64,000 nt of DNA. Source: Fimbriimonas sp. (GTDB taxonomy: Bacteria; Armatimonadota; Fimbriimonadia; Fimbriimonadales; Fimbriimonadaceae). The notes beneath the pieces are model-generated. The model saw only the letters and a program-made list of their open reading frames with translations. It had not been told where the DNA came from and did not search any database. The translations under genes and the position numbers were made by a program. How positions within the stretch are numbered: position 1 is the first letter of the stretch; every line of letters begins with the position of its first letter. Of the stretch, positions 1 through 64,000 are shown piece by piece. Where the stretch lies: positions 1 through 64,000 of the forward strand of contig JARLGV010000004.1 in the NCBI GenBank assembly GCA_031292555.1, read 5' to 3'.

Positions 1-2
1 AA

Positions 3-1349
3 TCCGTTACGTCGGTCGTCTATTCGCCGGATGGGAAATTCTTGGTTGACTCAGCCGTCGGCGAGTATTTGCCCTATCACGGCATCGCGACCTACACCAC
101 CACTTTGGAAAGCTGGAACACGGTAACGGGCAAACTCGCGAACAGCTCGGGGCCTTGGGGCCGCTCCTGCAATACCTTGGCGTTTTCTGCTGATGGACAC
201 ACAATCGCATCGGGGTTCGGAAGCCCGGTAGGTGCAGAGCTACTGACGTGGAATTTCCCGAATCTGGGCATGGGTTCAGTGCTCCAGACAGCCGCGCTTT
301 CGGTGAATTCGGTGACTTTTGCACCGGACGGCAAATCACTGGTCGACGGCGGTAGGGGCCTTGCCGGGGGGCTGGTGGAGTCCTGGAGCACCCATACGGG
401 CGACCTGCAAGTAGCCAACGATCTGCCGTATGCCGGCTCGTACCCGATTACGCTTTCGAGCAATGGCCGGTGGCTTGTCACTGTCGGACAAACGGTCGAG
501 CTGCTGAATGCCTCGAATGGGTTGCACGCCAACGATATAAAGACGGCGATTGACGATGGCATCCAGTTCGTCGTCCTGGCTGCTGATAATCAGGTGGCCA
601 TCGGCGGATACTCCACGCAGTACGGCAAGGGCCCAAGCACTCACGTGGAGCTCAGGGACATTCGGACTGGCACGAGCCGAGGAAATATCGCAACGGCCGC
701 CAATTTAATCTACGCCATGGTCTCATCCAAGGATGGCCGTATGCTGGCGGTAACAGGCTCGCCATCGAGCGCCAATATGAGCGTTGTCGAGGTATGGGAT
801 GTGGCCACGAAATCGAAGATCTCGTCCATTGAGTTTCCTTCTCTATGGGTGCGATCACTGGCTTTTGCGCCGGATGGAAAGTCCGTTGCGATCGGCGGCA
901 ACAGCGGTCCGCCAAACCGTGGAAGTGAAGTCGAAATCTGGAACCTGGCTAGCGGCACGCTTGTGTCATTGGCGTCCAACTGCTACCAAGTGCGTTCACT
1001 CGCGTTCTCTCCGGATGGAAGCCGACTCGCGGTCGGAGGTTCTGACTACAACAACGACGGCGTTACTGAGGAGTGGAACGTTCCAAACGGCGCCTTGGTT
1101 CGCTCGCTCAAGCTCGGGCTCGGTTCCCCAATCGTACAAACTTTGGTCTACTCGCCTACGCGTCCGGTCCTCTTCGCCGCGACTTCCAATGGCCTTCAGG
1201 TATTCGACTCTGTGACCGGTAACCTCATTCATGCCTACCTCGTCGGCGGCATCTCCGACATGGCCATTTGGCCAGATGGCTCCCGACTCGCGATCTCGAC
1301 GACGAACGGGGCGACTATGGTCGTAGATGCTCCGAACGAAGTGCGCTAG
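3..1349 (+). CDS. WD40-type beta-propeller protein, 5' end outside window
   Basis: About 448 residues are visible and the frame is open to the left edge, so the start and any signal peptide are missing. A TTG at 42 is only an internal codon. At least nine WD40-like strands with the signature xSPDGKxLAxGG are visible (for example VTFAPDGKSLVDGG and LAFSPDGSRLAVGG), each followed by a variable strand ending in a W-D/N motif such as VEVWDVATKSK or VEIWNLASGT. The family acts as a protein-interaction scaffold; no catalytic domain is seen. It resembles the WD40 part of the minus-strand gene ending at 3602 and is probably a paralogue. Its 3' end overlaps the convergent TfoX-domain gene by 35 bp. 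Function beyond the fold is unknown. Confidence 0.85.
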   Translation, partial: SVTSVVYSPDGKFLVDSAVGEYLPYHGIATYTTTLESWNTVTGKLANSSGPWGRSCNTLAFSADGHTIASGFGSPVGAELLTWNFPNLGMGSVLQTAALSVNSVTFAPDGKSLVDGGRGLAGGLVESWSTHTGDLQVANDLPYAGSYPITLSSNGRWLVTVGQTVELLNASNGLHANDIKTAIDDGIQFVVLAADNQVAIGGYSTQYGKGPSTHVELRDIRTGTSRGNIATAANLIYAMVSSKDGRMLAVTGSPSSANMSVVEVWDVATKSKISSIEFPSLWVRSLAFAPDGKSVAIGGNSGPPNRGSEVEIWNLASGTLVSLASNCYQVRSLAFSPDGSRLAVGGSDYNNDGVTEEWNVPNGALVRSLKLGLGSPIVQTLVYSPTRPVLFAATSNGLQVFDSVTGNLIHAYLVGGISDMAIWPDGSRLAISTTNGATMVVDAPNEVR

Positions 1350-1713
1350 CCCGACCTCCAGCAAAGTTTGCCGGTTTGGGCGGCATGGCCGACGTAAACG
1401 CGACCGCACGCATTATCCAGCATTCGAGAAGCTCGCGATCCGCTAAACACGACTGAGGAAGCACAGCGTATTCCTTCATTCGCCTTCCCGCTATCGGCTC
1501 AAATGGGCGTGCACCTTCTCGGCCGAGCAGTACGCTTCGATCCTCCGGCCCCAGGTGGACGGCGATTTCGTCGCCAACAGACACGTGGTAAGGTGCCCAC
1601 CCGACGAATGTAGCCGGGCATCCAAACATTTTCTGTGCCCACAAATCAGAACTCACCGACAGGAGGCTCTCGAACAGAGCGATGCATTCGACCGAGGGTT
1701 TGGAATGTTCCAA
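1315..1713 (-). CDS. TfoX N-terminal domain protein
   Basis: 132 residues. The N-terminal half matches the TfoX/Sxy N-terminal domain: a helix, then the hallmark QKMFGCPATFV, a strand-rich section (VSVGDEIAVHLGPEDRSVLL), PFEPIAGRRMKEYAVLP, and a final helix ending before MPPKPA. Many bacterial proteins have only this domain, and most have no proven role; the link to competence is known only for the gamma-proteobacterial two-domain protein. The ATG at 1713 fits the usual 15-20 residues before MFG. The last 35 bp overlap the 3' end of the convergent WD40 gene, so its tail (after PPKPA) may be variable in relatives. It stands alone, with no competence genes nearby. Confidence 0.7.
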   Translation of the reverse strand: MEHSKPSVECIALFESLLSVSSDLWAQKMFGCPATFVGWAPYHVSVGDEIAVHLGPEDRSVLLGREGARPFEPIAGRRMKEYAVLPQSCLADRELLECWIMRAVAFTSAMPPKPANFAGGRASALRSEHLRP

Positions 1714-1735
1714 GAACCGTTTCCACTACGTTGCC

Positions 1736-3589
1736 TCACGTAAGGGTCAACTGAGCAGTCTTGGACGCGCCCCCAAAGGTCGCCTTGATGGTGGCACTTG
1801 TGGACCTGGTAACTGCCTTCGTCTTGATCGTGAGCGTCCCCGAACTCTTGCCCGATGAGATCGTAACCGTCGATGGGACGGTAGCCGACCCCGAATCGCT
1901 CGATATTGAAACCGCAATCCCTCCGCTTGGAGCTGGGCCCGTCAAGTTGATCGTCCCAACGCTCGACTTACCTCCCTTCACGGACGAAGGGCTTACCGAC
2001 AGTGACTTGATCGAGGGCGGTGCAATCGTCAGCGTTGCCGATTTCGAGGTCGTTCCTAGCTTGGCGGTTAGCGTCGCCACCGACTGAGTTGCCACCGCTA
2101 TCGTCTTGACGGTGAAGCCAACTGAACTCTTACCCGACGCGATCGTCACCGACACCGGTAGGGTTGCCGACTTCGAATTGCTCGTTAGGCTCACCTTCTC
2201 CCCTCCCGCCGGAGCCAGGCCACTTAACGTAACCAACCCGCTGGAAGTACTTCCACCTTGGACCGATCCGGGGCTAACGCCGATGGAAACGAGAGTTGGC
2301 GGAGGAGGAGGGTTGACCGTAAGGGTTGCCGTCTTCGTCACGGCACCGCACTTGGCTGTGATCGTTACGACCTGTTGCTTCGTCACCGATGAAGTGGTTA
2401 CCGCAAAAGTTGCCGATCCCTGATTCGCCGCCACCGAGACGGATCTGGGGACCTTGGCGGCAGAATTTGTGCTTGACAATGTCACGACAAGTCCCGAAGC
2501 AGAGGCGTTCCCGGTCAGGTCGACCGTTCCCAAGGAGGAGTTTCCGCCCGTGATTGCCGTAGGATTGACGCTGACCAAAGCCAGAGCGGCCGGAGTGATC
2601 GTGAGGGTCGCCATCTGCGAACTACCGTCCAGAGTGGCGGTGATCCTCACCCCCGTGTTCATGGTGACCCCGATGGTGGTTATTGAAAACGTGCCAGTGG
2701 ATTGCCCGGCCAGCAAGTTCACCGAAGCGGGAATTCTCGCTGCCTTACTACTCGAGGCGAGCGCAACCGTATCCCCGCCGGGTCCGGCCGTGCCATCCAA
2801 CCTCACGGTGCCCGTCGCGTTGGCTCCTCCTCCCACCGAAGCGGGGTTTAGGCTGACCGATGCGAGAGGCGCTTGCTGTACAGTGAGACTTGCCGACTTT
2901 GCTCCGCTTCCATTCCCGGCCGTGATCGCGACGACCGCCCGCGCATCGACGCTTGACGTGGCTACGGTGAACGTCGCCGAAGAGGTGCCGTTCGCAACTT
3001 CGACCGAAGCGGGAACTGTCGCAGCAGGATTGTCGGATGCCAGATGAATGCTAATGCCGCCTGACGAGGCAGGCTGCTTGAGCGTGACCGTTCCTACCGA
3101 GCTAGCTCCCCCGATAACGGACGTCGGGCTTACGCCGAAACTTCTGATCGGTAGTGGCGTAACGTTGAGTACGGTCGTTGCCACCTGCCCCGCCGCGCTT
3201 GCCGTCAGCACGACCGTCGTGTACGAGGCAACATCCTGAGCATGAATGGCGAAGGTCGCCGACGATGCTCCTGCCGGTACCGTAACCAATGCTGGCACGA
3301 TCGCAGACGCGTCGCTGCTCGTCAGCAATACCGTATTGCCGCCAACGGGGGCGGATTTTGACAAAGTCACGTTACCGATCGCGACCGCTCCGCCGAGCAC
3401 CGTGGTTGGATTCACGGTCAGGCCGCTTACCGGAACAGTACTGTAGAACGGGTTTGCGGCGACCTCGACAAGACCATTGCCCGTGCCAATGGCGATTTGC
3501 ATACCGCTGTGCGAAACGGCAACCGAGTTCACATCGGCTCCATACCAGTATCCGAGGAGAGTGCCGATTGCCAGATTCAGCGCCTGCAA
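1736..3589 (-). CDS. Ig-like repeat region downstream of an in-frame TGA (3' part of WD40-Ig protein)
   Basis: 617 residues from a TTG that is probably not a true start. It is in the same frame as the upstream WD40 ORF and separated from it by one TGA (3604-3602) and four codons. The first 45 residues contain one more WD40 strand (VNSVAVSHSGMQIAIGTGNG), the 14th of the series. Six Ig-like domains of about 85 residues follow, each starting near xVxPTSVxGG and ending in a KTATLTVNP-like strand. This is most simply the C-terminal half of a single protein of about 1220 residues that has lost continuity. If translated alone it would lack a secretion signal. The fold is assigned by repeat character only. 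Confidence 0.7.
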   Translation of the reverse strand: MQALNLAIGTLLGYWYGADVNSVAVSHSGMQIAIGTGNGLVEVAANPFYSTVPVSGLTVNPTTVLGGAVAIGNVTLSKSAPVGGNTVLLTSSDASAIVPALVTVPAGASSATFAIHAQDVASYTTVVLTASAAGQVATTVLNVTPLPIRSFGVSPTSVIGGASSVGTVTLKQPASSGGISIHLASDNPAATVPASVEVANGTSSATFTVATSSVDARAVVAITAGNGSGAKSASLTVQQAPLASVSLNPASVGGGANATGTVRLDGTAGPGGDTVALASSSKAARIPASVNLLAGQSTGTFSITTIGVTMNTGVRITATLDGSSQMATLTITPAALALVSVNPTAITGGNSSLGTVDLTGNASASGLVVTLSSTNSAAKVPRSVSVAANQGSATFAVTTSSVTKQQVVTITAKCGAVTKTATLTVNPPPPPTLVSIGVSPGSVQGGSTSSGLVTLSGLAPAGGEKVSLTSNSKSATLPVSVTIASGKSSVGFTVKTIAVATQSVATLTAKLGTTSKSATLTIAPPSIKSLSVSPSSVKGGKSSVGTINLTGPAPSGGIAVSISSDSGSATVPSTVTISSGKSSGTLTIKTKAVTRSTSATIKATFGGASKTAQLTLT

Positions 3590-3601
3590 ACCTATCTTAG
3601 C

Positions 3602-5407
3602 TCAGCCGGTTCCTGCGAACAACACTTTACCGTCGGTCGAAAAGGCCACTGATCGAACGCTAGCACATGGCGCCAAGGCAAAGGTGTTGAGAACTTTATG
3701 CGAGGCGACGTCCCAGAGTTCAACGACACCGCCCGACGAGGAGGCTCCGCACACCGCGAACGCCTTTCCGTCGGGCGAAAACGCGACGCATGCAACCTGC
3801 GATGCGGATGAACTAAGCGAGGCAATCAGCAGTTTGTCCGGAACGTCCCAAACCTGCAGCGTCCCGACTCCGCCGCTGATTACCGTCTTACTGTCAGGCG
3901 AAAACGCTACTGAGTTGATTCCAGCTCCGGTCGGCCTGGGCCACCATATTGGCTGACCGGACTCTGCGTCGGAGAACTCGACAACGCTACCCCAACTGCC
4001 TCCCCAACTAAAACCTCCGTCGACAATGTGTTTACCATCTGGAGATAGCGACACCGACTCCACACCGAAGTTGGCATTGCTACCGGGCCTAAGGAGCAAG
4101 TTACCGGTTGCTAGATCCCAAATCTCGACCAGCCCAACCAGGTACTGATTTGGAAACCAATATCCTCCGTCCGCGAGCGTCTTTCCATCAGCCGAATAGA
4201 CCACGCTTGCAATGTCTTGCGCGGGAGTGGCGATGCTGCTCGGGGCACCCCCCTTCTCCGCGTCGAAGAGCCTTACGATGCCTCCTCCGACAGCCAGTTG
4301 CCTATCGTCTGGGGAGAAGGCAACCGAATTTGCGCTAGCCCTGCTTTTTCCGACAAGGGAGGTCAGCAGCGTTCCCGCCTTGTAGTTCCATTGCTCAACG
4401 GCGCAAGCGACGGTATTCGCTGAGTTGCTGAACCCGGCATCGGCGAGCGTCTTGCCATCCGGGGCAAACGACACCGCATTCACGCTGTAGTTGTTGGCGG
4501 TGGCGGGGGACGAGAGGAGCTTGCCCGCCGTGGCATCCCACACTTCAAAGATCAGTTCGCCACCGACGGCCAAGGTTTTGCCGTCTACCGAAAAGGCGAC
4601 AGATAGCACTTCGTTGCCACCCGTGTCCAAGAGTGCGCTTCGAGTACCGGTAGCGACACTCTGAAGTTCGGCGATGCCGACCATTTGGGTGCTCCCGACC
4701 CCTACCCCGCCATCGGCCAGCATCTTCCCATCAGGCGAAAACGCAATCGAGAAAATCTCCGCCGGTGAAACCGACTGGAACGGCGTAAGCGCACAGGTAG
4801 CGACGTTCCACAGCTCAAGCAGTCCGCCCTGCTGCCGGTATCCCGCAACGGCGATCGTCGCACCGTCAGGAGACCATGCCAGGGACAAGATCCCAGCGTT
4901 GGCCAATCCAACCGCCTTGATCAACGTGAAGTTCGTGAGGTTCCAGATCTCGAAAGTCCCCAAGTACCCGCAACCGGCAACCGATTTGTCGTCCGGAGAG
5001 ACCGTCATCGACCAAATGCCGTTGGACAGGGCAGTATCGAGCGACGCGACGAGATTGCGCGACGAGATATCCCAGACCTCCAGTATGCCGTAGCTCGCGG
5101 TCACACCGGGATCACCGTTCACTCCCCCCGCCAAGAGCCGCTTTCCGTCATGGGTAAAGCGGACACACTTGATGCCTCCGGTGGCGGCAGTTGGGAAGCT
5201 CGCAAGTTCCCCCGAGGCAAGGCTCAGTATATGAACCCCACCGTCATCTCCTATGGCAAGCAGCTTGCCATCCGGCGAGTAGGCCAGGCTATTCCCGGGA
5301 GCAAATGTGCTGTACATCCACTGAACCGGCAGGAGACTCTGTGCCAAGGCTCCGACACAGGCACAGAGGAACATCAAGGTGAAACCGAACCTTAACACCG
5401 CTTTCAT
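3602..5407 (-). CDS. Secreted WD40 propeller protein, truncated by in-frame TGA
   Basis: 601 residues from the ATG at 5407, chosen because it gives a clean signal peptide (MKAVLRFGFTLMF..., likely cleaved ALA|QS) and has GAGGA about 8 nt upstream. The longer frame to 5440 adds 11 residues that spoil the signal. Thirteen WD40 strands of the VAFSPDGKTLADGG type are visible, and the 14th lies just past the stop, so the intact protein would have had 14, enough for two seven-bladed propellers. The TGA at 3604-3602 comes directly after strand 13 (VLFAGTG). As it stands the product would have an incomplete last blade and lack the Ig-like tail. Likely exported or surface scaffold. Confidence 0.8.
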   Translation of the reverse strand: MKAVLRFGFTLMFLCACVGALAQSLLPVQWMYSTFAPGNSLAYSPDGKLLAIGDDGGVHILSLASGELASFPTAATGGIKCVRFTHDGKRLLAGGVNGDPGVTASYGILEVWDISSRNLVASLDTALSNGIWSMTVSPDDKSVAGCGYLGTFEIWNLTNFTLIKAVGLANAGILSLAWSPDGATIAVAGYRQQGGLLELWNVATCALTPFQSVSPAEIFSIAFSPDGKMLADGGVGVGSTQMVGIAELQSVATGTRSALLDTGGNEVLSVAFSVDGKTLAVGGELIFEVWDATAGKLLSSPATANNYSVNAVSFAPDGKTLADAGFSNSANTVACAVEQWNYKAGTLLTSLVGKSRASANSVAFSPDDRQLAVGGGIVRLFDAEKGGAPSSIATPAQDIASVVYSADGKTLADGGYWFPNQYLVGLVEIWDLATGNLLLRPGSNANFGVESVSLSPDGKHIVDGGFSWGGSWGSVVEFSDAESGQPIWWPRPTGAGINSVAFSPDSKTVISGGVGTLQVWDVPDKLLIASLSSSASQVACVAFSPDGKAFAVCGASSSGGVVELWDVASHKVLNTFALAPCASVRSVAFSTDGKVLFAGTG

Positions 5408-5718
5408 CGCATATCCTCGCGTCCCGAGGGGCGCATTCAATCACGTTCGGGATGTGGCTCCCGGTTGACATCGAATGAACGGCGCGTTGCGATCACCCCC
5501 GAGGCGGTCCGCAAGATCGGATCGGCTAACGGCAGAGTTGACGCCCTCGTTGGAGGTTTGCACGAAGGTGACAACCACGGCCACTCTTCACCGACATCAT
5601 AGACGAGCCGCGCCGATCAGGGTCCCGTCATTTATGCGGAGTTTCGCCTTCCGGAGCGGCAAGCGACACGCGATTCGCCTGTTCGCTTGTCCCGTGAGTT
5701 CGCGCTATAGTAGGTTCG
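5408..5718. other. Intergenic region between divergent genes
   Basis: 311 bp between the start of the minus-strand WD40 gene and the plus-strand zinc-ribbon gene. It must hold both promoters. The plus-strand one is visible as a -10-like TATAGT at 5706-5711. The minus-strand gene has GAGGA before its start. No convincing additional coding sequence is seen; the open frames here look like chance. Confidence 0.6.
5706..5711 (+). promoter_or_regulatory. -10-like hexamer just before a start codon (possible leaderless mRNA)
   Basis: TATAGT ends 7 nt before the ATG at 5719. A weak TTCGCT lies 18 nt upstream (5682-5687). No Shine-Dalgarno fits between hexamer and start, so transcription would begin at or next to the ATG. 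Confidence 0.45.
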
Positions 5719-6327
5719 ATGATTCGGTGCCCGAGGTGTGGGGCGGACGCTCAGTGGGGCGCCAGCCAGTGCCCGCGATGCCAGGCGCCTTTTGTCGCCC
5801 CGCCTGGGCCGCCGGTGACGGCAAGGAGGAACAGCGGACGACCCATCTTCGTCGCCTCCTTGATCGGGTTACTTGCGATTGCCCTCATGCTTTGGCTTGG
5901 CCATCGTGGACTTTCCAGACCCAAAGAGGCGATTACCACCCTCGCAACCAGCCAAAGCCCATCGATGCCATCCTCTGGTTCGATGGCCGCTAGTGGAACC
6001 AGCGAGCCGCCGGCCGGCATCTTCCAGGTCACCGGCCAGGCGCAACAGGATCCCGTCGTGGCAATCAAGAACGACACCGTATCTCCCCTCCGCCTAATGC
6101 TGCAATGTGCCGATGGCTCGGTGCAAGCCGAATGGATCCAGGCCGGCACATCCAAGGATCTGACCATCCTGCAAGGCCGCTATCTGGCCTCCATCGATGC
6201 CCCCGACAACGAAAACATCATGCCAACCAACGGCACTATCGACGTAAAGAACTTCCACCATTACGAAGCCGACTTCATCGCCGTCCCCTACGCCGACACC
6301 GACTCATCGTTCTACATCGGCGACTGA
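5719..6327 (+). CDS. Zinc-ribbon, single-pass membrane protein
   Basis: 202 residues. An N-terminal C4 zinc ribbon (CPRC at 4-7 and CPRC at 18-21) lies in the cytoplasm. A basic stretch and one transmembrane helix (about 43-62, PIFVASLIGLLAIALMLWLG) follow, then a Ser/Pro-rich linker (about 72-103) and an extracytoplasmic domain of about 100 residues. I do not recognise that domain; its strand pattern (FQVTGQAQQDPVVAIKNDT) suggests a small beta fold. The ATG at 5719 puts the first cysteine at residue 4, normal for such ribbons. It is monocistronic by position. The start follows a -10-like box at only 7 nt. Confidence 0.75.
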   Translation: MIRCPRCGADAQWGASQCPRCQAPFVAPPGPPVTARRNSGRPIFVASLIGLLAIALMLWLGHRGLSRPKEAITTLATSQSPSMPSSGSMAASGTSEPPAGIFQVTGQAQQDPVVAIKNDTVSPLRLMLQCADGSVQAEWIQAGTSKDLTILQGRYLASIDAPDNENIMPTNGTIDVKNFHHYEADFIAVPYADTDSSFYIGD

Positions 6328-6361
6328 GTCCGCGAGGGGCGGGGGGCGGCAACCCAGACAG

Positions 6362-6394
6362 GGAGTGGTGGAGTACCGCAGTAGTGGAGTGGTG
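6362..6394. repeat. Short imperfect direct repeat, G-rich
   Basis: GGAGTGGTG occurs at 6362-6370 and again at 6386-6394, joined by a related GTAGTGGA segment. It resembles in style the purine-rich intergenic patches at about 20037-20100 and 20696-20752 and may be a member of a dispersed low-complexity class. It is non-coding as far as can be seen. Confidence 0.35.
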
Positions 6395-6603
6395 CAGGAT
6401 GTCTTCGTGGTCGAAACAAAATATTGCCCCCGACTTCGTGGCACTTACCCCTAACCTCATTTCTTCGGCGCTACCTTCTCGGCTACCCGGAGATGCGGGT
6501 AAGGGCAAGACCGATAGCGGTCACGCTTAACCAGAACCGGTTCGCTGCACTCTCGAGTCTTCGCATGAAAGTCGATCGAATCTAGCCTCGAGCGAATGCA
6601 GAA

Positions 6604-6620
6604 CGACTCCTTCGGAGTCG
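6604..6620. terminator. CUUCGG-loop hairpin downstream of the minus-strand Ig gene
   Basis: CGACTCC-TTC-GGAGTCG forms a perfect 7-bp stem closed on a UUCG-type loop. It lies about 100 bp past the minus-strand stop at 6719. There is no U-tract, so it may be a transcript-end stabiliser rather than a classical terminator. Confidence 0.35.
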
Positions 6621-6718
6621 AATCGGTACGCGGGGCTACGGCACGACCTGCCTCTCTCCAATTCAAGAGAAGCAGGCAGTGTCGCTTGCGCGCCGCGCGA
6701 AGGCTGGCGGCTGCCTGG

Positions 6719-9700
6719 TCAAGGATTCACCGTCAGGGTGACGGTGGACGACTTGCCCAGGCGGGTTGCGGTGATCGTCACCGTTTTGGTTGTGGTTACG
6801 GAGGACGTGTTAACCGTGAAGGTCTGGCGTCGCAGGTTGGTGCCGACCGTCACAGTAGCCGGAACGGTGGCGACGGTCGTGTCTGAACTGGTCAGCGATA
6901 CGACCGCTCCAGACGGACCTCCCCAACCATTTAGGGTTACGGTGCCACCGACAGAAGCTCCACCCGAGACCGAGCTCGAGGAAAGCGATACCGAATCCAC
7001 CCACGCAGCCCACAGCGTAAGCAGACAGGACTTGGTGGTCACCCCAAGCGTCGCCTGAAGCGTGATCGGTGTGGTTGTGTCCACTCCCATTGTCCCGACC
7101 AAGAACGAGGTGCTGGTCGCTCCGGCGGTAACCGTAACCGTGCGTGGACCCGAGAAGAAGCTCGACGGGGAGGATAGCGTGACCACAGCGCCACCGGACG
7201 GTGCCGGACCCGTTAGGGTAACCGTTCCTGTGGGAGAGTTGGCGCCGACAATCCCAGTCGGCGAAACGGTGTAAGACGCCAGTCCTCCCGGCGTGATCGT
7301 GAGTGTCGCGGTTGCCGTCGCTCCAAGGTAGGAGGCAGTAATCGTAACTGTCTGGGTAGTCGTAACAGTCGGAACCGAGATCGTAAATGGCCCGGCCGTT
7401 GCCGCTCCGGCAGGCACCGTGAAGGTCGATGGCACGGAGGCCAAGCTTGGATTGGAACTGCTAAGGCTGACCACAGCTCCTGACGGACCTGCCCAGCCGG
7501 TCAACTCCACATACCCGCCGCAGGCGTAGCCACCTATCACCGTCGATGGATCTGTCACAACTGACAGCAAGCCCGCCTGCAACACGGTCAGCGAGCACGA
7601 TTTCGAGAACGCCCCATAGGTCGCCGTGACGGTGACAGTCGAATTCGCATCGACTCCGTTGGTTGGTAATGAGAATGTGGCCGACGCCGCACCGGCCGCC
7701 ACGGTCACCGACTTTGAAGGAACTTGCGAGGAGTCACTTGACGTGATGCTCACCACCGCCCCGCCGGCTGGTGCAACTCCGGAAAGAGTCACCGTACCGG
7801 TCGTAGCGTTCCCGCCGATGATCGAGGTCGGCGAAACCGACAGACTCGCAACCGACACTGTCGGATTAACCGTCAGGGTCGTCGTCGATGACTTACCACG
7901 ACATGTCGCCGTAATCGTCACCGTCTCCGTCGTCGCGACCGCATTGGTCGTGATCGCGAAAGTCCCATGGACGGTAAGCCCGGCGACGGTGGCCGTCGCC
8001 GGAACCACCACGACGCTCGGATCGGAGCTCGACAGCGTGACGACAGTGCCCGAAGGCCCTGCTTGGCCATTCAGGTTGATCGTGCCGGTTACCGCCAAGC
8101 CGATGCCGCCAACGACAGATGTGGGTGATACCGTCACTGACGCAACCCATGCGGGATTCAGAGTCAGGGTACATGTCTTGGTGAAGACTCCCGATGTTGC
8201 GGTGAGTGTCAACGTCACGTTCGCATCGACTCCTTTGGTGGGCACCAAGAAAGTCGCCGATGTGGCGCCGGATGGAACCGTCACCGAGGTCGATGGAACC
8301 TGACTCGAGTTGCTCGAAGTGATGGCGACCACCGCGCCACCCGTTGGGGCCGGGTTGACGAGGGTAACCGTACCAGTCGGGTAGTCGCCGCCAACGATCG
8401 ATGTCGGCGAGACCGAAAGGCTCGCAAGGGCTGCGTTGGGATTCACGGTTATGGTCGCAGTGGATGACTGCCCTTGACACGTCGCCGTGATCGTCACCGT
8501 CTGCGTGGTAGCCACCGCAAGCGTCGCAACCGGGAAGGTCCCTTGGGTCATCGTCGCCGATACCGTCATCGAAGATGGCACCGTTACGGCGCTCGTGTTC
8601 GAACTCGACAGGGTCACGACAGAGCCCGAAGGTCCCGCTTGGCCATTCAGGTTAACCGTACCCGTCGCTGACGCCCCGCCAAGCACCGTCGACGGGGAAA
8701 CACTCAGGGACTGCACTCCCGCCGGAAGAACCGTCAATGTGCATGTCTTGGCTGCCGATCCGGTCGCCGTTAGGGTTACGGGCGTGCTGGCATCGACGCC
8801 TTTAGTGACCACCGCAAACGTCGCCGTAGTAGAACCGGCCGCAACCGTAACCGTTCCTGGCACTGTTGCACTCGAACTGCTTGAGCTCAATGAAACCACG
8901 GCTCCGCCGGTCGGCGCCGGTCCGGCAAGGGTTATCGTCCCGGTAGAGTTGTTGCCGCCAACCACCGACGAGGGCGAAACCGAAATGCTCGAAAGCGTCT
9001 GTGGGTTCACAGTAAGAACCGTAGTCGCCGATTTGCCACGTGCTGCCGCGGGCAAGGTCACGCTTTGGGGCGTGGAGACCGCAAAAGTTGTCACCGTGAA
9101 GGTGCCGTGAGCGGATGCCGCCGCAACCGTGACCGTCGTAGGAACCGTGGCGGCGTTCGTATTCGAACTCGTCAGCGTCACCACTACTCCGGAAGGGCCC
9201 GCCTTTCCGTTCAGGTCCACTGTACCAGTGACCGTTGTTGATGAACCCCCCAAAACCGATGTGGGTGAAACCTCGACAGACAGAACCGCCGCTGGAAGCA
9301 GCGTCAAGGTACAAGTCGCCGTACTTGAGCCAAGTCCTGCCGTAATCGTCACCGGAGTATTCGAGTCGACACCCTTTGTGGGCACCAAGAACGTGACCGT
9401 CGTCGCTCCCGACGGAACGGTAACCGTCGCTGGCGGAACCACCGATGCGTTGTTCGCGCTGAGGTTGACGACCGTACCGGAAGGCGGGGCCGGACCGCTT
9501 ATTGTAACGGTGCCATTGGGATAGTCTCCACCGACGATCGAGGTGGGAGATGTTGTTACGCTAACCACTGTCATAGGCGTAATCGTAAGGTTCGCAGTTT
9601 GCTGGGTACCCGCCGCGCTTGCCGTGATTGTAAGCGTCTCGGAACTCGACACCACGCTCGTCATAACCGTAAAGGTTGCACTCGTCGCACCCGAAGCGAT

Positions 9701-11299
9701 GACGACGGTCGCTGGGACCTGGGCGTGAGCTCCGCTTGACGACAGATTGATAGTCATACCACCCGTCCCGGCGGCAGAACTGATCGTCACCGTACCCGCA
9801 CTCGTATATCCTCCGACGAGGCTTGTCGGATTGAGACTCAGCCCACTCACCGATGGCGGGTTAACCGTCAAAGTGGCCGTTTTCGTAGTGCCGGAATAGG
9901 TTGCCGAAATCGTCACGGACTGGCTGGAACTCACGAAGGAGTGGGTCACGGCAAACGTGGCCGAAGTCTTCCCAGCTGGAACCGTCACATTGGCTGGCAC
10001 CGAGGCAGCCGACGGGTTCGAACTCGTCAGCGTCACGACCGCCCCCGAAGGACCTGCCTGGCCGCTGAGCGAGACCGTGCCCGTAACCGTTGTAGACGAT
10101 CCGCCGACTACCGTCGTCGGCGAAACGGAAACTCCACTGAGAACGGCCGGATTCACCGTCACGGTGGCCGTCTGCGAGCTAGAGCTCAGAGTCGCGGTAA
10201 CCGTGGCAACGACTTGCGAATCGACGCCCGCTGTCGTAAGGCTGAAAGTCGCGGAAGTCGAACCCGTGGTAAACGTCACGTTCGACGGACCGGTGATCGC
10301 TGCACTAGTTGACGAAATCGTGACCACGGTATTTGCGGCCGCCTTCGAACTCAGGGTTAGGGTTCCGGTGGAAGTTGCGCCTCCGACGACCGTAGTCGGA
10401 CTTAATGTGAACCCAGTAATCGTCGGCGCCTGGACCAAAACGGTGGTCGTGACTGTCGTGCCTCCCGAAGTGGCGCTGATCGTCACCGTCGTATCCGCTG
10501 CCACGGCCACGGTCGTAATGGCAAAGGTCGCGGAAGAATGACCGCTTTGTACGATGGCGGACGCCGGGACTTTCAACGCAGCGTTATTGCTCGAAAGCGT
10601 AACCGTATCGCCGTCGGAAGCAATCGAAGAAAGCGTTACGGTGCCGGTAGACGTACCGCCGCCAACAACCGTGCTCGGCGTGGCTGAGACGCTCGATACC
10701 ACAACATTCGAAGCTGGAGTGCCAAGAGCATAGAAAGCATGGGGAACGTCGTTTTCGTTAAAGTCGGTCCCCACATAGAGGACGCCATCGGCGCCGATCG
10801 CGGGCGTTTGGGCTCCGTTGAAGGTGGGCGATGTCCAGGTCGCTTGACCGTTGGGGGTGACCGCTTGGATCACTCCGTGGGATTGAGAGATCGTGTCACC
10901 GTAGGTATCTGCCCAGTAGATGGTGCCGTCCGACGCGATAGCAGGCGGCCCGTAGAAGCCATTGTAGTTGCCGACCGTCTTCCACTTGACCGATCCTTTC
11001 GTGTTCAGCGCATAGAGGCCGTTCGTGGTCGTCTGAGTAGGACGCTCGTAGTGTGTATAGCAAACATAGATCGTTCCATCCGAACCGACGGAAGGCGACG
11101 AATAGGTGGTGTCCCCATTGTTGAACGTCCAGACAAGCGTGCCGGAGGGAGTAAATTCCTCCACCTTGTTCGTCGATTGCGTCGGCGAGGACGCCACGAT
11201 ATTCCCGCCTGGAACAATGACTGGCGAAGACCAGGTGAAGGGCACGAAGCTGCTCGCTCCGTACTGCATCCTCCAATTCTGGACACCCGAAGAGGTCAC
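6719..11299 (-). CDS. Giant Ig-like repeat protein with PQQ-like propeller remnant at N-terminus
   Basis: 1526 residues. The first 200 or so are PQQ/quinoprotein-like propeller repeats (SDGTIYVCYTHYE, ASDGTIYWADTYGD, GADGVLYVGTDF). Fourteen Ig-like domains of about 85-95 residues follow, each with xxSPTSVVGG at the start, a GAVVxLSSSN strand, VPAGxTSATF and a terminal TLTVNP-like strand. From domain 5 onward two subtypes alternate (PAPxGG with a Cys in the last strand, and xAGPSG), giving a two-domain super-repeat. Its true N-terminus lies in the frameshifted fragment 11368-11958, so this ORF probably starts inside the original gene and lacks a signal peptide. An extracellular or surface stalk protein is likely; ligand unknown. 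Confidence 0.8.
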   Translation of the reverse strand: MTSSGVQNWRMQYGASSFVPFTWSSPVIVPGGNIVASSPTQSTNKVEEFTPSGTLVWTFNNGDTTYSSPSVGSDGTIYVCYTHYERPTQTTTNGLYALNTKGSVKWKTVGNYNGFYGPPAIASDGTIYWADTYGDTISQSHGVIQAVTPNGQATWTSPTFNGAQTPAIGADGVLYVGTDFNENDVPHAFYALGTPASNVVVSSVSATPSTVVGGGTSTGTVTLSSIASDGDTVTLSSNNAALKVPASAIVQSGHSSATFAITTVAVAADTTVTISATSGGTTVTTTVLVQAPTITGFTLSPTTVVGGATSTGTLTLSSKAAANTVVTISSTSAAITGPSNVTFTTGSTSATFSLTTAGVDSQVVATVTATLSSSSQTATVTVNPAVLSGVSVSPTTVVGGSSTTVTGTVSLSGQAGPSGAVVTLTSSNPSAASVPANVTVPAGKTSATFAVTHSFVSSSQSVTISATYSGTTKTATLTVNPPSVSGLSLNPTSLVGGYTSAGTVTISSAAGTGGMTINLSSSGAHAQVPATVVIASGATSATFTVMTSVVSSSETLTITASAAGTQQTANLTITPMTVVSVTTSPTSIVGGDYPNGTVTISGPAPPSGTVVNLSANNASVVPPATVTVPSGATTVTFLVPTKGVDSNTPVTITAGLGSSTATCTLTLLPAAVLSVEVSPTSVLGGSSTTVTGTVDLNGKAGPSGVVVTLTSSNTNAATVPTTVTVAAASAHGTFTVTTFAVSTPQSVTLPAAARGKSATTVLTVNPQTLSSISVSPSSVVGGNNSTGTITLAGPAPTGGAVVSLSSSSSSATVPGTVTVAAGSTTATFAVVTKGVDASTPVTLTATGSAAKTCTLTVLPAGVQSLSVSPSTVLGGASATGTVNLNGQAGPSGSVVTLSSSNTSAVTVPSSMTVSATMTQGTFPVATLAVATTQTVTITATCQGQSSTATITVNPNAALASLSVSPTSIVGGDYPTGTVTLVNPAPTGGAVVAITSSNSSQVPSTSVTVPSGATSATFLVPTKGVDANVTLTLTATSGVFTKTCTLTLNPAWVASVTVSPTSVVGGIGLAVTGTINLNGQAGPSGTVVTLSSSDPSVVVVPATATVAGLTVHGTFAITTNAVATTETVTITATCRGKSSTTTLTVNPTVSVASLSVSPTSIIGGNATTGTVTLSGVAPAGGAVVSITSSDSSQVPSKSVTVAAGAASATFSLPTNGVDANSTVTVTATYGAFSKSCSLTVLQAGLLSVVTDPSTVIGGYACGGYVELTGWAGPSGAVVSLSSSNPSLASVPSTFTVPAGAATAGPFTISVPTVTTTQTVTITASYLGATATATLTITPGGLASYTVSPTGIVGANSPTGTVTLTGPAPSGGAVVTLSSPSSFFSGPRTVTVTAGATSTSFLVGTMGVDTTTPITLQATLGVTTKSCLLTLWAAWVDSVSLSSSSVSGGASVGGTVTLNGWGGPSGAVVSLTSSDTTVATVPATVTVGTNLRRQTFTVNTSSVTTTKTVTITATRLGKSSTVTLTVNP

Positions 11300-11367
11300 T
11301 GAGTAAAGATAGCCGTCACCGGACCCAAAGTAGACAGTACCGTCGCTTGCGATTGCCGGCGGGCCGC

Positions 11368-11958
11368 TTATCGGCCCTCCCGTCGGGAAACTCCATTCAA
11401 GGCCCCTCCGGAACTAACGCCATACATCGTTCCTAGAAACGTCTTGCTATTGGGATCAGTCGATCCTACATAGACCGAGTTATCCGCGCCTATGGTCGGC
11501 GACGTGAACGTCGCACCGGGCTCAGCGAACGACCATAGGGTCGTACCGCTCGGATTCATGGCTACTAAGTTGCAGTTCCCACTGATCGAGGTATCCGGAA
11601 CATAGAGCGTGCCATCATAGCCGATCGTCAATCCCGTTCCGCTCACCGGAAACGCACTGCCACCGTACCATTTGGTCGTCCCGTCCGGATTGAGCGCCCT
11701 CACGCCCGTTTGGTCGGTTGTATAGATCGTGCCATCAGCGGCGACGACCGGTGCATATACGCTAAATGGAATGCTCCAACGAACCAAGCCGTTGGACCCG
11801 CTGCCAACGCCGACGCCCGTGTTGCTGACGTTGTTGCTGAACTTTGGCCACGGAGCACCGGGCTGCACGCCGCCTCCGCCGCTCTATCCATCTGACCAAT
11901 CGCGTTTAGCGTCAAACAGGCCGACGGCGGCAACTGTGAGCCAGTATTTTACAGACAT
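11368..11958 (-). pseudogene. 5' fragment of the PQQ-Ig gene, frame-disrupted
   Basis: The original gene very likely starts at the ATG at 11958, with GGGGAGA just upstream. Reading this frame gives MSVKYWLTVAAVGLFDAKRD and then a TAG (11886-11884). After it the frame is open again from 11883 and encodes PQQ-like repeats (VVAADGTIYTTDQTG, TIGYDGTLYVPD, TIGADNSVYVGSTD) down to a stop at 11368. Shifting by one base near 11925 restores a good signal peptide (SACLTLNAIGQ), suggesting a +1 and then a -1 change around the TAG. A further missing G near 11394-11398 (ALNG for ALEWSFPTGGP) disconnects it from the 1526-residue ORF. Three lesions suggest decay, though sequencing error cannot be excluded. 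Confidence 0.7.
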
Positions 11959-12196
11959 TTGTCTCCCCTCAATAAAGCCACTTACATTATCCGTCCGTAT
12001 CAGACAAACTCGATCGAATAACGCAAGTTTGCCAGGATACACTTGCGTCCTGGGGTAGCGTGTGCACACATTTATACAAGAACCTTGTCTTGGCGCAAAT
12101 CACGGTTTGGGTAGGGCAAAGGCCCCATTCGGTCCCTTTCGCCGTTAAGTTGCGTCCCTTTCATCCGAGAATTACGGTTTCCATCTCCGCGCTCCG

Positions 12197-12452
12197 TCAG
12201 AGAAACCCTGGCGATAGCATCGCGATCATGAAGCTGACCTGGTCCAGCCATTCCTCAAGTACGGCTCTCCAGCGCTGGCCCGCCTGTATCTCCCGGTCGA
12301 TGAAGATGCGGCAGTCTCGTTTCCACCGAGTTTGCATCTCCAACTCGAGCGCTTCGTGGAACTTTGAGACATAGCCCGTTTTGTCGTCGATGCGAGCATA
12401 GCTGAGGAATGCGTCGCAGTTCGTTTGCTTCTTTTGCGTCGCTCGAACTCCT
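12197..12452 (-). pseudogene. TIR-domain remnant
   Basis: An open frame of about 84 codons without a standard start, bounded by a TAA at 12455-12453 and a TGA at 12199-12197. The translation contains CDAFLSYARIDD, FHEALELEMQTR, CRIFIDREIQAGQRWR and LDQVSFMIAMLSPGFL. These match the first half to two thirds of a bacterial TIR domain in order (strand A with xFLSYAxxD, strand B RIFIDREI, then xxxMIxxLSPxFL). The usual continuation (SEYCxxEW) is absent and TIR domains are normally about 130-150 residues, so this is a truncated relic of a TIR effector or receptor. It lies 230 bp downstream of tRNA-Lys. Confidence 0.7.
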
Positions 12453-12645
12453 TAGTCAAGATCGCCTAAGCCTTTGGTCTATTGGCTAATAAAAGGCTCC
12501 GCCTCCAGGAAAAGGCAGGCTCGACAGGAAGATCTCGGGGTGATCTTCAGCGTCGGCCCGGTTTCCCGTTGCAGCAAGGAGCCCAAAGCCAAGTGGCTTG
12601 ACCAAAGGGGTCTTGAACAGAAGCTTGCCACTGAGCCAAAACAAC

Positions 12646-12672
12646 AAAACCCCGCCTTTCGGGCGGGGTTCT
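12646..12672 (-). terminator. Rho-independent terminator of tRNA-Lys
   Basis: In the minus direction a CCCCGCC-(CGAAA-type loop)-GGCGGGG stem is followed by TTTTGTTGTTTT. It starts about 13 bp after the 3' end of the tRNA gene, the right place and orientation to end its transcript. Confidence 0.8.
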
Positions 12673-12684
12673 GAACCTAAAACT

Positions 12685-12760
<76 letters not shown>

Positions 12761-12881
12761 AAGCTCGAATAATGTACCACACGAGTGGGTGGTGGGTGCT
12801 AGGTTTTGGAGCCTGTCCTTCAAGCTCTTTTGTCCGGGCCGGCTTTCCGGGCTACACTGCGGAGTAGTTGTGGGGGTCAAG

Positions 12882-13895
12882 ATGTTGAATCTGCGGTTGC
12901 TTCGGTTGGGTATGGTGGGTGTCCTCTTGGCGCCCTATGCGGTGGTCCTGGCCCAGGGATTGTCGACAATCGACCTTGTGAAGGGGAATTACGGCAAGTA
13001 TGCGACGAGCCTCAAGTTGGCGGATCTGCCAGAGGACTATGCAGCGGTGAAACTCTCGCTGTCGTCCAGCACCGATCCCATCTCCTCCCTCTTGCCGCTC
13101 TTCAGCATGGGAAACCGGGGAAACGACAAAGATCTGGCCGCCAAGTATCGATATGTCCAGTGCTACTGGACCAACGGCGATACCGTACGGTCGATGAATC
13201 GGGAGTTCCTGGTCACCTATAAGCTCGATGTCGAATGGATGGAGATCTTGTCCCAAAGCGGGATCGACAACGCGAATAGCCTTAACGCGACCAAGACGAA
13301 GGCGCCGGAACCGGTGCTCAAGATCAATCTGGTCGCCATGGATTCCATCCTGGGCGTGAGTCCCTGCCCCGAGATGAAGAAGCAAGTGCTCCTCAGCCTG
13401 TACGGTGTGCCGGACTGGCAGATCGATCCTCCTGGGAGAGTGCAAGCCCAACAGGCGGCAACCCTGTCGAACGTCAAGCAGATCGGCCTTGGGTTGATCA
13501 TGTACTCCGGCGATTGGGATGACAATCTTCCCTACACCCAAGACTCAAAGTCAACCTGGTACGTCATCTATCCCTACGTCAAGAATCTGGGCATCTTCAA
13601 GACCCTGAACCCGAACGGGGGGATGATCCGATTCAATATGGGCGTCTCGGGAGCCGTTGAATCGTCCATATCGTCCCCGGCCGACACCGTTCTGCTTTAC
13701 GAAACCGAACCGTGGCCGGACGGACGTCGCGTGGTGGCCTTCTGCGACGGGCATGCGAAGCTTGTCACTCAAGAGGCATGGGCGGAGATTTCCAAGCACT
13801 TGACGCCAACCGGAATCAAGCGGCCCAAGAAACCGCTTCCCACAACCTATGACGCGGAGTTCGACAAACTGAAGCCGCCGGCCGGCGGTCACTAG
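12882..13895 (+). CDS. Secreted protein with DUF1559-like (pseudopilin-type) C-terminal region
   Basis: 337 residues from the ATG at 12882, chosen for the signal peptide (MLNLRLLRLGMVGV..., likely VLA|QG) and the GGGGGT upstream; longer frames to 12789 precede the signal with unlikely sequence. Residues about 30-180 are an unrecognised helical domain. Residues about 185-330 show QQAATLSNVKQIGLGLIMYS, an Asp-rich turn (GDWDDNLP) and FCDGHAKLV, which recur in the DUF1559 / type II secretion G-like proteins of Planctomycetes and Armatimonadota. There the unit follows an N-methylated prepilin helix; here it follows a normal signal peptide and extra domain, so the protein is probably soluble or surface attached and not a pilin. 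Confidence 0.6.
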   Translation: MLNLRLLRLGMVGVLLAPYAVVLAQGLSTIDLVKGNYGKYATSLKLADLPEDYAAVKLSLSSSTDPISSLLPLFSMGNRGNDKDLAAKYRYVQCYWTNGDTVRSMNREFLVTYKLDVEWMEILSQSGIDNANSLNATKTKAPEPVLKINLVAMDSILGVSPCPEMKKQVLLSLYGVPDWQIDPPGRVQAQQAATLSNVKQIGLGLIMYSGDWDDNLPYTQDSKSTWYVIYPYVKNLGIFKTLNPNGGMIRFNMGVSGAVESSISSPADTVLLYETEPWPDGRRVVAFCDGHAKLVTQEAWAEISKHLTPTGIKRPKKPLPTTYDAEFDKLKPPAGGH

Positions 13896-13949
13896 CCGAC
13901 TCGGCGCCTAAGGTGCCCCGATCGATGCCGTCGCCATCGCTCGGGGCTG

Positions 13950-13955
13950 TAAAAT
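13950..13955 (+). promoter_or_regulatory. -10-like hexamer just before a start codon
   Basis: TAAAAT ends 7 nt before the ATG at 13963, with no Shine-Dalgarno in between. No clear -35 is seen. Suggests leaderless transcription. Confidence 0.4.
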
Positions 13956-13962
13956 CTGCGGC

Positions 13963-14493
13963 ATGCCCTTCTCCATCCGCCAGGCTTCCGGCGCAGACTC
14001 TCCAGGCATCGTCGACGTGATCCGTGCAGTCTTCGACGAGTACGAATTCACTTGGGAGCCGGAGGGCTACCATGCCGACCTCTATGCCCTGGACGCTCAC
14101 TACGACGGCGTATGCGACCGCTTTTTCGTGGCCGAGATCGAAGGGCGAATCGTAGGCACGATCGCGCTTGAGACGTTTGAACCGATTCCAGGAGTGTCCG
14201 GTTCGGTACCCGTTATCGACGGTTTCTATCGGGTCGCGGGTTCTGACTGCTCCCTCGAGCGGCTCTACGTCCATCCAGATGCCCGCCGGCAAGGGGTCGG
14301 TCAGGCGTTGACCGAGCATATCATTGCCTTGGCCCAAGCCGAGGGCCGCAAACAGATGGAAATCTGGAGCGACAAGCGATTCGGGGACGCTCACCGGCTG
14401 TACGGCCGGTTCGGCGCGGCAGTCGTCGGCGACCGTATCTGCCACGATCCCGACCAGAGCCCCGAATGGGGCCTGGCGATTCCGCTCGCCTAG
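13963..14493 (+). CDS. GNAT family N-acetyltransferase
   Basis: 176 residues, normal for GNAT. The acetyl-CoA-binding motif A is clear: LERLYVHPDARRQGVGQAL (about 105-124; the R/Q-x-x-G-x-G/A signature is RRQGVGQA). It follows strand 4 (VAEIEGRIVGTIALETF) and precedes a helix and the C-terminal strand containing IWSDKRFGDAHRLYGRFG. The N-terminus (FSIRQASGADSPGIVDVIRAVFDEYEF) is the standard substrate-side helix pair. The acceptor cannot be predicted. It stands alone between the pseudopilin-like gene and the convergent Spy-like gene. Its start codon follows a -10-like TAAAAT by 7 nt. Confidence 0.85.
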   Translation: MPFSIRQASGADSPGIVDVIRAVFDEYEFTWEPEGYHADLYALDAHYDGVCDRFFVAEIEGRIVGTIALETFEPIPGVSGSVPVIDGFYRVAGSDCSLERLYVHPDARRQGVGQALTEHIIALAQAEGRKQMEIWSDKRFGDAHRLYGRFGAAVVGDRICHDPDQSPEWGLAIPLA

Positions 14494-14582
14494 TAGCGAG
14501 CCGAGGTGCGGCCTGACACTAGCTTGTGCCCTACTGGCGGACTCACTGGGTCCCTGCGGAGCGCCCCCTAGCCCACGGAACT

Positions 14583-14611
14583 GCCCTCTCCTTCGCGAAA
14601 AGAGAGAGGGC
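14583..14611. terminator. Hairpin downstream of the acetyltransferase gene
   Basis: GCCCTCTC (14583-14590) pairs perfectly with GAGAGGGC (14604-14611), with more pairing inside around TTCGCGAA. It has no U-tract. It lies between two convergent genes and may end or protect transcripts from either side; a dispersed repeat is the alternative. Confidence 0.4.
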
Positions 14612-14704
14612 ACGCGATTGCCGGTTTGATGCCATCCCGCTGTTTCGCCTGCAACCGATGGTGCGCTCTGCGACCTCGTTTCAGGGCCCTATCGCCCTAG
14701 GAAA

Positions 14705-15136
14705 CTAGTTGCCTCCGGGTTTGCCGGCTCCTGCGCCTGCGGCTGCCTTGTTCTTGGCTCTGGCTTCCTTCATGAGTTGGGTGAACTGCTTGACCTGGTC
14801 TTTGGTGAGGATCGCGCGGATTGCCGCTTGGTTGGCTTTACGGATCTCCTTGCTCTTGGTTTTCGCATCCTCTTTCGTGATCTTCCCGGCTTTGACGTCG
14901 GCTCTGACGGCTTTGACTTCACTGGCAGCCTTCGCGATCTGAGCTTTGATCTTCGACTTCTGGTCCTCGGTCAGGTTCAGTTTGTTGAGGATTGTCAGGA
15001 GGTTCTGCTGGCGCTTGGCCTGGGCGATGCCTGCCTTCGGCGTTCCTCCTTGGAGTCCGGCCGCCTGGGCGGAGGCGGATGCAACCACGCTGAACGCGGC
15101 GGCAACGACGATTAGGGTGCTTAGAATCTTCTTCAT
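14705..15136 (-). CDS. Spy/CpxP-like periplasmic LTxxQ protein
   Basis: 143 residues from the ATG at 15136, which begins a typical Sec signal (MKKILSTLIVVAAAFSVVAS..., likely ASA|QA). The mature part is highly charged and helical, with two LTxxQ-type motifs, LTEDQKSKIKAQI and LTKDQVKQFTQL, the hallmark of the Spy/CpxP fold (small periplasmic chaperone-like helical cradle). The C-terminus is an Ala/Lys/Gly-rich tail. The longer frame to 15220 would bury the signal peptide and is rejected. No two-component system is adjacent, so envelope-stress regulation as in CpxP is not implied. Confidence 0.75.
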   Translation of the reverse strand: MKKILSTLIVVAAAFSVVASASAQAAGLQGGTPKAGIAQAKRQQNLLTILNKLNLTEDQKSKIKAQIAKAASEVKAVRADVKAGKITKEDAKTKSKEIRKANQAAIRAILTKDQVKQFTQLMKEARAKNKAAAGAGAGKPGGN

Positions 15137-15284
15137 AGGGGTTCTCTTAATTGTTAAGCCCGGACGGAATGCACGCTCCGGTGCGACTGACCGCAGGCCG
15201 ATGAGGCTAAACGAATACAACGCCCGAAAGTTCGGTACCGGTTGAACCTACCGGCGACTTCCACACGATTTCCATCCGATCCTC

Positions 15285-15290
15285 TAGAAT
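15285..15290 (+). promoter_or_regulatory. -10-like hexamer just before a start codon
   Basis: TAGAAT ends 6 nt before the ATG at 15297. The intervening TGCAGG could be a weak ribosome site but is too close for a normal leader. Confidence 0.4.
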
Positions 15291-15296
15291 TGCAGG

Positions 15297-16193
15297 ATGC
15301 GAGTCCCAAGTCATCACATGCCCTGCTGGCAGTTGGTCACCCTCGTTGGCGTGGTCTCGTCCGCATGCTCCGCCAAACCCAATATGGACACTTCCCTACC
15401 AAGTCCATCGCAGTCGACACCGACTAAACAATTCACCACTATAACGTTCGCCCATCCATCTGGAGTGGCCCTTTCCCTCGACCTGTTCAAACCGAACGGC
15501 AAAAGGAACCTTCACCGGGGAATCCTGCTGATCCACGGTGGTGGATGGGTCGGTGGAATCCGCGGCGAGATGACGGACATCGGGACCCTGCTAGCTCAGA
15601 AGGGCTTTACGTGTGCCTCCGTCGACTATCGGTTCGCACCGAAATGGCCCTGGCCGGCTCAACTGGAAGACGTGCAGCAGGCGGTCCGATTCATGCGCGC
15701 CCACGCCACCGAATGGGGCATCGATCCGAACCACATCGGCGCTTCGGGAATCAGTGCCGGAGGGCACCTTTCGGCGTTTCTTGCCACCACCTATCCGCCG
15801 GGAGCTTCCACGCAAGTCCAAGCAGCCGGCTGCATTTCAAGCATTGACGACCTAAACCTGCCGCTGACACCGGAGGGCGAAACCTACCACATCGTCCAAA
15901 AACTCCTTGGCGAAACTTCAGTGCCAGATCGTGAGCGGCGAACGAAGGCAAGCCCAATCACCTTTTTCGATCGCCGTACGTCGCCGATCCTGTTCATCCA
16001 AGGCAAACAGGATCCTCTCGTCCCATCAGAGCAGACAGCGGTCGCAGTGGCGAAGCTCAAGTCGCTCAAAGTAGCCACCGATGCCATCTACGTGGACGGC
16101 ATGCAGCACGGGATCAATGCATCGGAGCCCAGACAAGCCAAAGCGCTGGAAGCCATGGCGGACTGGATGACCAAACACTTAGCCGTCCGATAG
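15297..16193 (+). CDS. Alpha/beta-hydrolase esterase, probable lipoprotein
   Basis: 298 residues. An N-terminal hydrophobic segment ends in a lipobox-like VVSSAC (Cys about 24), suggesting lipid anchoring. The hydrolase domain (about 45-298) has the HGGGW oxyanion motif (about 80), the nucleophile elbow GISAGG (about 150, Ser nucleophile in GxSxG), the acid Asp in QGKQDPLVPS (about 240) and the catalytic His in DGMQHGIN (about 269). This is the HSL / BD-FAE-type esterase and lipase arrangement. The order and spacing are intact, so activity is likely; substrate unknown. It ends 11 bp from the convergent carA gene. A -10-like TAGAAT ends 6 nt before the start. Confidence 0.8.
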   Translation: MRVPSHHMPCWQLVTLVGVVSSACSAKPNMDTSLPSPSQSTPTKQFTTITFAHPSGVALSLDLFKPNGKRNLHRGILLIHGGGWVGGIRGEMTDIGTLLAQKGFTCASVDYRFAPKWPWPAQLEDVQQAVRFMRAHATEWGIDPNHIGASGISAGGHLSAFLATTYPPGASTQVQAAGCISSIDDLNLPLTPEGETYHIVQKLLGETSVPDRERRTKASPITFFDRRTSPILFIQGKQDPLVPSEQTAVAVAKLKSLKVATDAIYVDGMQHGINASEPRQAKALEAMADWMTKHLAVR

Positions 16194-16204
16194 GCGCACG
16201 TCGT

Positions 16205-17317
16205 TCAGGACGCTTTTCGGTACTGCTGCATCTTCTCGACGAAGTCGGCGAAGTAGGGGCGGGAATCCCATGGGCCAGGCGCCGCTTCCGGATGGTACTG
16301 GATACTGTTGGCATCCTGGTCCTTGATCCGGATGCCCTCGACGGTGCCGTCGTTGAGGTTCAATTGCGTGACCTCGGCGCCGGTGCCGGACAAGGAATTT
16401 GGATCGACGGCATAGCCGTGGTTCTGGCTCGTTATCGTTACCTTGCCGGAGAGTAGGTCCTTCACCGGATGATTCGATCCACGATGCCCAAACTTGAGTT
16501 TGTAGGTGTGACCGCCGACTGCATGGCACAGAAGCTGATTGCCAAGGCATATCCCGAACATCGGCCGACGACCAATGAGATCCTTTACCGTTTGAACCAC
16601 CGGACTTAGGCGCTGCGGATCTCCTGGCCCCGGACTCAGCAGAATGCCGTCTGGGCTATAGGACATCACTTCGTCGGCAGAAGCGGTGGCGGGAACCACG
16701 ATCGGAACACATCCTGCTTTCCAGAACCGGCGCAGGATGTTGTATTTCAGGCCACAGTCGATAACGACCAGCCGAACACGCGCTGGGTCGTCCGGTTCGC
16801 CGATCTCTTGCTTCCCTTCCCGGCCCCACTTGTATGGACCTGCAGTTGTGACGTCGTATACGAAATCGGTGTCGTCGTAGCCTTGGACACTCGCCAGCCG
16901 GGCTTTGCCGGCTTCCATGTCGTCGCAGATGCAGCCCATCGTGACGCCAGCGGTTCGAATCCTCTTGGTAATCGCGCGGGTGTCCAGCCCTTGGATACCG
17001 ACTTTGTTGCGCTCCTTTAAGAGTTGATCCACGCTGCGGGTGGCCCGCCAGTTGCTTGGCACTTCACAAGCCTCTTTGACGATAAGGCCGGTAGGCTGAA
17101 TGCGATCCGACTCAAAGTCGTCGTCGTTGATCCCATAGTTCCCGATAAGCGGATAGGTGAGAAGAACGATCTGACCCGCGTAGCTGGGATCGGTCAGAAT
17201 CTCCTGGTACCCGGTCATTCCGGTGTTGAAAACAACTTCGCCGACCGTTTCGCCCGAGGCTCCGAGTGGTTGGCCGGTATATACGGTTCCGTCGCTGAGG
17301 ATCAGGTAACGCTTCAA
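16205..17317 (-). CDS. carA: Carbamoyl-phosphate synthase small subunit
   Basis: 370 residues, the usual length. It provides ammonia from glutamine to the large subunit for carbamoyl phosphate used in pyrimidine and arginine synthesis. The N-terminal CarA domain is recognised by LSDGTVYTGQPLG and VVFNTGMTGYQEILTDPSYAGQ. The C-terminal class I glutamine amidotransferase domain has the nucleophile in FGICLGNQLL, GGHTYKLKFGHRG, and the His/Glu pair in YHPEAAPGP, so the triad is complete. It is the third gene of the purF / mutase-like / carA unit, 57 bp after the preceding stop. carB is not in the window. Confidence 0.97.
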   Translation of the reverse strand: MKRYLILSDGTVYTGQPLGASGETVGEVVFNTGMTGYQEILTDPSYAGQIVLLTYPLIGNYGINDDDFESDRIQPTGLIVKEACEVPSNWRATRSVDQLLKERNKVGIQGLDTRAITKRIRTAGVTMGCICDDMEAGKARLASVQGYDDTDFVYDVTTAGPYKWGREGKQEIGEPDDPARVRLVVIDCGLKYNILRRFWKAGCVPIVVPATASADEVMSYSPDGILLSPGPGDPQRLSPVVQTVKDLIGRRPMFGICLGNQLLCHAVGGHTYKLKFGHRGSNHPVKDLLSGKVTITSQNHGYAVDPNSLSGTGAEVTQLNLNDGTVEGIRIKDQDANSIQYHPEAAPGPWDSRPYFADFVEKMQQYRKAS

Positions 17318-17374
17318 TCTAGAGGCAGAGGATACCCGTTCCCGCCACCCTCGCGAAAATGCCTATGCTTGAGA

Positions 17375-18511
17375 TCAGGCTTCGATGCCGGCTTGGACGA
17401 GATCCCAGAGATCTCTGGTTGGGATGCTTCGCTCCAGAGTCGACCTTTCGTCGAAAGGATAGAAGCTCTCACCCGACATCCCGGTCTCCGTCGCCGCTGC
17501 AAGCCCGATCGCCGAAGCAGGGATCGGCCCATCGGCATTCACTTGCTCCATCGAAGCCGCAATCAGGGTCAAGCGTGCCGACGAGCGCGGAAGATCGCTC
17601 AACAAAGGACGGACCAATTCTCGGTCGACTTCACGAATAAACCAATCTAGTTCTTCCGCCATGCCATTTGTCCGCAGGTCTGTGGCAACGTCAAGATAAA
17701 TGATCGACAATTGGCGGCTGAGGCATCGATCCGCTATCGACCGAAGCTGGGTTTTTAGTAATTGACCTACTTTGGCTCGATCGACGTGCCGATATCCGGC
17801 GAGTCGAGTCAGCCCGGCAAGTCGCAAGGACACGCTCTCGACGGATGCCGGTTCTCCCCGCCGAATCGCCAGGTTTGGCACTGGTGTTCGCACTCCTTGG
17901 CCCCACGGCCAAAGCACGTTGAGAGGCGGCAGTCCGTCTTCAACACGTCTCTTGTTGATGTCCAGTTCGCCAAGGAGGTTGACTGAGTCGTCGATAAGTC
18001 GTTTCAGGACGGTTTCCCCGTCCCCTTGCGGCAGGTGATCACGATACGACTTGCCGTTGACATCGGTCGGCGAGGTCGTGCCGAGATCGCCCAAGGCCTC
18101 CCAAACAAGCGCATGATCGAAACCGCTGCCCCCCAGGATCGTGAGAAGCTTCGTGTCGAGCCGCTTTGCCAACACCATCAGCCGTCGCATTTCCTCCGCA
18201 TCCCATTCGACGTCCGGTTGAAGGATATTGCCATCCACATAGCTCATCGGGGAAAGGTGGAAATGGGTAGAGCGTTCGGGCGGGTCGAAACCCAACGCGG
18301 AAACGGTCAGTGGGCCTTGCCGGAGCCGCACCGAATCGGGCGACATGCCCAAGATCATCGTCTCGGGGGTCTCCGATGCGGGTGCGGGCGAAACCTTCGA
18401 CAAGTCGCCCATCCGTGCCAAATCGGCCATCGCCTCGCGGCGGTCGCCCATGAAGGAATCTGTTCCCGGCAACGAGATCAAACCGGGCAGTATGAGTACC
18501 GTTCTTCGCAT
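17375..18511 (-). CDS. Phosphoglycerate-mutase-like (ApgM family) protein with degenerate active site
   Basis: 378 residues. Overall order matches archaeal-type cofactor-independent phosphoglycerate mutase of the alkaline phosphatase superfamily. It shows the central NVLWPWGQGVRTPVPNL (family: N-x-x-W-x-W-G-Q-G-x-x-P), SLRLAGLTRLAGY, LDVATDL near the second metal site, and a C-terminal LTLIAAS...GPIPASAIG. However, the first metal-binding DG is replaced (VLILPGLIS), and the expected DHSTP and HxxDPVP metal ligands read AASMEQ and NADGPIP. Catalysis as a mutase is therefore unlikely and a pseudoenzyme or altered activity is inferred. It starts 11 bp after the purF stop, so it is co-transcribed with purF and probably carA. 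Confidence 0.65.
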   Translation of the reverse strand: MRRTVLILPGLISLPGTDSFMGDRREAMADLARMGDLSKVSPAPASETPETMILGMSPDSVRLRQGPLTVSALGFDPPERSTHFHLSPMSYVDGNILQPDVEWDAEEMRRLMVLAKRLDTKLLTILGGSGFDHALVWEALGDLGTTSPTDVNGKSYRDHLPQGDGETVLKRLIDDSVNLLGELDINKRRVEDGLPPLNVLWPWGQGVRTPVPNLAIRRGEPASVESVSLRLAGLTRLAGYRHVDRAKVGQLLKTQLRSIADRCLSRQLSIIYLDVATDLRTNGMAEELDWFIREVDRELVRPLLSDLPRSSARLTLIAASMEQVNADGPIPASAIGLAAATETGMSGESFYPFDERSTLERSIPTRDLWDLVQAGIEA

Positions 18512-18522
18512 GGTGGCGAGAT

Positions 18523-20010
18523 CTACATGTTCAGCAGTTTGAGCTGGCCGTGGCTGATCGCGGCCATCTCTCCCACCGGCCCTTCCTTCTCCAGCGTGTC
18601 CTTACGCAGGTCCTCTGGCACGGGGATCGGATAGTCGCCGTTGAAGCACGCAAGACAAAAGTGATCTTTCGACTTGCCCACCGCGGCCACGGCGCCTTCG
18701 ATACTCAGGTAGCCCAGGCTGGTGGCTCCCAAGTCCTTCTCTAGTTCGGGAATCGTCATCTTCGCTGCCGCCAACTCGGTCTTGTCAGCCATGTCAATCC
18801 CGTAGAAACACGGATGAGTAATCGGCGGAGCGGTTATTCGCACATGCACTTCGGTGGCGCCCGACTCAAACATGAGCTTGACGATTTGCTTGGTCGTGGT
18901 GCCTCGAACGATCGAATCATCCACGAGAATAACCCGCTTGCCCGCAAGGTGATTGTCCAATGCGGTTAGCTTCATCTTGACGCCCATCTCACGCATGCGT
19001 TGATTCGGCGCGATGAAGGTCCGATGAATGTACCGGCTCTTGACCATCCCTTCTCGGAACGGGATCTTGCTCTCCGCGCTGTATCCAAGGGCGGCCGGAA
19101 TGCCGCTGTCCGGTACCGGCACGACGATATCGGCATCCACCGGATGTTCACGAGCGAGTTGTGCCCCCATGCGCTCACGAGCCGTGTAGAGCGACGTTCC
19201 GTACATGTCGGAATCAGGGCGGGCAAAATAGATGAACTCGAACAGGCACATCGCCTTCCGCTCAGACTTGGCGCCGCAGGCAAAACGCATCCCCTGCGAA
19301 TCGATGATCACCATCTCTCCCGGTTCAAGTTCTTGAACCGGCTTGCCACCGACCGGGTGAAATGCGCAGGTTTCACTCGCGATCAGATAGCCGTCTTCGC
19401 CGAGCGTACCGACGACGAGAGGTCGAATACCGGTTGGGTCGCGGAAACCGATCAGCATGCGCGGGGTCAGCACAGTGACGCTGTAAGCGCCCTTTGCCAC
19501 CCTCATGACCTCCCCCACAGCACCCTCGGGTCCCAAGTGCATGTTACGGACGATGATGCGGGCGATCAACTCTGAGTCACTGCTCGAGTCGAACCGTTCG
19601 CCTTTTGCCTCTAGATCGGCACGAAGCTCCTTCGTATTGATGAGGTTTCCGTTGTGGGCGATCGCGATATCGCCAACCTGGCTCTGGCAGAATATCGGCT
19701 GGGCGTTTCGAAGCTCGCTTGACCCCGTCGTGCTATACCGAGTGTGGCCGACCGCAATATGCCCTGGCAAATCGTCGAGAGCCGCTTCGTCGAAGACTTG
19801 GTTGACGAGCCCCATGCCTCGTCGAAAACGCACTTTACTGCCGTCGCTTACCGCGAGTCCGGCTGACTCCTGACCACGGTGCTGAAGCGCGAAAAGCCCA
19901 AAGAACCCAATACGAGCCGCCTCCGGCTTTTCATTGCTGTTCGGCTGCGTGTACACACCAAGTACGCCGCACTCTTCCTTGAGTCTGTCGTCGAGTTCGA
20001 TGACTTCCAC
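18523..20010 (-). CDS. purF: Amidophosphoribosyltransferase
   Basis: 495 residues. It catalyses the first committed step of purine synthesis, glutamine plus PRPP to phosphoribosylamine. The GTG at 20010 is chosen because it gives a 13-residue propeptide (VEVIELDDRLKEE) directly before the catalytic Cys of CGVLGVY, as in processed PurF enzymes; the frame to 20094 would add 28 unlikely residues. The Ntn glutaminase domain shows LQHRGQESAG and GHTRYSTTGSS. The phosphoribosyltransferase domain has the PRPP loop VILVDDSIVRGTT. Cysteines in HPCFYGID and CLACFNGDYP suggest the iron-sulfur, oxygen-sensitive class. It heads the operon with the mutase-like protein and carA. Confidence 0.97.
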   Translation of the reverse strand: MEVIELDDRLKEECGVLGVYTQPNSNEKPEAARIGFFGLFALQHRGQESAGLAVSDGSKVRFRRGMGLVNQVFDEAALDDLPGHIAVGHTRYSTTGSSELRNAQPIFCQSQVGDIAIAHNGNLINTKELRADLEAKGERFDSSSDSELIARIIVRNMHLGPEGAVGEVMRVAKGAYSVTVLTPRMLIGFRDPTGIRPLVVGTLGEDGYLIASETCAFHPVGGKPVQELEPGEMVIIDSQGMRFACGAKSERKAMCLFEFIYFARPDSDMYGTSLYTARERMGAQLAREHPVDADIVVPVPDSGIPAALGYSAESKIPFREGMVKSRYIHRTFIAPNQRMREMGVKMKLTALDNHLAGKRVILVDDSIVRGTTTKQIVKLMFESGATEVHVRITAPPITHPCFYGIDMADKTELAAAKMTIPELEKDLGATSLGYLSIEGAVAAVGKSKDHFCLACFNGDYPIPVPEDLRKDTLEKEGPVGEMAAISHGQLKLLNM

Positions 20011-20036
20011 CCTATTAGTATGGCATTCTTCACAGG

Positions 20037-20100
20037 TCGGGGAGCGGGGCGAGGGTAGCGGGCCGCGGGGTAGAGAGACGGAGTAGCGGAGCAACGCCGG
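20037..20100. repeat. Low-complexity G-rich intergenic patch
   Basis: Repeated GGAGCGGGG / GTAGCGGG / GTAGCGGAG words upstream of purF. The reverse complement (CCGCTAC..CCGCTCC) resembles the C-rich patch at about 20696-20752 on the other side of rpmB. Non-coding; possibly copies of a dispersed degenerate element. Confidence 0.35.
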
Positions 20101-20204
20101 AATGGCGTCGTCACCCTCACCATATGGCTAGGTTTGGTACATGACCCCCTGCAGCCCATTCAGGCAAATACACTGCTCGCCTGCTGCCTTCGACAAACGA
20201 CCCG

Positions 20205-20242
20205 CAAAAAAAGAGCCGTGCCAACGGCACGGCTCTCTTTTT
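20205..20242 (-). terminator. Rho-independent terminator after rpmB (bidirectional form)
   Basis: AGAGCCGTGCC (20212-20222) and GGCACGGCTCT (20226-20236) form a perfect 11-bp stem with an AAC loop. It is flanked by seven A on the left and five T on the right, so it can terminate from both sides. It lies 12 bp past the rpmB stop. Confidence 0.9.
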
Positions 20243-20253
20243 GCTTGATAATC

Positions 20254-20523
20254 CTAGAGGTTGTAGGTCGGCTTGACCAGCCAGGCCTTGGGGACCGGCT
20301 TGAGGCCGCAGGCTACCAGGTTGAACTCTTCGGACTTGATGACCGAAGTGGCAACCTTGAGGCGAACGACGCCATGAGGGGTCTTCAGGCGGACGACCTG
20401 GAGGTTCGGGGACTGCACGCGGTTCTTGTGCGGCGCCTTGTATTTCCAGCCCTGGGAGTGCTGGTTCCGAATATGCTTAGCGTTGTTACCACGCTTGCCG
20501 CTTATCTGACAGATCTTCGCCAT
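20254..20523 (-). CDS. rpmB: Ribosomal protein bL28
   Basis: 89 residues from the ATG at 20523, preceded by GAGGAAG. The frame opens six codons earlier, but the family starts MAKICQISGKR, which fits here. The core RVQSPNLQVVRLKTPHGVVRLKVATSVIKS is typical of bL28, a component of the large ribosomal subunit. It is monocistronic and followed closely by a strong terminator. A single Cys (position 5) remains of the zinc-binding set found in some bL28 proteins, so this is the zinc-free form. Confidence 0.95.
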   Translation of the reverse strand: MAKICQISGKRGNNAKHIRNQHSQGWKYKAPHKNRVQSPNLQVVRLKTPHGVVRLKVATSVIKSEEFNLVACGLKPVPKAWLVKPTYNL

Positions 20524-20695
20524 TTTCTTCCTCAGCCGCATATCTCATGCAGCGAAGAGAAAGTATACCTCCATCCGACACCCAATCGCAACGCGCGTGG
20601 CGCTTGACGAACGCTCCGACGTCCGGATATTCGACTACTTTCAGCGAAAGGCGGGTCCGAACTCACCGGCTTCAAAACGGGATTAGGCACATACG

Positions 20696-20752
20696 ACGTA
20701 TCGGTCCCGCTACACGCGCTTCCCGCTACCCGCGCCCCGCTGCCCGCTCCAG
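20696..20752. repeat. C-rich low-complexity patch
   Basis: Repeats of CCCGCTACxCGCG and CCGCTGCCCGCTCC directly before the ABC-2 permease start. It is similar in reverse complement to the patch at 20037-20100. Possible dispersed intergenic element. Confidence 0.35.
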
Positions 20753-20767
20753 GGTACAACGGGTGCG

Positions 20768-21553
20768 GTGCGGCGGTATTGGCGGGTGTATCGGGCGTTC
20801 TTTTCGAGTTCGCTGGCGCGAGAACTGGAGTTCAAAGCCAACTTCATTGCGAAGTTGGGCCAGAACTTCATGTGGATCTTCTTTTTCGTGATGATCCTCC
20901 TTGTTGTCTACAGCAATACGAAGAGTGTGGCCGGGTGGGGGCGCGGGGACGCATTCGTCCTCGGAGCGACAATCTTCTTAATGAACGCAGTGTTCAACGC
21001 GTTCTTCTTCTCCCTTCAGGACATCCCTTCCCAGATCCGGTTGGGGACGATGGACTTTGTGGTAACCAAGCCGATGGACACCCAGTTCTGGGTAAGTTCG
21101 CGACGTTTCAACTTCGATCAGATTGGCACGGTTTTCGCTGGATTGGTCATGCTGACGATCGGGATTTCCACCTCCCACCTTCATCCAGACCTATTTCAGT
21201 GGCTCGCATTCGCGATTCTTGCCTCCTCCGCCTTGACCATCTTCTACGCGTTCAACCTGAGCCTCATGACGACGGCGATCTGGCTCGTCAGGGTGGACAA
21301 TCTTTGGGTGCTCGGAGAATCGCTGATCGGAGTCGCCCGCTACCCGGTCGACATCTACAATTCCGGCATCCGACGATTCCTCACGAACTTTGTGCCACTC
21401 GCCTTCCTCGCCACCGTGCCGGCACGGCAACTCGTCCATGCCGCGGATGGCGCTGCCGTTGCCGAGGGCGTCGCTTGGTCGGTTGCCGTTCTGCTCGGAT
21501 CGCGTCTCTTCTGGAGAAAGGCAATGCGCAGCTACACGAGCGCGAGCAGTTAA
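20768..21553 (+). CDS. ABC-2 family (DUF990-like) transporter permease
   Basis: 261 residues with about six transmembrane segments. It has the signature arrangement of DUF990-type ABC-2 permeases: an N-terminal RxYRAFFSSSLARELEFKANF helix, LQDIPSQIRLGTMDFVVTKPMDTQFWVSSRR in the first cytoplasmic loop, and the C-terminal FVPLAFLATVPARQLV. These permeases form exporters with a separate ATPase, and often a second permease, usually encoded next door. Neither is adjacent here. The GTG at 20768 follows a TACAAC hexamer by 7 nt. The substrate is unknown. It converges on the lptD-like gene with an 8-bp gap. Confidence 0.8.
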   Translation: MRRYWRVYRAFFSSSLARELEFKANFIAKLGQNFMWIFFFVMILLVVYSNTKSVAGWGRGDAFVLGATIFLMNAVFNAFFFSLQDIPSQIRLGTMDFVVTKPMDTQFWVSSRRFNFDQIGTVFAGLVMLTIGISTSHLHPDLFQWLAFAILASSALTIFYAFNLSLMTTAIWLVRVDNLWVLGESLIGVARYPVDIYNSGIRRFLTNFVPLAFLATVPARQLVHAADGAAVAEGVAWSVAVLLGSRLFWRKAMRSYTSASS

Positions 21554-21561
21554 GGTCAAGG

Positions 21562-23895
21562 CTAGAAACTCGTACCGGTTCCGGTACCAAGAGGCTGACC
21601 GCGGTTCCCAGCGCCAAATCCGGAGTTGAATGGGAAGGCTTTCAAACGGATGAAGAACTGGTAGGTCGTGCCCGGCTCAAAGCCCGAATTCTGACTCATC
21701 ACGGTGAAAACGGCTTCCGCACAGTGCAGATCGTAAGTGAGCGAGTACTGTTGCGAGTCGAACCTCTGCGAGTAGCCGTTGTAGTTTAGAAGCGCGCTTA
21801 TCTTCGTCCGCCCGATCTTCAGTCCGTCGAGGAACATGTTCACGTTGCTCCACGTGTGGGCAATACCGTCGAAGTAGGAACCGAGAGACAGGAACGTCGC
21901 GCCGGCCTTATAGCTCAGATCGAGTCGCACGTTGCTCCAAGCCTCCTGAAACGTATCGTAGGTCGTCTGCGCCCGGAAAAGAAACCTGTCATTTGGCTGT
22001 AACTCCAAGCGCGCCCCAAGCGGCTGCCAGGCAGTCTCATGCTGTTGCAGTCGAAGAATGTCGTACCCAGATTGGGCGCCGATCGAAAGGGACTTGATCG
22101 GCTTGACGCTTAGGTCGGCGGTGGCGAGATTCGTTTGCCCGGTGTAATCGATCGGTAGCGGCGAGTAACCATACGGCCGTAGATAGTTGTAGCGAAGGTT
22201 AATCGACGTAGCCCGGCCAAGCGTGTAGCTTTCGACGTCTCCGAAGTTCAGTACATATTCGGCAGTGCCGTCGGAATACATGCCTTGTTTGAATTCACCG
22301 TTGATCTCGCTGTGGAATGGCCCCGAACTGCGATCCGGATGCTGAAAACCGAGATCGAACATGTCCCGCGTGATCTTTCCGCCCCCAAACTGGTCAGAAA
22401 ACTCGCCGATCGATAGCGACGTCTTGAATGGCCAATTCTGGGCGAACGCTCCTCCGACCAATCGGCGGGCGTCGGAGGTCAGCGTCGCCACCGGAGTCGC
22501 GTCGTTCGAACTCATCACCGCTTGTGTCGTGCCGATCGGGATCTGGCGCTGGTAGGTTAGGTCGGCTGTTGCTTTTGACAATTCGTCTTGGGCGTCGAAT
22601 TTGACGTTCATCGATTCGTTCGTCTGGCTTATCCGCCCCGTATTGCCCTGATACGTCGAGCCGTTGTTTTGGTAGTCCAGCGTGACGTTCGTGGTGATTG
22701 TATTGGTCAGTTTGCGAGTATCCGCCACCGATATCGACTGCGACCCAGTCGAATAGCCGCTCGTCAGGCTGCTCGTCTGGTTCAAAGTGAGCTTCGTCAT
22801 CGCGTTGTTGTGCTGCGGAAAGGTAAGCAGCGCCTGCGTGCTCTCGGTAGTCGACCCTGGATTTACGAGGTAGTTGTTCTGCTCGAAATCCGCCCTGACC
22901 GAAAGCGTTCCCCACGCGAACTTCTGCCGGTGATCGTCGGTGAGCTTGAGCATCTCGCCTGGGCCGGCAATCGTGTAAACCTGCAGCATGCCGTCGACCA
23001 CGCGACTACGATAGAGGTAATCGGCGCCGATTCCCACGCCGAGCTTGGACATCAGGTCGAGGTGAGTGTAGAGCCGGTTCTCGCCCTGTAGCGGGACTCC
23101 GTACCGGAACTTGATGTAATAACCCTCGATAGGGCTTTGACCGATGACCGGCAGGTTGTTGTACGTTCGATCGTCGAGCGGAAACTCAAGATAGGGGATT
23201 CTGAGAACGGTGCGGCCAAAGAGCTTGACACGCGCTTTCCGGAAAACCGCCTTCTTGTTGGGGATGACGATGATGTTGTCTGCGTCGATCTCGTAGTGGG
23301 GTCGAAGGAGGTCGCAACTGGTGATGCCGCCGTAGAGGGTCTCTTGTTCGCTTTTGCTTCCGTACGACTCCAGGCCATGCGCATACAGGTCGGCCACAAA
23401 GGAGCCACCGAGGATGCCCGGCTTCAGGTCCTGCTTCGAAACGTATGCGTGGTACAGTCGCCGGTCGAAGTCGATGGTCACTTGGTCGCCCGAGATCACG
23501 GCGTCCTTGCCGATCACCTTGACGTCGCCTTCCAGCGAGAAGATGTTTGTGGCTAAGTTCCCTTCAATTCGCTCGGCGAACACGTGATAACCGCGAACCA
23601 TGAACTCAGTTGCCCCAGCCATGGCCACTAGATCGCCGTTCTGATAGGAGTGTTTGGCGTGCAGGATCTGAAACGCCTTGTCGTCGATTTCCGGCTCGGG
23701 CGCTTTCTGCGGCGCCGGGTCCATTTGGGGTGGGGCAACCGTTGGTTGAACAGGATTGCCAGTACTCGCGGGCACGACACTTCGCTCTTGGAGGGCACGC
23801 ATGAATCCGCTTGCCGGATCGAACGCCAGCACCTGACCTTGCGCGATCGAAACGCCTCCGAGAAGCACCACTGCGCCAAATGCCCTACGCTTCAC
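21562..23895 (-). CDS. lptD: LptD/OstA-like outer-membrane assembly protein
   Basis: 777 residues from the GTG at 23895, which overlaps the lptF stop by 4 nt (GTGA) and begins a signal peptide (VKRRAFGAVVLLGG..., likely SIA|QG). Residues about 75-210 are an OstA-type beta-jellyroll (ERIEGNLATNIFSLEGDVKV, KDAVISGDQVTIDFDRRLYHAYVS). The rest is a long series of alternating amphipathic strands ending in NSGFGAGNRGQPLGTG, as expected for the LptD barrel. In Gram-negatives LptD inserts lipopolysaccharide into the outer membrane. Its pairing with an LptF/G permease supports a diderm envelope. The 76 residues before the GTG are read from inside lptF and are rejected. Confidence 0.8.
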   Translation of the reverse strand: MKRRAFGAVVLLGGVSIAQGQVLAFDPASGFMRALQERSVVPASTGNPVQPTVAPPQMDPAPQKAPEPEIDDKAFQILHAKHSYQNGDLVAMAGATEFMVRGYHVFAERIEGNLATNIFSLEGDVKVIGKDAVISGDQVTIDFDRRLYHAYVSKQDLKPGILGGSFVADLYAHGLESYGSKSEQETLYGGITSCDLLRPHYEIDADNIIVIPNKKAVFRKARVKLFGRTVLRIPYLEFPLDDRTYNNLPVIGQSPIEGYYIKFRYGVPLQGENRLYTHLDLMSKLGVGIGADYLYRSRVVDGMLQVYTIAGPGEMLKLTDDHRQKFAWGTLSVRADFEQNNYLVNPGSTTESTQALLTFPQHNNAMTKLTLNQTSSLTSGYSTGSQSISVADTRKLTNTITTNVTLDYQNNGSTYQGNTGRISQTNESMNVKFDAQDELSKATADLTYQRQIPIGTTQAVMSSNDATPVATLTSDARRLVGGAFAQNWPFKTSLSIGEFSDQFGGGKITRDMFDLGFQHPDRSSGPFHSEINGEFKQGMYSDGTAEYVLNFGDVESYTLGRATSINLRYNYLRPYGYSPLPIDYTGQTNLATADLSVKPIKSLSIGAQSGYDILRLQQHETAWQPLGARLELQPNDRFLFRAQTTYDTFQEAWSNVRLDLSYKAGATFLSLGSYFDGIAHTWSNVNMFLDGLKIGRTKISALLNYNGYSQRFDSQQYSLTYDLHCAEAVFTVMSQNSGFEPGTTYQFFIRLKAFPFNSGFGAGNRGQPLGTGTGTSF

Positions 23896-24962
23896 TCCAG
23901 TCTCCTGATCGCAAATACGCCGATAACGGCGAAGATCAAGTTCGGTAGCCACGCGGCCAACCAACCGGGCACTTGCGGGATCTTGGAGAGGATCTCCGTT
24001 GAAATGACGAAAGCGTTGTAGTACAGGAGCACTAGGATGATGCTCAGAAGTACACCAACGAATCCACCGCTTCGAGCAAAGTAGATGGCAAAGACGGGGC
24101 CGATCAGCGCAAAGAGAATGCACGCAGCGGGAACGCTGAACTTCTCATGGAGCATGACCTCGTATCGCTTCGTGTTGGAACCGACCTTCTTCCCTGCGGT
24201 TATCGAATCTTGCAGCTCACCGATCGTCATTTCCTCTCCCTGCGGCGGCGAGAACATGTCCCCAGGAACGATCTTCTCGTTGATCGTGAAGTCGCTGAGC
24301 GCTCGAAAAACCTGAAGCTCCATACCTTTGACGACTCGATAGTAGGCATCGTGAAAAGTCCAGATCCCGTTGTGGTACGTGGCTGACTTGGCTGTCGTGA
24401 ATGCCGTCGAGTCGGACTCGGGCTGTTCGACGAGGAGTACTTTCTTGATCGAGAGGTCGTCCCCGTTCCGTTCCACCAAGCCGAACGAGGCGGCGTATTG
24501 CCTCAGGTTGATGATCGCGTTCGTCTTCATGTTCGGTTGTAGACCCAAAATTCCGATCTCCATGCCGATGCGATTTGCTGCCTTTGTCGCGTTTGGCAGC
24601 ACCTTCTCAACCAAGTAGAAATTACCGATAGCCACGAAACAGCCGAAGACCACGATCGGCAGAATCACACGCAAGATCTTCGTTCCCGCTGCCCGCATGG
24701 CGGTCAGTTCGGATTCCCGAGCCAACCGTGAAATCGCCAGCGACGCCGCAAGCGACATGCCAACCGGCAAAGTCATATTCAGGTAGGTAGGCGTCTGGTC
24801 GAGGATGAACTGGAACACCGCTTTCGTCGGAATGTTCTCCAGGTTGTACATCTTGGCCAGCGCGATATAGGTGTTCGCCTGAAACATGAGGACCACCGAC
24901 AGGGTGCCGATCAAAAACGGCACGATCAACTCACGAACGATGTAAATGTCGAGTTTCTTCAA
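23892..24962 (-). CDS. lptF: LptF/LptG family permease
   Basis: 356 residues, typical of the YjgP/YjgQ family. Three N-terminal transmembrane helices (about 10-32, 58-80, 98-120) contain MSLAASLAISRLARESELTAMRAAGTKI, the conserved cytoplasmic coupling segment. A periplasmic beta-jellyroll of about 150 residues follows, then three C-terminal helices ending ...LIFAVIGVFAIRRLE. LptF and LptG form the transmembrane part of the ABC transporter that extracts lipopolysaccharide. Which of the two this is cannot be decided, and only one copy is present here. It overlaps the upstream zinc-ribbon gene and the downstream lptD-like gene by 4 nt each, so tight co-translation is expected. Confidence 0.88.
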   Translation of the reverse strand: MKKLDIYIVRELIVPFLIGTLSVVLMFQANTYIALAKMYNLENIPTKAVFQFILDQTPTYLNMTLPVGMSLAASLAISRLARESELTAMRAAGTKILRVILPIVVFGCFVAIGNFYLVEKVLPNATKAANRIGMEIGILGLQPNMKTNAIINLRQYAASFGLVERNGDDLSIKKVLLVEQPESDSTAFTTAKSATYHNGIWTFHDAYYRVVKGMELQVFRALSDFTINEKIVPGDMFSPPQGEEMTIGELQDSITAGKKVGSNTKRYEVMLHEKFSVPAACILFALIGPVFAIYFARSGGFVGVLLSIILVLLYYNAFVISTEILSKIPQVPGWLAAWLPNLIFAVIGVFAIRRLE

Positions 24963-25759
24963 GTCGCCACACCGCTCGTCGTATCGCGAAAGGCGAAGTA
25001 GACGATCAGTACCGCGACCACCATCATCGCGAGAATCGCCGGAATGCTCGCTACTGGCGGCATCGCCTCAGCGGCGGGAATTCCGATGAGAATCGCAACC
25101 AAGGCGGTCCATGAGGCGATGAGCTTCTTGCCAAGCCGCGTTCCGATGACCCGGCCTTTAACGAAATCGATAAGAAAGGCTGAACCACATTGGCGGCAAT
25201 AGACCAGCCCCGCCTCGTTTGAGGTCTGACACTCGGTACAGCTGATCGGTGAAAAGAAACGTGCCTCAAGCTTCATCATGTGCCACCGCTTGAGCATGTG
25301 GATATCCTCACCGAAGAACCTCGGCGGCATATGGGGAAGCTGGCTCTCGACGATTCGGATCGCATGCCCACAGACTCCCAGATCCCAAAGCACTCTCGCG
25401 ATTTTGATCTTTGCCAGTACGTTGTCGGGGCGCATGCTCAGCGAGTTGTACGCCTTCACCAACTCGTCTATATCGATGTTGCGCAGCGCCTTCTTGTCCA
25501 TGGCCGACCGCACGAACGGAAACATCACAACCGTGATGAACACCGCAATCACTGTCATGGGCGCCAGTTGAGGAACTGGCGGGTTGATCGCTTCGTAACC
25601 GAGTCCCAGGGCCACAGCGATGCCGCCGAAGCCGGTCAGGCCGTCGATATCCCCGCCGATCATCCAGTGGACGCAGGCCATGATCCAGACTGACAACGGA
25701 AGCCACGCGAGGCATCCGATGAGTGCGGTCGAATGTTGGGCAAGCCGTTCGAAATGCAT
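24959..25759 (-). CDS. Zinc-ribbon polytopic membrane protein
   Basis: 266 residues. Predicted helices lie at about 12-32, 40-56 and 66-86 (several containing Pro/Gly). A cytoplasmic section with a helical middle (DELVKAYNSLSMRPDNVLAKIKIARVLWDLG, TPR-like) follows, then a C4 zinc ribbon (CTEC...CRQC, about 174-195), and two C-terminal helices (215-235, 238-258). I do not recognise the family. It sits between plsY (17 bp) and lptF (4-nt overlap) in the envelope operon, so a role in phospholipid or LPS-related envelope biogenesis is plausible but unproven. Confidence 0.7.
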   Translation of the reverse strand: MHFERLAQHSTALIGCLAWLPLSVWIMACVHWMIGGDIDGLTGFGGIAVALGLGYEAINPPVPQLAPMTVIAVFITVVMFPFVRSAMDKKALRNIDIDELVKAYNSLSMRPDNVLAKIKIARVLWDLGVCGHAIRIVESQLPHMPPRFFGEDIHMLKRWHMMKLEARFFSPISCTECQTSNEAGLVYCRQCGSAFLIDFVKGRVIGTRLGKKLIASWTALVAILIGIPAAEAMPPVASIPAILAMMVVAVLIVYFAFRDTTSGVAT

Positions 25760-25776
25760 CGTGAGATCTAAAGGGT

Positions 25777-26541
25777 TCAGGTAGATGACTGGTCGGGCGA
25801 AGCCGGATGTTCGTTCGAATTCGGGAAGTCGTCGGATCCGCTTCCAAACTCCGCACCGTTGGGGTCATCGTCGCTTCGTTCCTTGCCAAAATTGAACCTT
25901 CGTTCTGTGCCCTGCATCAGCCGTTTGACGTTCTCGCGGTGACGATAGACTACAAAGACGGTCAACAATGCATACAGCGGAACAAGTTCCCTTGCCTGAC
26001 TGGGAAAGACCCAACCGAACACGGTCGCCGAACCAACTCCAACCATGCTGGCAATGCTCATGTACCGAGTAGCCAAAAGAATCACGAGAAACAGGCCGAA
26101 GGCGGCGGCGGCGACAAGCGGTGCGCTGCCGATCACCATTCCCAGCGCGGTGGACACTCCCTTCCCTCCCTTGAATCTCAAGAACGGAGAGGCGCAGTGT
26201 CCGACGATGGCGATCAGTCCGGCGGCGAGCCAAAACATCTGAGCCGGTATGCCCTGATTGCTTTGCGCTTCAACCAGGCCTCCAAGTCCGCAAAAGTAGT
26301 TGTGGTGTTCCGGGACGACGAGTCGGGCGATTAGGCACGGCGCCGTTCCCTTCGCAACATCGAGGAAGAATACTAGCAAGGCAACCTTGCCCCCCAGAGC
26401 GCGCTTGACGTTGGTTGCTCCAATGTTCCCGCTCCCGACCTTCATCAAATCGATTCCCTTACGACGGGCAATCACCACGCCAAAGGGTATGCCGCCGCAT
26501 AGGTAGGCGCCCACGTACAACAGAATCAAGAGAAGGTTCAT
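25777..26541 (-). CDS. plsY: Glycerol-3-phosphate acyltransferase (acyl-phosphate dependent)
   Basis: 254 residues. PlsY transfers the acyl group of acyl-phosphate to glycerol-3-phosphate in the membrane, starting phospholipid synthesis. The three conserved motifs are present: GGIPFGVVIARRKGIDLMKVGSGNIGATN near the N-terminus, SPFLRFKGGKGVSTALG in the middle, and YRHRENVKRLMQGTE near the end. Compared with the usual length of about 200, it has an extra C-terminal acidic, Asn/Pro/Ser-rich tail (about 30-35 residues) and a longer periplasmic loop (VPEHHNYFCGLGG...). It overlaps the glnE stop by 4 nt. Confidence 0.95.
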   Translation of the reverse strand: MNLLLILLYVGAYLCGGIPFGVVIARRKGIDLMKVGSGNIGATNVKRALGGKVALLVFFLDVAKGTAPCLIARLVVPEHHNYFCGLGGLVEAQSNQGIPAQMFWLAAGLIAIVGHCASPFLRFKGGKGVSTALGMVIGSAPLVAAAAFGLFLVILLATRYMSIASMVGVGSATVFGWVFPSQARELVPLYALLTVFVVYRHRENVKRLMQGTERRFNFGKERSDDDPNGAEFGSGSDDFPNSNEHPASPDQSST

Positions 26542-29186
26542 GCTCTTACACGTTCGACCGCATCGAGGTACATTCGACGGACGGACGCCGTTATGGAATG
26601 GTATCGCGCCAGAAGCGAATTTCCGCCCTGAAGGCCGGCAGATTCCGCCAATCGGTCGAGTTTTTCCGGCGCATCGGGAAGGATGTCGCCGTTGATTCCC
26701 AGAAGATAGACGCGATAGCGAAGGTCGAGCAGGAACCGGTGCGCCTCGAGCATCGAAGTACGTTCATCTGCACCGAGCAATCCAGATTCGAAAAGCGAGG
26801 ACACCCGATCGTCGAACCGTGTTGAGTTGGATTGGACCAGCCTGGCCCTCTCTTTCATCTCCAAAAGCCTCATGGTCCACTCAAGGTCATTGAGGCAGCC
26901 TGCTCCGAGCTTCAGATCTCGCCGCGAAAGCTCAGGGCGAAGTCTCTCGGTTTCGATGCGCTGCTTCATTGCAAGCAGGTCCTCCAGGCTATCGACCGAC
27001 AACACGTGCCGGTTTGCCGCCTGCCTTACAACCTCTATCGATGGGCTAGAACCGTGGACCAGCCTTGCATGCCCCAGTGCGAATCGCTCCCATTCTTCCA
27101 TCCCTTCAGCATCGTAGGCACGGAACCCGTCGAGGGTCCGAACAAGCAGGCCCTTGGAGCCTTCCGGCCGCAGCCGAAGGTCGTAGCTGACGGGCGCCCC
27201 GAGTCGCTTGATCTCGCCTAAAAAGGACAGCAACCGTTCGGCCTGCCCTTCGGCAGGCTGATGTCGCGAGCGATCGGTTGCGATGAGAAGCAGATCCAAG
27301 TCGGACGACGGTCCCATTTCCTGCATCCCAAAGCTGCCAAGCCCAACCACGTCGAACTCGAGGCCAAGTCGTCGAATGCAATGAAATATCAGGGCATCTC
27401 CAAGTCGCGAAAGATGATCACCTAGATCGATGTCACCACTTAGCACCCACCGCGCCTGCGCCGTCGTATGGGCGTGGCTGAGAAGGGTGGCCACCAATCG
27501 AGGATCACTATCCGGGAGAGTTTGCCGGATCCGTTCCGCACCGTTGTCGACTTCTTCGATCTCTCCGCTCATCAGCAGTTCAGTCAGAGAGACCGACTCC
27601 CGAAATTGAGCGACTAACCGCGGAGCAACGGCGAGGATATGGCGAACGCGCTGCAGACTGTCGCGATTCCGGATCAGGAGGTCGTAGAATGCCTCGCTCT
27701 CGGGAAGCGCATCGAACCAATGCACCGCAGCGGGCCCCAGAGATCCAAGCTGCGCGAGTACGTCCGCACGGTCCGCAGAACCTGACTCGTCGAGATTCAT
27801 GCATGACCGGTACATGACCTGAATTGTGCGCCTATGTTCTTGCAGTTCCCTTTCCAACTCGGCCCATTCTTCGTAGCCCATCAGCTTGGCCAGCCGGTGC
27901 CTTGCGGCGGCGTCTTCCGGAATCGAATGCGTCTGGAGGTCTCCAACCAGTTGCGCACGATGCTCCAGCTTCCGAAGAAACGTGTAACCATCGATGAGCG
28001 CCGAGGCTACCGGTGGTTCCAATAGTCCACCAACGTCTAGGGCTCTGATCGCATCGCACGTTGGCATCACCTGCAGATCTGGCCGACGGTGGCCATGCAG
28101 CAACTGGAGGATCTGGACCAGAAACTCCACGTCGCGTATTCCACCTTCACCACGTTTGATGTCCGAATCGGATGCGCTCTCCTCGATCCGAGTCTTCATC
28201 GCGAGCATCCGTTCAAGATTCATCTCGGTGAGTTTCGGGCGAAAGCAACTCGTCTCTCGCATCGCCGACCACCGGGCCCTAAGCTCCTCACTTCCCACCA
28301 GTGGCCTGGAGCGCAAAAGGGCTTGGACCTCCCAGGGCTCGGCATAGAGGCGATAGTAGGCCTCATAGGCCTTCATGCTCCTCACGATGGGACCGGCGCC
28401 TCCGTAAGGCCGAAGCCGTAGATCCACGCGGTAGAGTGAGCCCCGTCCCATGCGATCGGTTAGGGCTCGACCAAATGCCTCAAAGAAGCGCATCAGATCG
28501 CGGTCCTTACTCTCCTCCAAGCCGTCTTCAGATACGTAGACCAGATCGACGTCAGACGAATAGTTCAATTCTCGTCCGCCCAATTTGCCAAAGGCGACGA
28601 TCATAAATTCTGGCCGTTGATCAACCGCTTTCCCGCGGGCAAATTCACGCCAAACTGCATCGGCGGTCAGGTCGACAAGTACGTCGGCAAGGTCGGAAAG
28701 CACTCGCCATACCGTTTCCTGGTCCCACCGGCCAAACAGATCGTTTATCGCAATGGGCAGATTCCATCGCTGCCGCAGATACCGCAGGCGATCCAAAACA
28801 TAGCGATAGGAGTCGGCTGCGGCAAGCAAGTGCTCGCCTTCCAAAGCGATCGCATCTGGCTGAGGAATACGGCCAAGTTCGTTGCGGTCAAGGAACAGGC
28901 TCGCAAGTTCAGGATTTTGGATCAACGTGTTCGCGAGAGGCTGACTCGCCCCCAACAACCAGACAAGCATCCTACCGAGCGCGGGAATCGAAACGAACTG
29001 CTCAAGGTAGATACTTGGATTTGAGGTCGAGCGAAGCCATCGCTCCAGATTCGTCAGCGCAGCAAAGGGATCGACGGAGTCTTGAAAGGCCCTAAGAATG
29101 AAATCGCCTAAGTCGAGCCCTGTCAGGTCTTCTAAGCGCTCTCGAGCCCTGACAACAGATTCGTTCTCAGCAAACGGCAGATCCAT
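26538..29186 (-). CDS. glnE: Glutamine synthetase adenylyltransferase / deadenylase
   Basis: 882 residues from the ATG at 29186, close to the family's 900-950. The start overlaps the nth stop by one base (TAATG). The long frame to 29726 is only nth read in another frame. GlnE adds and removes AMP on glutamine synthetase according to nitrogen status. Both nucleotidyltransferase halves look intact: the N-terminal deadenylase AFGKLGGRELNYSSDVDLVYV and the C-terminal adenylylase GLGSFGMQEMGPSSDLDLLLI, each with the G-x-x-x-x-x-x-x-S-D-x-D pattern. The regulatory linker SDIKRGEGGIRDVEFLVQILQL and its C-terminal counterpart LKLGAGCLNDLEWTMRLLEM are also clear. glnA and glnB are not in the window. 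Confidence 0.95.
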   Translation of the reverse strand: MDLPFAENESVVRARERLEDLTGLDLGDFILRAFQDSVDPFAALTNLERWLRSTSNPSIYLEQFVSIPALGRMLVWLLGASQPLANTLIQNPELASLFLDRNELGRIPQPDAIALEGEHLLAAADSYRYVLDRLRYLRQRWNLPIAINDLFGRWDQETVWRVLSDLADVLVDLTADAVWREFARGKAVDQRPEFMIVAFGKLGGRELNYSSDVDLVYVSEDGLEESKDRDLMRFFEAFGRALTDRMGRGSLYRVDLRLRPYGGAGPIVRSMKAYEAYYRLYAEPWEVQALLRSRPLVGSEELRARWSAMRETSCFRPKLTEMNLERMLAMKTRIEESASDSDIKRGEGGIRDVEFLVQILQLLHGHRRPDLQVMPTCDAIRALDVGGLLEPPVASALIDGYTFLRKLEHRAQLVGDLQTHSIPEDAAARHRLAKLMGYEEWAELERELQEHRRTIQVMYRSCMNLDESGSADRADVLAQLGSLGPAAVHWFDALPESEAFYDLLIRNRDSLQRVRHILAVAPRLVAQFRESVSLTELLMSGEIEEVDNGAERIRQTLPDSDPRLVATLLSHAHTTAQARWVLSGDIDLGDHLSRLGDALIFHCIRRLGLEFDVVGLGSFGMQEMGPSSDLDLLLIATDRSRHQPAEGQAERLLSFLGEIKRLGAPVSYDLRLRPEGSKGLLVRTLDGFRAYDAEGMEEWERFALGHARLVHGSSPSIEVVRQAANRHVLSVDSLEDLLAMKQRIETERLRPELSRRDLKLGAGCLNDLEWTMRLLEMKERARLVQSNSTRFDDRVSSLFESGLLGADERTSMLEAHRFLLDLRYRVYLLGINGDILPDAPEKLDRLAESAGLQGGNSLLARYHSITASVRRMYLDAVERVRA

Positions 29187-29926
29187 TAAGGCGCCTTTGC
29201 CACCTTTCGCCGCTTCACTTTGAGTTCGGAAGCGTGCTGTTCCGGTCCGCCCGCCTGAAACCACCGGCACCGTTCTCGGATCGGGCAAGCCGAACAATTC
29301 GGCAGCGGAGCCTTGCATATTACACGGCCATGCTGAATCAAATCCACATGATAGCGAAAAGCCAGTTCGCTTGGAACCGAATCTAGCAGCAGATCGTGTG
29401 CCTTGACTTCGCCGACGTGCTCTGGCAAGATCCCGATGCGCCAAGACACTCGGTAAACGTGGGTATCGACAGGAATTGTTTCCCGCCCCATCGAGAAGCA
29501 CAGGACGATCGATGCCGTCTTTGGGCCAACGCCTGGCAGTTCCATCAACCACTTTCGCGCCTGGAGGGTTGGCATCGTTCGAAGCGGCTCCAGGGTGTAC
29601 GAGCCAAATCGAGTGTAGATCTCGATTAGGCACGCGACGATGTTCTTGGATTTCTGGTTCGCCAGTCCCGCCTTGCGGATCGCGTCCGCAACGCGCTCTG
29701 GTCCGGCATCCACCACATCCTGCCAATCCGGATAGGTCGCCCGTAGATTAGTAAAGGCAGGAAACGAGTTGGCGTCGCTAGTGTGCTGGCTCAAGATGCA
29801 ACTCACCAATTCGTCCATTGGATCGAACCGCGCGATCAGCCGAGGTCGCCCGAAGCGAGCTTCCAATTGCTCAAGAATCGACCTTATTTCATCCTTTGGA
29901 ACCGTCGTCGAGTGCGTGCCGAGCAT
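29186..29926 (-). CDS. nth: Endonuclease III, DNA glycosylase/AP lyase
   Basis: 246 residues from the ATG at 29926; the 36 earlier codons overlap the upstream SDR gene and are not family-like. Nth removes oxidised pyrimidines in base-excision repair. The helix-hairpin-helix contains the catalytic Lys (LPGVGPKTASIVL), and the catalytic Asp is in PVDTHVYRVSWRIG. The 4Fe-4S loop follows C-x6-C-x2-C-x5-C (ICKAPLPNCSACPIRERC). The C-terminus ends in a basic tail (KVKRRKVAK). It begins 14 bp after the SDR stop and shares its last A with the glnE start. Confidence 0.93.
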   Translation of the reverse strand: MLGTHSTTVPKDEIRSILEQLEARFGRPRLIARFDPMDELVSCILSQHTSDANSFPAFTNLRATYPDWQDVVDAGPERVADAIRKAGLANQKSKNIVACLIEIYTRFGSYTLEPLRTMPTLQARKWLMELPGVGPKTASIVLCFSMGRETIPVDTHVYRVSWRIGILPEHVGEVKAHDLLLDSVPSELAFRYHVDLIQHGRVICKAPLPNCSACPIRERCRWFQAGGPEQHASELKVKRRKVAKAP

Positions 29927-29940
29927 GGACTGGAACGATT

Positions 29941-30894
29941 CTAGGCCGACAGCTTCCCAAGCTCCACCAGCTTGCCCCTGAAGAACTCGATCGTCTCGGC
30001 AAGGCCCACCTCGATTGGCACCACAGGTTCCCATCCCAGAATCGTTTTGGCGCGCGTAGTGTCCGGCCGGCGTTGCTTTGGATCGTCGAGCGCGGCTGGC
30101 AGATAGACGATTTCGCTCGTGGAACCGACAGCCTTGATGACGGCCTGTGCAAACTCCAGAATCGTTCTCTCCTCTTGCGTTCCCAAATTCACCGGTTCCT
30201 GGTAATCGCTTATCGCAAGCCGATACACACCCTCGATGATGTCGGAGTAGTATCCGAATGACCGAGTCTGAGATCCATCGCCGTAGATCGTAATCGGCTC
30301 TCCCAAGAGGGCCTGCTTGACAAAATTAGGAACGACCCGACCATCGCTGAGTCGCATTCGTGGTCCGAAAGTGTTGAAGAACCGGGCAATGCGCGTGTCC
30401 ACGCCGTGAGCGTGCCGGTAGGCCATCGTCAGTGCTTCACTGTATCGCTTGGCTTCGTCGTAGACGGCCCGAGGTCCGATCGGGTTCACGTTCCCCCAGT
30501 ATGTCTCCGGTTGCGGGCTCACTAGCGGGTCACCATACACCTCGCTCGTCGAAGCCATCATGAACTTTGCGCCCTTCGCCTTTGCGAGCCCAAGAGCGTG
30601 CAGCGTGCCTATGCCTCCCGCCTTCATCACCTTGATCGGGTAGTTCTTGAAGTCGTCAGGACTCGCCGGACTCGCGAAATTGAACACGAAGGCAACCGGA
30701 CCGTCGACGTGAATTGGGTCCGCGATATCGCCTTCGATGAACTCCAATCGTGGATCGCCCTTTAGGTGAGACAGATTGTCGAGTGAACCGGTGATCAGGT
30801 TGTCCAACACGACAACGTCGTGCCCTTCGCTTAGGAGTCGATCGACCAGATGAGACCCCAAAAAACCAGCGCCGCCCGTTACTACTGATCGCAT
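29941..30894 (-). CDS. NAD-dependent UDP-sugar decarboxylase/epimerase (UXS-like SDR)
   Basis: 317 residues. The extended SDR fold has an N-terminal [11 protein letters not shown] nucleotide loop and the catalytic STSEVYGDP...YDEAKR (Tyr-x-x-x-Lys). [19 protein letters not shown] is the motif that marks UDP-glucuronate decarboxylases (UDP-xylose synthase) and close relatives, and FNTFGPRM and [11 protein letters not shown] also fit. The product would be a UDP-pentose for surface glycans. This may connect with the arabinose-lipid genes at 41-44 kb, but that is inference. It heads the seven-gene operon. TATTCT and GAGGT lie just before the start. Confidence 0.8.
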
Positions 30895-31041
30895 ACCTCA
30901 GAATAGCGAAACTAACAACGCCCGGTCTACGTCTGCCGGCGTCAAATGGAGTTTCGAATTCCGCACAAATCCGGAGCGGTTGAGCATCACAACATGGTAA
31001 GTTCAGCACAAAATATAGGATTCCAGGTTCCTTAAATTCCC

Positions 31042-33699
31042 ATGATTTTTCGATGCATCCTTTTTGCAACGGCGCTTGTCTGCACGGCCTCGGTTTTTGG
31101 CCGGGTTGGATCATCGAGCAGGCTATATGCACCTACGCTTACGAGCGTCGCCATCGCTCCCATCTCGATATATGGCGGGGATTCGTCCACCAGTGCGACC
31201 GTGACTCTATCGGCAAGTGCTCCTGCCGGGGGACTCGCCGTCAGTCTGTTTTCCAGTAATGCGAGCCTGGCAGTTCCGCCTTTGGTGACGGTGCCAGCCG
31301 GCTCGAGTACGGCAAGTTTCACCGCGTCAACGTCGGCGGTGACTACCCCAACAAGTGTGACCGTCACCGCGGTATTGGGAGCTACGGCAAGAACTTGTTC
31401 GGTCAGTGTCGTTCCTGCCGTGCTTGCGTCGGTCGACATCACTCCCAAGACGTTCGTCGGGGGCTCGGCTACCGTCGTGAATGGAAAGGTAGACCTGAAG
31501 GGCGTGGCGCCTTCGGGCGGACTGACGGTGACGCTTGCCACGTCCAATGCGTCGGCCATTACTGTGCCTGGTTCAGTGACGATCGCAGCCGGGAGTAGTT
31601 CGGGATCGTTCTCGGCCAGCAGCGTGCAGAATCCGGTCGAATACAAGCCTACGATCACAGCAACTCTGCAAGGCGCATCGAAGTTGGTTTCCGTGACCGT
31701 GAATCCGGTGCAAACTACTTCCCTGTCACTGAACCCAACGTCCATTCCGGGTGGCTCGCCGTCGATCGGAACCGTGACCGTATCCGATCCCGCTGGACCG
31801 AACGGCATCCGGGTCAAACTTGCCAGCAACAGCGCCCATGCGACCGTTCCTGCCTATGCGACTGTCGCACCAGGTTCGACGTCCAGCACGTTCAAAATCT
31901 CTACGGTCGGCATCGCAAAAGCGGAGACTGTCGTCATCACGGCAAGTAACGGTGCAAGCACCCAAACGGCATCCCTGGCGATGACTTCCACGACGATCGC
32001 ATCGGTTTCGGTGCAACCCACGAACGTATCGGGTGGAAGCGATTGTGTGGGAACCGTATTGCTGACTGGATCTGCGCCAGCAGGAGGAATTGTGGTGAGT
32101 CTTCTCTCCGGCAACGCCTCCGCAACAGTTCCCGCGACCATTACAATCCCATCTGGGAGTTCATCGGGCCAGTTTGCGGTCACTACCTCGCCGGTATCGG
32201 CAGTGACTCCTCTCACTCTTTTGGCGACCGATCAGATCACGACGCGTACCTGCATCCTCACCGTGCGCCTCGCCCAACTTAGCAGTTTGGCGGTGACCCC
32301 GAGCCCGGTTGTTGGCGGTTCGGCTACTCCCGTAGCGGGAGTCGTTAACCTCGATGGCCCCGCTCCGACAGGTGGGGCAACAGTTACTCTCGCATCGTCG
32401 AACCAGGCAGCCGTTACCACTCCGCAAAGCGTGACGGTGCCGGCAGGTTCAAAAAGCGTCCAGTTCGCCGTAACTACGGTCCAGAACTCAACGCCGTATG
32501 GACCAACCATCTCGGCAACGTTCGGCGGGATCACGAAGTCGGCGTCGCTGTCCGTTATTCCGGAGCAAGTGACCGGGCTGAGCCTCGATCCAGCATCCAT
32601 CACAAGCGGAAAAATGACGAGCGGCACCGTTTCGATTTCCCAGACCGCTGGTCCATCTGGAATCAAAGTGCATCTCACGGCTTCGGGAACGGACGTGGTG
32701 ACGCCGCTGGAGGCCGTCGTACAATCAGGGGCCACAAGCGCCACATTCAACATCGGGACGGTTCCGGTCAAGCTGTCTGAGACACTCAACGTGACGGCGG
32801 CGAATGGCGCAAGCACGAAGAGTGCGGCATTGACTCTTGTGCCGGCGAAGCTTAGCGGTATCACAGCTACGCCTGCATCTCTGGTAGGCGGCAACCCATC
32901 CTCGATTACCCTAACTCTAGATGGCCCGGCGCCCGCCGGGGGGCTGTCTGTCAGTTTGTTCGCAGACAATCAGGCAGTCTCGGCTCCAGCCACGGTTACG
33001 GTTCCCGCTGGCAAGACTTTCGTGACATTCGCGGTTGACACCTCCGGTGTTTCAGCAAGCACGGCCGTCAAGCTGTCCGCAACCGCAAGTTCTGTCACAA
33101 CCTCGACAGTGATGACGATCAAGCCTGCGTCGCTGGCGAGCCTAAAGCTGTCGATCCGATTGGTGGTCGGTGGTTCGTCCACGCCCGTGACCGGCACGAT
33201 CCTACTCAACGGCCAGGCCCCGACAGGTGGCGTGGTGCTGAACCTGGCGAGTTCGAATCCGTACGCGGCGACCGTGCCCGCCACCGTCACGGTGCCGGCG
33301 GGGCAACGTCAGATCGAATTTCCCATCACGACCTTGCAGACGCCGGTTGTGTATAACATGGCCGTGTCTGCGAATCTCGGAGGTGCGTCGCAATCGGTTA
33401 CATTGGTGGTCGATCCTGAAACGCTTGTCAGCACAAGCCTCAGCCCCAATTCGGTCAACACGGCAGGCACGTCCAGCGGCACAGTGACAATTTCCCAAAC
33501 GGCTGGTCCAAAGGGCATCCTCGTGAATCTCCAAAGCGACAAGTATTCGGAGGTACCGAGTTCGGTATTGATCCCCAGTGGCTCCACAAGCGCCACCTTC
33601 GCGGTGAGAGCGAAAGCGGTCACCAAGACAGTTATTTCGACGATCACGGTTACCGTCGGGGTGCAGGTTAAGACGGCACAGTTGACGATAAAGCGGTAG
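31042..33699 (+). CDS. Secreted protein of nine Ig-like domains in a three-fold super-repeat
   Basis: 885 residues: a signal peptide (MIFRCILFATALVCTASVFG) followed only by nine Ig-like domains of about 95 residues. The domains fall into three subtypes in strict order A-B-C, A-B-C, A-B-C. A has an APAGG turn with SLFSxNA. B has APTGG and an insertion like TTVQNSTPYGPTISA. C has xxAGPxGI with a KxE/KTV pattern. Each triplet is about 284 residues, so the protein grew by duplication of three domains at a time. No catalytic or anchoring domain is seen. It is followed by two secreted S53 peptidases on the same strand. An extracellular fibre or matrix role is inferred. Confidence 0.8.
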   Translation: MIFRCILFATALVCTASVFGRVGSSSRLYAPTLTSVAIAPISIYGGDSSTSATVTLSASAPAGGLAVSLFSSNASLAVPPLVTVPAGSSTASFTASTSAVTTPTSVTVTAVLGATARTCSVSVVPAVLASVDITPKTFVGGSATVVNGKVDLKGVAPSGGLTVTLATSNASAITVPGSVTIAAGSSSGSFSASSVQNPVEYKPTITATLQGASKLVSVTVNPVQTTSLSLNPTSIPGGSPSIGTVTVSDPAGPNGIRVKLASNSAHATVPAYATVAPGSTSSTFKISTVGIAKAETVVITASNGASTQTASLAMTSTTIASVSVQPTNVSGGSDCVGTVLLTGSAPAGGIVVSLLSGNASATVPATITIPSGSSSGQFAVTTSPVSAVTPLTLLATDQITTRTCILTVRLAQLSSLAVTPSPVVGGSATPVAGVVNLDGPAPTGGATVTLASSNQAAVTTPQSVTVPAGSKSVQFAVTTVQNSTPYGPTISATFGGITKSASLSVIPEQVTGLSLDPASITSGKMTSGTVSISQTAGPSGIKVHLTASGTDVVTPLEAVVQSGATSATFNIGTVPVKLSETLNVTAANGASTKSAALTLVPAKLSGITATPASLVGGNPSSITLTLDGPAPAGGLSVSLFADNQAVSAPATVTVPAGKTFVTFAVDTSGVSASTAVKLSATASSVTTSTVMTIKPASLASLKLSIRLVVGGSSTPVTGTILLNGQAPTGGVVLNLASSNPYAATVPATVTVPAGQRQIEFPITTLQTPVVYNMAVSANLGGASQSVTLVVDPETLVSTSLSPNSVNTAGTSSGTVTISQTAGPKGILVNLQSDKYSEVPSSVLIPSGSTSATFAVRAKAVTKTVISTITVTVGVQVKTAQLTIKR

Positions 33700-33874
33700 A
33701 AGTGAAAATCTGTATGCCGCCCCCTCCAAGCCGTCCAAATGGGGAAAGCGGATGGTCGGGCCGCGCCTATATTGGAGTTAGGCCTTTTGGTGGATTCTTA
33801 CGATCAGAAGTCGACCATCTTGGATCGATGTGCCGTCTTTATAGATTGACCCATTTCCGGTAACACCAAAACTC

Positions 33875-36800
33875 ATGAAAAGCCGCATTCTAAATGGAGT
33901 AGCGCTCCTCTGCGCCCTCTCAGCCCTTTCGATGGGCCAGAACTCGCCTCCCAAGCTCGTGCAGATGCAGAAGGAATTGCCAAAGGCAATGCTCAGTGCA
34001 ATCTCGATCGGTGCGAAGCCCGCGAGCGACAAACTTAGCCTGTCAATCAGCCTCAACCTCAGCGACCCGGCCGGACTTCAATCCTACGCCGATTCGGTTT
34101 CTGATCCATACAGTCCCAATTACCGCCGATTCATTTCGCCGGAGGAAGTCGGACGTCGCTTTGGCCCATCGATGGCCCAAGTGCAGGCTGTCACTACTTT
34201 TCTTAAGTCATCGGGAATGAAGATCCGGCTTGTGGGTAAGAATCGCATGTCCATCTTGGCCGAGACGACGGTTGCCAAGGCTCAGGCAGCTTTTCATACG
34301 AGCATCGAACAATTCCGGCCGGCTACGGCTCCGATGACTCCAGCAACCATCCGATTCTCTTTTACAACGCCACCGTCCATCCCGGCGGGGATCGCCGATT
34401 ATGTTCAGAATATAGCCGGCCTTGAGGACTTTTCCCGCCCCCAGCGGCGAGTCTATTTGACTCCGACACAGTTACGAACGGCGTACGGCCTCTCCACGAT
34501 TTACAGTGGCGGGTCACAGGGTCAGGGGCGCACCGTCGGCATCTCGAACTACGACGGTTTCAAAGTGTCGAACGTGGCGACTGAAATCACCCAGTTCACG
34601 CTACCCAGCCCTTCGGCCGGCGCCACGACGAATATCAAGGTAGAGACGGTCAGCGGTGGATCCGGCTCCGGACAAGAATCGGGGGAAGGCGACTTGGACA
34701 TCCAAACCGTCATCGGAATGGCCCCACTGAGCAATGTGATCATTTACGACGGAGGCAGTAACGACATCATCGGCGTTCTGACGCTGGAAGCGTCCGACAA
34801 CACGGCGGACATCATCACCGAGAGCTACGGTTGGACACTTGACGCGTCGACTGCGATCGCCGCTCACAATTTGCATGTTGCAATGAGCTCACAAGGCATC
34901 ACCTATATGGCGGCCTCCGGCGATTCGGGAACGGATCTTCAAGGATACGATTACCCGAACAAGGATCCCGAAGTGCTGAGTGTCGGCGGGACGTCGTTGG
35001 TACTGAACTCCAACAACACTCGTCAGACTGAGGTCGGTTGGAACTCTAATGGAGGCGCAGGCGGCGGTGGATGGGCCGTCACGACCGACGCCTTCAACAA
35101 GAGACCGTCCTACCAAGTAGGCACCGGCATTCCTCCTGCCAGTTCGATCCCCTATCGGCTGTTTCCGGACGTTTCGATGGACGCCGACCCGGGAACTGGA
35201 TATTACGTTTACATGGAAGGCAACTGGTACGGCATCGGTGGTACAAGCGGCGCCTGTCCGACTTTTGCCGGCGGTTTGGCGGATTGTGAACAACAGTTGA
35301 TCAAAGCGGGCGCCATTGCCGTTGATAGCACGGGGCACTACCGACTCGGACGAATTCAAGATTTGCTCTATTCCTACAACGGAGACGCCTCAGTCTTCTA
35401 CGATGTTAAGTCCGGAACGAACGGAGTTCTCCCGAATGGCTCCAACTCGGTGGCGACCGTAGGATGGGACACCGACTCAGGTTGGGGACCAATCAGTTGG
35501 GCCGGATTCGTGTCGAAGTTCTCGTACACCGCCGGCTTTAAGTCGCTCACCCTCGGCGCCACGGCGATCGAAGGCGGCGGCTCGACGACCGGGACCGTCA
35601 CCCTTTCCTCCGCTGCTCCAACGGGGGGCCAGGTCGTAAGCCTGACCAGTTCGGATTCCTCGACAACCGTTCCTGCGACCATCACGGTTGCAGCCGGATC
35701 GACGACTGGCACATTCAAGGTCTCCACTGCAAGTGTTTCGGCTACCACTGCGGTGACGATCACTGCATCGATCGGATCCGCCACGGCAACCGCTACCCTC
35801 ACGGTGAACACTCACTACGTTTCTGCGGTTGCCATAAGCCCATCCTCGGCCGTGGGTGGCACGCCCTCGGCCATCACCGGCACCGTCACAATCGACAAAT
35901 CCGCCCCGGCAAACGGGCTTGCGGTGACGCTGCAGTCCAGCAACAGCGGATTGGCGTCGGTTCCGACTTCGGTGACCGTGCCATCAGGAAGCACATCGGC
36001 GACGTTTACCGTGACCACTGCCGGCGTATCCTCCACCACTGCGGTCCAGATCTCGGCCACTGCGGGAGGACAGTCGAAGTCTGGGACTTTGACACTGAGT
36101 CCAGCAGCATTGTCAACTGTCACACTCAACGCAACTAGCGTCGACGGTGGAGCGAACGTTACGGGCACCGTGACGCTCAACGGGCTTGCGGCCGGCTCAG
36201 GAGCATCCGTCAGCCTCAAATCGTCGATCGCTAGCGCGGCCTCGATAACGCCGTCTACGCTCGTCATTGGAGCCGGCCATTCGTCGGGAACCTTTACTGT
36301 CAAGACCCAAGCAGTCTCGGCGGCCAAGACCGTGACGATCACTGCAAAGCTCGGCTCAGTTTCGAAGACAGCCACCCTCAAGATCGTTCCACTTACGGCA
36401 ACCACCCTCTCGATCAGTAAGTCCTCTGCACTTGGCGGCGTCGACAACCCAACGGTCACAGTCACCCTGAACGGCGTTGCTGGCAGCGCTGGAGCGTCCG
36501 TCACGCTCTCGACGACGCCTTCGTCTGCGGCCAAGTTCGCTTCCACCACCCTAAAGATCGCGGCTGGCGAGCAAAGTGCAAGCACTACTTTGAAGACGCT
36601 CGGTGTCTCCGCCAATACGGTCGTAACGGTGAAGGCGACCCTCAACGGCTCGCAATCCGCAAAGATCACGGTTACGCCTGCTATTTTGACGAGCCTGACC
36701 CTAAACCCCACCTCAATCAAAGGGGGGACGGGGAATGTAACTGGAACGGTCACGCTAAACGGGCCAGCCGGACCGGGAGCTCGATCGGTCTCACTAAAGA

Positions 36801-36970
36801 ACTCGTCGACAGCAGCGGGAACGATGCCTGGCTCCGTGTCGATTGGCGCCGGCAAGACTTCGGCTACGTTCACCTTCAAGTCGAAGGTGGTCAAGGCCAC
36901 GACTAGCGCGACGATCACTGCAACCCTCAGTGGGCAAAGTCAAACGGCGACGCTGACCGTCACCCACTGA
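33875..36970 (+). CDS. Secreted S53 (sedolisin/kumamolisin-like) peptidase with five Ig-like domains
   Basis: 1031 residues. A signal peptide (likely SMG|QN) is followed by a pro-kumamolisin activation domain (about 25-170, containing YRRFISPEEVGRRFGP) and the S53 catalytic domain (about 190-550). Catalytic residues are present: Glu and Asp in EGDLDIQ, the oxyanion Asp in AASGDSGTD, and the nucleophile Ser in GIGGTSGACPTF. The calcium-site region DTDSGWGPISW closes the domain. Five Ig-like repeats of about 95 residues follow. S53 enzymes are acid-active serine-carboxyl peptidases that self-process. The Ig-like repeats probably project or attach the enzyme. A hairpin follows the stop. Confidence 0.9.
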   Translation: MKSRILNGVALLCALSALSMGQNSPPKLVQMQKELPKAMLSAISIGAKPASDKLSLSISLNLSDPAGLQSYADSVSDPYSPNYRRFISPEEVGRRFGPSMAQVQAVTTFLKSSGMKIRLVGKNRMSILAETTVAKAQAAFHTSIEQFRPATAPMTPATIRFSFTTPPSIPAGIADYVQNIAGLEDFSRPQRRVYLTPTQLRTAYGLSTIYSGGSQGQGRTVGISNYDGFKVSNVATEITQFTLPSPSAGATTNIKVETVSGGSGSGQESGEGDLDIQTVIGMAPLSNVIIYDGGSNDIIGVLTLEASDNTADIITESYGWTLDASTAIAAHNLHVAMSSQGITYMAASGDSGTDLQGYDYPNKDPEVLSVGGTSLVLNSNNTRQTEVGWNSNGGAGGGGWAVTTDAFNKRPSYQVGTGIPPASSIPYRLFPDVSMDADPGTGYYVYMEGNWYGIGGTSGACPTFAGGLADCEQQLIKAGAIAVDSTGHYRLGRIQDLLYSYNGDASVFYDVKSGTNGVLPNGSNSVATVGWDTDSGWGPISWAGFVSKFSYTAGFKSLTLGATAIEGGGSTTGTVTLSSAAPTGGQVVSLTSSDSSTTVPATITVAAGSTTGTFKVSTASVSATTAVTITASIGSATATATLTVNTHYVSAVAISPSSAVGGTPSAITGTVTIDKSAPANGLAVTLQSSNSGLASVPTSVTVPSGSTSATFTVTTAGVSSTTAVQISATAGGQSKSGTLTLSPAALSTVTLNATSVDGGANVTGTVTLNGLAAGSGASVSLKSSIASAASITPSTLVIGAGHSSGTFTVKTQAVSAAKTVTITAKLGSVSKTATLKIVPLTATTLSISKSSALGGVDNPTVTVTLNGVAGSAGASVTLSTTPSSAAKFASTTLKIAAGEQSASTTLKTLGVSANTVVTVKATLNGSQSAKITVTPAILTSLTLNPTSIKGGTGNVTGTVTLNGPAGPGARSVSLKNSSTAAGTMPGSVSIGAGKTSATFTFKSKVVKATTSATITATLSGQSQTATLTVTH

Positions 36971-36990
36971 TACCGACCCGAAAACTGACT

Positions 36991-37020
36991 GAGGCCTGCC
37001 CTTTGGAAGTGGCAGGCCTC
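36991..37020 (+). terminator. Stem-loop after the S53-Ig gene
   Basis: GAGGCCTGCC (36991-37000) and GGCAGGCCTC (37011-37020) form a perfect 10-bp stem with a 10-nt loop, 20 bp after the stop. The following TAGTCTAGAGG is only weakly U-rich, so termination efficiency is uncertain. Confidence 0.65.
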
Positions 37021-37147
37021 TAGTCTAGAGGTTATCCGCGAAAAATCGGGCCGTTCGTCCGAATCTGGGGACCTTCTCAAACCACACGCGAAACAAAACC
37101 ACTCTGCATGGGAGTCCTTAACATAATCCCCGCAAAAAGACTAGGTA

Positions 37148-39304
37148 ATGGCGCCGTTGTCTTTGCGCGTGGACGATGAGATCCTCATGACCATGTTGCC
37201 GCTAATCGGGTGCCTACCCTTCTTCGCCGTATCCGCACTGCCTTCTGGACAAAACGCTTTGCAGAGGTTCGTCACGCTGCAGAAGACGCCTCCGCCCGGT
37301 ATGTTCCGAGCGATCGCGCAGCGCGCAAAACCACTTAACGATCAACTTCATTTAGCGATCAGCCTCAAGCCCGGCGACTCGCAGGGGCTTCAATCGTTCG
37401 CCGACGCAGTATCAGATCCGAAAAGAGCAACTTACCGGGAGTTCATCTCCCCGACAGAGGTCGGATCTCGCTTCGGACTCCCGGCGCCCACGCTGGATCG
37501 GGTGACCACGTTCCTCCGAAGTCAGGGTCTTCAAGTAACTTTGGTGGGCAAGAACCGCCTGACGATCTTGGCCGACGCTACCGTATCTCAGGCTGAGCGC
37601 GCATTTCATGTGACGATCGAGGAGTTCCTAAGTCCTTCGTCGAACGGAAGACCGGCAAGAACCAACTTCTCGTATACAACGTCGCCGATGATTCCTGCGA
37701 GCATTGGTTCAGTCGTTCAGAACATATCGGGATTGGAGAACTTCACGGCCCCTGTCCGCCGCAACCTGACGCCCACTCAGTTGAAAACTCTCTATAGCGT
37801 CGCCCCTCTAAACGGGGGAGCCGATCTGGGCCAAGGACGCACGATCGGTATCACGAGCTTCGACGGATTCTCAATCAACGATGAGAAGACGTTCGTCAAG
37901 TCGTTCGGACTTCCCTCCCCTTCGGCAGGCGCAGGAACTAACATTAAGGTCGTGACGATCAGCGGAGGGTCCCAGACGACAACTCCAACCGGCGAAGCCG
38001 ACCTGGACATTCAGGCGTCGATCGGAATCGTACCCCTTAGCAATCTCATCGTTTACGATGGCGGAAACAACGACATCGTCTCCGTCAACACGCGTGAAGC
38101 CAACGACAACTTGGCGGATATCATCACCGAGAGTTACGGTTGGGAACTAGATTCCGCCACTGCTTTGAGCCTGCACAATCTGCACCTCTCGATGACCGCG
38201 CAAGGCATCACTTACATCGTGGCCGCAGGAGATACCGGAACCGACTTACAGGGATTTCAGTATCCCGACACAGACCCGGAGGTTCTCTCCGTGGGCGGCA
38301 CTTCGGTCACTACCGATTCGTCCGGCAACCGGGTCCTGGAAACGGGCTGGAACAACAACCAGGGCGCAGGAGGAGGCGGGTGGGTCCCCAGCAGCGACAC
38401 CTTCAACATCCACCCTTCCTGGCAGACCGGCACTGGCGTCCCAAGCAGCGGGGAGGTTCCCTACCGGCTCTTCCCCGATGTGTCGTGCGACGCCGATCCA
38501 AGCACCGGCTACTTCATCTACATGACGGTGAAAGGCAAGCAGAACGAATATGAAATCGGTGGAACTAGCGGCGCTTCACCAACCTGCACCGGGTCACTTG
38601 CGGCGGCGGAACAGGAACTCATCCGGCTGGGCGCGTTGGTTGCCGACAAGAGCGGACACTATAGATTGGGCCGAATTCAGGATCGTCTCTACTCGTTCAA
38701 TGGCGATCCCGCCGTCTTCTACGATGTCACGATTGGCTCAAACGGTCCACTTCCAAACGGATCGACTTCAAATGCCGGAATCGGATGGGACACGGACTCG
38801 GGTTGGGGCCCCATCAGATGGACGGGATTCGTCGCCAAGCTCGCCGGCAGTCGCACTGCCACACTATCTGGAACCGTCTCGTTCGGCGATTACCTGGGAA
38901 CGACGCCACCATCGGTGACCCTCAAATTTCGGTATGCCGGCGAGAGTACTCCTTTTATGACAGCCACCGCGGCACTCGACGCTCACGGCAACTACTCGAT
39001 CCCCAATGCCCCTGCTCAGGCCTACTTGGTCTCTCTACAATACGGAACTTGGCTTCGCGACACTCTGAGCGTCGACCTTTCGAAAGGTGGCGTGCCGAAT
39101 GCCGACTTTTCCCTTATCAATGGGGACGTCAATGGCGACAATCGTGTGAGCATTGCCGACTATCGCCTTATCGTGGCTGCATACGGCTCGACTTCGAGCG
39201 ATCTAAACTGGAACCCTCGCGCCGATCTTAACGGCGACGGCGTCGTGGACGCCAAAGACGTTGCCATCTACTATCGTAACTACGGTCGTATCGGTAGCCA
39301 ATAA
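37148..39304 (+). CDS. Secreted S53 peptidase with C-terminal dockerin-like module
   Basis: 718 residues from the ATG at 37148; the ATG at 37187 may be the true start, since it gives a cleaner signal (MTMLPLIGCLPFFAVSALPSG|Q). It is paralogous to the preceding peptidase: pro-domain (YREFISPTEVGSRFGLP), EADLDIQ (Glu/Asp pair), AAGDTGTD, EIGGTSGASPTCTGS (nucleophile Ser) and DTDSGWGPIRW. In place of the Ig repeats it has a prealbumin/carboxypeptidase-regulatory-like beta domain (about 575-660) and two F-hand calcium loops, DVNGDNRVSIADYRLIVAAY and DLNGDGVVDAKDVAIYYRNY, the type I dockerin pattern. No cohesin is seen in the window. A terminator follows. Confidence 0.9.
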   Translation: MAPLSLRVDDEILMTMLPLIGCLPFFAVSALPSGQNALQRFVTLQKTPPPGMFRAIAQRAKPLNDQLHLAISLKPGDSQGLQSFADAVSDPKRATYREFISPTEVGSRFGLPAPTLDRVTTFLRSQGLQVTLVGKNRLTILADATVSQAERAFHVTIEEFLSPSSNGRPARTNFSYTTSPMIPASIGSVVQNISGLENFTAPVRRNLTPTQLKTLYSVAPLNGGADLGQGRTIGITSFDGFSINDEKTFVKSFGLPSPSAGAGTNIKVVTISGGSQTTTPTGEADLDIQASIGIVPLSNLIVYDGGNNDIVSVNTREANDNLADIITESYGWELDSATALSLHNLHLSMTAQGITYIVAAGDTGTDLQGFQYPDTDPEVLSVGGTSVTTDSSGNRVLETGWNNNQGAGGGGWVPSSDTFNIHPSWQTGTGVPSSGEVPYRLFPDVSCDADPSTGYFIYMTVKGKQNEYEIGGTSGASPTCTGSLAAAEQELIRLGALVADKSGHYRLGRIQDRLYSFNGDPAVFYDVTIGSNGPLPNGSTSNAGIGWDTDSGWGPIRWTGFVAKLAGSRTATLSGTVSFGDYLGTTPPSVTLKFRYAGESTPFMTATAALDAHGNYSIPNAPAQAYLVSLQYGTWLRDTLSVDLSKGGVPNADFSLINGDVNGDNRVSIADYRLIVAAYGSTSSDLNWNPRADLNGDGVVDAKDVAIYYRNYGRIGSQ

Positions 39305-39306
39305 CG

Positions 39307-39340
39307 AAGGAGCCCGGCGATTTGCGTCGTCGGGCTCCTT
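39307..39340. terminator. Bidirectional terminator between S53 gene and glmS
   Basis: AAGGAGCCCG (39307-39316) pairs with CGGGCTCCTT (39331-39340), with partial pairing inside. It lies 3 bp after the plus-strand stop and 24 bp past the minus-strand glmS stop, so it serves both convergent genes. Confidence 0.75.
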
Positions 39341-39363
39341 AATCTGAAACGAGGCAATCGAAC

Positions 39364-41193
39364 TTACTCGACGGTCACCGACTTTGCAAGGTTCCTCGGT
39401 TGATCGATCTCACAGCCCGTCAACCGGGCCACATGGTAAGCGAATAGCTGCATAGGAATGATCGTCAGCAGAGCGCTTAGGAAGTCCAATTTCGATCCCG
39501 GAATCCGAATAATCTCGTCTGCGGCACGCTCGGTAACCGTGTCGTCCTCGGTAATGATGGCGATGACGGTGCCGCCTCTCGCTTGCACTTCCTTCATGTT
39601 GCTCACCACCTTATCCCTGGTCTCAAGCTCGGTCGAACCGAAAACCGCCACGACTCCGGGCTGAACGAGTGCGAGCGGTCCGTGCTTCATTTCGCCTGCC
39701 GGTGATTCTTGGGTCGGAATGTACGCAACTTCCTTCAGCTTAAGCGCGCCTTCGAGAGCGACGTTGGCATCGGCGCCTCGCCCAAGGAAGAAACATAGCG
39801 GCATGGACTTATGCCGGTCAGCCATTGCAATCATCTGCTCTTCAAGTTCAAGGCAAGCCTCCGCCTTGGCGCTAAGGTGGACAAGTTCCTCAACTGCGTC
39901 AGAGATTCTTATGCCGGGCATCTCCTGAACTTGTGCAATGTACATCGCCAAAAGCGTCAGGACGGTGACCTGCGCCGTATAGGCCTTCGTGCTGGCAACG
40001 CTGATCTCCGGCCCCGCTTGGGTAAAGATCGTTCGATCGCATTCCCGTGCAATACTCGACCCGATTACGTTGACAACTCCAAGAGTCCGAATGCGTCGAG
40101 CCTTGCAGAGACGAAGTGCTGCGAGGGTATCCGCGGTTTCGCCTGACTGACTCACGAAAATGGCAAGGGATTTGGGCGAAAGCACAGGATCGCCATACCG
40201 GAATTCGCTCGAGTAATAGACGTCGGTAGGCAGCCGAAGCAGCTTTTCGAAGAGGTGCTTGCCCATGAGGCCGGCATGATATGCCGTTCCACATGCGATG
40301 ATATTCACGCGGTCGATTTCCGTCCAAACGTGCTCCGAGAACACCTGCTCCAGTCGAATTCGATTCTTTTCGTCGATTCGTCCTGCGAGACATTGCCGCA
40401 GAACCTGCGGCTGCTCGTGAATCTCCTTGAGCATAAAGTGCTCGTAGCCTCCACGCTCTGCGGCCGCGATATCCCAATCGATGTGGGTTGGTTCAACAGC
40501 CATCTCTCGACCATCCAGGTCCGTGATGGCGACGGCGTGCCGCTCGATCGTAGCGATTGTATTCTCTTCGAGAATCACGACCTCTCGCGTATAGGGCAAA
40601 AGCGCAGGAATGTCGCTCGCAAGCATGTTCTCGTCCTGGCCGATTCCCAGGATCAGCGGACTGGCATTGCGGGCCGCCACAATCTTTCCGGGCTCTGTCT
40701 TGGAAAGCACGACCATCGCGTAGGCCCCGCGTAGCCGCTTAACTCCTTTTCGAACGGCTTCTTCAAGCGGAGTGCCTTCGACATATTCCTCGCCGATGAC
40801 GTGCGCCGCCACTTCAGTATCGGTCTGCGACCGGAAGTGGTGCCCCTTGGCAAGCAGTTCCTCTCGAAGATCGAGGTAATTCTCGATGATGCCGTTGTGA
40901 ATAACAGCGATACGCTCTTGTGAATCGAAGTGAGGGTGAGCGTTTTCGTCGGTCGGCCCGCCGTGGGTCGCCCACCGTGAATGGGCGATGGCGATTCGTG
41001 AGTCTCTCGGCTCTTCGCCCAAGAGTTTCTGCAGTTCGTTCAGCTTGCCAGCCCGCTTTACGATCTCGATCTTTCCGTTCTTCGGGTAGGCGACGCCGGC
41101 GCTGTCGTATCCCCGATATTCCAATCTCCTCAGTTGGTCGAAAACGACCTCAACTCCATTTCTAGGCCCAATGTAACCCGCAATCCCACACAT
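39364..41193 (-). CDS. glmS: Glucosamine-fructose-6-phosphate aminotransferase (isomerising)
   Basis: 609 residues, the standard length. It makes glucosamine-6-phosphate from fructose-6-phosphate and glutamine, the entry to peptidoglycan and LPS precursors. The N-terminal Ntn glutaminase begins MCGIAGYIG with the catalytic Cys as residue 2, and contains RGYDSAGVA and HSRWATHGGPTDENAHPH. Two SIS sugar-isomerase domains follow, with FVSQSGETADTLAALR and GRGADANVALEGALKLKEVAYI. The C-terminus LAKSVTVE is the conserved end. I looked for a glmS ribozyme in the 160-bp leader and found no convincing core. Confidence 0.98.
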   Translation of the reverse strand: MCGIAGYIGPRNGVEVVFDQLRRLEYRGYDSAGVAYPKNGKIEIVKRAGKLNELQKLLGEEPRDSRIAIAHSRWATHGGPTDENAHPHFDSQERIAVIHNGIIENYLDLREELLAKGHHFRSQTDTEVAAHVIGEEYVEGTPLEEAVRKGVKRLRGAYAMVVLSKTEPGKIVAARNASPLILGIGQDENMLASDIPALLPYTREVVILEENTIATIERHAVAITDLDGREMAVEPTHIDWDIAAAERGGYEHFMLKEIHEQPQVLRQCLAGRIDEKNRIRLEQVFSEHVWTEIDRVNIIACGTAYHAGLMGKHLFEKLLRLPTDVYYSSEFRYGDPVLSPKSLAIFVSQSGETADTLAALRLCKARRIRTLGVVNVIGSSIARECDRTIFTQAGPEISVASTKAYTAQVTVLTLLAMYIAQVQEMPGIRISDAVEELVHLSAKAEACLELEEQMIAMADRHKSMPLCFFLGRGADANVALEGALKLKEVAYIPTQESPAGEMKHGPLALVQPGVVAVFGSTELETRDKVVSNMKEVQARGGTVIAIITEDDTVTERAADEIIRIPGSKLDFLSALLTIIPMQLFAYHVARLTGCEIDQPRNLAKSVTVE

Positions 41194-41353
41194 CAGCCGA
41201 TACTACCTGGTGAGTCAATTCTCGAAGAGGAACGGCCTAGGCCCACGTCTATGTTATTGTGAGCATCCGATTCATGAGGCAAGTACATGCGTGTCCCATG
41301 GCGCCGAGCCGCATTTGCCGGAAAACGCCAAGGCGGGGTGAACCGAACTAGAT

Positions 41354-42286
41354 ATGTCGCATCCGTTCTCAACCGACGATTCGCCTCGCACACCGTCCCT
41401 CCCGGTAAGCCTCCTCAAGCTGTTGCGGCCCAAACAATGGGCCAAGAACTTGTTGGTCTTTGCAGCAATCCTCTTCACTGCCGGTTATCACTCACCACAG
41501 AAAGTGGTACTGGCATTCTCAGCCTTTGCCGTAATGTGTATGGCCGGATCGGGCACCTACGTATTCAACGACCTGATCGACATCGACCGCGATCGCCACC
41601 ACCCGACCAAGCGATATCGACCGCTTGCCTCTGGCTCTGTGCCCAAGTCGATTGCTGTAACCCTCGGTACCGCTCTGATCATCGGTTCCCTCGCCGAGGC
41701 GTTCATACTCGGCAAGTACAGCCTCCTCATCCTCTGCATCTATCTAGCGCTGCAGGTCGCCTACAACTGGCGCCTAAAGCACATTCCAGTCGCGGATGTC
41801 TTCTGTATTTCGGTCGGATTCGTGCTCAGGGCCGCGATCGGCGCCGCCGCCATCTACGCGGGGATTTCCGGCTGGCTTCTCTTCTGTACCGGAGCCTTGG
41901 CTCTCATGCTCGGTTTCGCCAAGCGGCGAAACGAGTTCATTATTCAAGGCGAAAACCGGATGAGCAGCCGTATCAGTCTCACTGGCTACACGAAACTTAC
42001 GCTCGATGGTTTCGTCTTGATATCGGCGTGCGCCGCCAGCCTATGTTACGGAATTTACTCGCTGGACAGTCAGACTGCAAGGAAGTACCCCGCCTTGATC
42101 CTGACCGCTCCATTCGTTTTTTACGGAATCCTGCGCTACGTTCTGCTCGTCTTCTCACGAGACGAAGGGGGCGAGCCGGCGGACATCCTATTCGGCGACA
42201 ACCAGATCATCATCTGCGTCGTGATGTTCGTGGCGTGTGCCGCCTTGGCCGTAAGCGGCCTTCGAATCCCGTTGCTCGAACGTTAG
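41354..42286 (+). CDS. UbiA-family decaprenyl-phosphate phosphoribosyltransferase-like (DPPR synthase)
   Basis: 310 residues with eight or nine membrane helices. The prenyltransferase motifs are YVFNDLIDIDRDRHHPTKRYRPLASG (first Asp-rich loop, N-D-x-x-D-x-x-x-D) and the second loop around GFAKRRNEF. The start LLKLLRPKQWAKNLLVFAA, HPTKRYRPLASG and LAxQVAYNWRLKH agree closely with mycobacterial Rv3806c-type DPPR synthases, as opposed to the UbiA of ubiquinone synthesis. The reaction would be polyprenyl phosphate plus PRPP to polyprenyl-phospho-ribose-5-phosphate. It is followed at 12 bp by the DprE2-like and then the DprE1-like gene, which strongly supports this assignment. Confidence 0.85.
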   Translation: MSHPFSTDDSPRTPSLPVSLLKLLRPKQWAKNLLVFAAILFTAGYHSPQKVVLAFSAFAVMCMAGSGTYVFNDLIDIDRDRHHPTKRYRPLASGSVPKSIAVTLGTALIIGSLAEAFILGKYSLLILCIYLALQVAYNWRLKHIPVADVFCISVGFVLRAAIGAAAIYAGISGWLLFCTGALALMLGFAKRRNEFIIQGENRMSSRISLTGYTKLTLDGFVLISACAASLCYGIYSLDSQTARKYPALILTAPFVFYGILRYVLLVFSRDEGGEPADILFGDNQIIICVVMFVACAALAVSGLRIPLLER

Positions 42287-42298
42287 GAGTTCAACCCA

Positions 42299-43027
42299 TT
42301 GCCTAAATATCGTTTTGCCATAGTCGTCGGAGCCTCTTCGGGGATCGGCGCAGAGATCGTGCGCCTGCTTGCCAAAGAGGGCTGCAAAGTGGCTGCCATC
42401 GCTCGCAGGGAGGATAAACTCAAGAAGCTCGCCGCCGAGTTTCCTGGCCTTGTCATTCCCGTCGCACACGATGTGACATGCTTCGACGAGGTTCCAGGCG
42501 TTTTCCAGTCGGTGACCGGACAACTGGGAGGTTTGGACCTGATTGTGTACGCCTCCGGCGTTATGCCGGCTGTCAGCGGCGCGGAGTTCGATTTTGCGAA
42601 AGACCGCCAGATGATCGAAGTCAACGTTCTTGGGGCGATCGCGTGGCTCAATCAGGCCGCCATTCGCTTCCAGAACACGAAGTGCGGATCGATCGTTGCC
42701 ATCGGAAGCGTCGCTGGCGATCGCGGACGATGCGGTCAGCCGGTCTACAACACGTCCAAAGCTGCACTCACGACATATATGGAAGCCCTTCGAAATCGGG
42801 TCGCCCGATTCGGCGTCAAAGTCGTCACGATCAAACCCGGACCGACCGCCACCGAGATGACTTCCCATATGCACTCCAGTGGGATGGCGTCGGCTGCCGC
42901 TGTCGCAAGTTTCGTCCTGCGCAAATCGGACAAAACCGGCGAACACTATGTGAAATTTGGCCACCGTATCGCCTTCTTCATCATCAGGCACTTCCCAAGT
43001 TGGCTTTTCCGAAGACTTAACGTATGA
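42299..43027 (+). CDS. dprE2: DprE2-like decaprenylphosphoryl-2-keto-ribose reductase (SDR)
   Basis: 242 residues from a TTG with AGGAG nine nt upstream. It is a classical SDR: GASSGIGAEI nucleotide loop, YASGV, catalytic Ser in AIGSVAGDRG and Tyr-x-x-x-Lys in QPVYNTSKAAL, and IKPGPTATEMT. The C-terminal tail IRHFPSWLFRRLNV resembles the membrane-associating end of mycobacterial DprE2 (RHIPRSIFRKLPI, from memory), which ordinary SDRs lack. It would reduce the 2-keto intermediate to polyprenylphosphoryl-arabinose. It overlaps the DprE1-like start by 4 nt (ATGA), so the two epimerase halves are co-translated. Confidence 0.85.
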   Translation: MPKYRFAIVVGASSGIGAEIVRLLAKEGCKVAAIARREDKLKKLAAEFPGLVIPVAHDVTCFDEVPGVFQSVTGQLGGLDLIVYASGVMPAVSGAEFDFAKDRQMIEVNVLGAIAWLNQAAIRFQNTKCGSIVAIGSVAGDRGRCGQPVYNTSKAALTTYMEALRNRVARFGVKVVTIKPGPTATEMTSHMHSSGMASAAAVASFVLRKSDKTGEHYVKFGHRIAFFIIRHFPSWLFRRLNV

Positions 43028-44460
43028 ACCCCACGCAAGCTGCTATCGAACGCGCCGTCTCTTTGCCTCCTGAGAAGATTCATCGACTCAAGGGATACGG
43101 GCTCCGCACGAGTGCCGACGGTTACCTCTTTCGACCGACGTCGGTTGACGAGATACGCAAAGTCTTGGAGATCGCCCGAAAGAGTGGTCGCCAAGTCGTG
43201 CTCCGTGGTGCGGGTCGCAGTTACGGCGATGCCAACGTTGGGTCGGAATGCGTGATCGTCGACATCAACCGAATGAATAGGGTGCTGTCTTGGGATCCTC
43301 AGACCGGGCTGATCGACTGCGAGGCCGGTGTGACAATCGAAGGCTTGTGGCGCACAGGCCTGGAAGACGGATATTGGCCCCCGGTCGTTAGCGGAACGAT
43401 GTATCCGACGCTTGGCGGAGCGTTGGGAATGAACATCCACGGCAAAAACTCGTTCAAGGTCGGCACAATCGGCGACCAAGTAGTGGAACTTGAGGTCCTC
43501 TTTCCAACCGGCGAGCTGAAAGTCCTCGCCAAGGACGACCCGCTTTTCTATGAGGTAATCAGCAGTGCGGGCCTGCTCGGGATCATCACTCGGGCCAAGA
43601 TCCAAATGAAGCGCATTCACAGCGGAAACCTGAAGGTTCTCGCCGTGTCATGTGCAAACTGGGACGAGCAGATCGAGATATTCAACCAGTACGAGCATAA
43701 CTCGGACTATATGGTCAGTTGGATCGACTGCTTCGGTAAGGGAAAACAGAACGGTCGCGGTCAAATCCATGTCGGCTGGTATCTCGACGAGTCCGCAAAG
43801 TATCCGCCGTCGCTCCTTGCCTACAACCAGGACCTGCCGGACAGCATTATGGGAGTGTTTCCCAAATCATCGGTCTGGATGATCCTTAAGAAGTTCAACA
43901 ACAGACCTGGTATGCACTTCATCAACTACGCGAAGCATCAGGCCGGCAAGATGCTCGGGAACGGCAAAGAGATCGAGCAAAGTCTGGTGGCCTTCTCTTT
44001 TCTGCTCGACTACGTCCCAAATTGGCGAAATGCCTACCTCCCCGGAGGATTCATTCAGTACCAGTCTTTCGTTCCTCGTGAGCATGCCAAGGACGTCTTC
44101 ACGCAAGAGATCGCGATGCAGCAGGAGGCCAAGCTTGAATCGTTCCTAGGAGTCTTCAAACTTCACAAGCCAGATAACTTCTTGTTCTCGCACGCAGTCA
44201 ACGGATATTCCTTCGCCTTGGACTTCAAAGTCACGGACAAGAACTGGCCGCGCATCGAGAAACTGTGCCATCGAATGAACGATGTAGTACTCCAGGCCGG
44301 TGGCCGATTCTATTTTGCCAAAGACAGCACGTTACGCCCCTCAGACGTCAGGGCTTACCTGGGAGCCGATACTCTGGAGCGATATAGAAAGCTGAAAGCG
44401 CAATACGATCCGGACGGAATTCTCACCACCGATCTGGCTCGCCGCTTGGAACTGGTTTGA
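43024..44460 (+). CDS. dprE1: DprE1-like decaprenylphosphoryl-ribose oxidase (FAD)
   Basis: 478 residues. It has a vanillyl-alcohol-oxidase-type FAD domain (LRGAGRSYGDANVG, TLGGALGMNIHGKNSFKVGTIGD) and a DprE1 substrate domain (FLGVFKLHKPDNFLFSHAV, GGRFYFAKDSTLRPSD, and the end DLARRLELV, all close to mycobacterial DprE1). The catalytic Lys of the GGRxYxAKDS motif is kept. The Cys attacked by benzothiazinones in mycobacteria (GWNICVDF, from memory) aligns with Ala here (GYSFALDF). The enzyme oxidises C2 of polyprenylphosphoryl-ribose, and DprE2 then reduces it to the arabinose epimer. It is the last gene of the three-gene set; a promoter for nrnA lies in its 3' end. Confidence 0.88.
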   Translation: MNPTQAAIERAVSLPPEKIHRLKGYGLRTSADGYLFRPTSVDEIRKVLEIARKSGRQVVLRGAGRSYGDANVGSECVIVDINRMNRVLSWDPQTGLIDCEAGVTIEGLWRTGLEDGYWPPVVSGTMYPTLGGALGMNIHGKNSFKVGTIGDQVVELEVLFPTGELKVLAKDDPLFYEVISSAGLLGIITRAKIQMKRIHSGNLKVLAVSCANWDEQIEIFNQYEHNSDYMVSWIDCFGKGKQNGRGQIHVGWYLDESAKYPPSLLAYNQDLPDSIMGVFPKSSVWMILKKFNNRPGMHFINYAKHQAGKMLGNGKEIEQSLVAFSFLLDYVPNWRNAYLPGGFIQYQSFVPREHAKDVFTQEIAMQQEAKLESFLGVFKLHKPDNFLFSHAVNGYSFALDFKVTDKNWPRIEKLCHRMNDVVLQAGGRFYFAKDSTLRPSDVRAYLGADTLERYRKLKAQYDPDGILTTDLARRLELV

Positions 44461-44474
44461 CGTTCGAGTACAAT
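44446..44474 (+). promoter_or_regulatory. Sigma-70-like promoter for nrnA-truB
   Basis: TTGGAA at 44446-44451 and TACAAT at 44469-44474, 17 bp apart, overlapping the stop of the DprE1-like gene. It would give a leader of about 35 nt containing AGGAAGG before the ATG at 44516. Confidence 0.6.
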
Positions 44475-44515
44475 GACCGAGATTTGACAGCTCTCACACC
44501 AGGAAGGGGTTGCCG

Positions 44516-45493
44516 ATGAAAATCACCAAGGAATTGGCTCTCGCGTTTCGCAAGGAACTCGAGAATGTGTCTTCAGTCATCATCGGCACACATCTGAACC
44601 CTGACGGCGATGCGCTCGGAAGTGCGTTGGCCGTCTCTTTGTTTCTAGACGGACTCGGCATTCCGAACGAGGTTCTTTGCCACCATAACGCGCCGGCGAA
44701 CCTGAAGTTCCTGCCGAATGTGGCGGGAGTCCGACAGAAACCGAAGCAAGACAAGCACGACCTTGGAATCGTCGTCGACCTGGATGCCCTTGATCGGCTC
44801 GGCCAGACCGAACCGTATTTCCACGAGTGCAAGCGGATGGTCGTCGTCGATCATCACTTGCCGCACGAGTCGCCCGGCGATCTGCGAATCGTGGATTCGT
44901 CAGAGCCGGCGACTTCCCTCATATTGTCTCGCCTGTTGCTGGAATTAGGCGCCAACATCACGCCTGACATCGCCACATGCCTTTTGACCGGCATCGTCAC
45001 CGACACCGGATCGTTCCGGTTCCGGAACACCACGCCCGACGCCTTAAGCATCTCGGCGATTCTTCTAGAACATGGAGGAGACATCAACTTGATCAGCGAG
45101 GAGGTCTTTCAAAGTAAGCCGCTATCGTCGGTCAGGCTCTTGGGACATGCGCTTGAGACGATGCGGCTTGATTGCGATCGCCGGCTCGCTTGGTCTTCCC
45201 TGAGCAATCATGACTTCGTCGTCGCGGACGCCCTCGACGAGGACACCGAGGGCGTAGTCAATGAGATGCTGTTCATAACCTCTGTGCAAATCGCCGCTCT
45301 CATCCGCGAACCGGAGCCCGGCAAGATACGATGCTCGTTCCGATCGCGCAGCAAGTACGACGTGGCGGTTGCAGCTCGAGACTTTGGCGGTGGCGGGCAC
45401 AAGAACGCGGCTGGATGCACGTTTGACCTTCCCCTGAAAGAAGCCGAAGAACTAGTGGTTCGGAGGTTGAAGTTGTGCTTGGAATCCTGCTGA
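44516..45493 (+). CDS. nrnA: NrnA-like DHH/DHHA1 phosphoesterase (nanoRNase / pAp phosphatase)
   Basis: 325 residues from the ATG at 44516, with AGGAAGG upstream; a TTG two codons earlier is less likely. NrnA degrades 2-5-mer RNAs and dephosphorylates pAp. The DHH domain shows GTHLNPDGDALGSALA (D-x-D metal ligands), VVDLDALDRLG, VVVDHHLPH and GIVTDTGSFRF. The C-terminal DHHA1 domain has FGGGGHKNAAGCTF. All metal ligands are present. The truB GTG lies inside its 3' end (19-nt overlap); an nrnA-truB pairing is common in bacteria. Confidence 0.92.
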   Translation: MKITKELALAFRKELENVSSVIIGTHLNPDGDALGSALAVSLFLDGLGIPNEVLCHHNAPANLKFLPNVAGVRQKPKQDKHDLGIVVDLDALDRLGQTEPYFHECKRMVVVDHHLPHESPGDLRIVDSSEPATSLILSRLLLELGANITPDIATCLLTGIVTDTGSFRFRNTTPDALSISAILLEHGGDINLISEEVFQSKPLSSVRLLGHALETMRLDCDRRLAWSSLSNHDFVVADALDEDTEGVVNEMLFITSVQIAALIREPEPGKIRCSFRSRSKYDVAVAARDFGGGGHKNAAGCTFDLPLKEAEELVVRRLKLCLESC

Positions 45494-46347
45494 TTCGCAA
45501 GCCGCTTCGGATTACGTCGCACGATGTCGTTAACGACGTCCGGCGACGCTTTTCAACCAAACGGGTTGGCCATGCTGGGACGCTCGACCCATTGGCAACC
45601 GGAGTATTGGTCGTGGCCGTTGGTCCGGCAACCCGCTTTTTACAGTATCTTCCACTCGAGCCGAAGGTCTATGTGGCTGACATCTGTTTTGGACGCTCGA
45701 CCACGACCTTTGACGCTGAGGGCGAACCATCTCTAGAACGGCCGGTCCCGGTGGATCTGGCAGGAGCGATCCAAAAAGCCCTTCCTTCGTTCACTGGCTT
45801 GATCCAGCAGTTTCCACCGATGTTCAGTGCAGTCAAAGTCGGCGGAAGGCCTCTGTACCAGTACGCGCGAAGCGGCAAAAGCGTTGAACGGGAGGCGCGT
45901 ACGGTCCATATCACCTCCTTTGAGATCCTCGAGTGCTCGAACGATTCCGCCAAGGCACGCATCATTTGCTCGGGAGGCACGTATATACGATCGTTGGCAA
46001 ACGATCTCGGAGAACAAATCGGTTGCGGAGGCTACTTAGCAGGCTTGGTGCGAACCCAGGTTGGAAGGTTTACGCTTGACGAAGCCGTGCCGCTTGAGGA
46101 GATTGCACCTAACATGCTTCGACCATTGAGCGAAGTGTTGCCTCCGATGCCAATGGTGCAACTCGACGATGTACAGACAGCCTTCATCCGCGAAGGCAGA
46201 CCGATCGCACTGCACGAGGCGCCTTCCTACCATCTGGCAGCCTTGCTAGAGCCCGACGGCACGGTGTTTAGCGTGGCTCGCGTGACTGGCAATCTACTCC
46301 AGCCGGAATGCGTGATTCCAAGCGGAGTCCTCGATGTCGGTATTTGA
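45475..46347 (+). CDS. truB: tRNA pseudouridine-55 synthase
   Basis: 290 residues from a GTG with GGAGG upstream, overlapping nrnA. It isomerises U55 of the T-loop of tRNAs. The catalytic Asp is in GHAGTLDPLATGVLVV, followed by YVADICFGRSTTTFDAEG and QFPPMFSAVKVGGRPLYQYARSG. CSGGTYIRSLANDLGE and the C-terminal TruB/PUA-like section complete a full-length protein. Its last 14 nt overlap the next gene. Confidence 0.96.
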   Translation: MLGILLIRKPLRITSHDVVNDVRRRFSTKRVGHAGTLDPLATGVLVVAVGPATRFLQYLPLEPKVYVADICFGRSTTTFDAEGEPSLERPVPVDLAGAIQKALPSFTGLIQQFPPMFSAVKVGGRPLYQYARSGKSVEREARTVHITSFEILECSNDSAKARIICSGGTYIRSLANDLGEQIGCGGYLAGLVRTQVGRFTLDEAVPLEEIAPNMLRPLSEVLPPMPMVQLDDVQTAFIREGRPIALHEAPSYHLAALLEPDGTVFSVARVTGNLLQPECVIPSGVLDVGI

Positions 46348-46804
46348 GCCCTGCCGTTCACGGCGCCTACTCCGAAGCCAATTGCTGTGGTTCGGGTTTT
46401 GGGTTGCCATTACGGCTGTGGGCGTGTGCCTTCACCCGAACAAGAGCGGTCACGGCACACATGAGCAGTTGGGTTTGCCGCCCTGTCCCTCTGTGCTGAT
46501 CTTCGACCGGCCTTGTCCGGGCTGTGGATTGACGACAAGTTGGACTGCATTGATCCACGGAGATTTCGCATACGCGTTCCATGCTCACCCGCTTGGCCCG
46601 CCGATGTACTTGATCTTCACTTTATCCGCGTTGTTTGCCCTCTACGGTTGGTGGAAGGGCAAGCGGTTCGCCACCGACACCCCAGAATTCAATCGGGTGA
46701 TGATCGTTACGGTTATCGTCTTCCTTGCCTTCGGTTTTGCCCGTATGGCCCTTACACCCCACTTTGCCACGGGCGCCGAACGCTGGTTCGCAATAACTCA
46801 CTAG
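46334..46804 (+). CDS. DUF2752 membrane protein
   Basis: 156 residues with about three transmembrane helices (20-37, 90-110, 128-148). The family marker CPGCGLTTSW (about 66-75), in the setting FDRPCPGCGLTTSW, identifies DUF2752. The function of the family is unknown. It overlaps truB by 14 nt, making it the third gene of the nrnA-truB unit. It ends 6 bp from a convergent gene. Confidence 0.85.
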   Translation: MSVFEPCRSRRLLRSQLLWFGFWVAITAVGVCLHPNKSGHGTHEQLGLPPCPSVLIFDRPCPGCGLTTSWTALIHGDFAYAFHAHPLGPPMYLIFTLSALFALYGWWKGKRFATDTPEFNRVMIVTVIVFLAFGFARMALTPHFATGAERWFAITH

Positions 46805-46810
46805 GTCCGA

Positions 46811-47770
46811 CTAGACGAAAAGTGCCGGAGTCCCGCCGGTATGCCAGAACAGAATCCGGCCGCCCAATCGCCCAGACTGAACGAGGTCCAGCAGGCCGGC
46901 AAACGCCTTCCCCGTGTAGATGGGATCGAGGAAAATGCCTTCCGACCTCGCCAGTCGCTCAATTGCGGCATCCCCGGCTTCGCTGGCTATGCCATATCCC
47001 GGACCAACATAACCAAAATCCAGATCGAAATCAGCCGCCTTCAGGTCGGGTCCATCTGGAATGTAGACTCTGACAGACTGGGCAAGAGCGGCAAAGTCGT
47101 TCGCTATTTCCGGCTCTGGGTCGCATGCAATGCCAAGGATCCTTGTACTCGTGCCGGCAAACCCATACGCCAATCCGACGTGAGTGCTTCCGCTTGAGCT
47201 CGCGAACACGATGCAATCAAACGCTTGGTCAATCTCCTTGGCGGCCTCGTAAAAGCCGTACGCACCCAGCGGAGACGAGCCGCCGACCGGAACGCGATAG
47301 ACATTGAGGCCTTGATCCGCGAATTCCATAGCAAGCTTCTCGGCATGATCGTAAAGCTGATCCCACGTGCCGTCCGGAAATGTCCGCAAGTCGATTCCGA
47401 GAATTTTATCGAGTACCAGGTTGCCTTTCATACCAAGGGTTCGCACAACGCACGGGTTTTCGACATCAAACGGCATTGCCATGATGGCAGCTGCACACCG
47501 GACTCCAAGAACCGCACATGCAGCCCCTAGCTGTCGAACAAAGTTGGATTGAGCCGCCCCACAGGTCACTACAACGTCAACATTGCCTGCGACGATATCG
47601 GCCATCAGGAACTCCAGCTTTCGGCCCTTGTTTCCGCCCATTGCGAAGCCGGTTAGGTCGTCCCTCTTAATCCAGAGGTCGACATTCAACTCGCCAGAAA
47701 GTCGGTTCAGCCGGTGCAAAGGAGTGGGTCGTCGAATTAAGTCGATCCTGGGCGGCTTCACATGCTTCAT
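46811..47770 (-). CDS. PLP-dependent D-cysteine desulfhydrase / ACC deaminase family enzyme
   Basis: 319 residues, fold type II PLP enzyme. The lysine that forms the Schiff base is in GGNKGRKLE (about 47-54), preceded by RRPTPLHRLNRLS and IKRDDLTGFAMGG. The phosphate-binding loop is FASSSGSTHVGLAYG, and the end FWHTGGTPALF is typical of the DcyD / ACC deaminase group. D-cysteine desulfhydrase (D-Cys to pyruvate, sulfide, ammonia) is more likely than ACC deaminase, but substrate residues cannot be judged with certainty. It is divergent from the 47799 gene across a short gap. Confidence 0.85.
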   Translation of the reverse strand: MKHVKPPRIDLIRRPTPLHRLNRLSGELNVDLWIKRDDLTGFAMGGNKGRKLEFLMADIVAGNVDVVVTCGAAQSNFVRQLGAACAVLGVRCAAAIMAMPFDVENPCVVRTLGMKGNLVLDKILGIDLRTFPDGTWDQLYDHAEKLAMEFADQGLNVYRVPVGGSSPLGAYGFYEAAKEIDQAFDCIVFASSSGSTHVGLAYGFAGTSTRILGIACDPEPEIANDFAALAQSVRVYIPDGPDLKAADFDLDFGYVGPGYGIASEAGDAAIERLARSEGIFLDPIYTGKAFAGLLDLVQSGRLGGRILFWHTGGTPALFV

Positions 47771-47785
47771 TTTACGTCAGACAGA

Positions 47786-47791
47786 CATAAT
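47786..47791 (+). promoter_or_regulatory. -10-like hexamer just before a start codon
   Basis: CATAAT ends 7 nt before the ATG at 47799, with no Shine-Dalgarno between. Another case of a possibly leaderless gene. Confidence 0.4.
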
Positions 47792-47798
47792 CATAGAT

Positions 47799-48353
47799 AT
47801 GAGGCTCGGAAGGCGAATCGTACGTGGCACAGGATGCGGATGCCTCGTTTTGGTCACGGCACTGGCTTGCATCGCCAACTTCACTCCAGCCGGTCACACT
47901 TTCTGGGTGCTTCTCAAGAACGGAAAGTTAAGTAATTATGTAGCATCCGATCCGAATCTGAAATACAACGCAAACGAAGAGACGAACCTCAAGGATCTCT
48001 ACACCGCGTTGATGGCCTATCACGAGTCCGAGGGTCAATGGCCGGTTGCCGGTGGTTGGATGGATGCAATCAAGAACAGGGTCAGCACCGCCGATCTAGC
48101 AAAGGGCGAGGCAGACAAGAAGTTCGTGAGCCCCAGCCTCGCCGGTCAACCGGGTGTTTATGGATACGCGATGAACGATCTCGCCAGCGGAAAATACAAG
48201 GGCGACATCAAGGATCCCAAGACACTCCTGCTCTTCGATTCGAGCGACACATCGCGAAACGCGCACGGCGATCCAAAGAAACTAATTCCGAAACCTCCCC
48301 GGCCGGGAGGCAACACGGGAATCACTGTCGGCGGTACCATCGTCAAGCTATAA
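47799..48353 (+). CDS. Membrane-anchored pseudopilin-like small protein
   Basis: 184 residues from the ATG at 47799; the frame open to 47583 is antisense to the PLP gene. One N-terminal transmembrane segment (about 9-32) contains GTGCGCLVLVTALACIANFTP. The soluble part has TNLKDLYTALMAYHESEGQWPVAGGWMDAI and YGYAMNDLASGKYKGDIKDPKTLLLFDSSD, which resemble the type II secretion G-like and DUF1559 proteins (helix, then short strands with GYAMN). No GFTLxE prepilin cleavage site is present, so it is not a true pilin. A Pro/Gly-rich tail ends the protein. Role unknown. Confidence 0.6.
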   Translation: MRLGRRIVRGTGCGCLVLVTALACIANFTPAGHTFWVLLKNGKLSNYVASDPNLKYNANEETNLKDLYTALMAYHESEGQWPVAGGWMDAIKNRVSTADLAKGEADKKFVSPSLAGQPGVYGYAMNDLASGKYKGDIKDPKTLLLFDSSDTSRNAHGDPKKLIPKPPRPGGNTGITVGGTIVKL

Positions 48354-48354
48354 T
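48349..48354 (+). promoter_or_regulatory. Consensus -10 box before the fused E1 gene
   Basis: A perfect TATAAT overlaps the stop codon of the preceding gene. The leader to the ATG at 48411 is about 50 nt and contains GAGGT eight nt before the start. The -35 region is poor. Confidence 0.55.
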
Positions 48355-48410
48355 TTGATGCTTCTTCGAGGCAGAAGAACACTCGCATTCAACGGCGAAT
48401 AGAGGTAACC

Positions 48411-50372
48411 ATGTCCACAGTCCCGGCAAGCAAGGCATTTTCGCGAATCGACTACCTCAGGCTTATGCTCCTTAGCCGCGAGGGAGATCGCCGAGAGGGC
48501 ATTCTCCTTCGGCAGAGTAAGGGTTGGTTTCAGGTCAGCGGGATGGGGCACGAAGCTCTCGGAACACTGGCCTTAGTTTTGCGTCCCGACGACTACATCT
48601 TCCCTTATTACCGTGACCGAGCAATCGCCCTTGCGAGGGGCCTTTCCGGATATGAGTTGGCATTAGCCTATTTTGCGAAGCAGGCCAGCAGTTCGGGCGG
48701 ACGCCAGATGCCCGGTCACTACTCGGATCGCGAAAGAAACATCTTCAGCGTATGTACTCCAACTGGAGGATCGCTACTCCCTGCCTGTGGCGCGGCCTGG
48801 GCCATGAAGATGGCGGGAGAGGACACAGTCTGCCTTGCGACGGTGGGTGACGCAGCCTCGCGCCAAGGCGAGTTTTTCGAGGCCTTTACCTTTGCCGTAC
48901 AAGAGAACCTCCCCGTCATCTTCGTCGTCGAGGACAACAAATATGGCATCTCAACTCCAACCGAGAAGTTTCTGCCGATGCGGCTAGGTGTGCTGGCGAC
49001 CGATCGAATCGTTCAGATCGATGCGAGACGCCCGGAGACGGTCTACGCCGCCGGAAACGATGCCGTGGCCAAGGCCCGATCTGGTGGAGGACCGACCCTA
49101 ATCTGGGCCGATCTCGACCGATTGTCTTCCCACACTTCAAGCGACGATCATCGGGTCTATCGATCGATCGGCGATATCGAGGAGATGTCAAAGCGAGACC
49201 CAATTCGGCTGTTCGCCGAAGACCTCATAGCTAGTGGTGAGTTGGATGTGGCCGGTTGGCAAGTCATGCAGGACGAAATCGCAAAGTCCGTTGACGAGGA
49301 CTACCTTCGAGCGGAGCGGGAACTTGACCCTACACCGGAACAAACCCTGCTGCACAATTTCGGACCTGAACCGGAACTCCTCACTCCGCCGATCGCGGCT
49401 GGCCAGAGGATGACGATGGTGAGCGCGATCAACGCAACCTTCAGGAAGGCGCTGGATGAGGATCCGAAGGTCATCTTTTTTGGGGAAGATATCGAGGACC
49501 CCAAGGGTGGCGTGTTCGGGATGACGAAGGGGCTCAGCGAGAGCTACCCGAGTCAAGTCGTGAACTCGCCGTTGGCGGAGGCGACCATCATGGGTGTTGC
49601 CGTTGGTATGGCAGCTTACGGCTATCGGCCAATCTTCGAACTCCAGTTCATCGACTTTATCGCGCCAGGTTGGAATCAGATCACGACCAACATGTCGACG
49701 CTGCGCTGGAGATCTTTCGGTCAGTGGAAGTGCCCGTGTGTCATCTACGCTCCGTACGGGGCATACCTACCGGGCGGGTCACTGTGGCACAGCCAAAGCA
49801 ATGAGTCTGCGCTGGCCCATCTCCCCGGTATTCGCGTCGCAATCCCGTCCACGCCCGAAGACGCCGCGGGCCTCATGTGGACGGCGGTCCACGCCGACGA
49901 CCCGTGCTTCATCTTGATCCCGAAGCATATTTTCCGCAAGCAGGTGGATATCGAACGAGCGACGCCGGTTCCCTTCGGGAAGGCGCGCCTGGTACAGGAG
50001 GGTGCAGACGTCACCCTCGTCACGTGGGGCAACTGCATCGAGTTGGCCCAAGAGGCGGCTGAGAAGTCCAATGCCGACATCGAGATCATCGACCTCCGAT
50101 CAATCGTGCCGTGCGATTACGAGACAATCGTCCAATCGCTTACAAAAACGGGCCGCCTTATCGTTTTGCATGAAGACACGCGCACTGCAGGTTTCGGACA
50201 GACGCTCATTTCGGAACTGACCTGCAAACCGGAATCCTTCAATTTATTGTTGTCGCCTCCCCAGTTAGTGGCCAGGGACGACGTCCACGTTGGCTATAAC
50301 CCGATATGCGAATATGCCGCGCTTCCAGACGTTGGTCAGGTTCTAGATGCCATCGCCGTCGTCATGGAATGA
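48411..50372 (+). CDS. Fused E1 alpha-beta of a branched-chain-type 2-oxoacid dehydrogenase
   Basis: 653 residues. The N-terminal half (about 10-300) is E1-alpha, with the TPP-binding section GDAASRQGEFFEAFTFAVQE...EDNKYGIS and YRSIGDIEEMSKRDPI. The C-terminal half (about 325-650) is E1-beta, with FFGEDIEDPKGGVFGMTKGL, NSPLAEATIMGVAVGMAAYG, LQFIDFIAPGWNQI and LIVLHEDTRTAGFGQTL. The two are joined by a linker around PTPEQTLLHNFGPEPELLTPP. Separate alpha and beta genes are the rule, but fused E1 occurs in several phyla. It decarboxylates branched-chain 2-oxoacids (or pyruvate) onto an E2 lipoyl partner; E2 and E3 are not in the window. Confidence 0.9.
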   Translation: MSTVPASKAFSRIDYLRLMLLSREGDRREGILLRQSKGWFQVSGMGHEALGTLALVLRPDDYIFPYYRDRAIALARGLSGYELALAYFAKQASSSGGRQMPGHYSDRERNIFSVCTPTGGSLLPACGAAWAMKMAGEDTVCLATVGDAASRQGEFFEAFTFAVQENLPVIFVVEDNKYGISTPTEKFLPMRLGVLATDRIVQIDARRPETVYAAGNDAVAKARSGGGPTLIWADLDRLSSHTSSDDHRVYRSIGDIEEMSKRDPIRLFAEDLIASGELDVAGWQVMQDEIAKSVDEDYLRAERELDPTPEQTLLHNFGPEPELLTPPIAAGQRMTMVSAINATFRKALDEDPKVIFFGEDIEDPKGGVFGMTKGLSESYPSQVVNSPLAEATIMGVAVGMAAYGYRPIFELQFIDFIAPGWNQITTNMSTLRWRSFGQWKCPCVIYAPYGAYLPGGSLWHSQSNESALAHLPGIRVAIPSTPEDAAGLMWTAVHADDPCFILIPKHIFRKQVDIERATPVPFGKARLVQEGADVTLVTWGNCIELAQEAAEKSNADIEIIDLRSIVPCDYETIVQSLTKTGRLIVLHEDTRTAGFGQTLISELTCKPESFNLLLSPPQLVARDDVHVGYNPICEYAALPDVGQVLDAIAVVME

Positions 50373-50626
50373 CTTCACGTTGGCGCCGCAGGCACTGAGT
50401 GTTCGCATCCCAACCGGCAGTTGACGCGTCGATACGGCACTTCCGGTACGGCTTGCGTTGCTCCGAGGCAACCTGCACTGCGCCTTGGACCCTGGAAGTC
50501 AGCCAAAGCAAAGGAGCCCCCTACCAAGCCAACAGGTCCGATTCCGATTGACAATCAACCGAGATCGGACCTTCGAACTGCCGTCCCCGCCTGGACACAT
50601 CAGCGATGGCTACGCTGCGGGAGCGT
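50373..50626. other. Intergenic stretch between convergent genes
   Basis: 254 bp between the E1 gene and sdhC, both ending here. No sdhA or sdhB sequence, RNA gene or clear terminator is seen. Short open frames continue as antisense of sdhC and are not supported. Confidence 0.4.
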
Positions 50627-52803
<2,177 letters not shown>

Positions 52804-52822
52804 ATCCGGAAGCCAATAACAG

Positions 52823-52858
52823 TAAAGCCAGTTGCGGCACGCGCCGCAACTGGCTTTA
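52823..52858 (+). terminator. Terminator hairpin after eno
   Basis: A perfect 16-bp inverted repeat (TAAAGCCAGTTGCGGC / GCCGCAACTGGCTTTA) with a 4-nt loop, 19 bp after the eno stop. The A/T-rich ends make it usable from both directions, and the convergent DinB gene ends 26 bp to the right. Confidence 0.85.
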
Positions 52859-52883
52859 CCGTTTGTCGCAGGCAACTGCACCG

Positions 52884-53336
52884 TCAGGTCAGATAGGCCG
52901 TCAACTGCTCAACGTGATAGAGGTCGTGGCCGATGATCGTGTTCGCTTGGTCTTCGATGCTCGTTGGTCCGTGAACCGGATGGACGAAGCACTTATGGAA
53001 CTCCTCGTCGGTGAGCGAATTGAGCAAGACCTTCGTCTTCTGCCGTTGCGTCGTAAAGATGTTCAACTGTTCGTAGAGATTCGAACGGGCATATCCCATC
53101 TCAATCGCTCGACGGGTTTCGTCGTGGACGACCACCGACGTGTTGGGCCTGGCCAAAGCTCGATCCATACGCCCTCGATACAGTTGCTCCCAATCAGCCA
53201 AATGCGCGACAACCTCGCGAACCGTAAAGCGGCCCGGTTCAAGGGCAGTGTCGATTCGGGAATCGGGGATCAGATTGACCAAACGGCGTATGACGACCGG
53301 GCCATTGCCAATGACCGTCAGGAGGTACGGATTCAC
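52884..53336 (-). CDS. DinB-family four-helix-bundle protein
   Basis: 150 residues. The DinB/YfiT fold is suggested by three spaced His residues that bind a divalent metal: REVVAHLADWEQLYRGRM (about 45), and GHDLYHVEQLTAYL near the C-terminus (two His). The helix pattern is that of a four-helix bundle. Members include thiol-dependent transferases and proteins of unknown role. Its start overlaps the stop of the CDF transporter by 4 nt, so the two are co-transcribed; a metal-related link is possible but not shown. Confidence 0.8.
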   Translation of the reverse strand: MNPYLLTVIGNGPVVIRRLVNLIPDSRIDTALEPGRFTVREVVAHLADWEQLYRGRMDRALARPNTSVVVHDETRRAIEMGYARSNLYEQLNIFTTQRQKTKVLLNSLTDEEFHKCFVHPVHGPTSIEDQANTIIGHDLYHVEQLTAYLT

Positions 53337-54271
53337 GGACCTAGGATACCGTCGTCTTGCCTCCGCGACGGGTGCGCCTTCTCTGCATCGTAGGGATCGA
53401 TATGAACAACCGCCTGGGCAGGCGCAAGAGCCGCCTCCAATGCCCCTTCGACTCTATCAGCCATTTCGTGGCCCTGGACGACCGTCCAGTCGTTCGGAAC
53501 CACGATATGCACCTCAATGTAGTGGACGTTTCCACTATGCCTCGTTCGTAGTCGATGAAACGAGATCATGCCGGAGATGCCTCCAAGCACGTCTCGAATC
53601 CGCTCGATATCGTCGTCCGAAACTCTTCGATCGATCAACTGCTCGACCGACTCGCGTGCCATAGCAATCGAACTCCCGGCAATCCACAGTCCAAGCGCCA
53701 TGGCAAACCAGGCATCGGCGGTTTGCCACCCCGTAAACTGGGTAACAAGCAGTGCAGTGACGACCCCTGTGCTGGTCCAAAAGTCGATCATGACGTGGCG
53801 GCCATTGGCTTTCAAGGCAGGACTTCCCGTCCTTAGCGCAACGTGGCGTATGACGGCGCCCACCGACAAGCTGGCGGCTGCGCTCAGGCACATAATCCAC
53901 AAGCCGAGCCCCAGACTGCGAATCGGCGAAGCGTGGGCCAGTCGATCGATCGCCTCCTTGAAGATAAAGCCGACCATCATAAGGAGCAAAATCGACTCGC
54001 CAAAACTGGTCAGGCTCTCAATTTTTCCGTGTCCGTACGGGTGCTCCTCGTCAGGTGGAACGGCGGCCGCTCGTACCGAATAGAACGCCACCAGCGACGC
54101 GATTACGTCACCCCCCGAGTGGATGCTTTCTGACATTAGGCTCACTGAGCCCGTGATGACCGCGGCCAACACCTTAATAAAGGTCAGGCTAACGTTGGTG
54201 ACTAACGACAGCATCGAAGCCCGGCGCTTCATTCGGTCCGCTGTTCGGTTCGCGAGGTTGGTTTCAGCCAT
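53333..54271 (-). CDS. Cation diffusion facilitator transporter
   Basis: 312 residues from the ATG at 54271; the frame to 54352 adds 27 residues without family similarity. Six transmembrane helices are expected. The CDF signatures are HSGGDVIASLVAF in helix 2 and HPYGHGKIESL before helix 3. The second metal-site pair is in VMIDFWTSTGVV in helix 5. The cytoplasmic C-terminal metal-binding domain (VLGGISGMISFHRLRTRHSG, VHIDPYD) is complete. These proteins export Zn, Mn, Fe or Co in exchange for protons. One helix-2 position reads His-x-x-x-Asp where many exporters have Asp, so metal preference is not clear. Operon with DinB. Confidence 0.9.
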   Translation of the reverse strand: MAETNLANRTADRMKRRASMLSLVTNVSLTFIKVLAAVITGSVSLMSESIHSGGDVIASLVAFYSVRAAAVPPDEEHPYGHGKIESLTSFGESILLLMMVGFIFKEAIDRLAHASPIRSLGLGLWIMCLSAAASLSVGAVIRHVALRTGSPALKANGRHVMIDFWTSTGVVTALLVTQFTGWQTADAWFAMALGLWIAGSSIAMARESVEQLIDRRVSDDDIERIRDVLGGISGMISFHRLRTRHSGNVHYIEVHIVVPNDWTVVQGHEMADRVEGALEAALAPAQAVVHIDPYDAEKAHPSRRQDDGILGP

Positions 54272-54300
54272 GACCGTGCAGAAAGTAAACCTTGTTTCCT

Positions 54301-55215
54301 CTACCGGTTCCTCAGTGCGAGCGCGAATATTTGATATTCGGACACGCTCCATAGCGGCACTCCCGCCGGCGGTTCGATCGTGATCGTCACTTCGCTTCGC
54401 CCTTCGGTAAGCCGCCTTTCAACTCCAAAATCGGAAGTATGCCACCGGCACGCTCTGTTCTCGGATGGTTCGTACCACCATCCCGCAAACTCACCTTCGA
54501 CAAATACCCGAGCGCGCTGCCGCCCGTGAAACCGGTCATACATCTTCCTGAGAATGAGACCTGCGTTTCTGTCTGGAATGGTCGTCCGAAACGAGGCGGC
54601 ATTGAGGTGACTTGCTATATAACCCGTCCTTGAAGCGCCATTGGCAAAGCTAGATTCGAGAGTGAAGACAGCGCTCATGTTCTGCGCGCTGAACCAATGA
54701 CGACTTAGCCCCTCTTCGTCATCAATGCGCAGCGTGTCGGCAAGTACGCAATCGAACTCGCAATTGGGAATGATCGAGAGGTCTCCGCCTCCTTCTACGC
54801 GCCTGAAGAACGGCACGGCAAATCCCGGGGACGGCCTCGGAGCCGCCTCCTTTCGGTCGTCGACCCAAAACGCGTCTGACGCGGAAATGACCCATCCCGA
54901 ACCATCAAACCCATCCGTCGTCAAAATGATATCACCGGAAATCGGCGTTGAACGGCCAATGACGGCATTGACTGAAACGAGTCCCGCCTCCAGAGCGACG
55001 ACCGTGCAGCCATTGTCAAACGGACCTTCCGACTCCGACGAAGCGGCATCGCCCCGAGTGACCAAGAGTCGACAATCGGAGGTCAGGCAGGTAATTTCTC
55101 CGAGTCCCTCGATGTCCAGAATGACGCGATGTCCTCGATGATCGCGATATAGACAATCGTTGCCCAGATAGAGTAACTGAACCGCATTTTCCGACGAAGA
55201 AAGAGTTGGCGACAT
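54301..55215 (-). CDS. DUF2961-like protein
   Basis: 304 residues, no signal peptide. The C-terminal third matches the DUF2961 end: LILRKMYDRFHGRQRARVFV, then a VEGEFAGWWY strand, NRACRWHTSDFGVER and a final strand with W-x-x-x-Y (LWSVSEYQIFAL). The first 200 residues form a beta-rich section (DCLYRDHRGHRVILDIEGLGE, DIILTTDGFDGSGWVISAS) that I do not recognise. DUF2961 includes glycan-related proteins (difructose-anhydride-forming and related enzymes), but catalytic residues cannot be assigned here. It is 29 bp upstream of the CDF gene on the same strand. Confidence 0.55.
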   Translation of the reverse strand: MSPTLSSSENAVQLLYLGNDCLYRDHRGHRVILDIEGLGEITCLTSDCRLLVTRGDAASSESEGPFDNGCTVVALEAGLVSVNAVIGRSTPISGDIILTTDGFDGSGWVISASDAFWVDDRKEAAPRPSPGFAVPFFRRVEGGGDLSIIPNCEFDCVLADTLRIDDEEGLSRHWFSAQNMSAVFTLESSFANGASRTGYIASHLNAASFRTTIPDRNAGLILRKMYDRFHGRQRARVFVEGEFAGWWYEPSENRACRWHTSDFGVERRLTEGRSEVTITIEPPAGVPLWSVSEYQIFALALRNR

Positions 55216-55264
55216 AAACTAGAAGGGGACAAAACTGGGACGGTCCGGATTTGATGGTAGCACG

Positions 55265-55588
55265 ATGAAAAGTTGGGCAGAAGACCAATACGTGTGGAAC
55301 GAAGCGCAGAGGCTCCTTGACGCGAATATGCTCAAGCAATGCCCGCTTTGCCGCGCCATCAACGCGGCATCGAATTCCGAATGTTTCGTGTGCGGATGGC
55401 GCGGCAAATTCACCCGTGACCGGGCAAAAATGGAAACCGAAGTCCATTCTCTGCTCGACCGCTGCCCCGAATTGGCACGCGCATTGATCGAAGGCACCGA
55501 CAGCCACGCGCCCAAACCCGGACTGCTTAGCCGCATCTTCGAGTGGGTTTGGGCTCGCATTCGGACGCTAAAGAAAGTCCAGCAATAA
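55265..55588 (+). CDS. Small zinc-ribbon protein
   Basis: 107 residues. A central C4 zinc ribbon (CPLC at about 26-29 and CFVC at about 40-43, in KQCPLCRAINAASNSECFVCGW) is flanked by helical sequence. The C-terminus is amphipathic and basic (LLSRIFEWVWARIRTLKKVQ), which may attach to the membrane. I do not recognise a specific family; rubredoxin-like short zinc fingers of this kind are often regulators or scaffolds. It precedes dnaB by 66 bp. Confidence 0.65.
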   Translation: MKSWAEDQYVWNEAQRLLDANMLKQCPLCRAINAASNSECFVCGWRGKFTRDRAKMETEVHSLLDRCPELARALIEGTDSHAPKPGLLSRIFEWVWARIRTLKKVQQ

Positions 55589-55654
55589 CCACGCAGGGCC
55601 CTTCGGCGAGCTCCCTATTCATGGCCATAATGAAAGCTCCCTCAGGAGTATCCC

Positions 55655-57055
55655 TTGTCGTTTGGCCCCGAAGAACTCACCCCTCTGTACAGCTTGGAAG
55701 CCGAAATGAGCACCCTCGGCTCAATGCTCCTATCGGAACGAGCCGCTGAGGAAATCGTTACGATTCTGGACGATCAGGACTTCTACCGTCCCGCCCATCG
55801 CCTGATCTTCAAGGCGATGAGACAGCTCACACAGAACAACAAGCCGATCGACATCCTCACGTTGAAGGACGAGCTTTCGGCCCGAGGCAACCTCGCCGAC
55901 GTGGGCGGAGAGGACTACCTGCTCGAAATTGCCGAATACGTTCCGAGCCCGGCCAACTCGAATTACTATGCTCAAATCGTTCTCGACAAATCCACGCTGA
56001 GACGCTTGGAAGATGCCGCCCAGCGGATTCGTGGAGTCGTACACGACCCCGACGCCGGCGATGTTGACGCAAAGGTCGACCGTGCCGAACAGCTCGTGTT
56101 CGAAGTCGGCAGGAAATCCCTCGGCAAGTACTTCCAGCATGTGCGCACTCTCGCCAAGGAGTTCTTTGTCGATGTAGACAACATCATCGAAACCGGCCGG
56201 CCGATGTCGGGGCTCAAAGTCGATTTTTGGGATCTCGATCGGCTTACAACCGGATTCTATCCGGGTGACTTCATCATCGTTGGTGCGCGACCTTCGATGG
56301 GAAAGACCTCCTTAGCCCTTGACTTCGTCATCAACATCGCCAAGCGCCTCGTGCGGGAGGAGAAACCGGGCAGTATCGCGGTGTTCTCACTTGAGATGAG
56401 CTCAATCCAGATCGTGCGACGAATGGCGTCGATGATTAGCGGCGTATCCGCCAACGTCCTCCGCCAGGACAAGCCCATCACCGATCGCCAGTACAAACAG
56501 CTTGCCGATGCCTGCGACGAGCTGTATGGGCTGCCGATCTTCGTCGATGACGCGTCCGACGTAACGCCGCTTGAAATGCGGGGCAAGTGCCGCCGCTTGA
56601 AGGCAGAGCACGGTCTGACGATGGTGATCGTCGACTATCTTCAGCTAATGAAGGGCGGTCGCCGAACAGAGAACCGCGTCCAGGAGATCTCGGAGATTGC
56701 CCGTGCCTGTAAATCCATGGCCAAAGAACTCGAGGTGCCAGTAGTCGCGCTTAGTCAGTTGAGCCGTGCCGTGGAGAACCGCGACGACAAGCGGCCTCAG
56801 CTCAGCGATATCCGTGAATCCGGTTCGATCGAAGCGGAAGCCGACCTCGTCATGCTCCTTTACCGCGAGAGCTACTATAAGGCCAAAGAAGAGCACCGCC
56901 CCGAAGTCGAAAACTACGACGACGTGCAAGCAGCGGAGGTCATCATAGCAAAGCACCGAAACGGCCCCACCGGCAAGGTAATACTAGGATTTCAGCCTGC
57001 CTTCGCCCGCTTCAGAAACTCCCAAGAGGGCGGATTCAGGGCCAGCGAGGACTGA
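55655..57055 (+). CDS. dnaB: Replicative DNA helicase
   Basis: 466 residues from a TTG with AGGAG eight nt upstream. It unwinds DNA ahead of the replication fork as a hexamer. The N-terminal helical domain starts PLYSLEAEMSTLGSMLLSERAAEE. The RecA-like domain has Walker A GARPSMGKTSLALD, VAVFSLEMS, Walker B MVIVDYLQLMKGG, ISEIARACKSMAKELEVPVVALSQLSR with the H3 Gln, and DIRESGSIEAEADLVMLL. The C-terminal arginine-finger region (KHRNGPTGKVILGFQPAFARF) is intact. No intein is present, unlike in some dnaB genes. Confidence 0.97.
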   Translation: MSFGPEELTPLYSLEAEMSTLGSMLLSERAAEEIVTILDDQDFYRPAHRLIFKAMRQLTQNNKPIDILTLKDELSARGNLADVGGEDYLLEIAEYVPSPANSNYYAQIVLDKSTLRRLEDAAQRIRGVVHDPDAGDVDAKVDRAEQLVFEVGRKSLGKYFQHVRTLAKEFFVDVDNIIETGRPMSGLKVDFWDLDRLTTGFYPGDFIIVGARPSMGKTSLALDFVINIAKRLVREEKPGSIAVFSLEMSSIQIVRRMASMISGVSANVLRQDKPITDRQYKQLADACDELYGLPIFVDDASDVTPLEMRGKCRRLKAEHGLTMVIVDYLQLMKGGRRTENRVQEISEIARACKSMAKELEVPVVALSQLSRAVENRDDKRPQLSDIRESGSIEAEADLVMLLYRESYYKAKEEHRPEVENYDDVQAAEVIIAKHRNGPTGKVILGFQPAFARFRNSQEGGFRASED

Positions 57056-57194
57056 GAAGGGATCAGCACACCCGTTGTTGCACGTAACTGCCGCACGCAA
57101 TCTCGTCCACTTGATAGGAAAGAGGCAGAATCCAATCGAGTTAATCGTCTGACCAGTTTCGCGGGCAGACGAAGAGTGCCACAATCGTAGCTGT

Positions 57195-58445
57195 ATGAGA
57201 GTCTTGGTGGTCGGCAGCGGTGGGCGCGAGCATGCACTTGCGTGGAAGTTGGCAAAGGAAGCTGAGGTCATTGCCGCACCTGGCAACCCTGGTATCGCAG
57301 AGGACGTGGAGACAGTTTCCATTTCTACGAAGCGGCACCAGGAATTGGCTCAGTTGTGCCTCGATCGACAGATCGATCTTGTCATTGTCGGCCCCGAAGA
57401 GCCCTTGATTGAAGGGCTAGCCGATGTTCTGCGCGAGAAGGGCATCACCGTCTTTGGCCCCGGCGCCGACGGAGCGGGATTGGAGGGCTCGAAAGTCTTC
57501 TCGAAACAGCTCATGCAGCGGGCCGGCGTTCCGACCTCTCCGTTCGAGACCTTCACCAACCCGACAGTCGCCAAGGAATATGCCAAGGCGAGGTATGACG
57601 CCGGCAAGGCTGTTGTCGTGAAGGCAAGCGGCAATGCCCTAGGTAAGGGAGTTGTAGTTACAAACACCTACGAAGAGGCCACCGACGCCATTCAGCAGAT
57701 GCTTGTTGGCAAGCAGTTTGGCTTGGCTGGCTCGAAGATCGTCATTGAGGACCGGCTGGAGGGCCCGGAATTCAGCATCCTGACGATCGTTGGCGACCAT
57801 AACTTTGTCAGCCTTCCGGTTGCACAAGACCACAAGCGCTCTCTCGATGGCAACAAGGGACCAAATACTGGAGGAATGGGTGCGTTCTCGCCCGTCTCTT
57901 GGGTCACGCCGGATCTCGTGAAGACGGTCGAACAGACCATCATCAAACCAACAATCGATTCGCTCCGAGAACAGGGCATCACCTATCGTGGAACGATCTT
58001 CTCCGGCATCATGATGGACCAGGGCAAGCCTCACTGCCTCGAGTTCAACGTCAGGATGGGGGATCCCGAGACCCAAGTCGTCGTGGCAAGGCTTGGAAAT
58101 GGTTTCTTGAAGGCGCTGTATGCAGCGGCGACCGGCAATATCATCGAACCGCCGGAAGTGCTGGATAATGCGGCGGTTTCTATTGTCGTGGCCAGCGAGC
58201 ACTATCCAATCCTGAGTTCCAAAGGTAGTCCCATTACGCTTTTGGAATGCCCTGTTGGAGCGAAGTTCTTCCACGCCGGCACCTCATTGCTGAACGGCGA
58301 ACTGATAACGAATGGCGGACGCGTCATGACCGCCACAGCGGCGGCCGGCAACCTGCGCGATGCTCGGAAACTCGCCTATCGAGCTGCCGCTGCGGTCGTA
58401 TTCGAGGGAGCGAGGTATCGCTCGGACATCGCCGCCGACGCCTGA
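57195..58445 (+). CDS. purD: Phosphoribosylamine-glycine ligase
   Basis: 416 residues, standard. It condenses phosphoribosylamine (the PurF product) with glycine in purine synthesis. The N-terminal MRVLVVGSGGREHALAWKL and VIVGPEEPLIEGLAD are typical. The ATP-grasp domain shows VVKASGNALGKGVVV, EDRLEGPEFSILTI, GGMGAFSPV and LEFNVRMGDPETQ. The C-terminal domain ends with AGTS...GGRVMTATAAAGNLRDA. CACAAT lies 9 nt before the ATG and no Shine-Dalgarno is obvious. It is far from purF (37 kb) and not in a pur operon. Confidence 0.97.
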   Translation: MRVLVVGSGGREHALAWKLAKEAEVIAAPGNPGIAEDVETVSISTKRHQELAQLCLDRQIDLVIVGPEEPLIEGLADVLREKGITVFGPGADGAGLEGSKVFSKQLMQRAGVPTSPFETFTNPTVAKEYAKARYDAGKAVVVKASGNALGKGVVVTNTYEEATDAIQQMLVGKQFGLAGSKIVIEDRLEGPEFSILTIVGDHNFVSLPVAQDHKRSLDGNKGPNTGGMGAFSPVSWVTPDLVKTVEQTIIKPTIDSLREQGITYRGTIFSGIMMDQGKPHCLEFNVRMGDPETQVVVARLGNGFLKALYAAATGNIIEPPEVLDNAAVSIVVASEHYPILSSKGSPITLLECPVGAKFFHAGTSLLNGELITNGGRVMTATAAAGNLRDARKLAYRAAAAVVFEGARYRSDIAADA

Positions 58446-58496
58446 CAGCACGGAAAGTCTAGCTTCGGTTCGTCGAGCAAAAACTGAAGAACTTTA

Positions 58497-58524
58497 CTGT
58501 ATTGCGATCTTGATCGCAATACAG
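58497..58524. promoter_or_regulatory. Perfect 13-bp inverted repeat, operator-like or terminator
   Basis: CTGTATTGCGATC (58497-58509) and GATCGCAATACAG (58512-58524) with a TT centre form a 28-bp perfect palindrome 52 bp after the purD stop and 66 bp before the next gene. It has no U-tract, so a regulator binding site is as likely as a terminator. No similar copy was noticed elsewhere in the window. Confidence 0.5.
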
Positions 58525-58589
58525 ATCCCCTAAGGACCAAGGGCCCAATGTCGTCGTAGGATTAGAAGATTCTTACCGAACTGACGCCA

Positions 58590-59549
58590 ATGAATTCAGA
58601 TACGACTTCGCGACGCAATCTGCTCAAGGCTGCCGGCATGGCAGGGATCGCATCTCTCTTACCCGGGTTGGCACTAGCCGACGGACGGAAGGGACGCCCA
58701 AATCGCAAGCGAGTCCTTCGCTTCGCTCACTTTACCGACTGCCACGTAAATCGATATGGCGCCGATGCTCACTGGCTCGCAAAAGCTCTGGAACAGGTGA
58801 ACGACCTTAAAGATCGACCTGCGATGATTCTCTTCGGCGGAGACATGATCTTCGAAGGAAACTCGGTGGACGCACAGGCCATGCGCGACCAGTGGTCCGA
58901 GTTTCGCGGGGTGCTCAAGAACTCTAACGCGGTGCCGGTGCAGTACTGTCTCGGCAATCACGACATCTGGGGATGGAGTAACCGCGCGGTTTCACCGAAC
59001 GAGCCCCTCTATGGAAAGCGGTGGGCACTCGACACGCTACAAATGGAGAACGCAAACTATAGCTTCGACAGGGCCGGGTGGCATTTTGTCGTCCTTGACA
59101 GCGTGTCGCGCTTCCGCATGGGTTATATTGGCAAACTTGGGCCCGAACAACTCGAGTGGCTAGGACAAGACTTGGGAACCCACCGGGAAAAGCCGACCCT
59201 CGTCATGTCGCACATCCCGCTCCTCTCCGCATGCAGCGCGTTTTTCGGCCCATCAGAGCGGCCGTTCGGATGGTCGGTCCCAGGCGCGTTGATGCACATG
59301 GACTCGCGGCACATCAAAGACATGTTCAACCAGAACAAACAGGTGAAAGTGGCCATTAGCGGACATATTCACCTTGTCGAACGGGTGGACTACAACGGTG
59401 TCAGCTATCTGTGCGATGGGGCCGTATGCGGCAATTGGTGGCGCGGTCCTTTCCAGGAGACCCCTCCAGGGTATGCCTTGATCGACCTCTACGACGACGG
59501 AACCTGGCATCGCGACTACAACAAATATGGCTGGCAACCCGCCGCTTGA
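58590..59549 (+). CDS. Tat-exported calcineurin-like metallophosphoesterase
   Basis: 319 residues. A twin-arginine signal (SRRNLLKAAGMAGIASLLPG, likely ALA|DG) directs folded export. The metallophosphoesterase motifs are HFTDCHVNRYG (D-x-H), LFGGDMIFEG (GD), YCLGNHDIWGW (GNHD), MSHIPLL (H) and AISGHIHLVER (GHxH). These ligate a two-metal centre, and all are present. The substrate is unknown; periplasmic 3',5'-phosphodiesterase or sugar-phosphatase roles are common in this family. The start lies 66 bp after the palindrome at 58497-58524. Confidence 0.92.
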   Translation: MNSDTTSRRNLLKAAGMAGIASLLPGLALADGRKGRPNRKRVLRFAHFTDCHVNRYGADAHWLAKALEQVNDLKDRPAMILFGGDMIFEGNSVDAQAMRDQWSEFRGVLKNSNAVPVQYCLGNHDIWGWSNRAVSPNEPLYGKRWALDTLQMENANYSFDRAGWHFVVLDSVSRFRMGYIGKLGPEQLEWLGQDLGTHREKPTLVMSHIPLLSACSAFFGPSERPFGWSVPGALMHMDSRHIKDMFNQNKQVKVAISGHIHLVERVDYNGVSYLCDGAVCGNWWRGPFQETPPGYALIDLYDDGTWHRDYNKYGWQPAA

Positions 59550-59567
59550 TCTGTCGGCCAAGGCGAC

Positions 59568-60293
59568 CTACTTCGTAGCGAAAATGGAATCGCTCAATCC
59601 GGTGTTCACTTTGATGTCGACATAGTCGGTGACTCCGGCGAGTTTGCCCTCGCCGTTTGACACCTCCATGTGCGTCGGCACCCAGACGCCTGAGACGTTG
59701 ATCGGCGCCGAATAGGTGAAGGAGGCCACGTGCTTACCTTCCCGATTGAACCATTCGCGACGCGTAACGTATCGATGATCTCCATCGACCCAAACCCGGT
59801 TTCGAGTCTTGTCGCCGTCCGATGCAACGTAGCTAAGGTCGAAAACTGGGACCTTATCGGTGGATGCTTCCCGAACGTACTTTGCCGTGAGATAGCCCTC
59901 AAATAGGTCTGGAGTGAGCAACCCGATCTCAACTCCCGATTGCCTCCTGCCCGGCTTGCCTTTTAGGTTCTGGTGGGATCGCAGGCCTGCAAAACTCGTC
60001 AGCAGTTCGTCGCCGTCAATGACGTAAAGGATGTTGCTATCCTCGATTTTCGTCTCAGCGCGGAACTTCATCGGTAGTTTGATCGATATCTTGGATTCTT
60101 TGAACTGATAGCTGAGGCCGAAATCTTTGTTGATCTTCCGCAACTCATGCTGGTCACCGCTTACGACGCGAGCAATAAGAGTAATGTCCTTTAGGCCCTG
60201 AGGGAGGACAACGTCAATGGTCGTCTCCTTTCCAGCGTGTGAGGCAAGGAACGCGGCGGCAATGAGTGTGATCATAGGTCGAACTCTCTGCAT
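59568..60293 (-). CDS. LolA-like periplasmic protein
   Basis: 241 residues, with a signal peptide (MITLIAAAFLASHA; the ATG seven codons downstream of 60293 is also possible). The mature part shows the alternating beta pattern of LolA / outer-membrane lipoprotein-sorting proteins: ISIKLPMKFRAETKIEDSNILYVIDGDELLTS, TRNRVWVDGDHRYVTRREWFN, VWVPTHMEVSNGEG. LolA family members carry lipoproteins across the periplasm. The usual LolB or LolCDE partners are not seen here. It is divergent from the neighbouring membrane operon. Confidence 0.6.
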   Translation of the reverse strand: MQRVRPMITLIAAAFLASHAGKETTIDVVLPQGLKDITLIARVVSGDQHELRKINKDFGLSYQFKESKISIKLPMKFRAETKIEDSNILYVIDGDELLTSFAGLRSHQNLKGKPGRRQSGVEIGLLTPDLFEGYLTAKYVREASTDKVPVFDLSYVASDGDKTRNRVWVDGDHRYVTRREWFNREGKHVASFTYSAPINVSGVWVPTHMEVSNGEGKLAGVTDYVDIKVNTGLSDSIFATK

Positions 60294-60440
60294 CTTATCC
60301 GTAAAGGTTGCAGGCTAAGGTGGACTCCTTACTACGCACACGTGACTCAGGCAATCGCGACCTATCGAATCTACGTAGTTCCGTGAGACGATTCATGCCA
60401 CTGGCATGTCCCCACTTTCATGCGTCGACTTCGACGGAAG

Positions 60441-60468
60441 TTGGCATTCTCCGGTTCTTGGATACACT
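60441..60468 (+). promoter_or_regulatory. Promoter directly before a GTG start
   Basis: TTGGCA (60441-60446) and TACACT (60463-60468) are 16 bp apart, and TACACT ends 7 nt before the GTG at 60476. This is the best-formed of the possible leaderless promoters in the window and would drive the four-gene membrane operon. Confidence 0.5.
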
Positions 60469-60475
60469 AATCAGC

Positions 60476-61501
60476 GTGACCTCCGACCCGGTTGCCCGGT
60501 ATCTCACCCAGCGCGGCGCAAAGTACGACCGCAAGAATCGCATGCGCCCGATGAGCACGGGTGAGATGCTGGATACCGCGTTGCGCATTTACCAACGCCT
60601 CGGACTCACGTTCTTGCGGATGACTGTGCCGGCAGCGCTGTTATGCCTCGCAGCGGTTGGCTTCGTTCAGAACTATGTGGCGCCCGACCTCTTTACGACA
60701 CAGGGATCGGGGAGCGGCGCCGACGTCATAGGAGAGGTTGCAGCGGCCCTTGCGATGGCCGTCTTCATGGGTGGCCCCTTACTCCTGCTTGGATGGTCCT
60801 ACTCGTCGTCGCTCATCGTTCATCTTGTCTCGGATTACCTGCTGGGCAACAATCCCGATCCGGATGCAGCCTCCCAAACCGCTCGAGCCGTCCTTCCCAG
60901 ACTGTTCGTTGTGAACCTCAAGGAACTCGTACTCTCCGTTTCGGGAATTGTCGTCTCCACTCTCATCATGGGGGTCGGAGGGGTGATCGCCAAGACTTCG
61001 CCTGACACCGACGCGACCGCGGGAGTTGTCACCGCGATCGGCGTGCTTGCCATCCTTCCCGGGATATTCGCGTTTCTCTACTTTGCGGCGCACGATGCAC
61101 TTGCGGCCCCCGTAGCCGTCATCGAAGGAGCCCGATCTAGAGAGGCATCCAAGCGCAGTCGAGCGCTTCTCAAACGGTCCGGATACCATCTTGGGGGGAC
61201 CGGGACGATCTGGGCACTCTATCTGTTGCTCACCGTGATTGCCCTCGTCCTGGAGTGGGGCATCTACGCATTTGTCCTTCTGCTGGGAATCAGGGACCAC
61301 CTTGCCGCGCTCCTGTCCTTCCTTCCCGGCGAGGCCCTGTTCCTTCAGGCGTTCGACCTCGCTCCTTCCTTTCTGGTGATATGGACCCTAGTGCCGGTGT
61401 GGGCGAGCGTCGTAACGATCGTCTACTACGAGCGCCGGGTCCGCTTGGAGGGATTCGATATCGATGTCCTGGCGTCGGAGATTACCGATGAGAACCGATA
61501 G
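60476..61501 (+). CDS. Polytopic membrane protein (STGEMLDTALRIYQ family)
   Basis: 341 residues from the GTG at 60476; the frame is open to 60308 but the extra 56 residues look random. After a short basic N-terminus it has RPMSTGEMLDTALRIYQRLGLTFLRMT, a start typical of glycerophosphodiester-phosphodiesterase-associated membrane domains and related proteins in Armatimonadota and Actinobacteria. About six transmembrane segments follow, with a cytoplasmic loop VIEGARSREASKRSRALLKRSGYHLGGTG that is shared by these domains. The function is unknown. It overlaps the DUF4129 gene by 14 nt and is first in the operon. Confidence 0.7.
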   Translation: MTSDPVARYLTQRGAKYDRKNRMRPMSTGEMLDTALRIYQRLGLTFLRMTVPAALLCLAAVGFVQNYVAPDLFTTQGSGSGADVIGEVAAALAMAVFMGGPLLLLGWSYSSSLIVHLVSDYLLGNNPDPDAASQTARAVLPRLFVVNLKELVLSVSGIVVSTLIMGVGGVIAKTSPDTDATAGVVTAIGVLAILPGIFAFLYFAAHDALAAPVAVIEGARSREASKRSRALLKRSGYHLGGTGTIWALYLLLTVIALVLEWGIYAFVLLLGIRDHLAALLSFLPGEALFLQAFDLAPSFLVIWTLVPVWASVVTIVYYERRVRLEGFDIDVLASEITDENR

Positions 61502-62399
61502 AGCTACTTGGACGCTCGTCTTGCTTGCCGCGGCAGCTTTGGTATCGGCGGGCCCCTATGGCGATCTGAAAAAGCAACTTGATCGCCAGACCGGCGCCGA
61601 TGGCGTCATTCGTACGGTTTCGGCATCGGACAAAATCAACCAGCAACCCGACATCAAGGAGCGGCTCCAAGCGGCCACCGACGAGGACACCGACCGTGAC
61701 CAGATCGCACTGGACCTGCGAAATATGGTCTCCATGGGAGCCATGGCGGAAGAGCGTTCCAACACATCGATCGACGCCTCGCTTGCCAAGCAAGTGAAGT
61801 CGAACCCACTCTACCGAGACCAGGGCGTCGACAAGCGCGAGAACTGGTTCCGCGAGGCGATCGAACGCCTCAAGAACCTCAAGTGGCGTCCAAAGGAGGC
61901 CACCAAGCAAGACGTCCCCAATATCCCCCTCATCGGCCGATTGCTGGTTTACGCCCTTTGGGGCCTCCTGATCGGCGCTGTATTGTTGCTTCTCTACTAT
62001 GCATTGCGATACGTGGACTGGCGCAGCACCCTCATGCGAAAGTCTCGTACGCTTTTGGAGGAGGATGAACCCGAGCGCACCCTCGACGAGTGGCTGACGG
62101 TTGCGGACGCACACGCTTCTGCCGGACGGTACCGTGAGGCGGTCCGTGCCCTCTATTTGGCGTGTTTGCTCAAGTTCGACGAGCACGATGTAGCTCGGTT
62201 CGATCGAGGAGAAACGAATTGGGAGCACCTCGCCCGTATCCAGTCCAGCCCCCTGCGACCGACCGATCTCGATTTCACCGAGGCCACAAAGCAATTTGAC
62301 CGAGTCTGGTACGGCCATATCGTGCGCGGCGCCGAGGATTACGAGTTGTTCAAGACTTGGTATGGCAGAGTCGTCAGTGCGCTGGAGGCAAGCAGATGA
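61488..62399 (+). CDS. DUF4129 domain protein
   Basis: 303 residues from the ATG at 61488. Signal peptide or anchor (residues about 8-22), then a charged periplasmic section, then a transmembrane helix (about 153-176, IGRLLVYALWGLLIGAVLLLLYYAL). The C-terminal cytoplasmic DUF4129 region is EWLTVADAHASAGRYREAVRALYLACLLKFDE...RGETNWEHLARI. DUF4129 proteins usually sit next to MoxR ATPase, DUF58 and DUF4350 genes. It shares ATGA with the next gene. Role of the family is unknown; a link with envelope or spore-like cell wall processes has been proposed for some relatives. Confidence 0.85.
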   Translation: MRTDRATWTLVLLAAAALVSAGPYGDLKKQLDRQTGADGVIRTVSASDKINQQPDIKERLQAATDEDTDRDQIALDLRNMVSMGAMAEERSNTSIDASLAKQVKSNPLYRDQGVDKRENWFREAIERLKNLKWRPKEATKQDVPNIPLIGRLLVYALWGLLIGAVLLLLYYALRYVDWRSTLMRKSRTLLEEDEPERTLDEWLTVADAHASAGRYREAVRALYLACLLKFDEHDVARFDRGETNWEHLARIQSSPLRPTDLDFTEATKQFDRVWYGHIVRGAEDYELFKTWYGRVVSALEASR

Positions 62400-63565
62400 G
62401 ACGGTCTGGACTGCCGCCGATTGCATGGGCACTGGCCGGACTGCTGTGCCTCGCTGCCCTCCTCATGTCGCTTGGGAGACAAGATTACGACGCCAGTCCG
62501 GAAGCCACGTCCTATTCTCCGAGCGGAGTTTCCGCCTTCTGCGAGCTGCTTCGCAGAAACGGCATCAGTGTGACCATCGATCGGGCATCACGACCGCGCC
62601 TCGGCCCCAACGACATCGCCGTAGCATTCGAGAGGCGTCCGGTCAACACAATGGACTACCTGAGCTCCCAGCCCGAAGATGAATTCAGAGCGTTCTTCTG
62701 GAAGTTCATTGAGAATGGCGGTGAAGGCCTCATCCTACCCATCCAGAGAGACTACTACTCTGCGTCTCGAACCGCCCTTGCCGCTCCAGCCAAGTCGGTG
62801 GAAGACCCTACGACGGGCCAGCAGTTCAAGGTGTCGTCATCTGTGTCGTCCGATTCGGACGAAGAAGAGTCGGTCGACGACACCGCGTCGAGAATGACGC
62901 TGTGGCACTCCGCCGATGCCGCCTTTCTATCGGCGTATAAGCTGAGCAAAGGCACGGCGTTGGTGGCAGCAGATGGAATCGGCATTACCAACCGATTCAT
63001 CGATCGGTACGACAACGCGAAAGCCTTCTCCTCCATATTCTCCATCCTCGCTAAGAAGGGGAAAAGGTTCGTTTTTACGGAAGCGAGCTTCGGTAACGTC
63101 AAAGATCCTGGTCTGCTCGAGTGGATTGGGCCATGGGCAAGCGCGGCTTGGGCGCAACTCGTTTTTCTTGGGGTGGTTGTGGTTTTCACACTTGGGATCC
63201 GATTCGGGCTCCCGGAGGAAACGCGCCGAATCCAGCGAGGAAGTCGTGAGATGCTGGACGCCCTCGCCGACACATTCATGCGATCCCGATCGACCCAAGC
63301 CGCATTGACTACCGCATGGGATCGAGCCGACGCCGAGTTGCGAACGCAGCTAAAGTTGCCTCGCGATGCGTCGCGATCAGAACGAGACAAATTGCTCCCC
63401 TCGAACCTTCAGAACGCCCTTGCCCGATTGGAAATCGCCAAACAGCAATCCTATGTCCCGGAAGAATATGCGCTCTCGCTAATCCGTCGCGCCCAATCGG
63501 AAATGGACTCGTTTTTGGGTCACCGTCGAACGCGGCTCCGCGGTCTTGCTAAACTAAAACCATGA
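62396..63565 (+). CDS. DUF4350-like membrane protein
   Basis: 389 residues from the ATG at 62396. An N-terminal transmembrane helix precedes an extracytoplasmic domain beginning SPEATSYSPSGVSAFCELLRRNGISV, the characteristic DUF4350 start. The domain has a Ser/Asp/Glu-rich insertion (about 140-165). A second helix lies at about 248-270 (WASAAWAQLVFLGVVVVFTLGI), followed by a basic cytoplasmic tail (RSREMLDALADTFMRSRSTQAALTT) as found next to DUF4129 proteins. It overlaps both neighbours by 4 nt. The expected MoxR ATPase gene would be next, past the window edge or the following small gene. Confidence 0.75.
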   Translation: MRRSGLPPIAWALAGLLCLAALLMSLGRQDYDASPEATSYSPSGVSAFCELLRRNGISVTIDRASRPRLGPNDIAVAFERRPVNTMDYLSSQPEDEFRAFFWKFIENGGEGLILPIQRDYYSASRTALAAPAKSVEDPTTGQQFKVSSSVSSDSDEEESVDDTASRMTLWHSADAAFLSAYKLSKGTALVAADGIGITNRFIDRYDNAKAFSSIFSILAKKGKRFVFTEASFGNVKDPGLLEWIGPWASAAWAQLVFLGVVVVFTLGIRFGLPEETRRIQRGSREMLDALADTFMRSRSTQAALTTAWDRADAELRTQLKLPRDASRSERDKLLPSNLQNALARLEIAKQQSYVPEEYALSLIRRAQSEMDSFLGHRRTRLRGLAKLKP

Positions 63566-63957
63566 AACCTCGATCTGTCCCGATCCTACTGTTTTTGCTC
63601 CTATTCGTCTCTGGCCTTACCTTCGCCCAGGGAGGCAGGATGGCTCAGCAAGCCCCAAGCGGAGCTGACAAGGCGAGACTTGCCAAATTGGAGAAGGAAT
63701 ATAGCACCGCGAAAACCGCACTGTCTAAGAGACCCAAAGACAAGAAGGCGCAGGAGCGATTCACAGCAATCGGCGCGCTTTACGGCCACGAGAGCATGAT
63801 GAGCCCCGTCTTGCCCCCTCGCGTCAAGTACCGCCAGGCCCTCCACATCTATCGAGAAGTTCTCAAGGTCGACCCGGCAAACAAGGTCGCCAAAGGGGAT
63901 TCCGACATGATCATCAGCATCTATAAGAGCATGGGGCGACCGGTCCCCAACGACTGA
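63562..63957 (+). CDS. Small secreted TPR-like protein
   Basis: 131 residues. A signal peptide (MKPRSVPILLFLLLFVSGL..., likely TFA|QG) is followed by a helical, basic region: KARLAKLEKEYSTAKTALSKRPKDKKAQERF and KYRQALHIYREVLKVDPANKVAKGD. These match one and a half tetratricopeptide-like units (A-x-x-x-Y-x-x-x-L-x-x-x-P-x-N). It overlaps the DUF4350 gene by 4 nt and so belongs to that operon. No further function can be assigned. The last 43 bp of the window contain no start of another gene that can be judged. Confidence 0.65.
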   Translation: MKPRSVPILLFLLLFVSGLTFAQGGRMAQQAPSGADKARLAKLEKEYSTAKTALSKRPKDKKAQERFTAIGALYGHESMMSPVLPPRVKYRQALHIYREVLKVDPANKVAKGDSDMIISIYKSMGRPVPND

Positions 63958-64000
63958 GCTTAGCCAAACCACCGTTCCCTCTATGCCATAGCCCCGCGAT

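Follow-up and report, generated by a model that had tools for sequence, protein, structure and literature searches.

Why does a gene resembling a phosphoglycerate mutase stand among nucleotide synthesis genes, and does its product still work as an enzyme? In the stretch of Fimbriimonas sp. DNA analysed here (64,000 nucleotides, called the window), an earlier note had placed such a gene, here named X, between purF and carA. The placement is confirmed by the reading frame, which runs from an ATG at 18511 to a stop codon at 17375-17377, and by the profile scores of the two neighbours (Table 1). All three genes lie on the minus strand; 11 nt separate the stop codon of purF from X, 57 nt separate X from the start of carA, and no terminator-like site was found in either gap. 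The strand, the short gaps, and the absence of a terminator are consistent with co-transcription of purF, X, and carA. No structured RNA or riboswitch was detected at the gathering score within positions 15000-22000.

Table 1. Features of the X locus and of related loci (positions in the window unless a genome or locus handle is given)
Feature	Position	Strand	Remark
Gene X	17375..18511	minus	378-aa metal-less relative of ThrB2/archaeal-type phosphoglycerate mutase
purF, amidophosphoribosyltransferase, upstream neighbour of X	18523..20094	minus	TIGR01134 509.7 bits, cut-off 350
carA, carbamoyl-phosphate synthase small subunit, downstream neighbour of X	16205..17317	minus	TIGR01368 469.4 bits, cut-off 307.35
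Approximate lid (insert) domain of X, residues about 90-209	17885..18244	minus	conservation concentrated here; columns 100-222 of reference L034
NVLWPWGQG motif, residues 198-206 of X	17894..17920	minus	
P9 of X, replacing the first metal-ligand Asp (DG)	18485..18487	minus	alignment
A319-S320 of X, replacing the Asp-His metal ligands (DH)	17552..17557	minus	alignment
NADGP, residues 325-329 of X, replacing HxxDP; no His	17525..17539	minus	alignment
ThrB-ThrC of the source genome	G000:C77:36782-38712		
Y	L073:3913-6612, L074:5465-8287, 12 more loci		widespread in the order

To which branch of the mutase superfamily does X belong? X matches PF10143 (PhosphMutase) over residues 43-186 with 26.2 bits, above the Pfam gathering cut-off of 21.5, while its scores against TIGR00306 (ApgM; 75 bits) and TIGR02535 (ThrB2, a proposed homoserine kinase; 74.8 bits) lie below the curated cut-offs of 320 and 446.3. 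The metalloenzyme core profile PF01676 gave no match to X at E up to 1, and X is not among the seven matches in its own genome at E up to 0.1. A profile comparison of X with five metal-bearing TIGR02535 proteins gave a probability of 100 (E 8.7e-40, 351 columns). The structure of X predicted from 33 family sequences has a mean pLDDT of 94.0 and a pTM of 0.91, and superposes on PH0037 (2zkt) with Z 30.2 and 3.3 A over 352 residues at 15% identity (Foldseek E 2.0e-19), and on the Thermoplasma acidophilum enzyme with Z 26.9. Thus, the model of X is the complete two-domain fold of the archaeal-type phosphoglycerate mutase. A quick maximum-likelihood tree was built from 84 proteins, the ligand columns being masked (SH-aLRT support only); in it, 53 X proteins form a single clade (99) inside the TIGR02535 branch, and six archaeal-type mutases are separate (100). 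The NVLWPWGQG motif, which the earlier note had pointed out, is present in X, and its WxWGxG pattern in the lid is common to X and the TIGR02535 branch and absent from the six mutases. The earlier description of X as phosphoglycerate-mutase-like is therefore right about the fold, while the suggested comparison with MJ1612-type enzymes needs amending: the tree and the lid motif put ThrB2/TIGR02535 as the nearest branch. Judged from these sequence relationships, X is a descendant of a ThrB2-type metal-dependent phosphotransferase.

Has X kept the metal centre of this family? In an alignment with fully liganded relatives, the seven positions of the metal ligands and the nucleophile (D, S, D, H, D, H, and H) are occupied in X by P, S, T, T, A, S, and A, the residue aligned with the last His being uncertain. 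The identities of the ligands at these positions are taken from the alignment pattern and from general knowledge of cofactor-independent mutases, without a metal-bound structure. The sole match is S46, which aligns with the nucleophile serine, a residue that no more than 8 of the 33 family members retain. Besides the replacements listed in Table 1, DxxxH has its D replaced by T277 and its H by T281. The arginines R75 and R95 (L034 numbering), which presumably hold phosphate in the metal-bearing relatives, are Q65 and H85 in X. It had been proposed from the sequence of the window that the ligands of the DG, DHS, and HxxDP motifs are replaced; this proved correct, and a shift of the ligands to other positions is ruled out by the alignment and by the distribution of histidines. 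X has five His residues in total and none after residue 242. Since the three His ligands lie in the C-terminal core in the relatives and that of X is free of His, no realignment can restore them.

The loss is not a peculiarity of one gene. I found X in 33 of 37 Fimbriimonadaceae genomes (search at E up to 0.001) and, in a wider search, in 74 of 85 (counted by hand from the match list). From these, 53 X proteins were read, namely the 33 from the 37-genome search and 20 of the 41 further matches from the wider one, and every one matches none (36 proteins) or one (17 proteins) of the seven positions. The loss of the metal centre is a trait of the whole family. Among 25 relatives of the same branch read outside the family, 21 have all seven positions and four (L035, L179, L187, and L194) have none or one; the six archaeal-type mutases, from other families of the order, have seven each. 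The group called metal-bearing in the tree and in the conservation comparison was chosen after the ligands had been read, so that its seven out of seven is partly a matter of definition and the unselected count is 21 of 25. The metal-less L035, L187, and L194 group with X at an SH-aLRT of 90, which falls to 59 when L179 is added; the branches are long, and the metals may have been lost once, early on, or several times.

Is X then what remains of a lost ThrB2, functionless and decaying by drift? X evolves fast, has long branches, and is dispensable, being absent from 4 of the 37 family genomes, three of them at least 99% complete; in these genomes nothing X-like was found behind purF. On the other hand, no internal stop codon was found in any tabulated family match of the 37-genome search, and the predicted fold is complete and of high confidence. 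The pN/pS of X is 0.107 in the pair G013/G014 and 0.172 in G015/G018, synonymous sites being saturated in both pairs. The dN/dS is 0.14 at a dS of 0.45 in G166/G167 (237 codons), the one unsaturated pair among the dN/dS values quoted; in most pairs of X, dS is saturated or nearly so. The values for purF in the first two pairs are lower (0.039 and 0.065), indicating a faster evolution of X, by a factor of about 2.7 (2-3). X is under purifying selection, and ratios of 0.11-0.17 in close pairs and 0.14 at unsaturated sites make drift without function very improbable. The earlier suggestion of a pseudoenzyme has thus gained in substance: the predicted fold is kept, the metal centre is gone in 53 of 53 proteins, and selection maintains the gene, all of which support X as a pseudoenzyme on sequence and model grounds. 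Since the whole family keeps a gene without a metal centre under selection, X probably has a new non-enzymatic or retooled role.

Could X supply a missing homoserine kinase or a mutase after all? The source genome encodes a GHMP-type ThrB (217.6 bits, cut-off 168.25) adjoining ThrC (306.9 bits) on contig 77; a phosphopentomutase and a dPGM (237.7 bits, cut-off 81.7) are encoded too. Of the 17 family genomes with a ThrB that passes the cut-off, 15 have X, as do 18 of the 20 without one (37 genomes, Fisher p 1). Thus, X, with purF and carA as neighbours and an occurrence independent of thrB, does not stand in a threonine synthesis context, in contrast to a TIGR02535 gene in another genome (L039 of G039), which lies in a run of hom, thrC, ThrB2, and aspartate kinase genes. 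X as the missing homoserine kinase was rejected for the source genome, because contig 77 encodes ThrB and ThrC together and the occurrence of X is independent of the threonine genes; X as a glycolytic mutase was rejected as unnecessary, a dPGM being encoded. That X is still a homoserine kinase or phosphoglycerate mutase with its ligands in other positions would agree with its descent and fold, but the C-terminal core without His, the ThrB, ThrC, and dPGM genes elsewhere in the genome, and the indifference of X to thrB make this scarcely credible.

The survey also touched on threonine synthesis in the family at large. ThrB and ThrC occur together in 17 of the 37 family genomes, and none of the other 20 has a ThrB that passes the cut-off, so that threonine auxotrophy may be common in Fimbriimonadaceae. 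In the genome G038, which has a threonine synthase (302.2 bits), no gene reaches the ThrB cut-off and the sole ThrB2 relative (L035:6751-8052) is metal-less, which leaves its homoserine kinase unaccounted for. According to the GapMind study (PMC7311316), the Bacteroides TIGR02535 member BT2402 is needed for growth without threonine, but an E. coli thrB mutant was not complemented by it. A genome survey named the TIGR02535 protein ThrB2 (PMC9026213), and the presence of ThrB2 serves for calling threonine prototrophy (PMC7311316, PMC9026213). A separate observation concerns contig 105 of the source genome, where a relative of PhpG (CMP-5'-phosphonoformate phosphonoformyl transferase; 235 bits vs a cut-off of 545) is encoded at L085:8303-9547, directly behind a 405-aa reading frame of unknown function and beside an enolase gene. 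From its sequence, this locus possibly belongs to a phosphonate pathway.

Where in X does the remaining constraint sit? I set the boundary of the lid at columns 100-222 of the reference L034. The columns of X with a conservation of at least 90% are concentrated in the lid (18 of 120, vs 9 of 244 in the core; Fisher p 0.0002), while the metal-bearing relatives show no such bias (29 of 123 in the lid, 75 of 270 in the core; p 0.46). N186, R189, W201, W203, G204, and G206 are kept in 33 of 33 family members and H133 in 29 of 33. In the wider set of 53 proteins, some of the conserved lid residues vary in a few members, and H133 is lost in some. Because the lid closes over the substrate in the parent family, the concentration of the constraint there points to ligand binding by the lid as the most likely mechanism. 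The conserved Trp, Gly, and Pro residues of the lid may serve folding instead of ligand binding.

I therefore prefer, with a rough probability of 0.55, the reading that X is a metal-less pseudoenzyme with a ligand-binding lid whose state is read by a partner. The alignment, the tree, and the predicted structure show that X has lost the dinuclear metal centre and the two arginines of its ThrB2-type ancestry and has kept the two-domain fold. The lid would still bind some small molecule, perhaps a metabolite that is phosphorylated or resembles an amino acid, and would not turn it over; a partner protein would sense whether X is bound or free. In the source genus, the likeliest partner would be PurF or the purine/pyrimidine branch point, a choice that comes from the gene order only, purF lying directly upstream of X in most genomes of the genus.

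The same residues admit two other accounts. X might be a scaffold or stabiliser that binds PurF, CarA, or another protein and no small ligand, its conserved lid residues forming a folding core. Many of the kept lid residues are indeed Gly, Pro, or Trp, and purF and X are adjacent in 20 of the 33 genomes, but the kept polar residues N186, R189, H133, D175, and S176 could line a pocket and some genomes keep purF without X; I regard this account as unlikely, though worth keeping in mind. Alternatively, the lid side of the cleft might have gained a metal-independent activity on a metabolite of the nucleotide pathway. The conserved polar lid residues (H133 in 29 of 33; N186 and R189 in 33 of 33) would suit such a retooled enzyme, as would the metal-less relative L187 in another Armatimonadota family, which lies directly behind purC on the same strand (L196:593-2763, G275). 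However, the conservation analysis revealed no new family-wide cluster of catalytic-looking residues in the core, H133 is lost in some members, and purC adjoins the metal-less relative in one of that family's two genomes. A retooled activity is thus rather improbable.

How firmly is X tied to purF and carA? The gene order was assessed in 33 family X loci with flanks, distances being taken between stop-to-stop frames and not from start codons. Immediately upstream, 20 of them have purF on the same strand. Directly downstream, carA is found in six (G000, G004, G005, G013, G014, and G019) and a gene of about 900 codons, named Y here, in 14. Thus, a universal purF-X-carA operon is rejected: of the gene order that the earlier note had suggested checking in relatives, the purF-X half recurs widely, while the complete triad is limited to the six loci. 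No Y was found anywhere in these six genomes at E up to 1e-20, and carA lies behind Y instead in G006, G025, G029, and L198. From both observations, I infer that purF-X-Y-carA is the older order and that the loss of Y made the triad. At five further loci of the family, X is followed by Y every time, and purF was not found within the stretch. Outside the source genus, purF is mostly not adjacent to X, and Y follows X more often. Other neighbours are not conserved: upstream of purF, the window has genes for an ABC permease and LptD, which recur, among the stretches of relatives, only in G019.

I read an apparent signal peptide and GxDxY repeats in the sequence of Y, which also has C-terminal HEAT repeats; no Pfam or NCBIfam family covered the whole length of the Y members scanned. 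With its apparent signal peptide and repeats, Y apparently is exported, and an exported-looking product encoded behind X gives no hint of a role in nucleotide synthesis. That X and Y form an obligate pair is unsupported, since Y occurs without X in G012, G024, and G028 and is missing from the six genomes with carA behind X. It is the neighbouring purF alone that links X to nucleotide synthesis, and this link is weakened by Y, by the loci without purF, and by the four genomes lacking X. On its gene order, X possibly regulates nucleotide synthesis. In a more specific form, X would be an allosteric sensor whose lid binds a phosphorylated or amino-acid metabolite and which, sharing a transcript with PurF, controls how active PurF is (in some lineages also carbamoyl-phosphate synthase) and so balances purine and pyrimidine synthesis in Fimbriimonadaceae; this is a speculative proposal that I would hold only tentatively.

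If the preferred reading of a ligand-binding pseudoenzyme holds and the lid binds a metabolite, X would be an unrecognised regulator of nucleotide synthesis. No description of a metal-less member of this enzyme family was found in the open-licence PMC texts searched. X also sets a trap for annotation, since X-like genes will probably be labelled as phosphoglycerate mutase or homoserine kinase.

How does X compare with known systems? With TIGR02535/ThrB2 proteins of the BT2402 type, X shares the fold, WxWGxG, the N and R of HPINRR, and a similar C-terminal segment (PFDER/PYDES); it differs in matching none or one of the seven metal and nucleophile positions where they match all seven, in the replacement of R75 and R95, and in not lying beside threonine genes. 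With ApgM (TIGR00306; PH0037, 2zkt), the whole-length fold is shared, while X lacks the metal centre and has W and W where the mutases read have L and R. With phosphopentomutase DeoB and the cofactor-independent mutase GpmI, the likeness is limited to the fold of the core domain (Z about 14-15, about 205 residues); these enzymes have a different lid domain, and their metal ligands are present. The most familiar pseudoenzymes belong to the eukaryotic kinases and phosphatases, and the pseudophosphatases and pseudokinases of the STYX type have folds unrelated to that of X. Here, a metabolic enzyme has lost its metal centre throughout a family of bacteria, with the fold and the lid still under selection. 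What X would share with pseudophosphatases and pseudokinases such as STYX is a kept fold, lost catalytic residues, and a function through binding (PMC10211241).

Follow-up and report, generated by a model that had tools for sequence, protein, structure and literature searches.

The open reading frame (ORF) at 31042-33699 of the window, by which we mean the whole 64,000-nucleotide stretch of DNA that was analysed, encodes a chain of Ig-like domains with little else attached. It raises the question of which unit was repeated in this gene, how long ago, and what has kept the repeats in order. The original prediction read the protein as three copies of a three-domain unit (A-B-C), attributed these to recent duplication of a large block, and took the three domains to be a functional unit, as for a fibre of regular spacing.

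A putative secreted protein made of nine Ig-like domains

The ORF is on the forward strand, starts with ATG and encodes 885 amino acids, with nine Ig-like domains of 92 to 97 residues each. The domain profile was refined with the help of 660 domains found in 79 ORFs of the organism's own genome and of four congeners. Outside the array we found only a putative signal peptide and a short spacer, and the C-terminal tail is about 1 residue long. The features are as follows.

31042..31101, + strand: putative signal peptide, about residues 1 to 20 (MIFRCILFATALVCTASVFG, judged by eye), then a short spacer to domain 1
31135..31419, + strand: Ig domain 1, type A (from the profile, with typing by classifier)
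31420..31704, + strand: Ig domain 2, type B, long form (two extra residues after GG, one in the C-D loop)
31705..31986, + strand: Ig domain 3, type C, AGP in the B-C loop
31987..32271, + strand: Ig domain 4, type A, in the AlphaFold2 triplet
32272..32562, + strand: Ig domain 5, type B, in the AlphaFold2 triplet
32563..32844, + strand: Ig domain 6, type C, in the AlphaFold2 triplet
32845..33132, + strand: Ig domain 7, type A, the most divergent A copy
33133..33420, + strand: Ig domain 8, type B
33421..33696, + strand: Ig domain 9, assigned to type C from its position and its B-C loop, though the typing is weak (near-tie of A and C)

The protein stops after domain 9, and no anchor follows. The combination of a separate adhesive domain and a surface anchor, which marks fibrillar adhesins, was absent from the nine-domain protein, in which no such family was found. 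A promoter consensus scan gave nothing above chance.

The nine domains are arranged as three A-B-C triplets

When the protein was compared with itself, identity peaked at offsets of 285 residues (40.5%) and 570 residues (31.4%), close to the 284 and 568 that had been predicted, while the best other offset reached 19.2%. The DNA gave 45.7% identity at 855 bp and 43.2% at 1710 bp. Pairwise identities were highest inside the classes 1/4/7, 2/5/8 and 3/6/9: pairs of the same type shared 45, 38 and 37% (A), 53, 43 and 48% (B) and 45, 37 and 37% (C), versus 20 to 45% for pairs of different types. The mean was 0.43 for domains in phase and 0.32 out of phase, a difference equalled in 1 of 500 permutations of domain order. 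The self-comparison and the pairwise classes thus bear out the (A-B-C)x3 layout of 31042-33699.

Similarity between domains therefore peaks three domains apart, as expected from expansion by a multi-domain unit. That domain repeats can grow in steps of several domains is already established, and duplications that take in several domains together are frequent (Bjorklund et al. 2006, PMC1553488). The pattern seen here resembles those cases and differs from them in that the unit is common to paralogous arrays, is gained or lost between orthologues, and has saturated silent sites.

The types were also recovered by a classifier, a scoring matrix trained exclusively on other proteins (L025, L065 and L066, described below). 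The first eight domains came out as A B C A B C A B and the ninth as a near-tie between A and C, and 10 of 20,000 permutations reached the A-B-C register; domains 7 and 9 were weakly typed. Type B is a long form that gains two residues behind the first GG and, as a rule, another behind strand C, and the long domains of this protein are exactly domains 2, 5 and 8. In the B-C loop, type C has AGP where types A and B have APx. The three subtypes proposed at the outset are thus real, but some of their markers need correction: the TxQN/QTP feature of type B is a substitution in the E-F stretch and not an insertion, and domain 2, for which APTGG had been given, actually reads APSGG. In domain 3 the motif reads DPAGPNGI.

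The duplication is old

To date the copies we used codons whose first two bases agree, summed over the nine in-phase domain pairs. The third base was equal in 86 of 280 four-fold-degenerate sites (about 31%), versus 28% expected from base composition. Silent sites of the array are therefore saturated, and the copies are old. Because amino acid identity of 38 to 53% and the type markers persist at this level of silent divergence, long purifying selection is implied.

These values rule out a recent duplication, since the four-fold sites are at chance level. A recent origin is also contradicted by a second protein, in which the A-B-C order occurs as well and in which all 15 domains of one species have one-to-one counterparts in another. 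The other part of the proposal, duplication of a large block, is supported: the unit is 285 residues long, and two species differ by exactly one triplet in a related orthologous group.

Where recent block duplications are present they can be recognised, because they are still alike in DNA: in L054, an array elsewhere in the organism's own genome and in contrast to the nine-domain array, domains 13 and 17 are 89% identical in DNA and agree at 53 of 70 four-fold sites. L054 (positions 2651-8530, minus strand) is itself a 20-domain, Ig-only secreted protein built of four-domain units, and its block duplication also includes domains 12 and 16 (81% DNA identity). Two Ig-only arrays in other genomes, L080 and L082, have N termini similar to that of L054.

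The A-B-C order is shared with the tails of propeller proteins

The A-B-C order recurs in register in the tail of the propeller protein L025, the second-best place in the organism's own genome, where 15 domains were typed.CABCABCABCAB.B. L025 has orthologues in two different related genomes, L066 and L065, and the N-terminal regions of the three are 42 to 64% identical to each other and have no close match elsewhere in the set. L025 and L066 have 15 domains each, which match domain by domain at 55 to 80%. L065 has 12, exactly one triplet fewer, and the position of its missing triplet differs according to whether it is aligned with L025 or with L066. Gain or loss of a whole unit was thus seen in the L025/L065 group; for the nine-domain gene no orthologue was found in 19 congeneric genomes.

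Identity of the nine-domain protein to L025, L066 and L065 was 0.41, 0.40 and 0.40 in phase versus about 0.36 otherwise, and the register was equalled by 1, 1 and 13 of 2,000 permutations, respectively. The in-phase excess persisted when B domains were left out (0.41 versus 0.36 for L025). In an IQ-TREE tree of the domains of these four proteins, the B domains all fell together (support 55), and so did the C domains (support 73), both with moderate support. The three B domains of the nine-domain protein grouped together (support 95), its A domains 1 and 4 joined domain 6 of L025 and L066 (support 77), and its C and A domains formed no groups exclusive to the protein. The simplest reading would be that the three-domain module predates the separation of the four proteins and was amplified or kept separately in each.

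Among 19 other genomes of the genus we found no full-length Ig-only relative; the tail of L065 came closest there, at 42% over 814 residues. Scans of genome contigs and viral contigs with the nine-domain protein gave no relative, and a contig scan with L025 gave one relative contig (L117, from an uncultured Armatimonadetes bacterium).

Neighbouring genes and other arrays in the window

Two peptidase genes lie downstream.

33875..36970, + strand: next gene, for an S53 peptidase of the kumamolisin type that carries five Ig domains of this family
37148..39304, + strand: second gene for an S53 peptidase, with a dockerin type I domain at the C terminus

We rejected a conserved neighbourhood: orthologues of the upstream sugar epimerase/dehydratase occur elsewhere with no Ig array in the fetched flanks, and one relative's array that adjoins an S53 gene is part of a larger protein.

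Two further arrays lie on the minus strand of the window. At 1736-5440, an ORF for a WD40-type propeller (3602-5440) and an ORF for six Ig domains (1739-3601) are in the same frame with one in-frame stop between them; this is likely one propeller-Ig protein broken by a nonsense codon or a sequencing error. At 6719-11299, 14 Ig domains of this family form an array that also includes a short piece of PQQ-like propeller; the typing of the domains (..BC.B.b.B....) suggests a shift from three-domain to two-domain units along the array.

An Ig-like family that is widespread in the genome and the phylum

At least 55 ORFs of the organism's own genome (6.46 Mb) encode this Ig-like type, which Pfam does not classify, with 405 domains between them; a first search had given 170 matches. 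In a sample of the phylum, 38 of 151 genomes strongly matched the triplet profile, and among the matches listed the organism's own genome had the most first-look candidates (228). Most arrays are joined to beta-propellers or S53 peptidases. Other arrays in the genome have super-repeat units of two or four domains, and many have no clear super-repeat, so a super-repeat is not required for the domain to work.

The nine-domain protein did not reach the gathering threshold of Pfam Big_1 (PF02369); the neighbouring gene scored 16.8 against a cut-off of 34.9, and 1 of 90 triplets had a weak hit. No other Pfam-A model reached threshold for the protein, and NCBIfam gave none. A new model for this family, represented here by 660 domains, seems warranted.

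Adjacent B domains were seen twice versus 12.2 expected, and spacings of 2 and 3 were enriched. A long B domain stood last in 20 arrays versus 9.5 expected (arrays L025-L084), and this C-terminal long domain could serve some particular function, for instance capping or sorting.

Structure prediction and co-variation at the domain junctions

We modelled the A-B-C triplet of domains 4 to 6 with AlphaFold2, using 90 aligned triplets from the window and from relatives. The model consisted of three well-folded Ig sandwiches (pLDDT 97.7, pTM 0.86). A model of all nine domains had a pLDDT of 91.2 and a pTM of 0.47; in these predictions the single domains are confident and the overall shape of the array is not, because of the low full-length pTM. 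The regularly spaced fibre that had been proposed is thus no more than a conjecture.

At the level of the fold, the predicted strands and the alignments with FdeC, intimin and invasin identify a tandem of Ig-type beta sandwiches. The closest solved tandems, which include these three, aligned with Z from 11.9 to 10.6 and large rmsd, which probably reflects differing inter-domain angles. FdeC was the best VIA-align match of the triplet model (Z 11.9 over 265 aligned residues, rmsd 12.0); intimin came next, and invasin ranked lower. Like these arrays of Big_1-like fold, the nine-domain protein has Ig sandwiches in direct tandem; unlike them, it lacks a Pfam Big_1 match, an outer-membrane barrel and a C-terminal receptor-binding domain, and it has a typed three-domain super-repeat. 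The top Foldseek matches, to ciliary and complement proteins, were set aside as general Ig-array likeness with large rmsd, and a sequence search of the PDB with the profile gave only weak and implausible matches.

The types are separated by 20 of 92 columns (p <= 0.01), and these lie mostly between the strands: 14 of the 39 loop and linker columns versus 6 of the 53 strand columns (Fisher p = 0.009). In the standard Ig topology, the C-terminal pole carries the A-B, C-D and E-F loops, and the N-terminal pole carries the B-C, D-E and F-G loops. We assigned loops to the lower and upper poles from this topology, not from coordinates. Mutual information was then computed for neighbouring domains in arrays that do not belong to the super-repeat group (347 non-redundant pairs) and compared with within-protein shuffles. 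The value for the lower pole of one domain with the upper pole of the next was reached by none of 300 shuffles, and the same was found for the E-F loop of one domain with the B-C loop of the next. Co-variation in the reverse direction was weaker (13 and 30 of 300 shuffles), and strands with strands gave no signal (114 of 300). The signal belongs to blocks, as no single pair of columns passed the family-wise threshold. Neighbours that are inherited together can co-vary without contact, but the absence of a strand-strand signal argues against this as the whole cause.

A functional unit of three domains, as had been proposed, thus receives indirect support from sequence: the residues that define the types are in loops and linkers, and the poles of neighbouring domains co-vary. 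A comparable design is known from the titin A-band super-repeats, in which FnIII domains come in types A, B and C and the linkers are specific to their position (PMC10665226). The likeness lies in position-specific types and linkers, to which the diagnostic loop and linker columns correspond. Titin is an unrelated protein of another domain family, with larger units tied to thick-filament spacing, and by this analogy the resemblance is one of design and not of kinship.

Discussion

The account that we favour, and think reasonably probable, is that the gene encodes a secreted spacer rod of nine Ig domains, in which type-specific junctions preserve the order of the domains and growth took place by duplication of whole units. 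The array would be an extracellular spacer or rod, and each of the A-B, B-C and C-A junctions would consist of two fitted surfaces that determine at what angle, and how stiffly, neighbouring domains are joined. Growth or loss by whole A-B-C units would leave every junction intact, and for this reason A-B-C would be what is duplicated and retained. Selection on junctions would keep the types distinct while silent sites drift to saturation. The array may share its descent from one three-domain module with the L025/L065/L066 propeller tails, and it now stands alone. Its probable use is as an extracellular spacer, a matrix or a surface strand.

The main rival is neutral inheritance of an old block, in which three already different domains were duplicated early and the event was repeated twice, with no selection on junctions or order. 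We regard this as rather unlikely. Domain repeats do often expand by several domains at a time (PMC1553488), the two- and four-domain units of the same family mean that three is not special, and the later four-domain duplication in L054 is still visible in the DNA (89% for domains 13 and 17). However, type-specific residues have persisted despite saturated silent sites and are concentrated in loops and linkers, neighbours co-vary directionally in arrays without super-repeats, and adjacent B domains are nearly absent.

The types could instead be ligand-binding specialisations, with, for example, each third domain binding a partner or a surface polysaccharide in a regular rhythm, much like the periodic binding of thick-filament proteins that is proposed for titin super-repeats. 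The position of the type markers in loops would fit this, as would the neighbouring genes for secreted S53 peptidases, one of them with Ig domains of the same family. We nevertheless give it little credence: the loops concerned lie at the poles of the domains and would be covered by neighbours in a tight tandem with short linkers, and no ligand-binding family was recognised in the protein. Concerted evolution, in which gene conversion homogenised the units within the gene so that the clustering of its B domains (support 95) reflects exchange and not age, is very improbable, because four-fold sites at chance identity exclude recent exchange and the C and A domains form no groups exclusive to the protein; an ancient episode of exchange is conceivable.

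If order is indeed kept by type-specific junctions, a more general rule can be put forward tentatively, as a conjecture that we hold to be possible and no better than that. The lower-pole loops of a domain, chiefly E-F, would have to match the B-C loop of the next, which would restrict arrays to a few types that are compatible with each other (A-B-C, B-x and four-domain units), and with this code a lineage of Armatimonadota would have built at least 55 array ORFs in one genome.

As the biology of a single gene, the nine-domain protein is ordinary in kind, an old internal duplication. It is also a clear bacterial case of a typed Ig super-repeat, with paralogues and orthologues, in a family that current Pfam misses. 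If junction matching sets the order of domains, these arrays would be a natural data set on which neighbouring domains fit together, and this would help both to explain how stiff surface strands are and to construct protein rods from modules.
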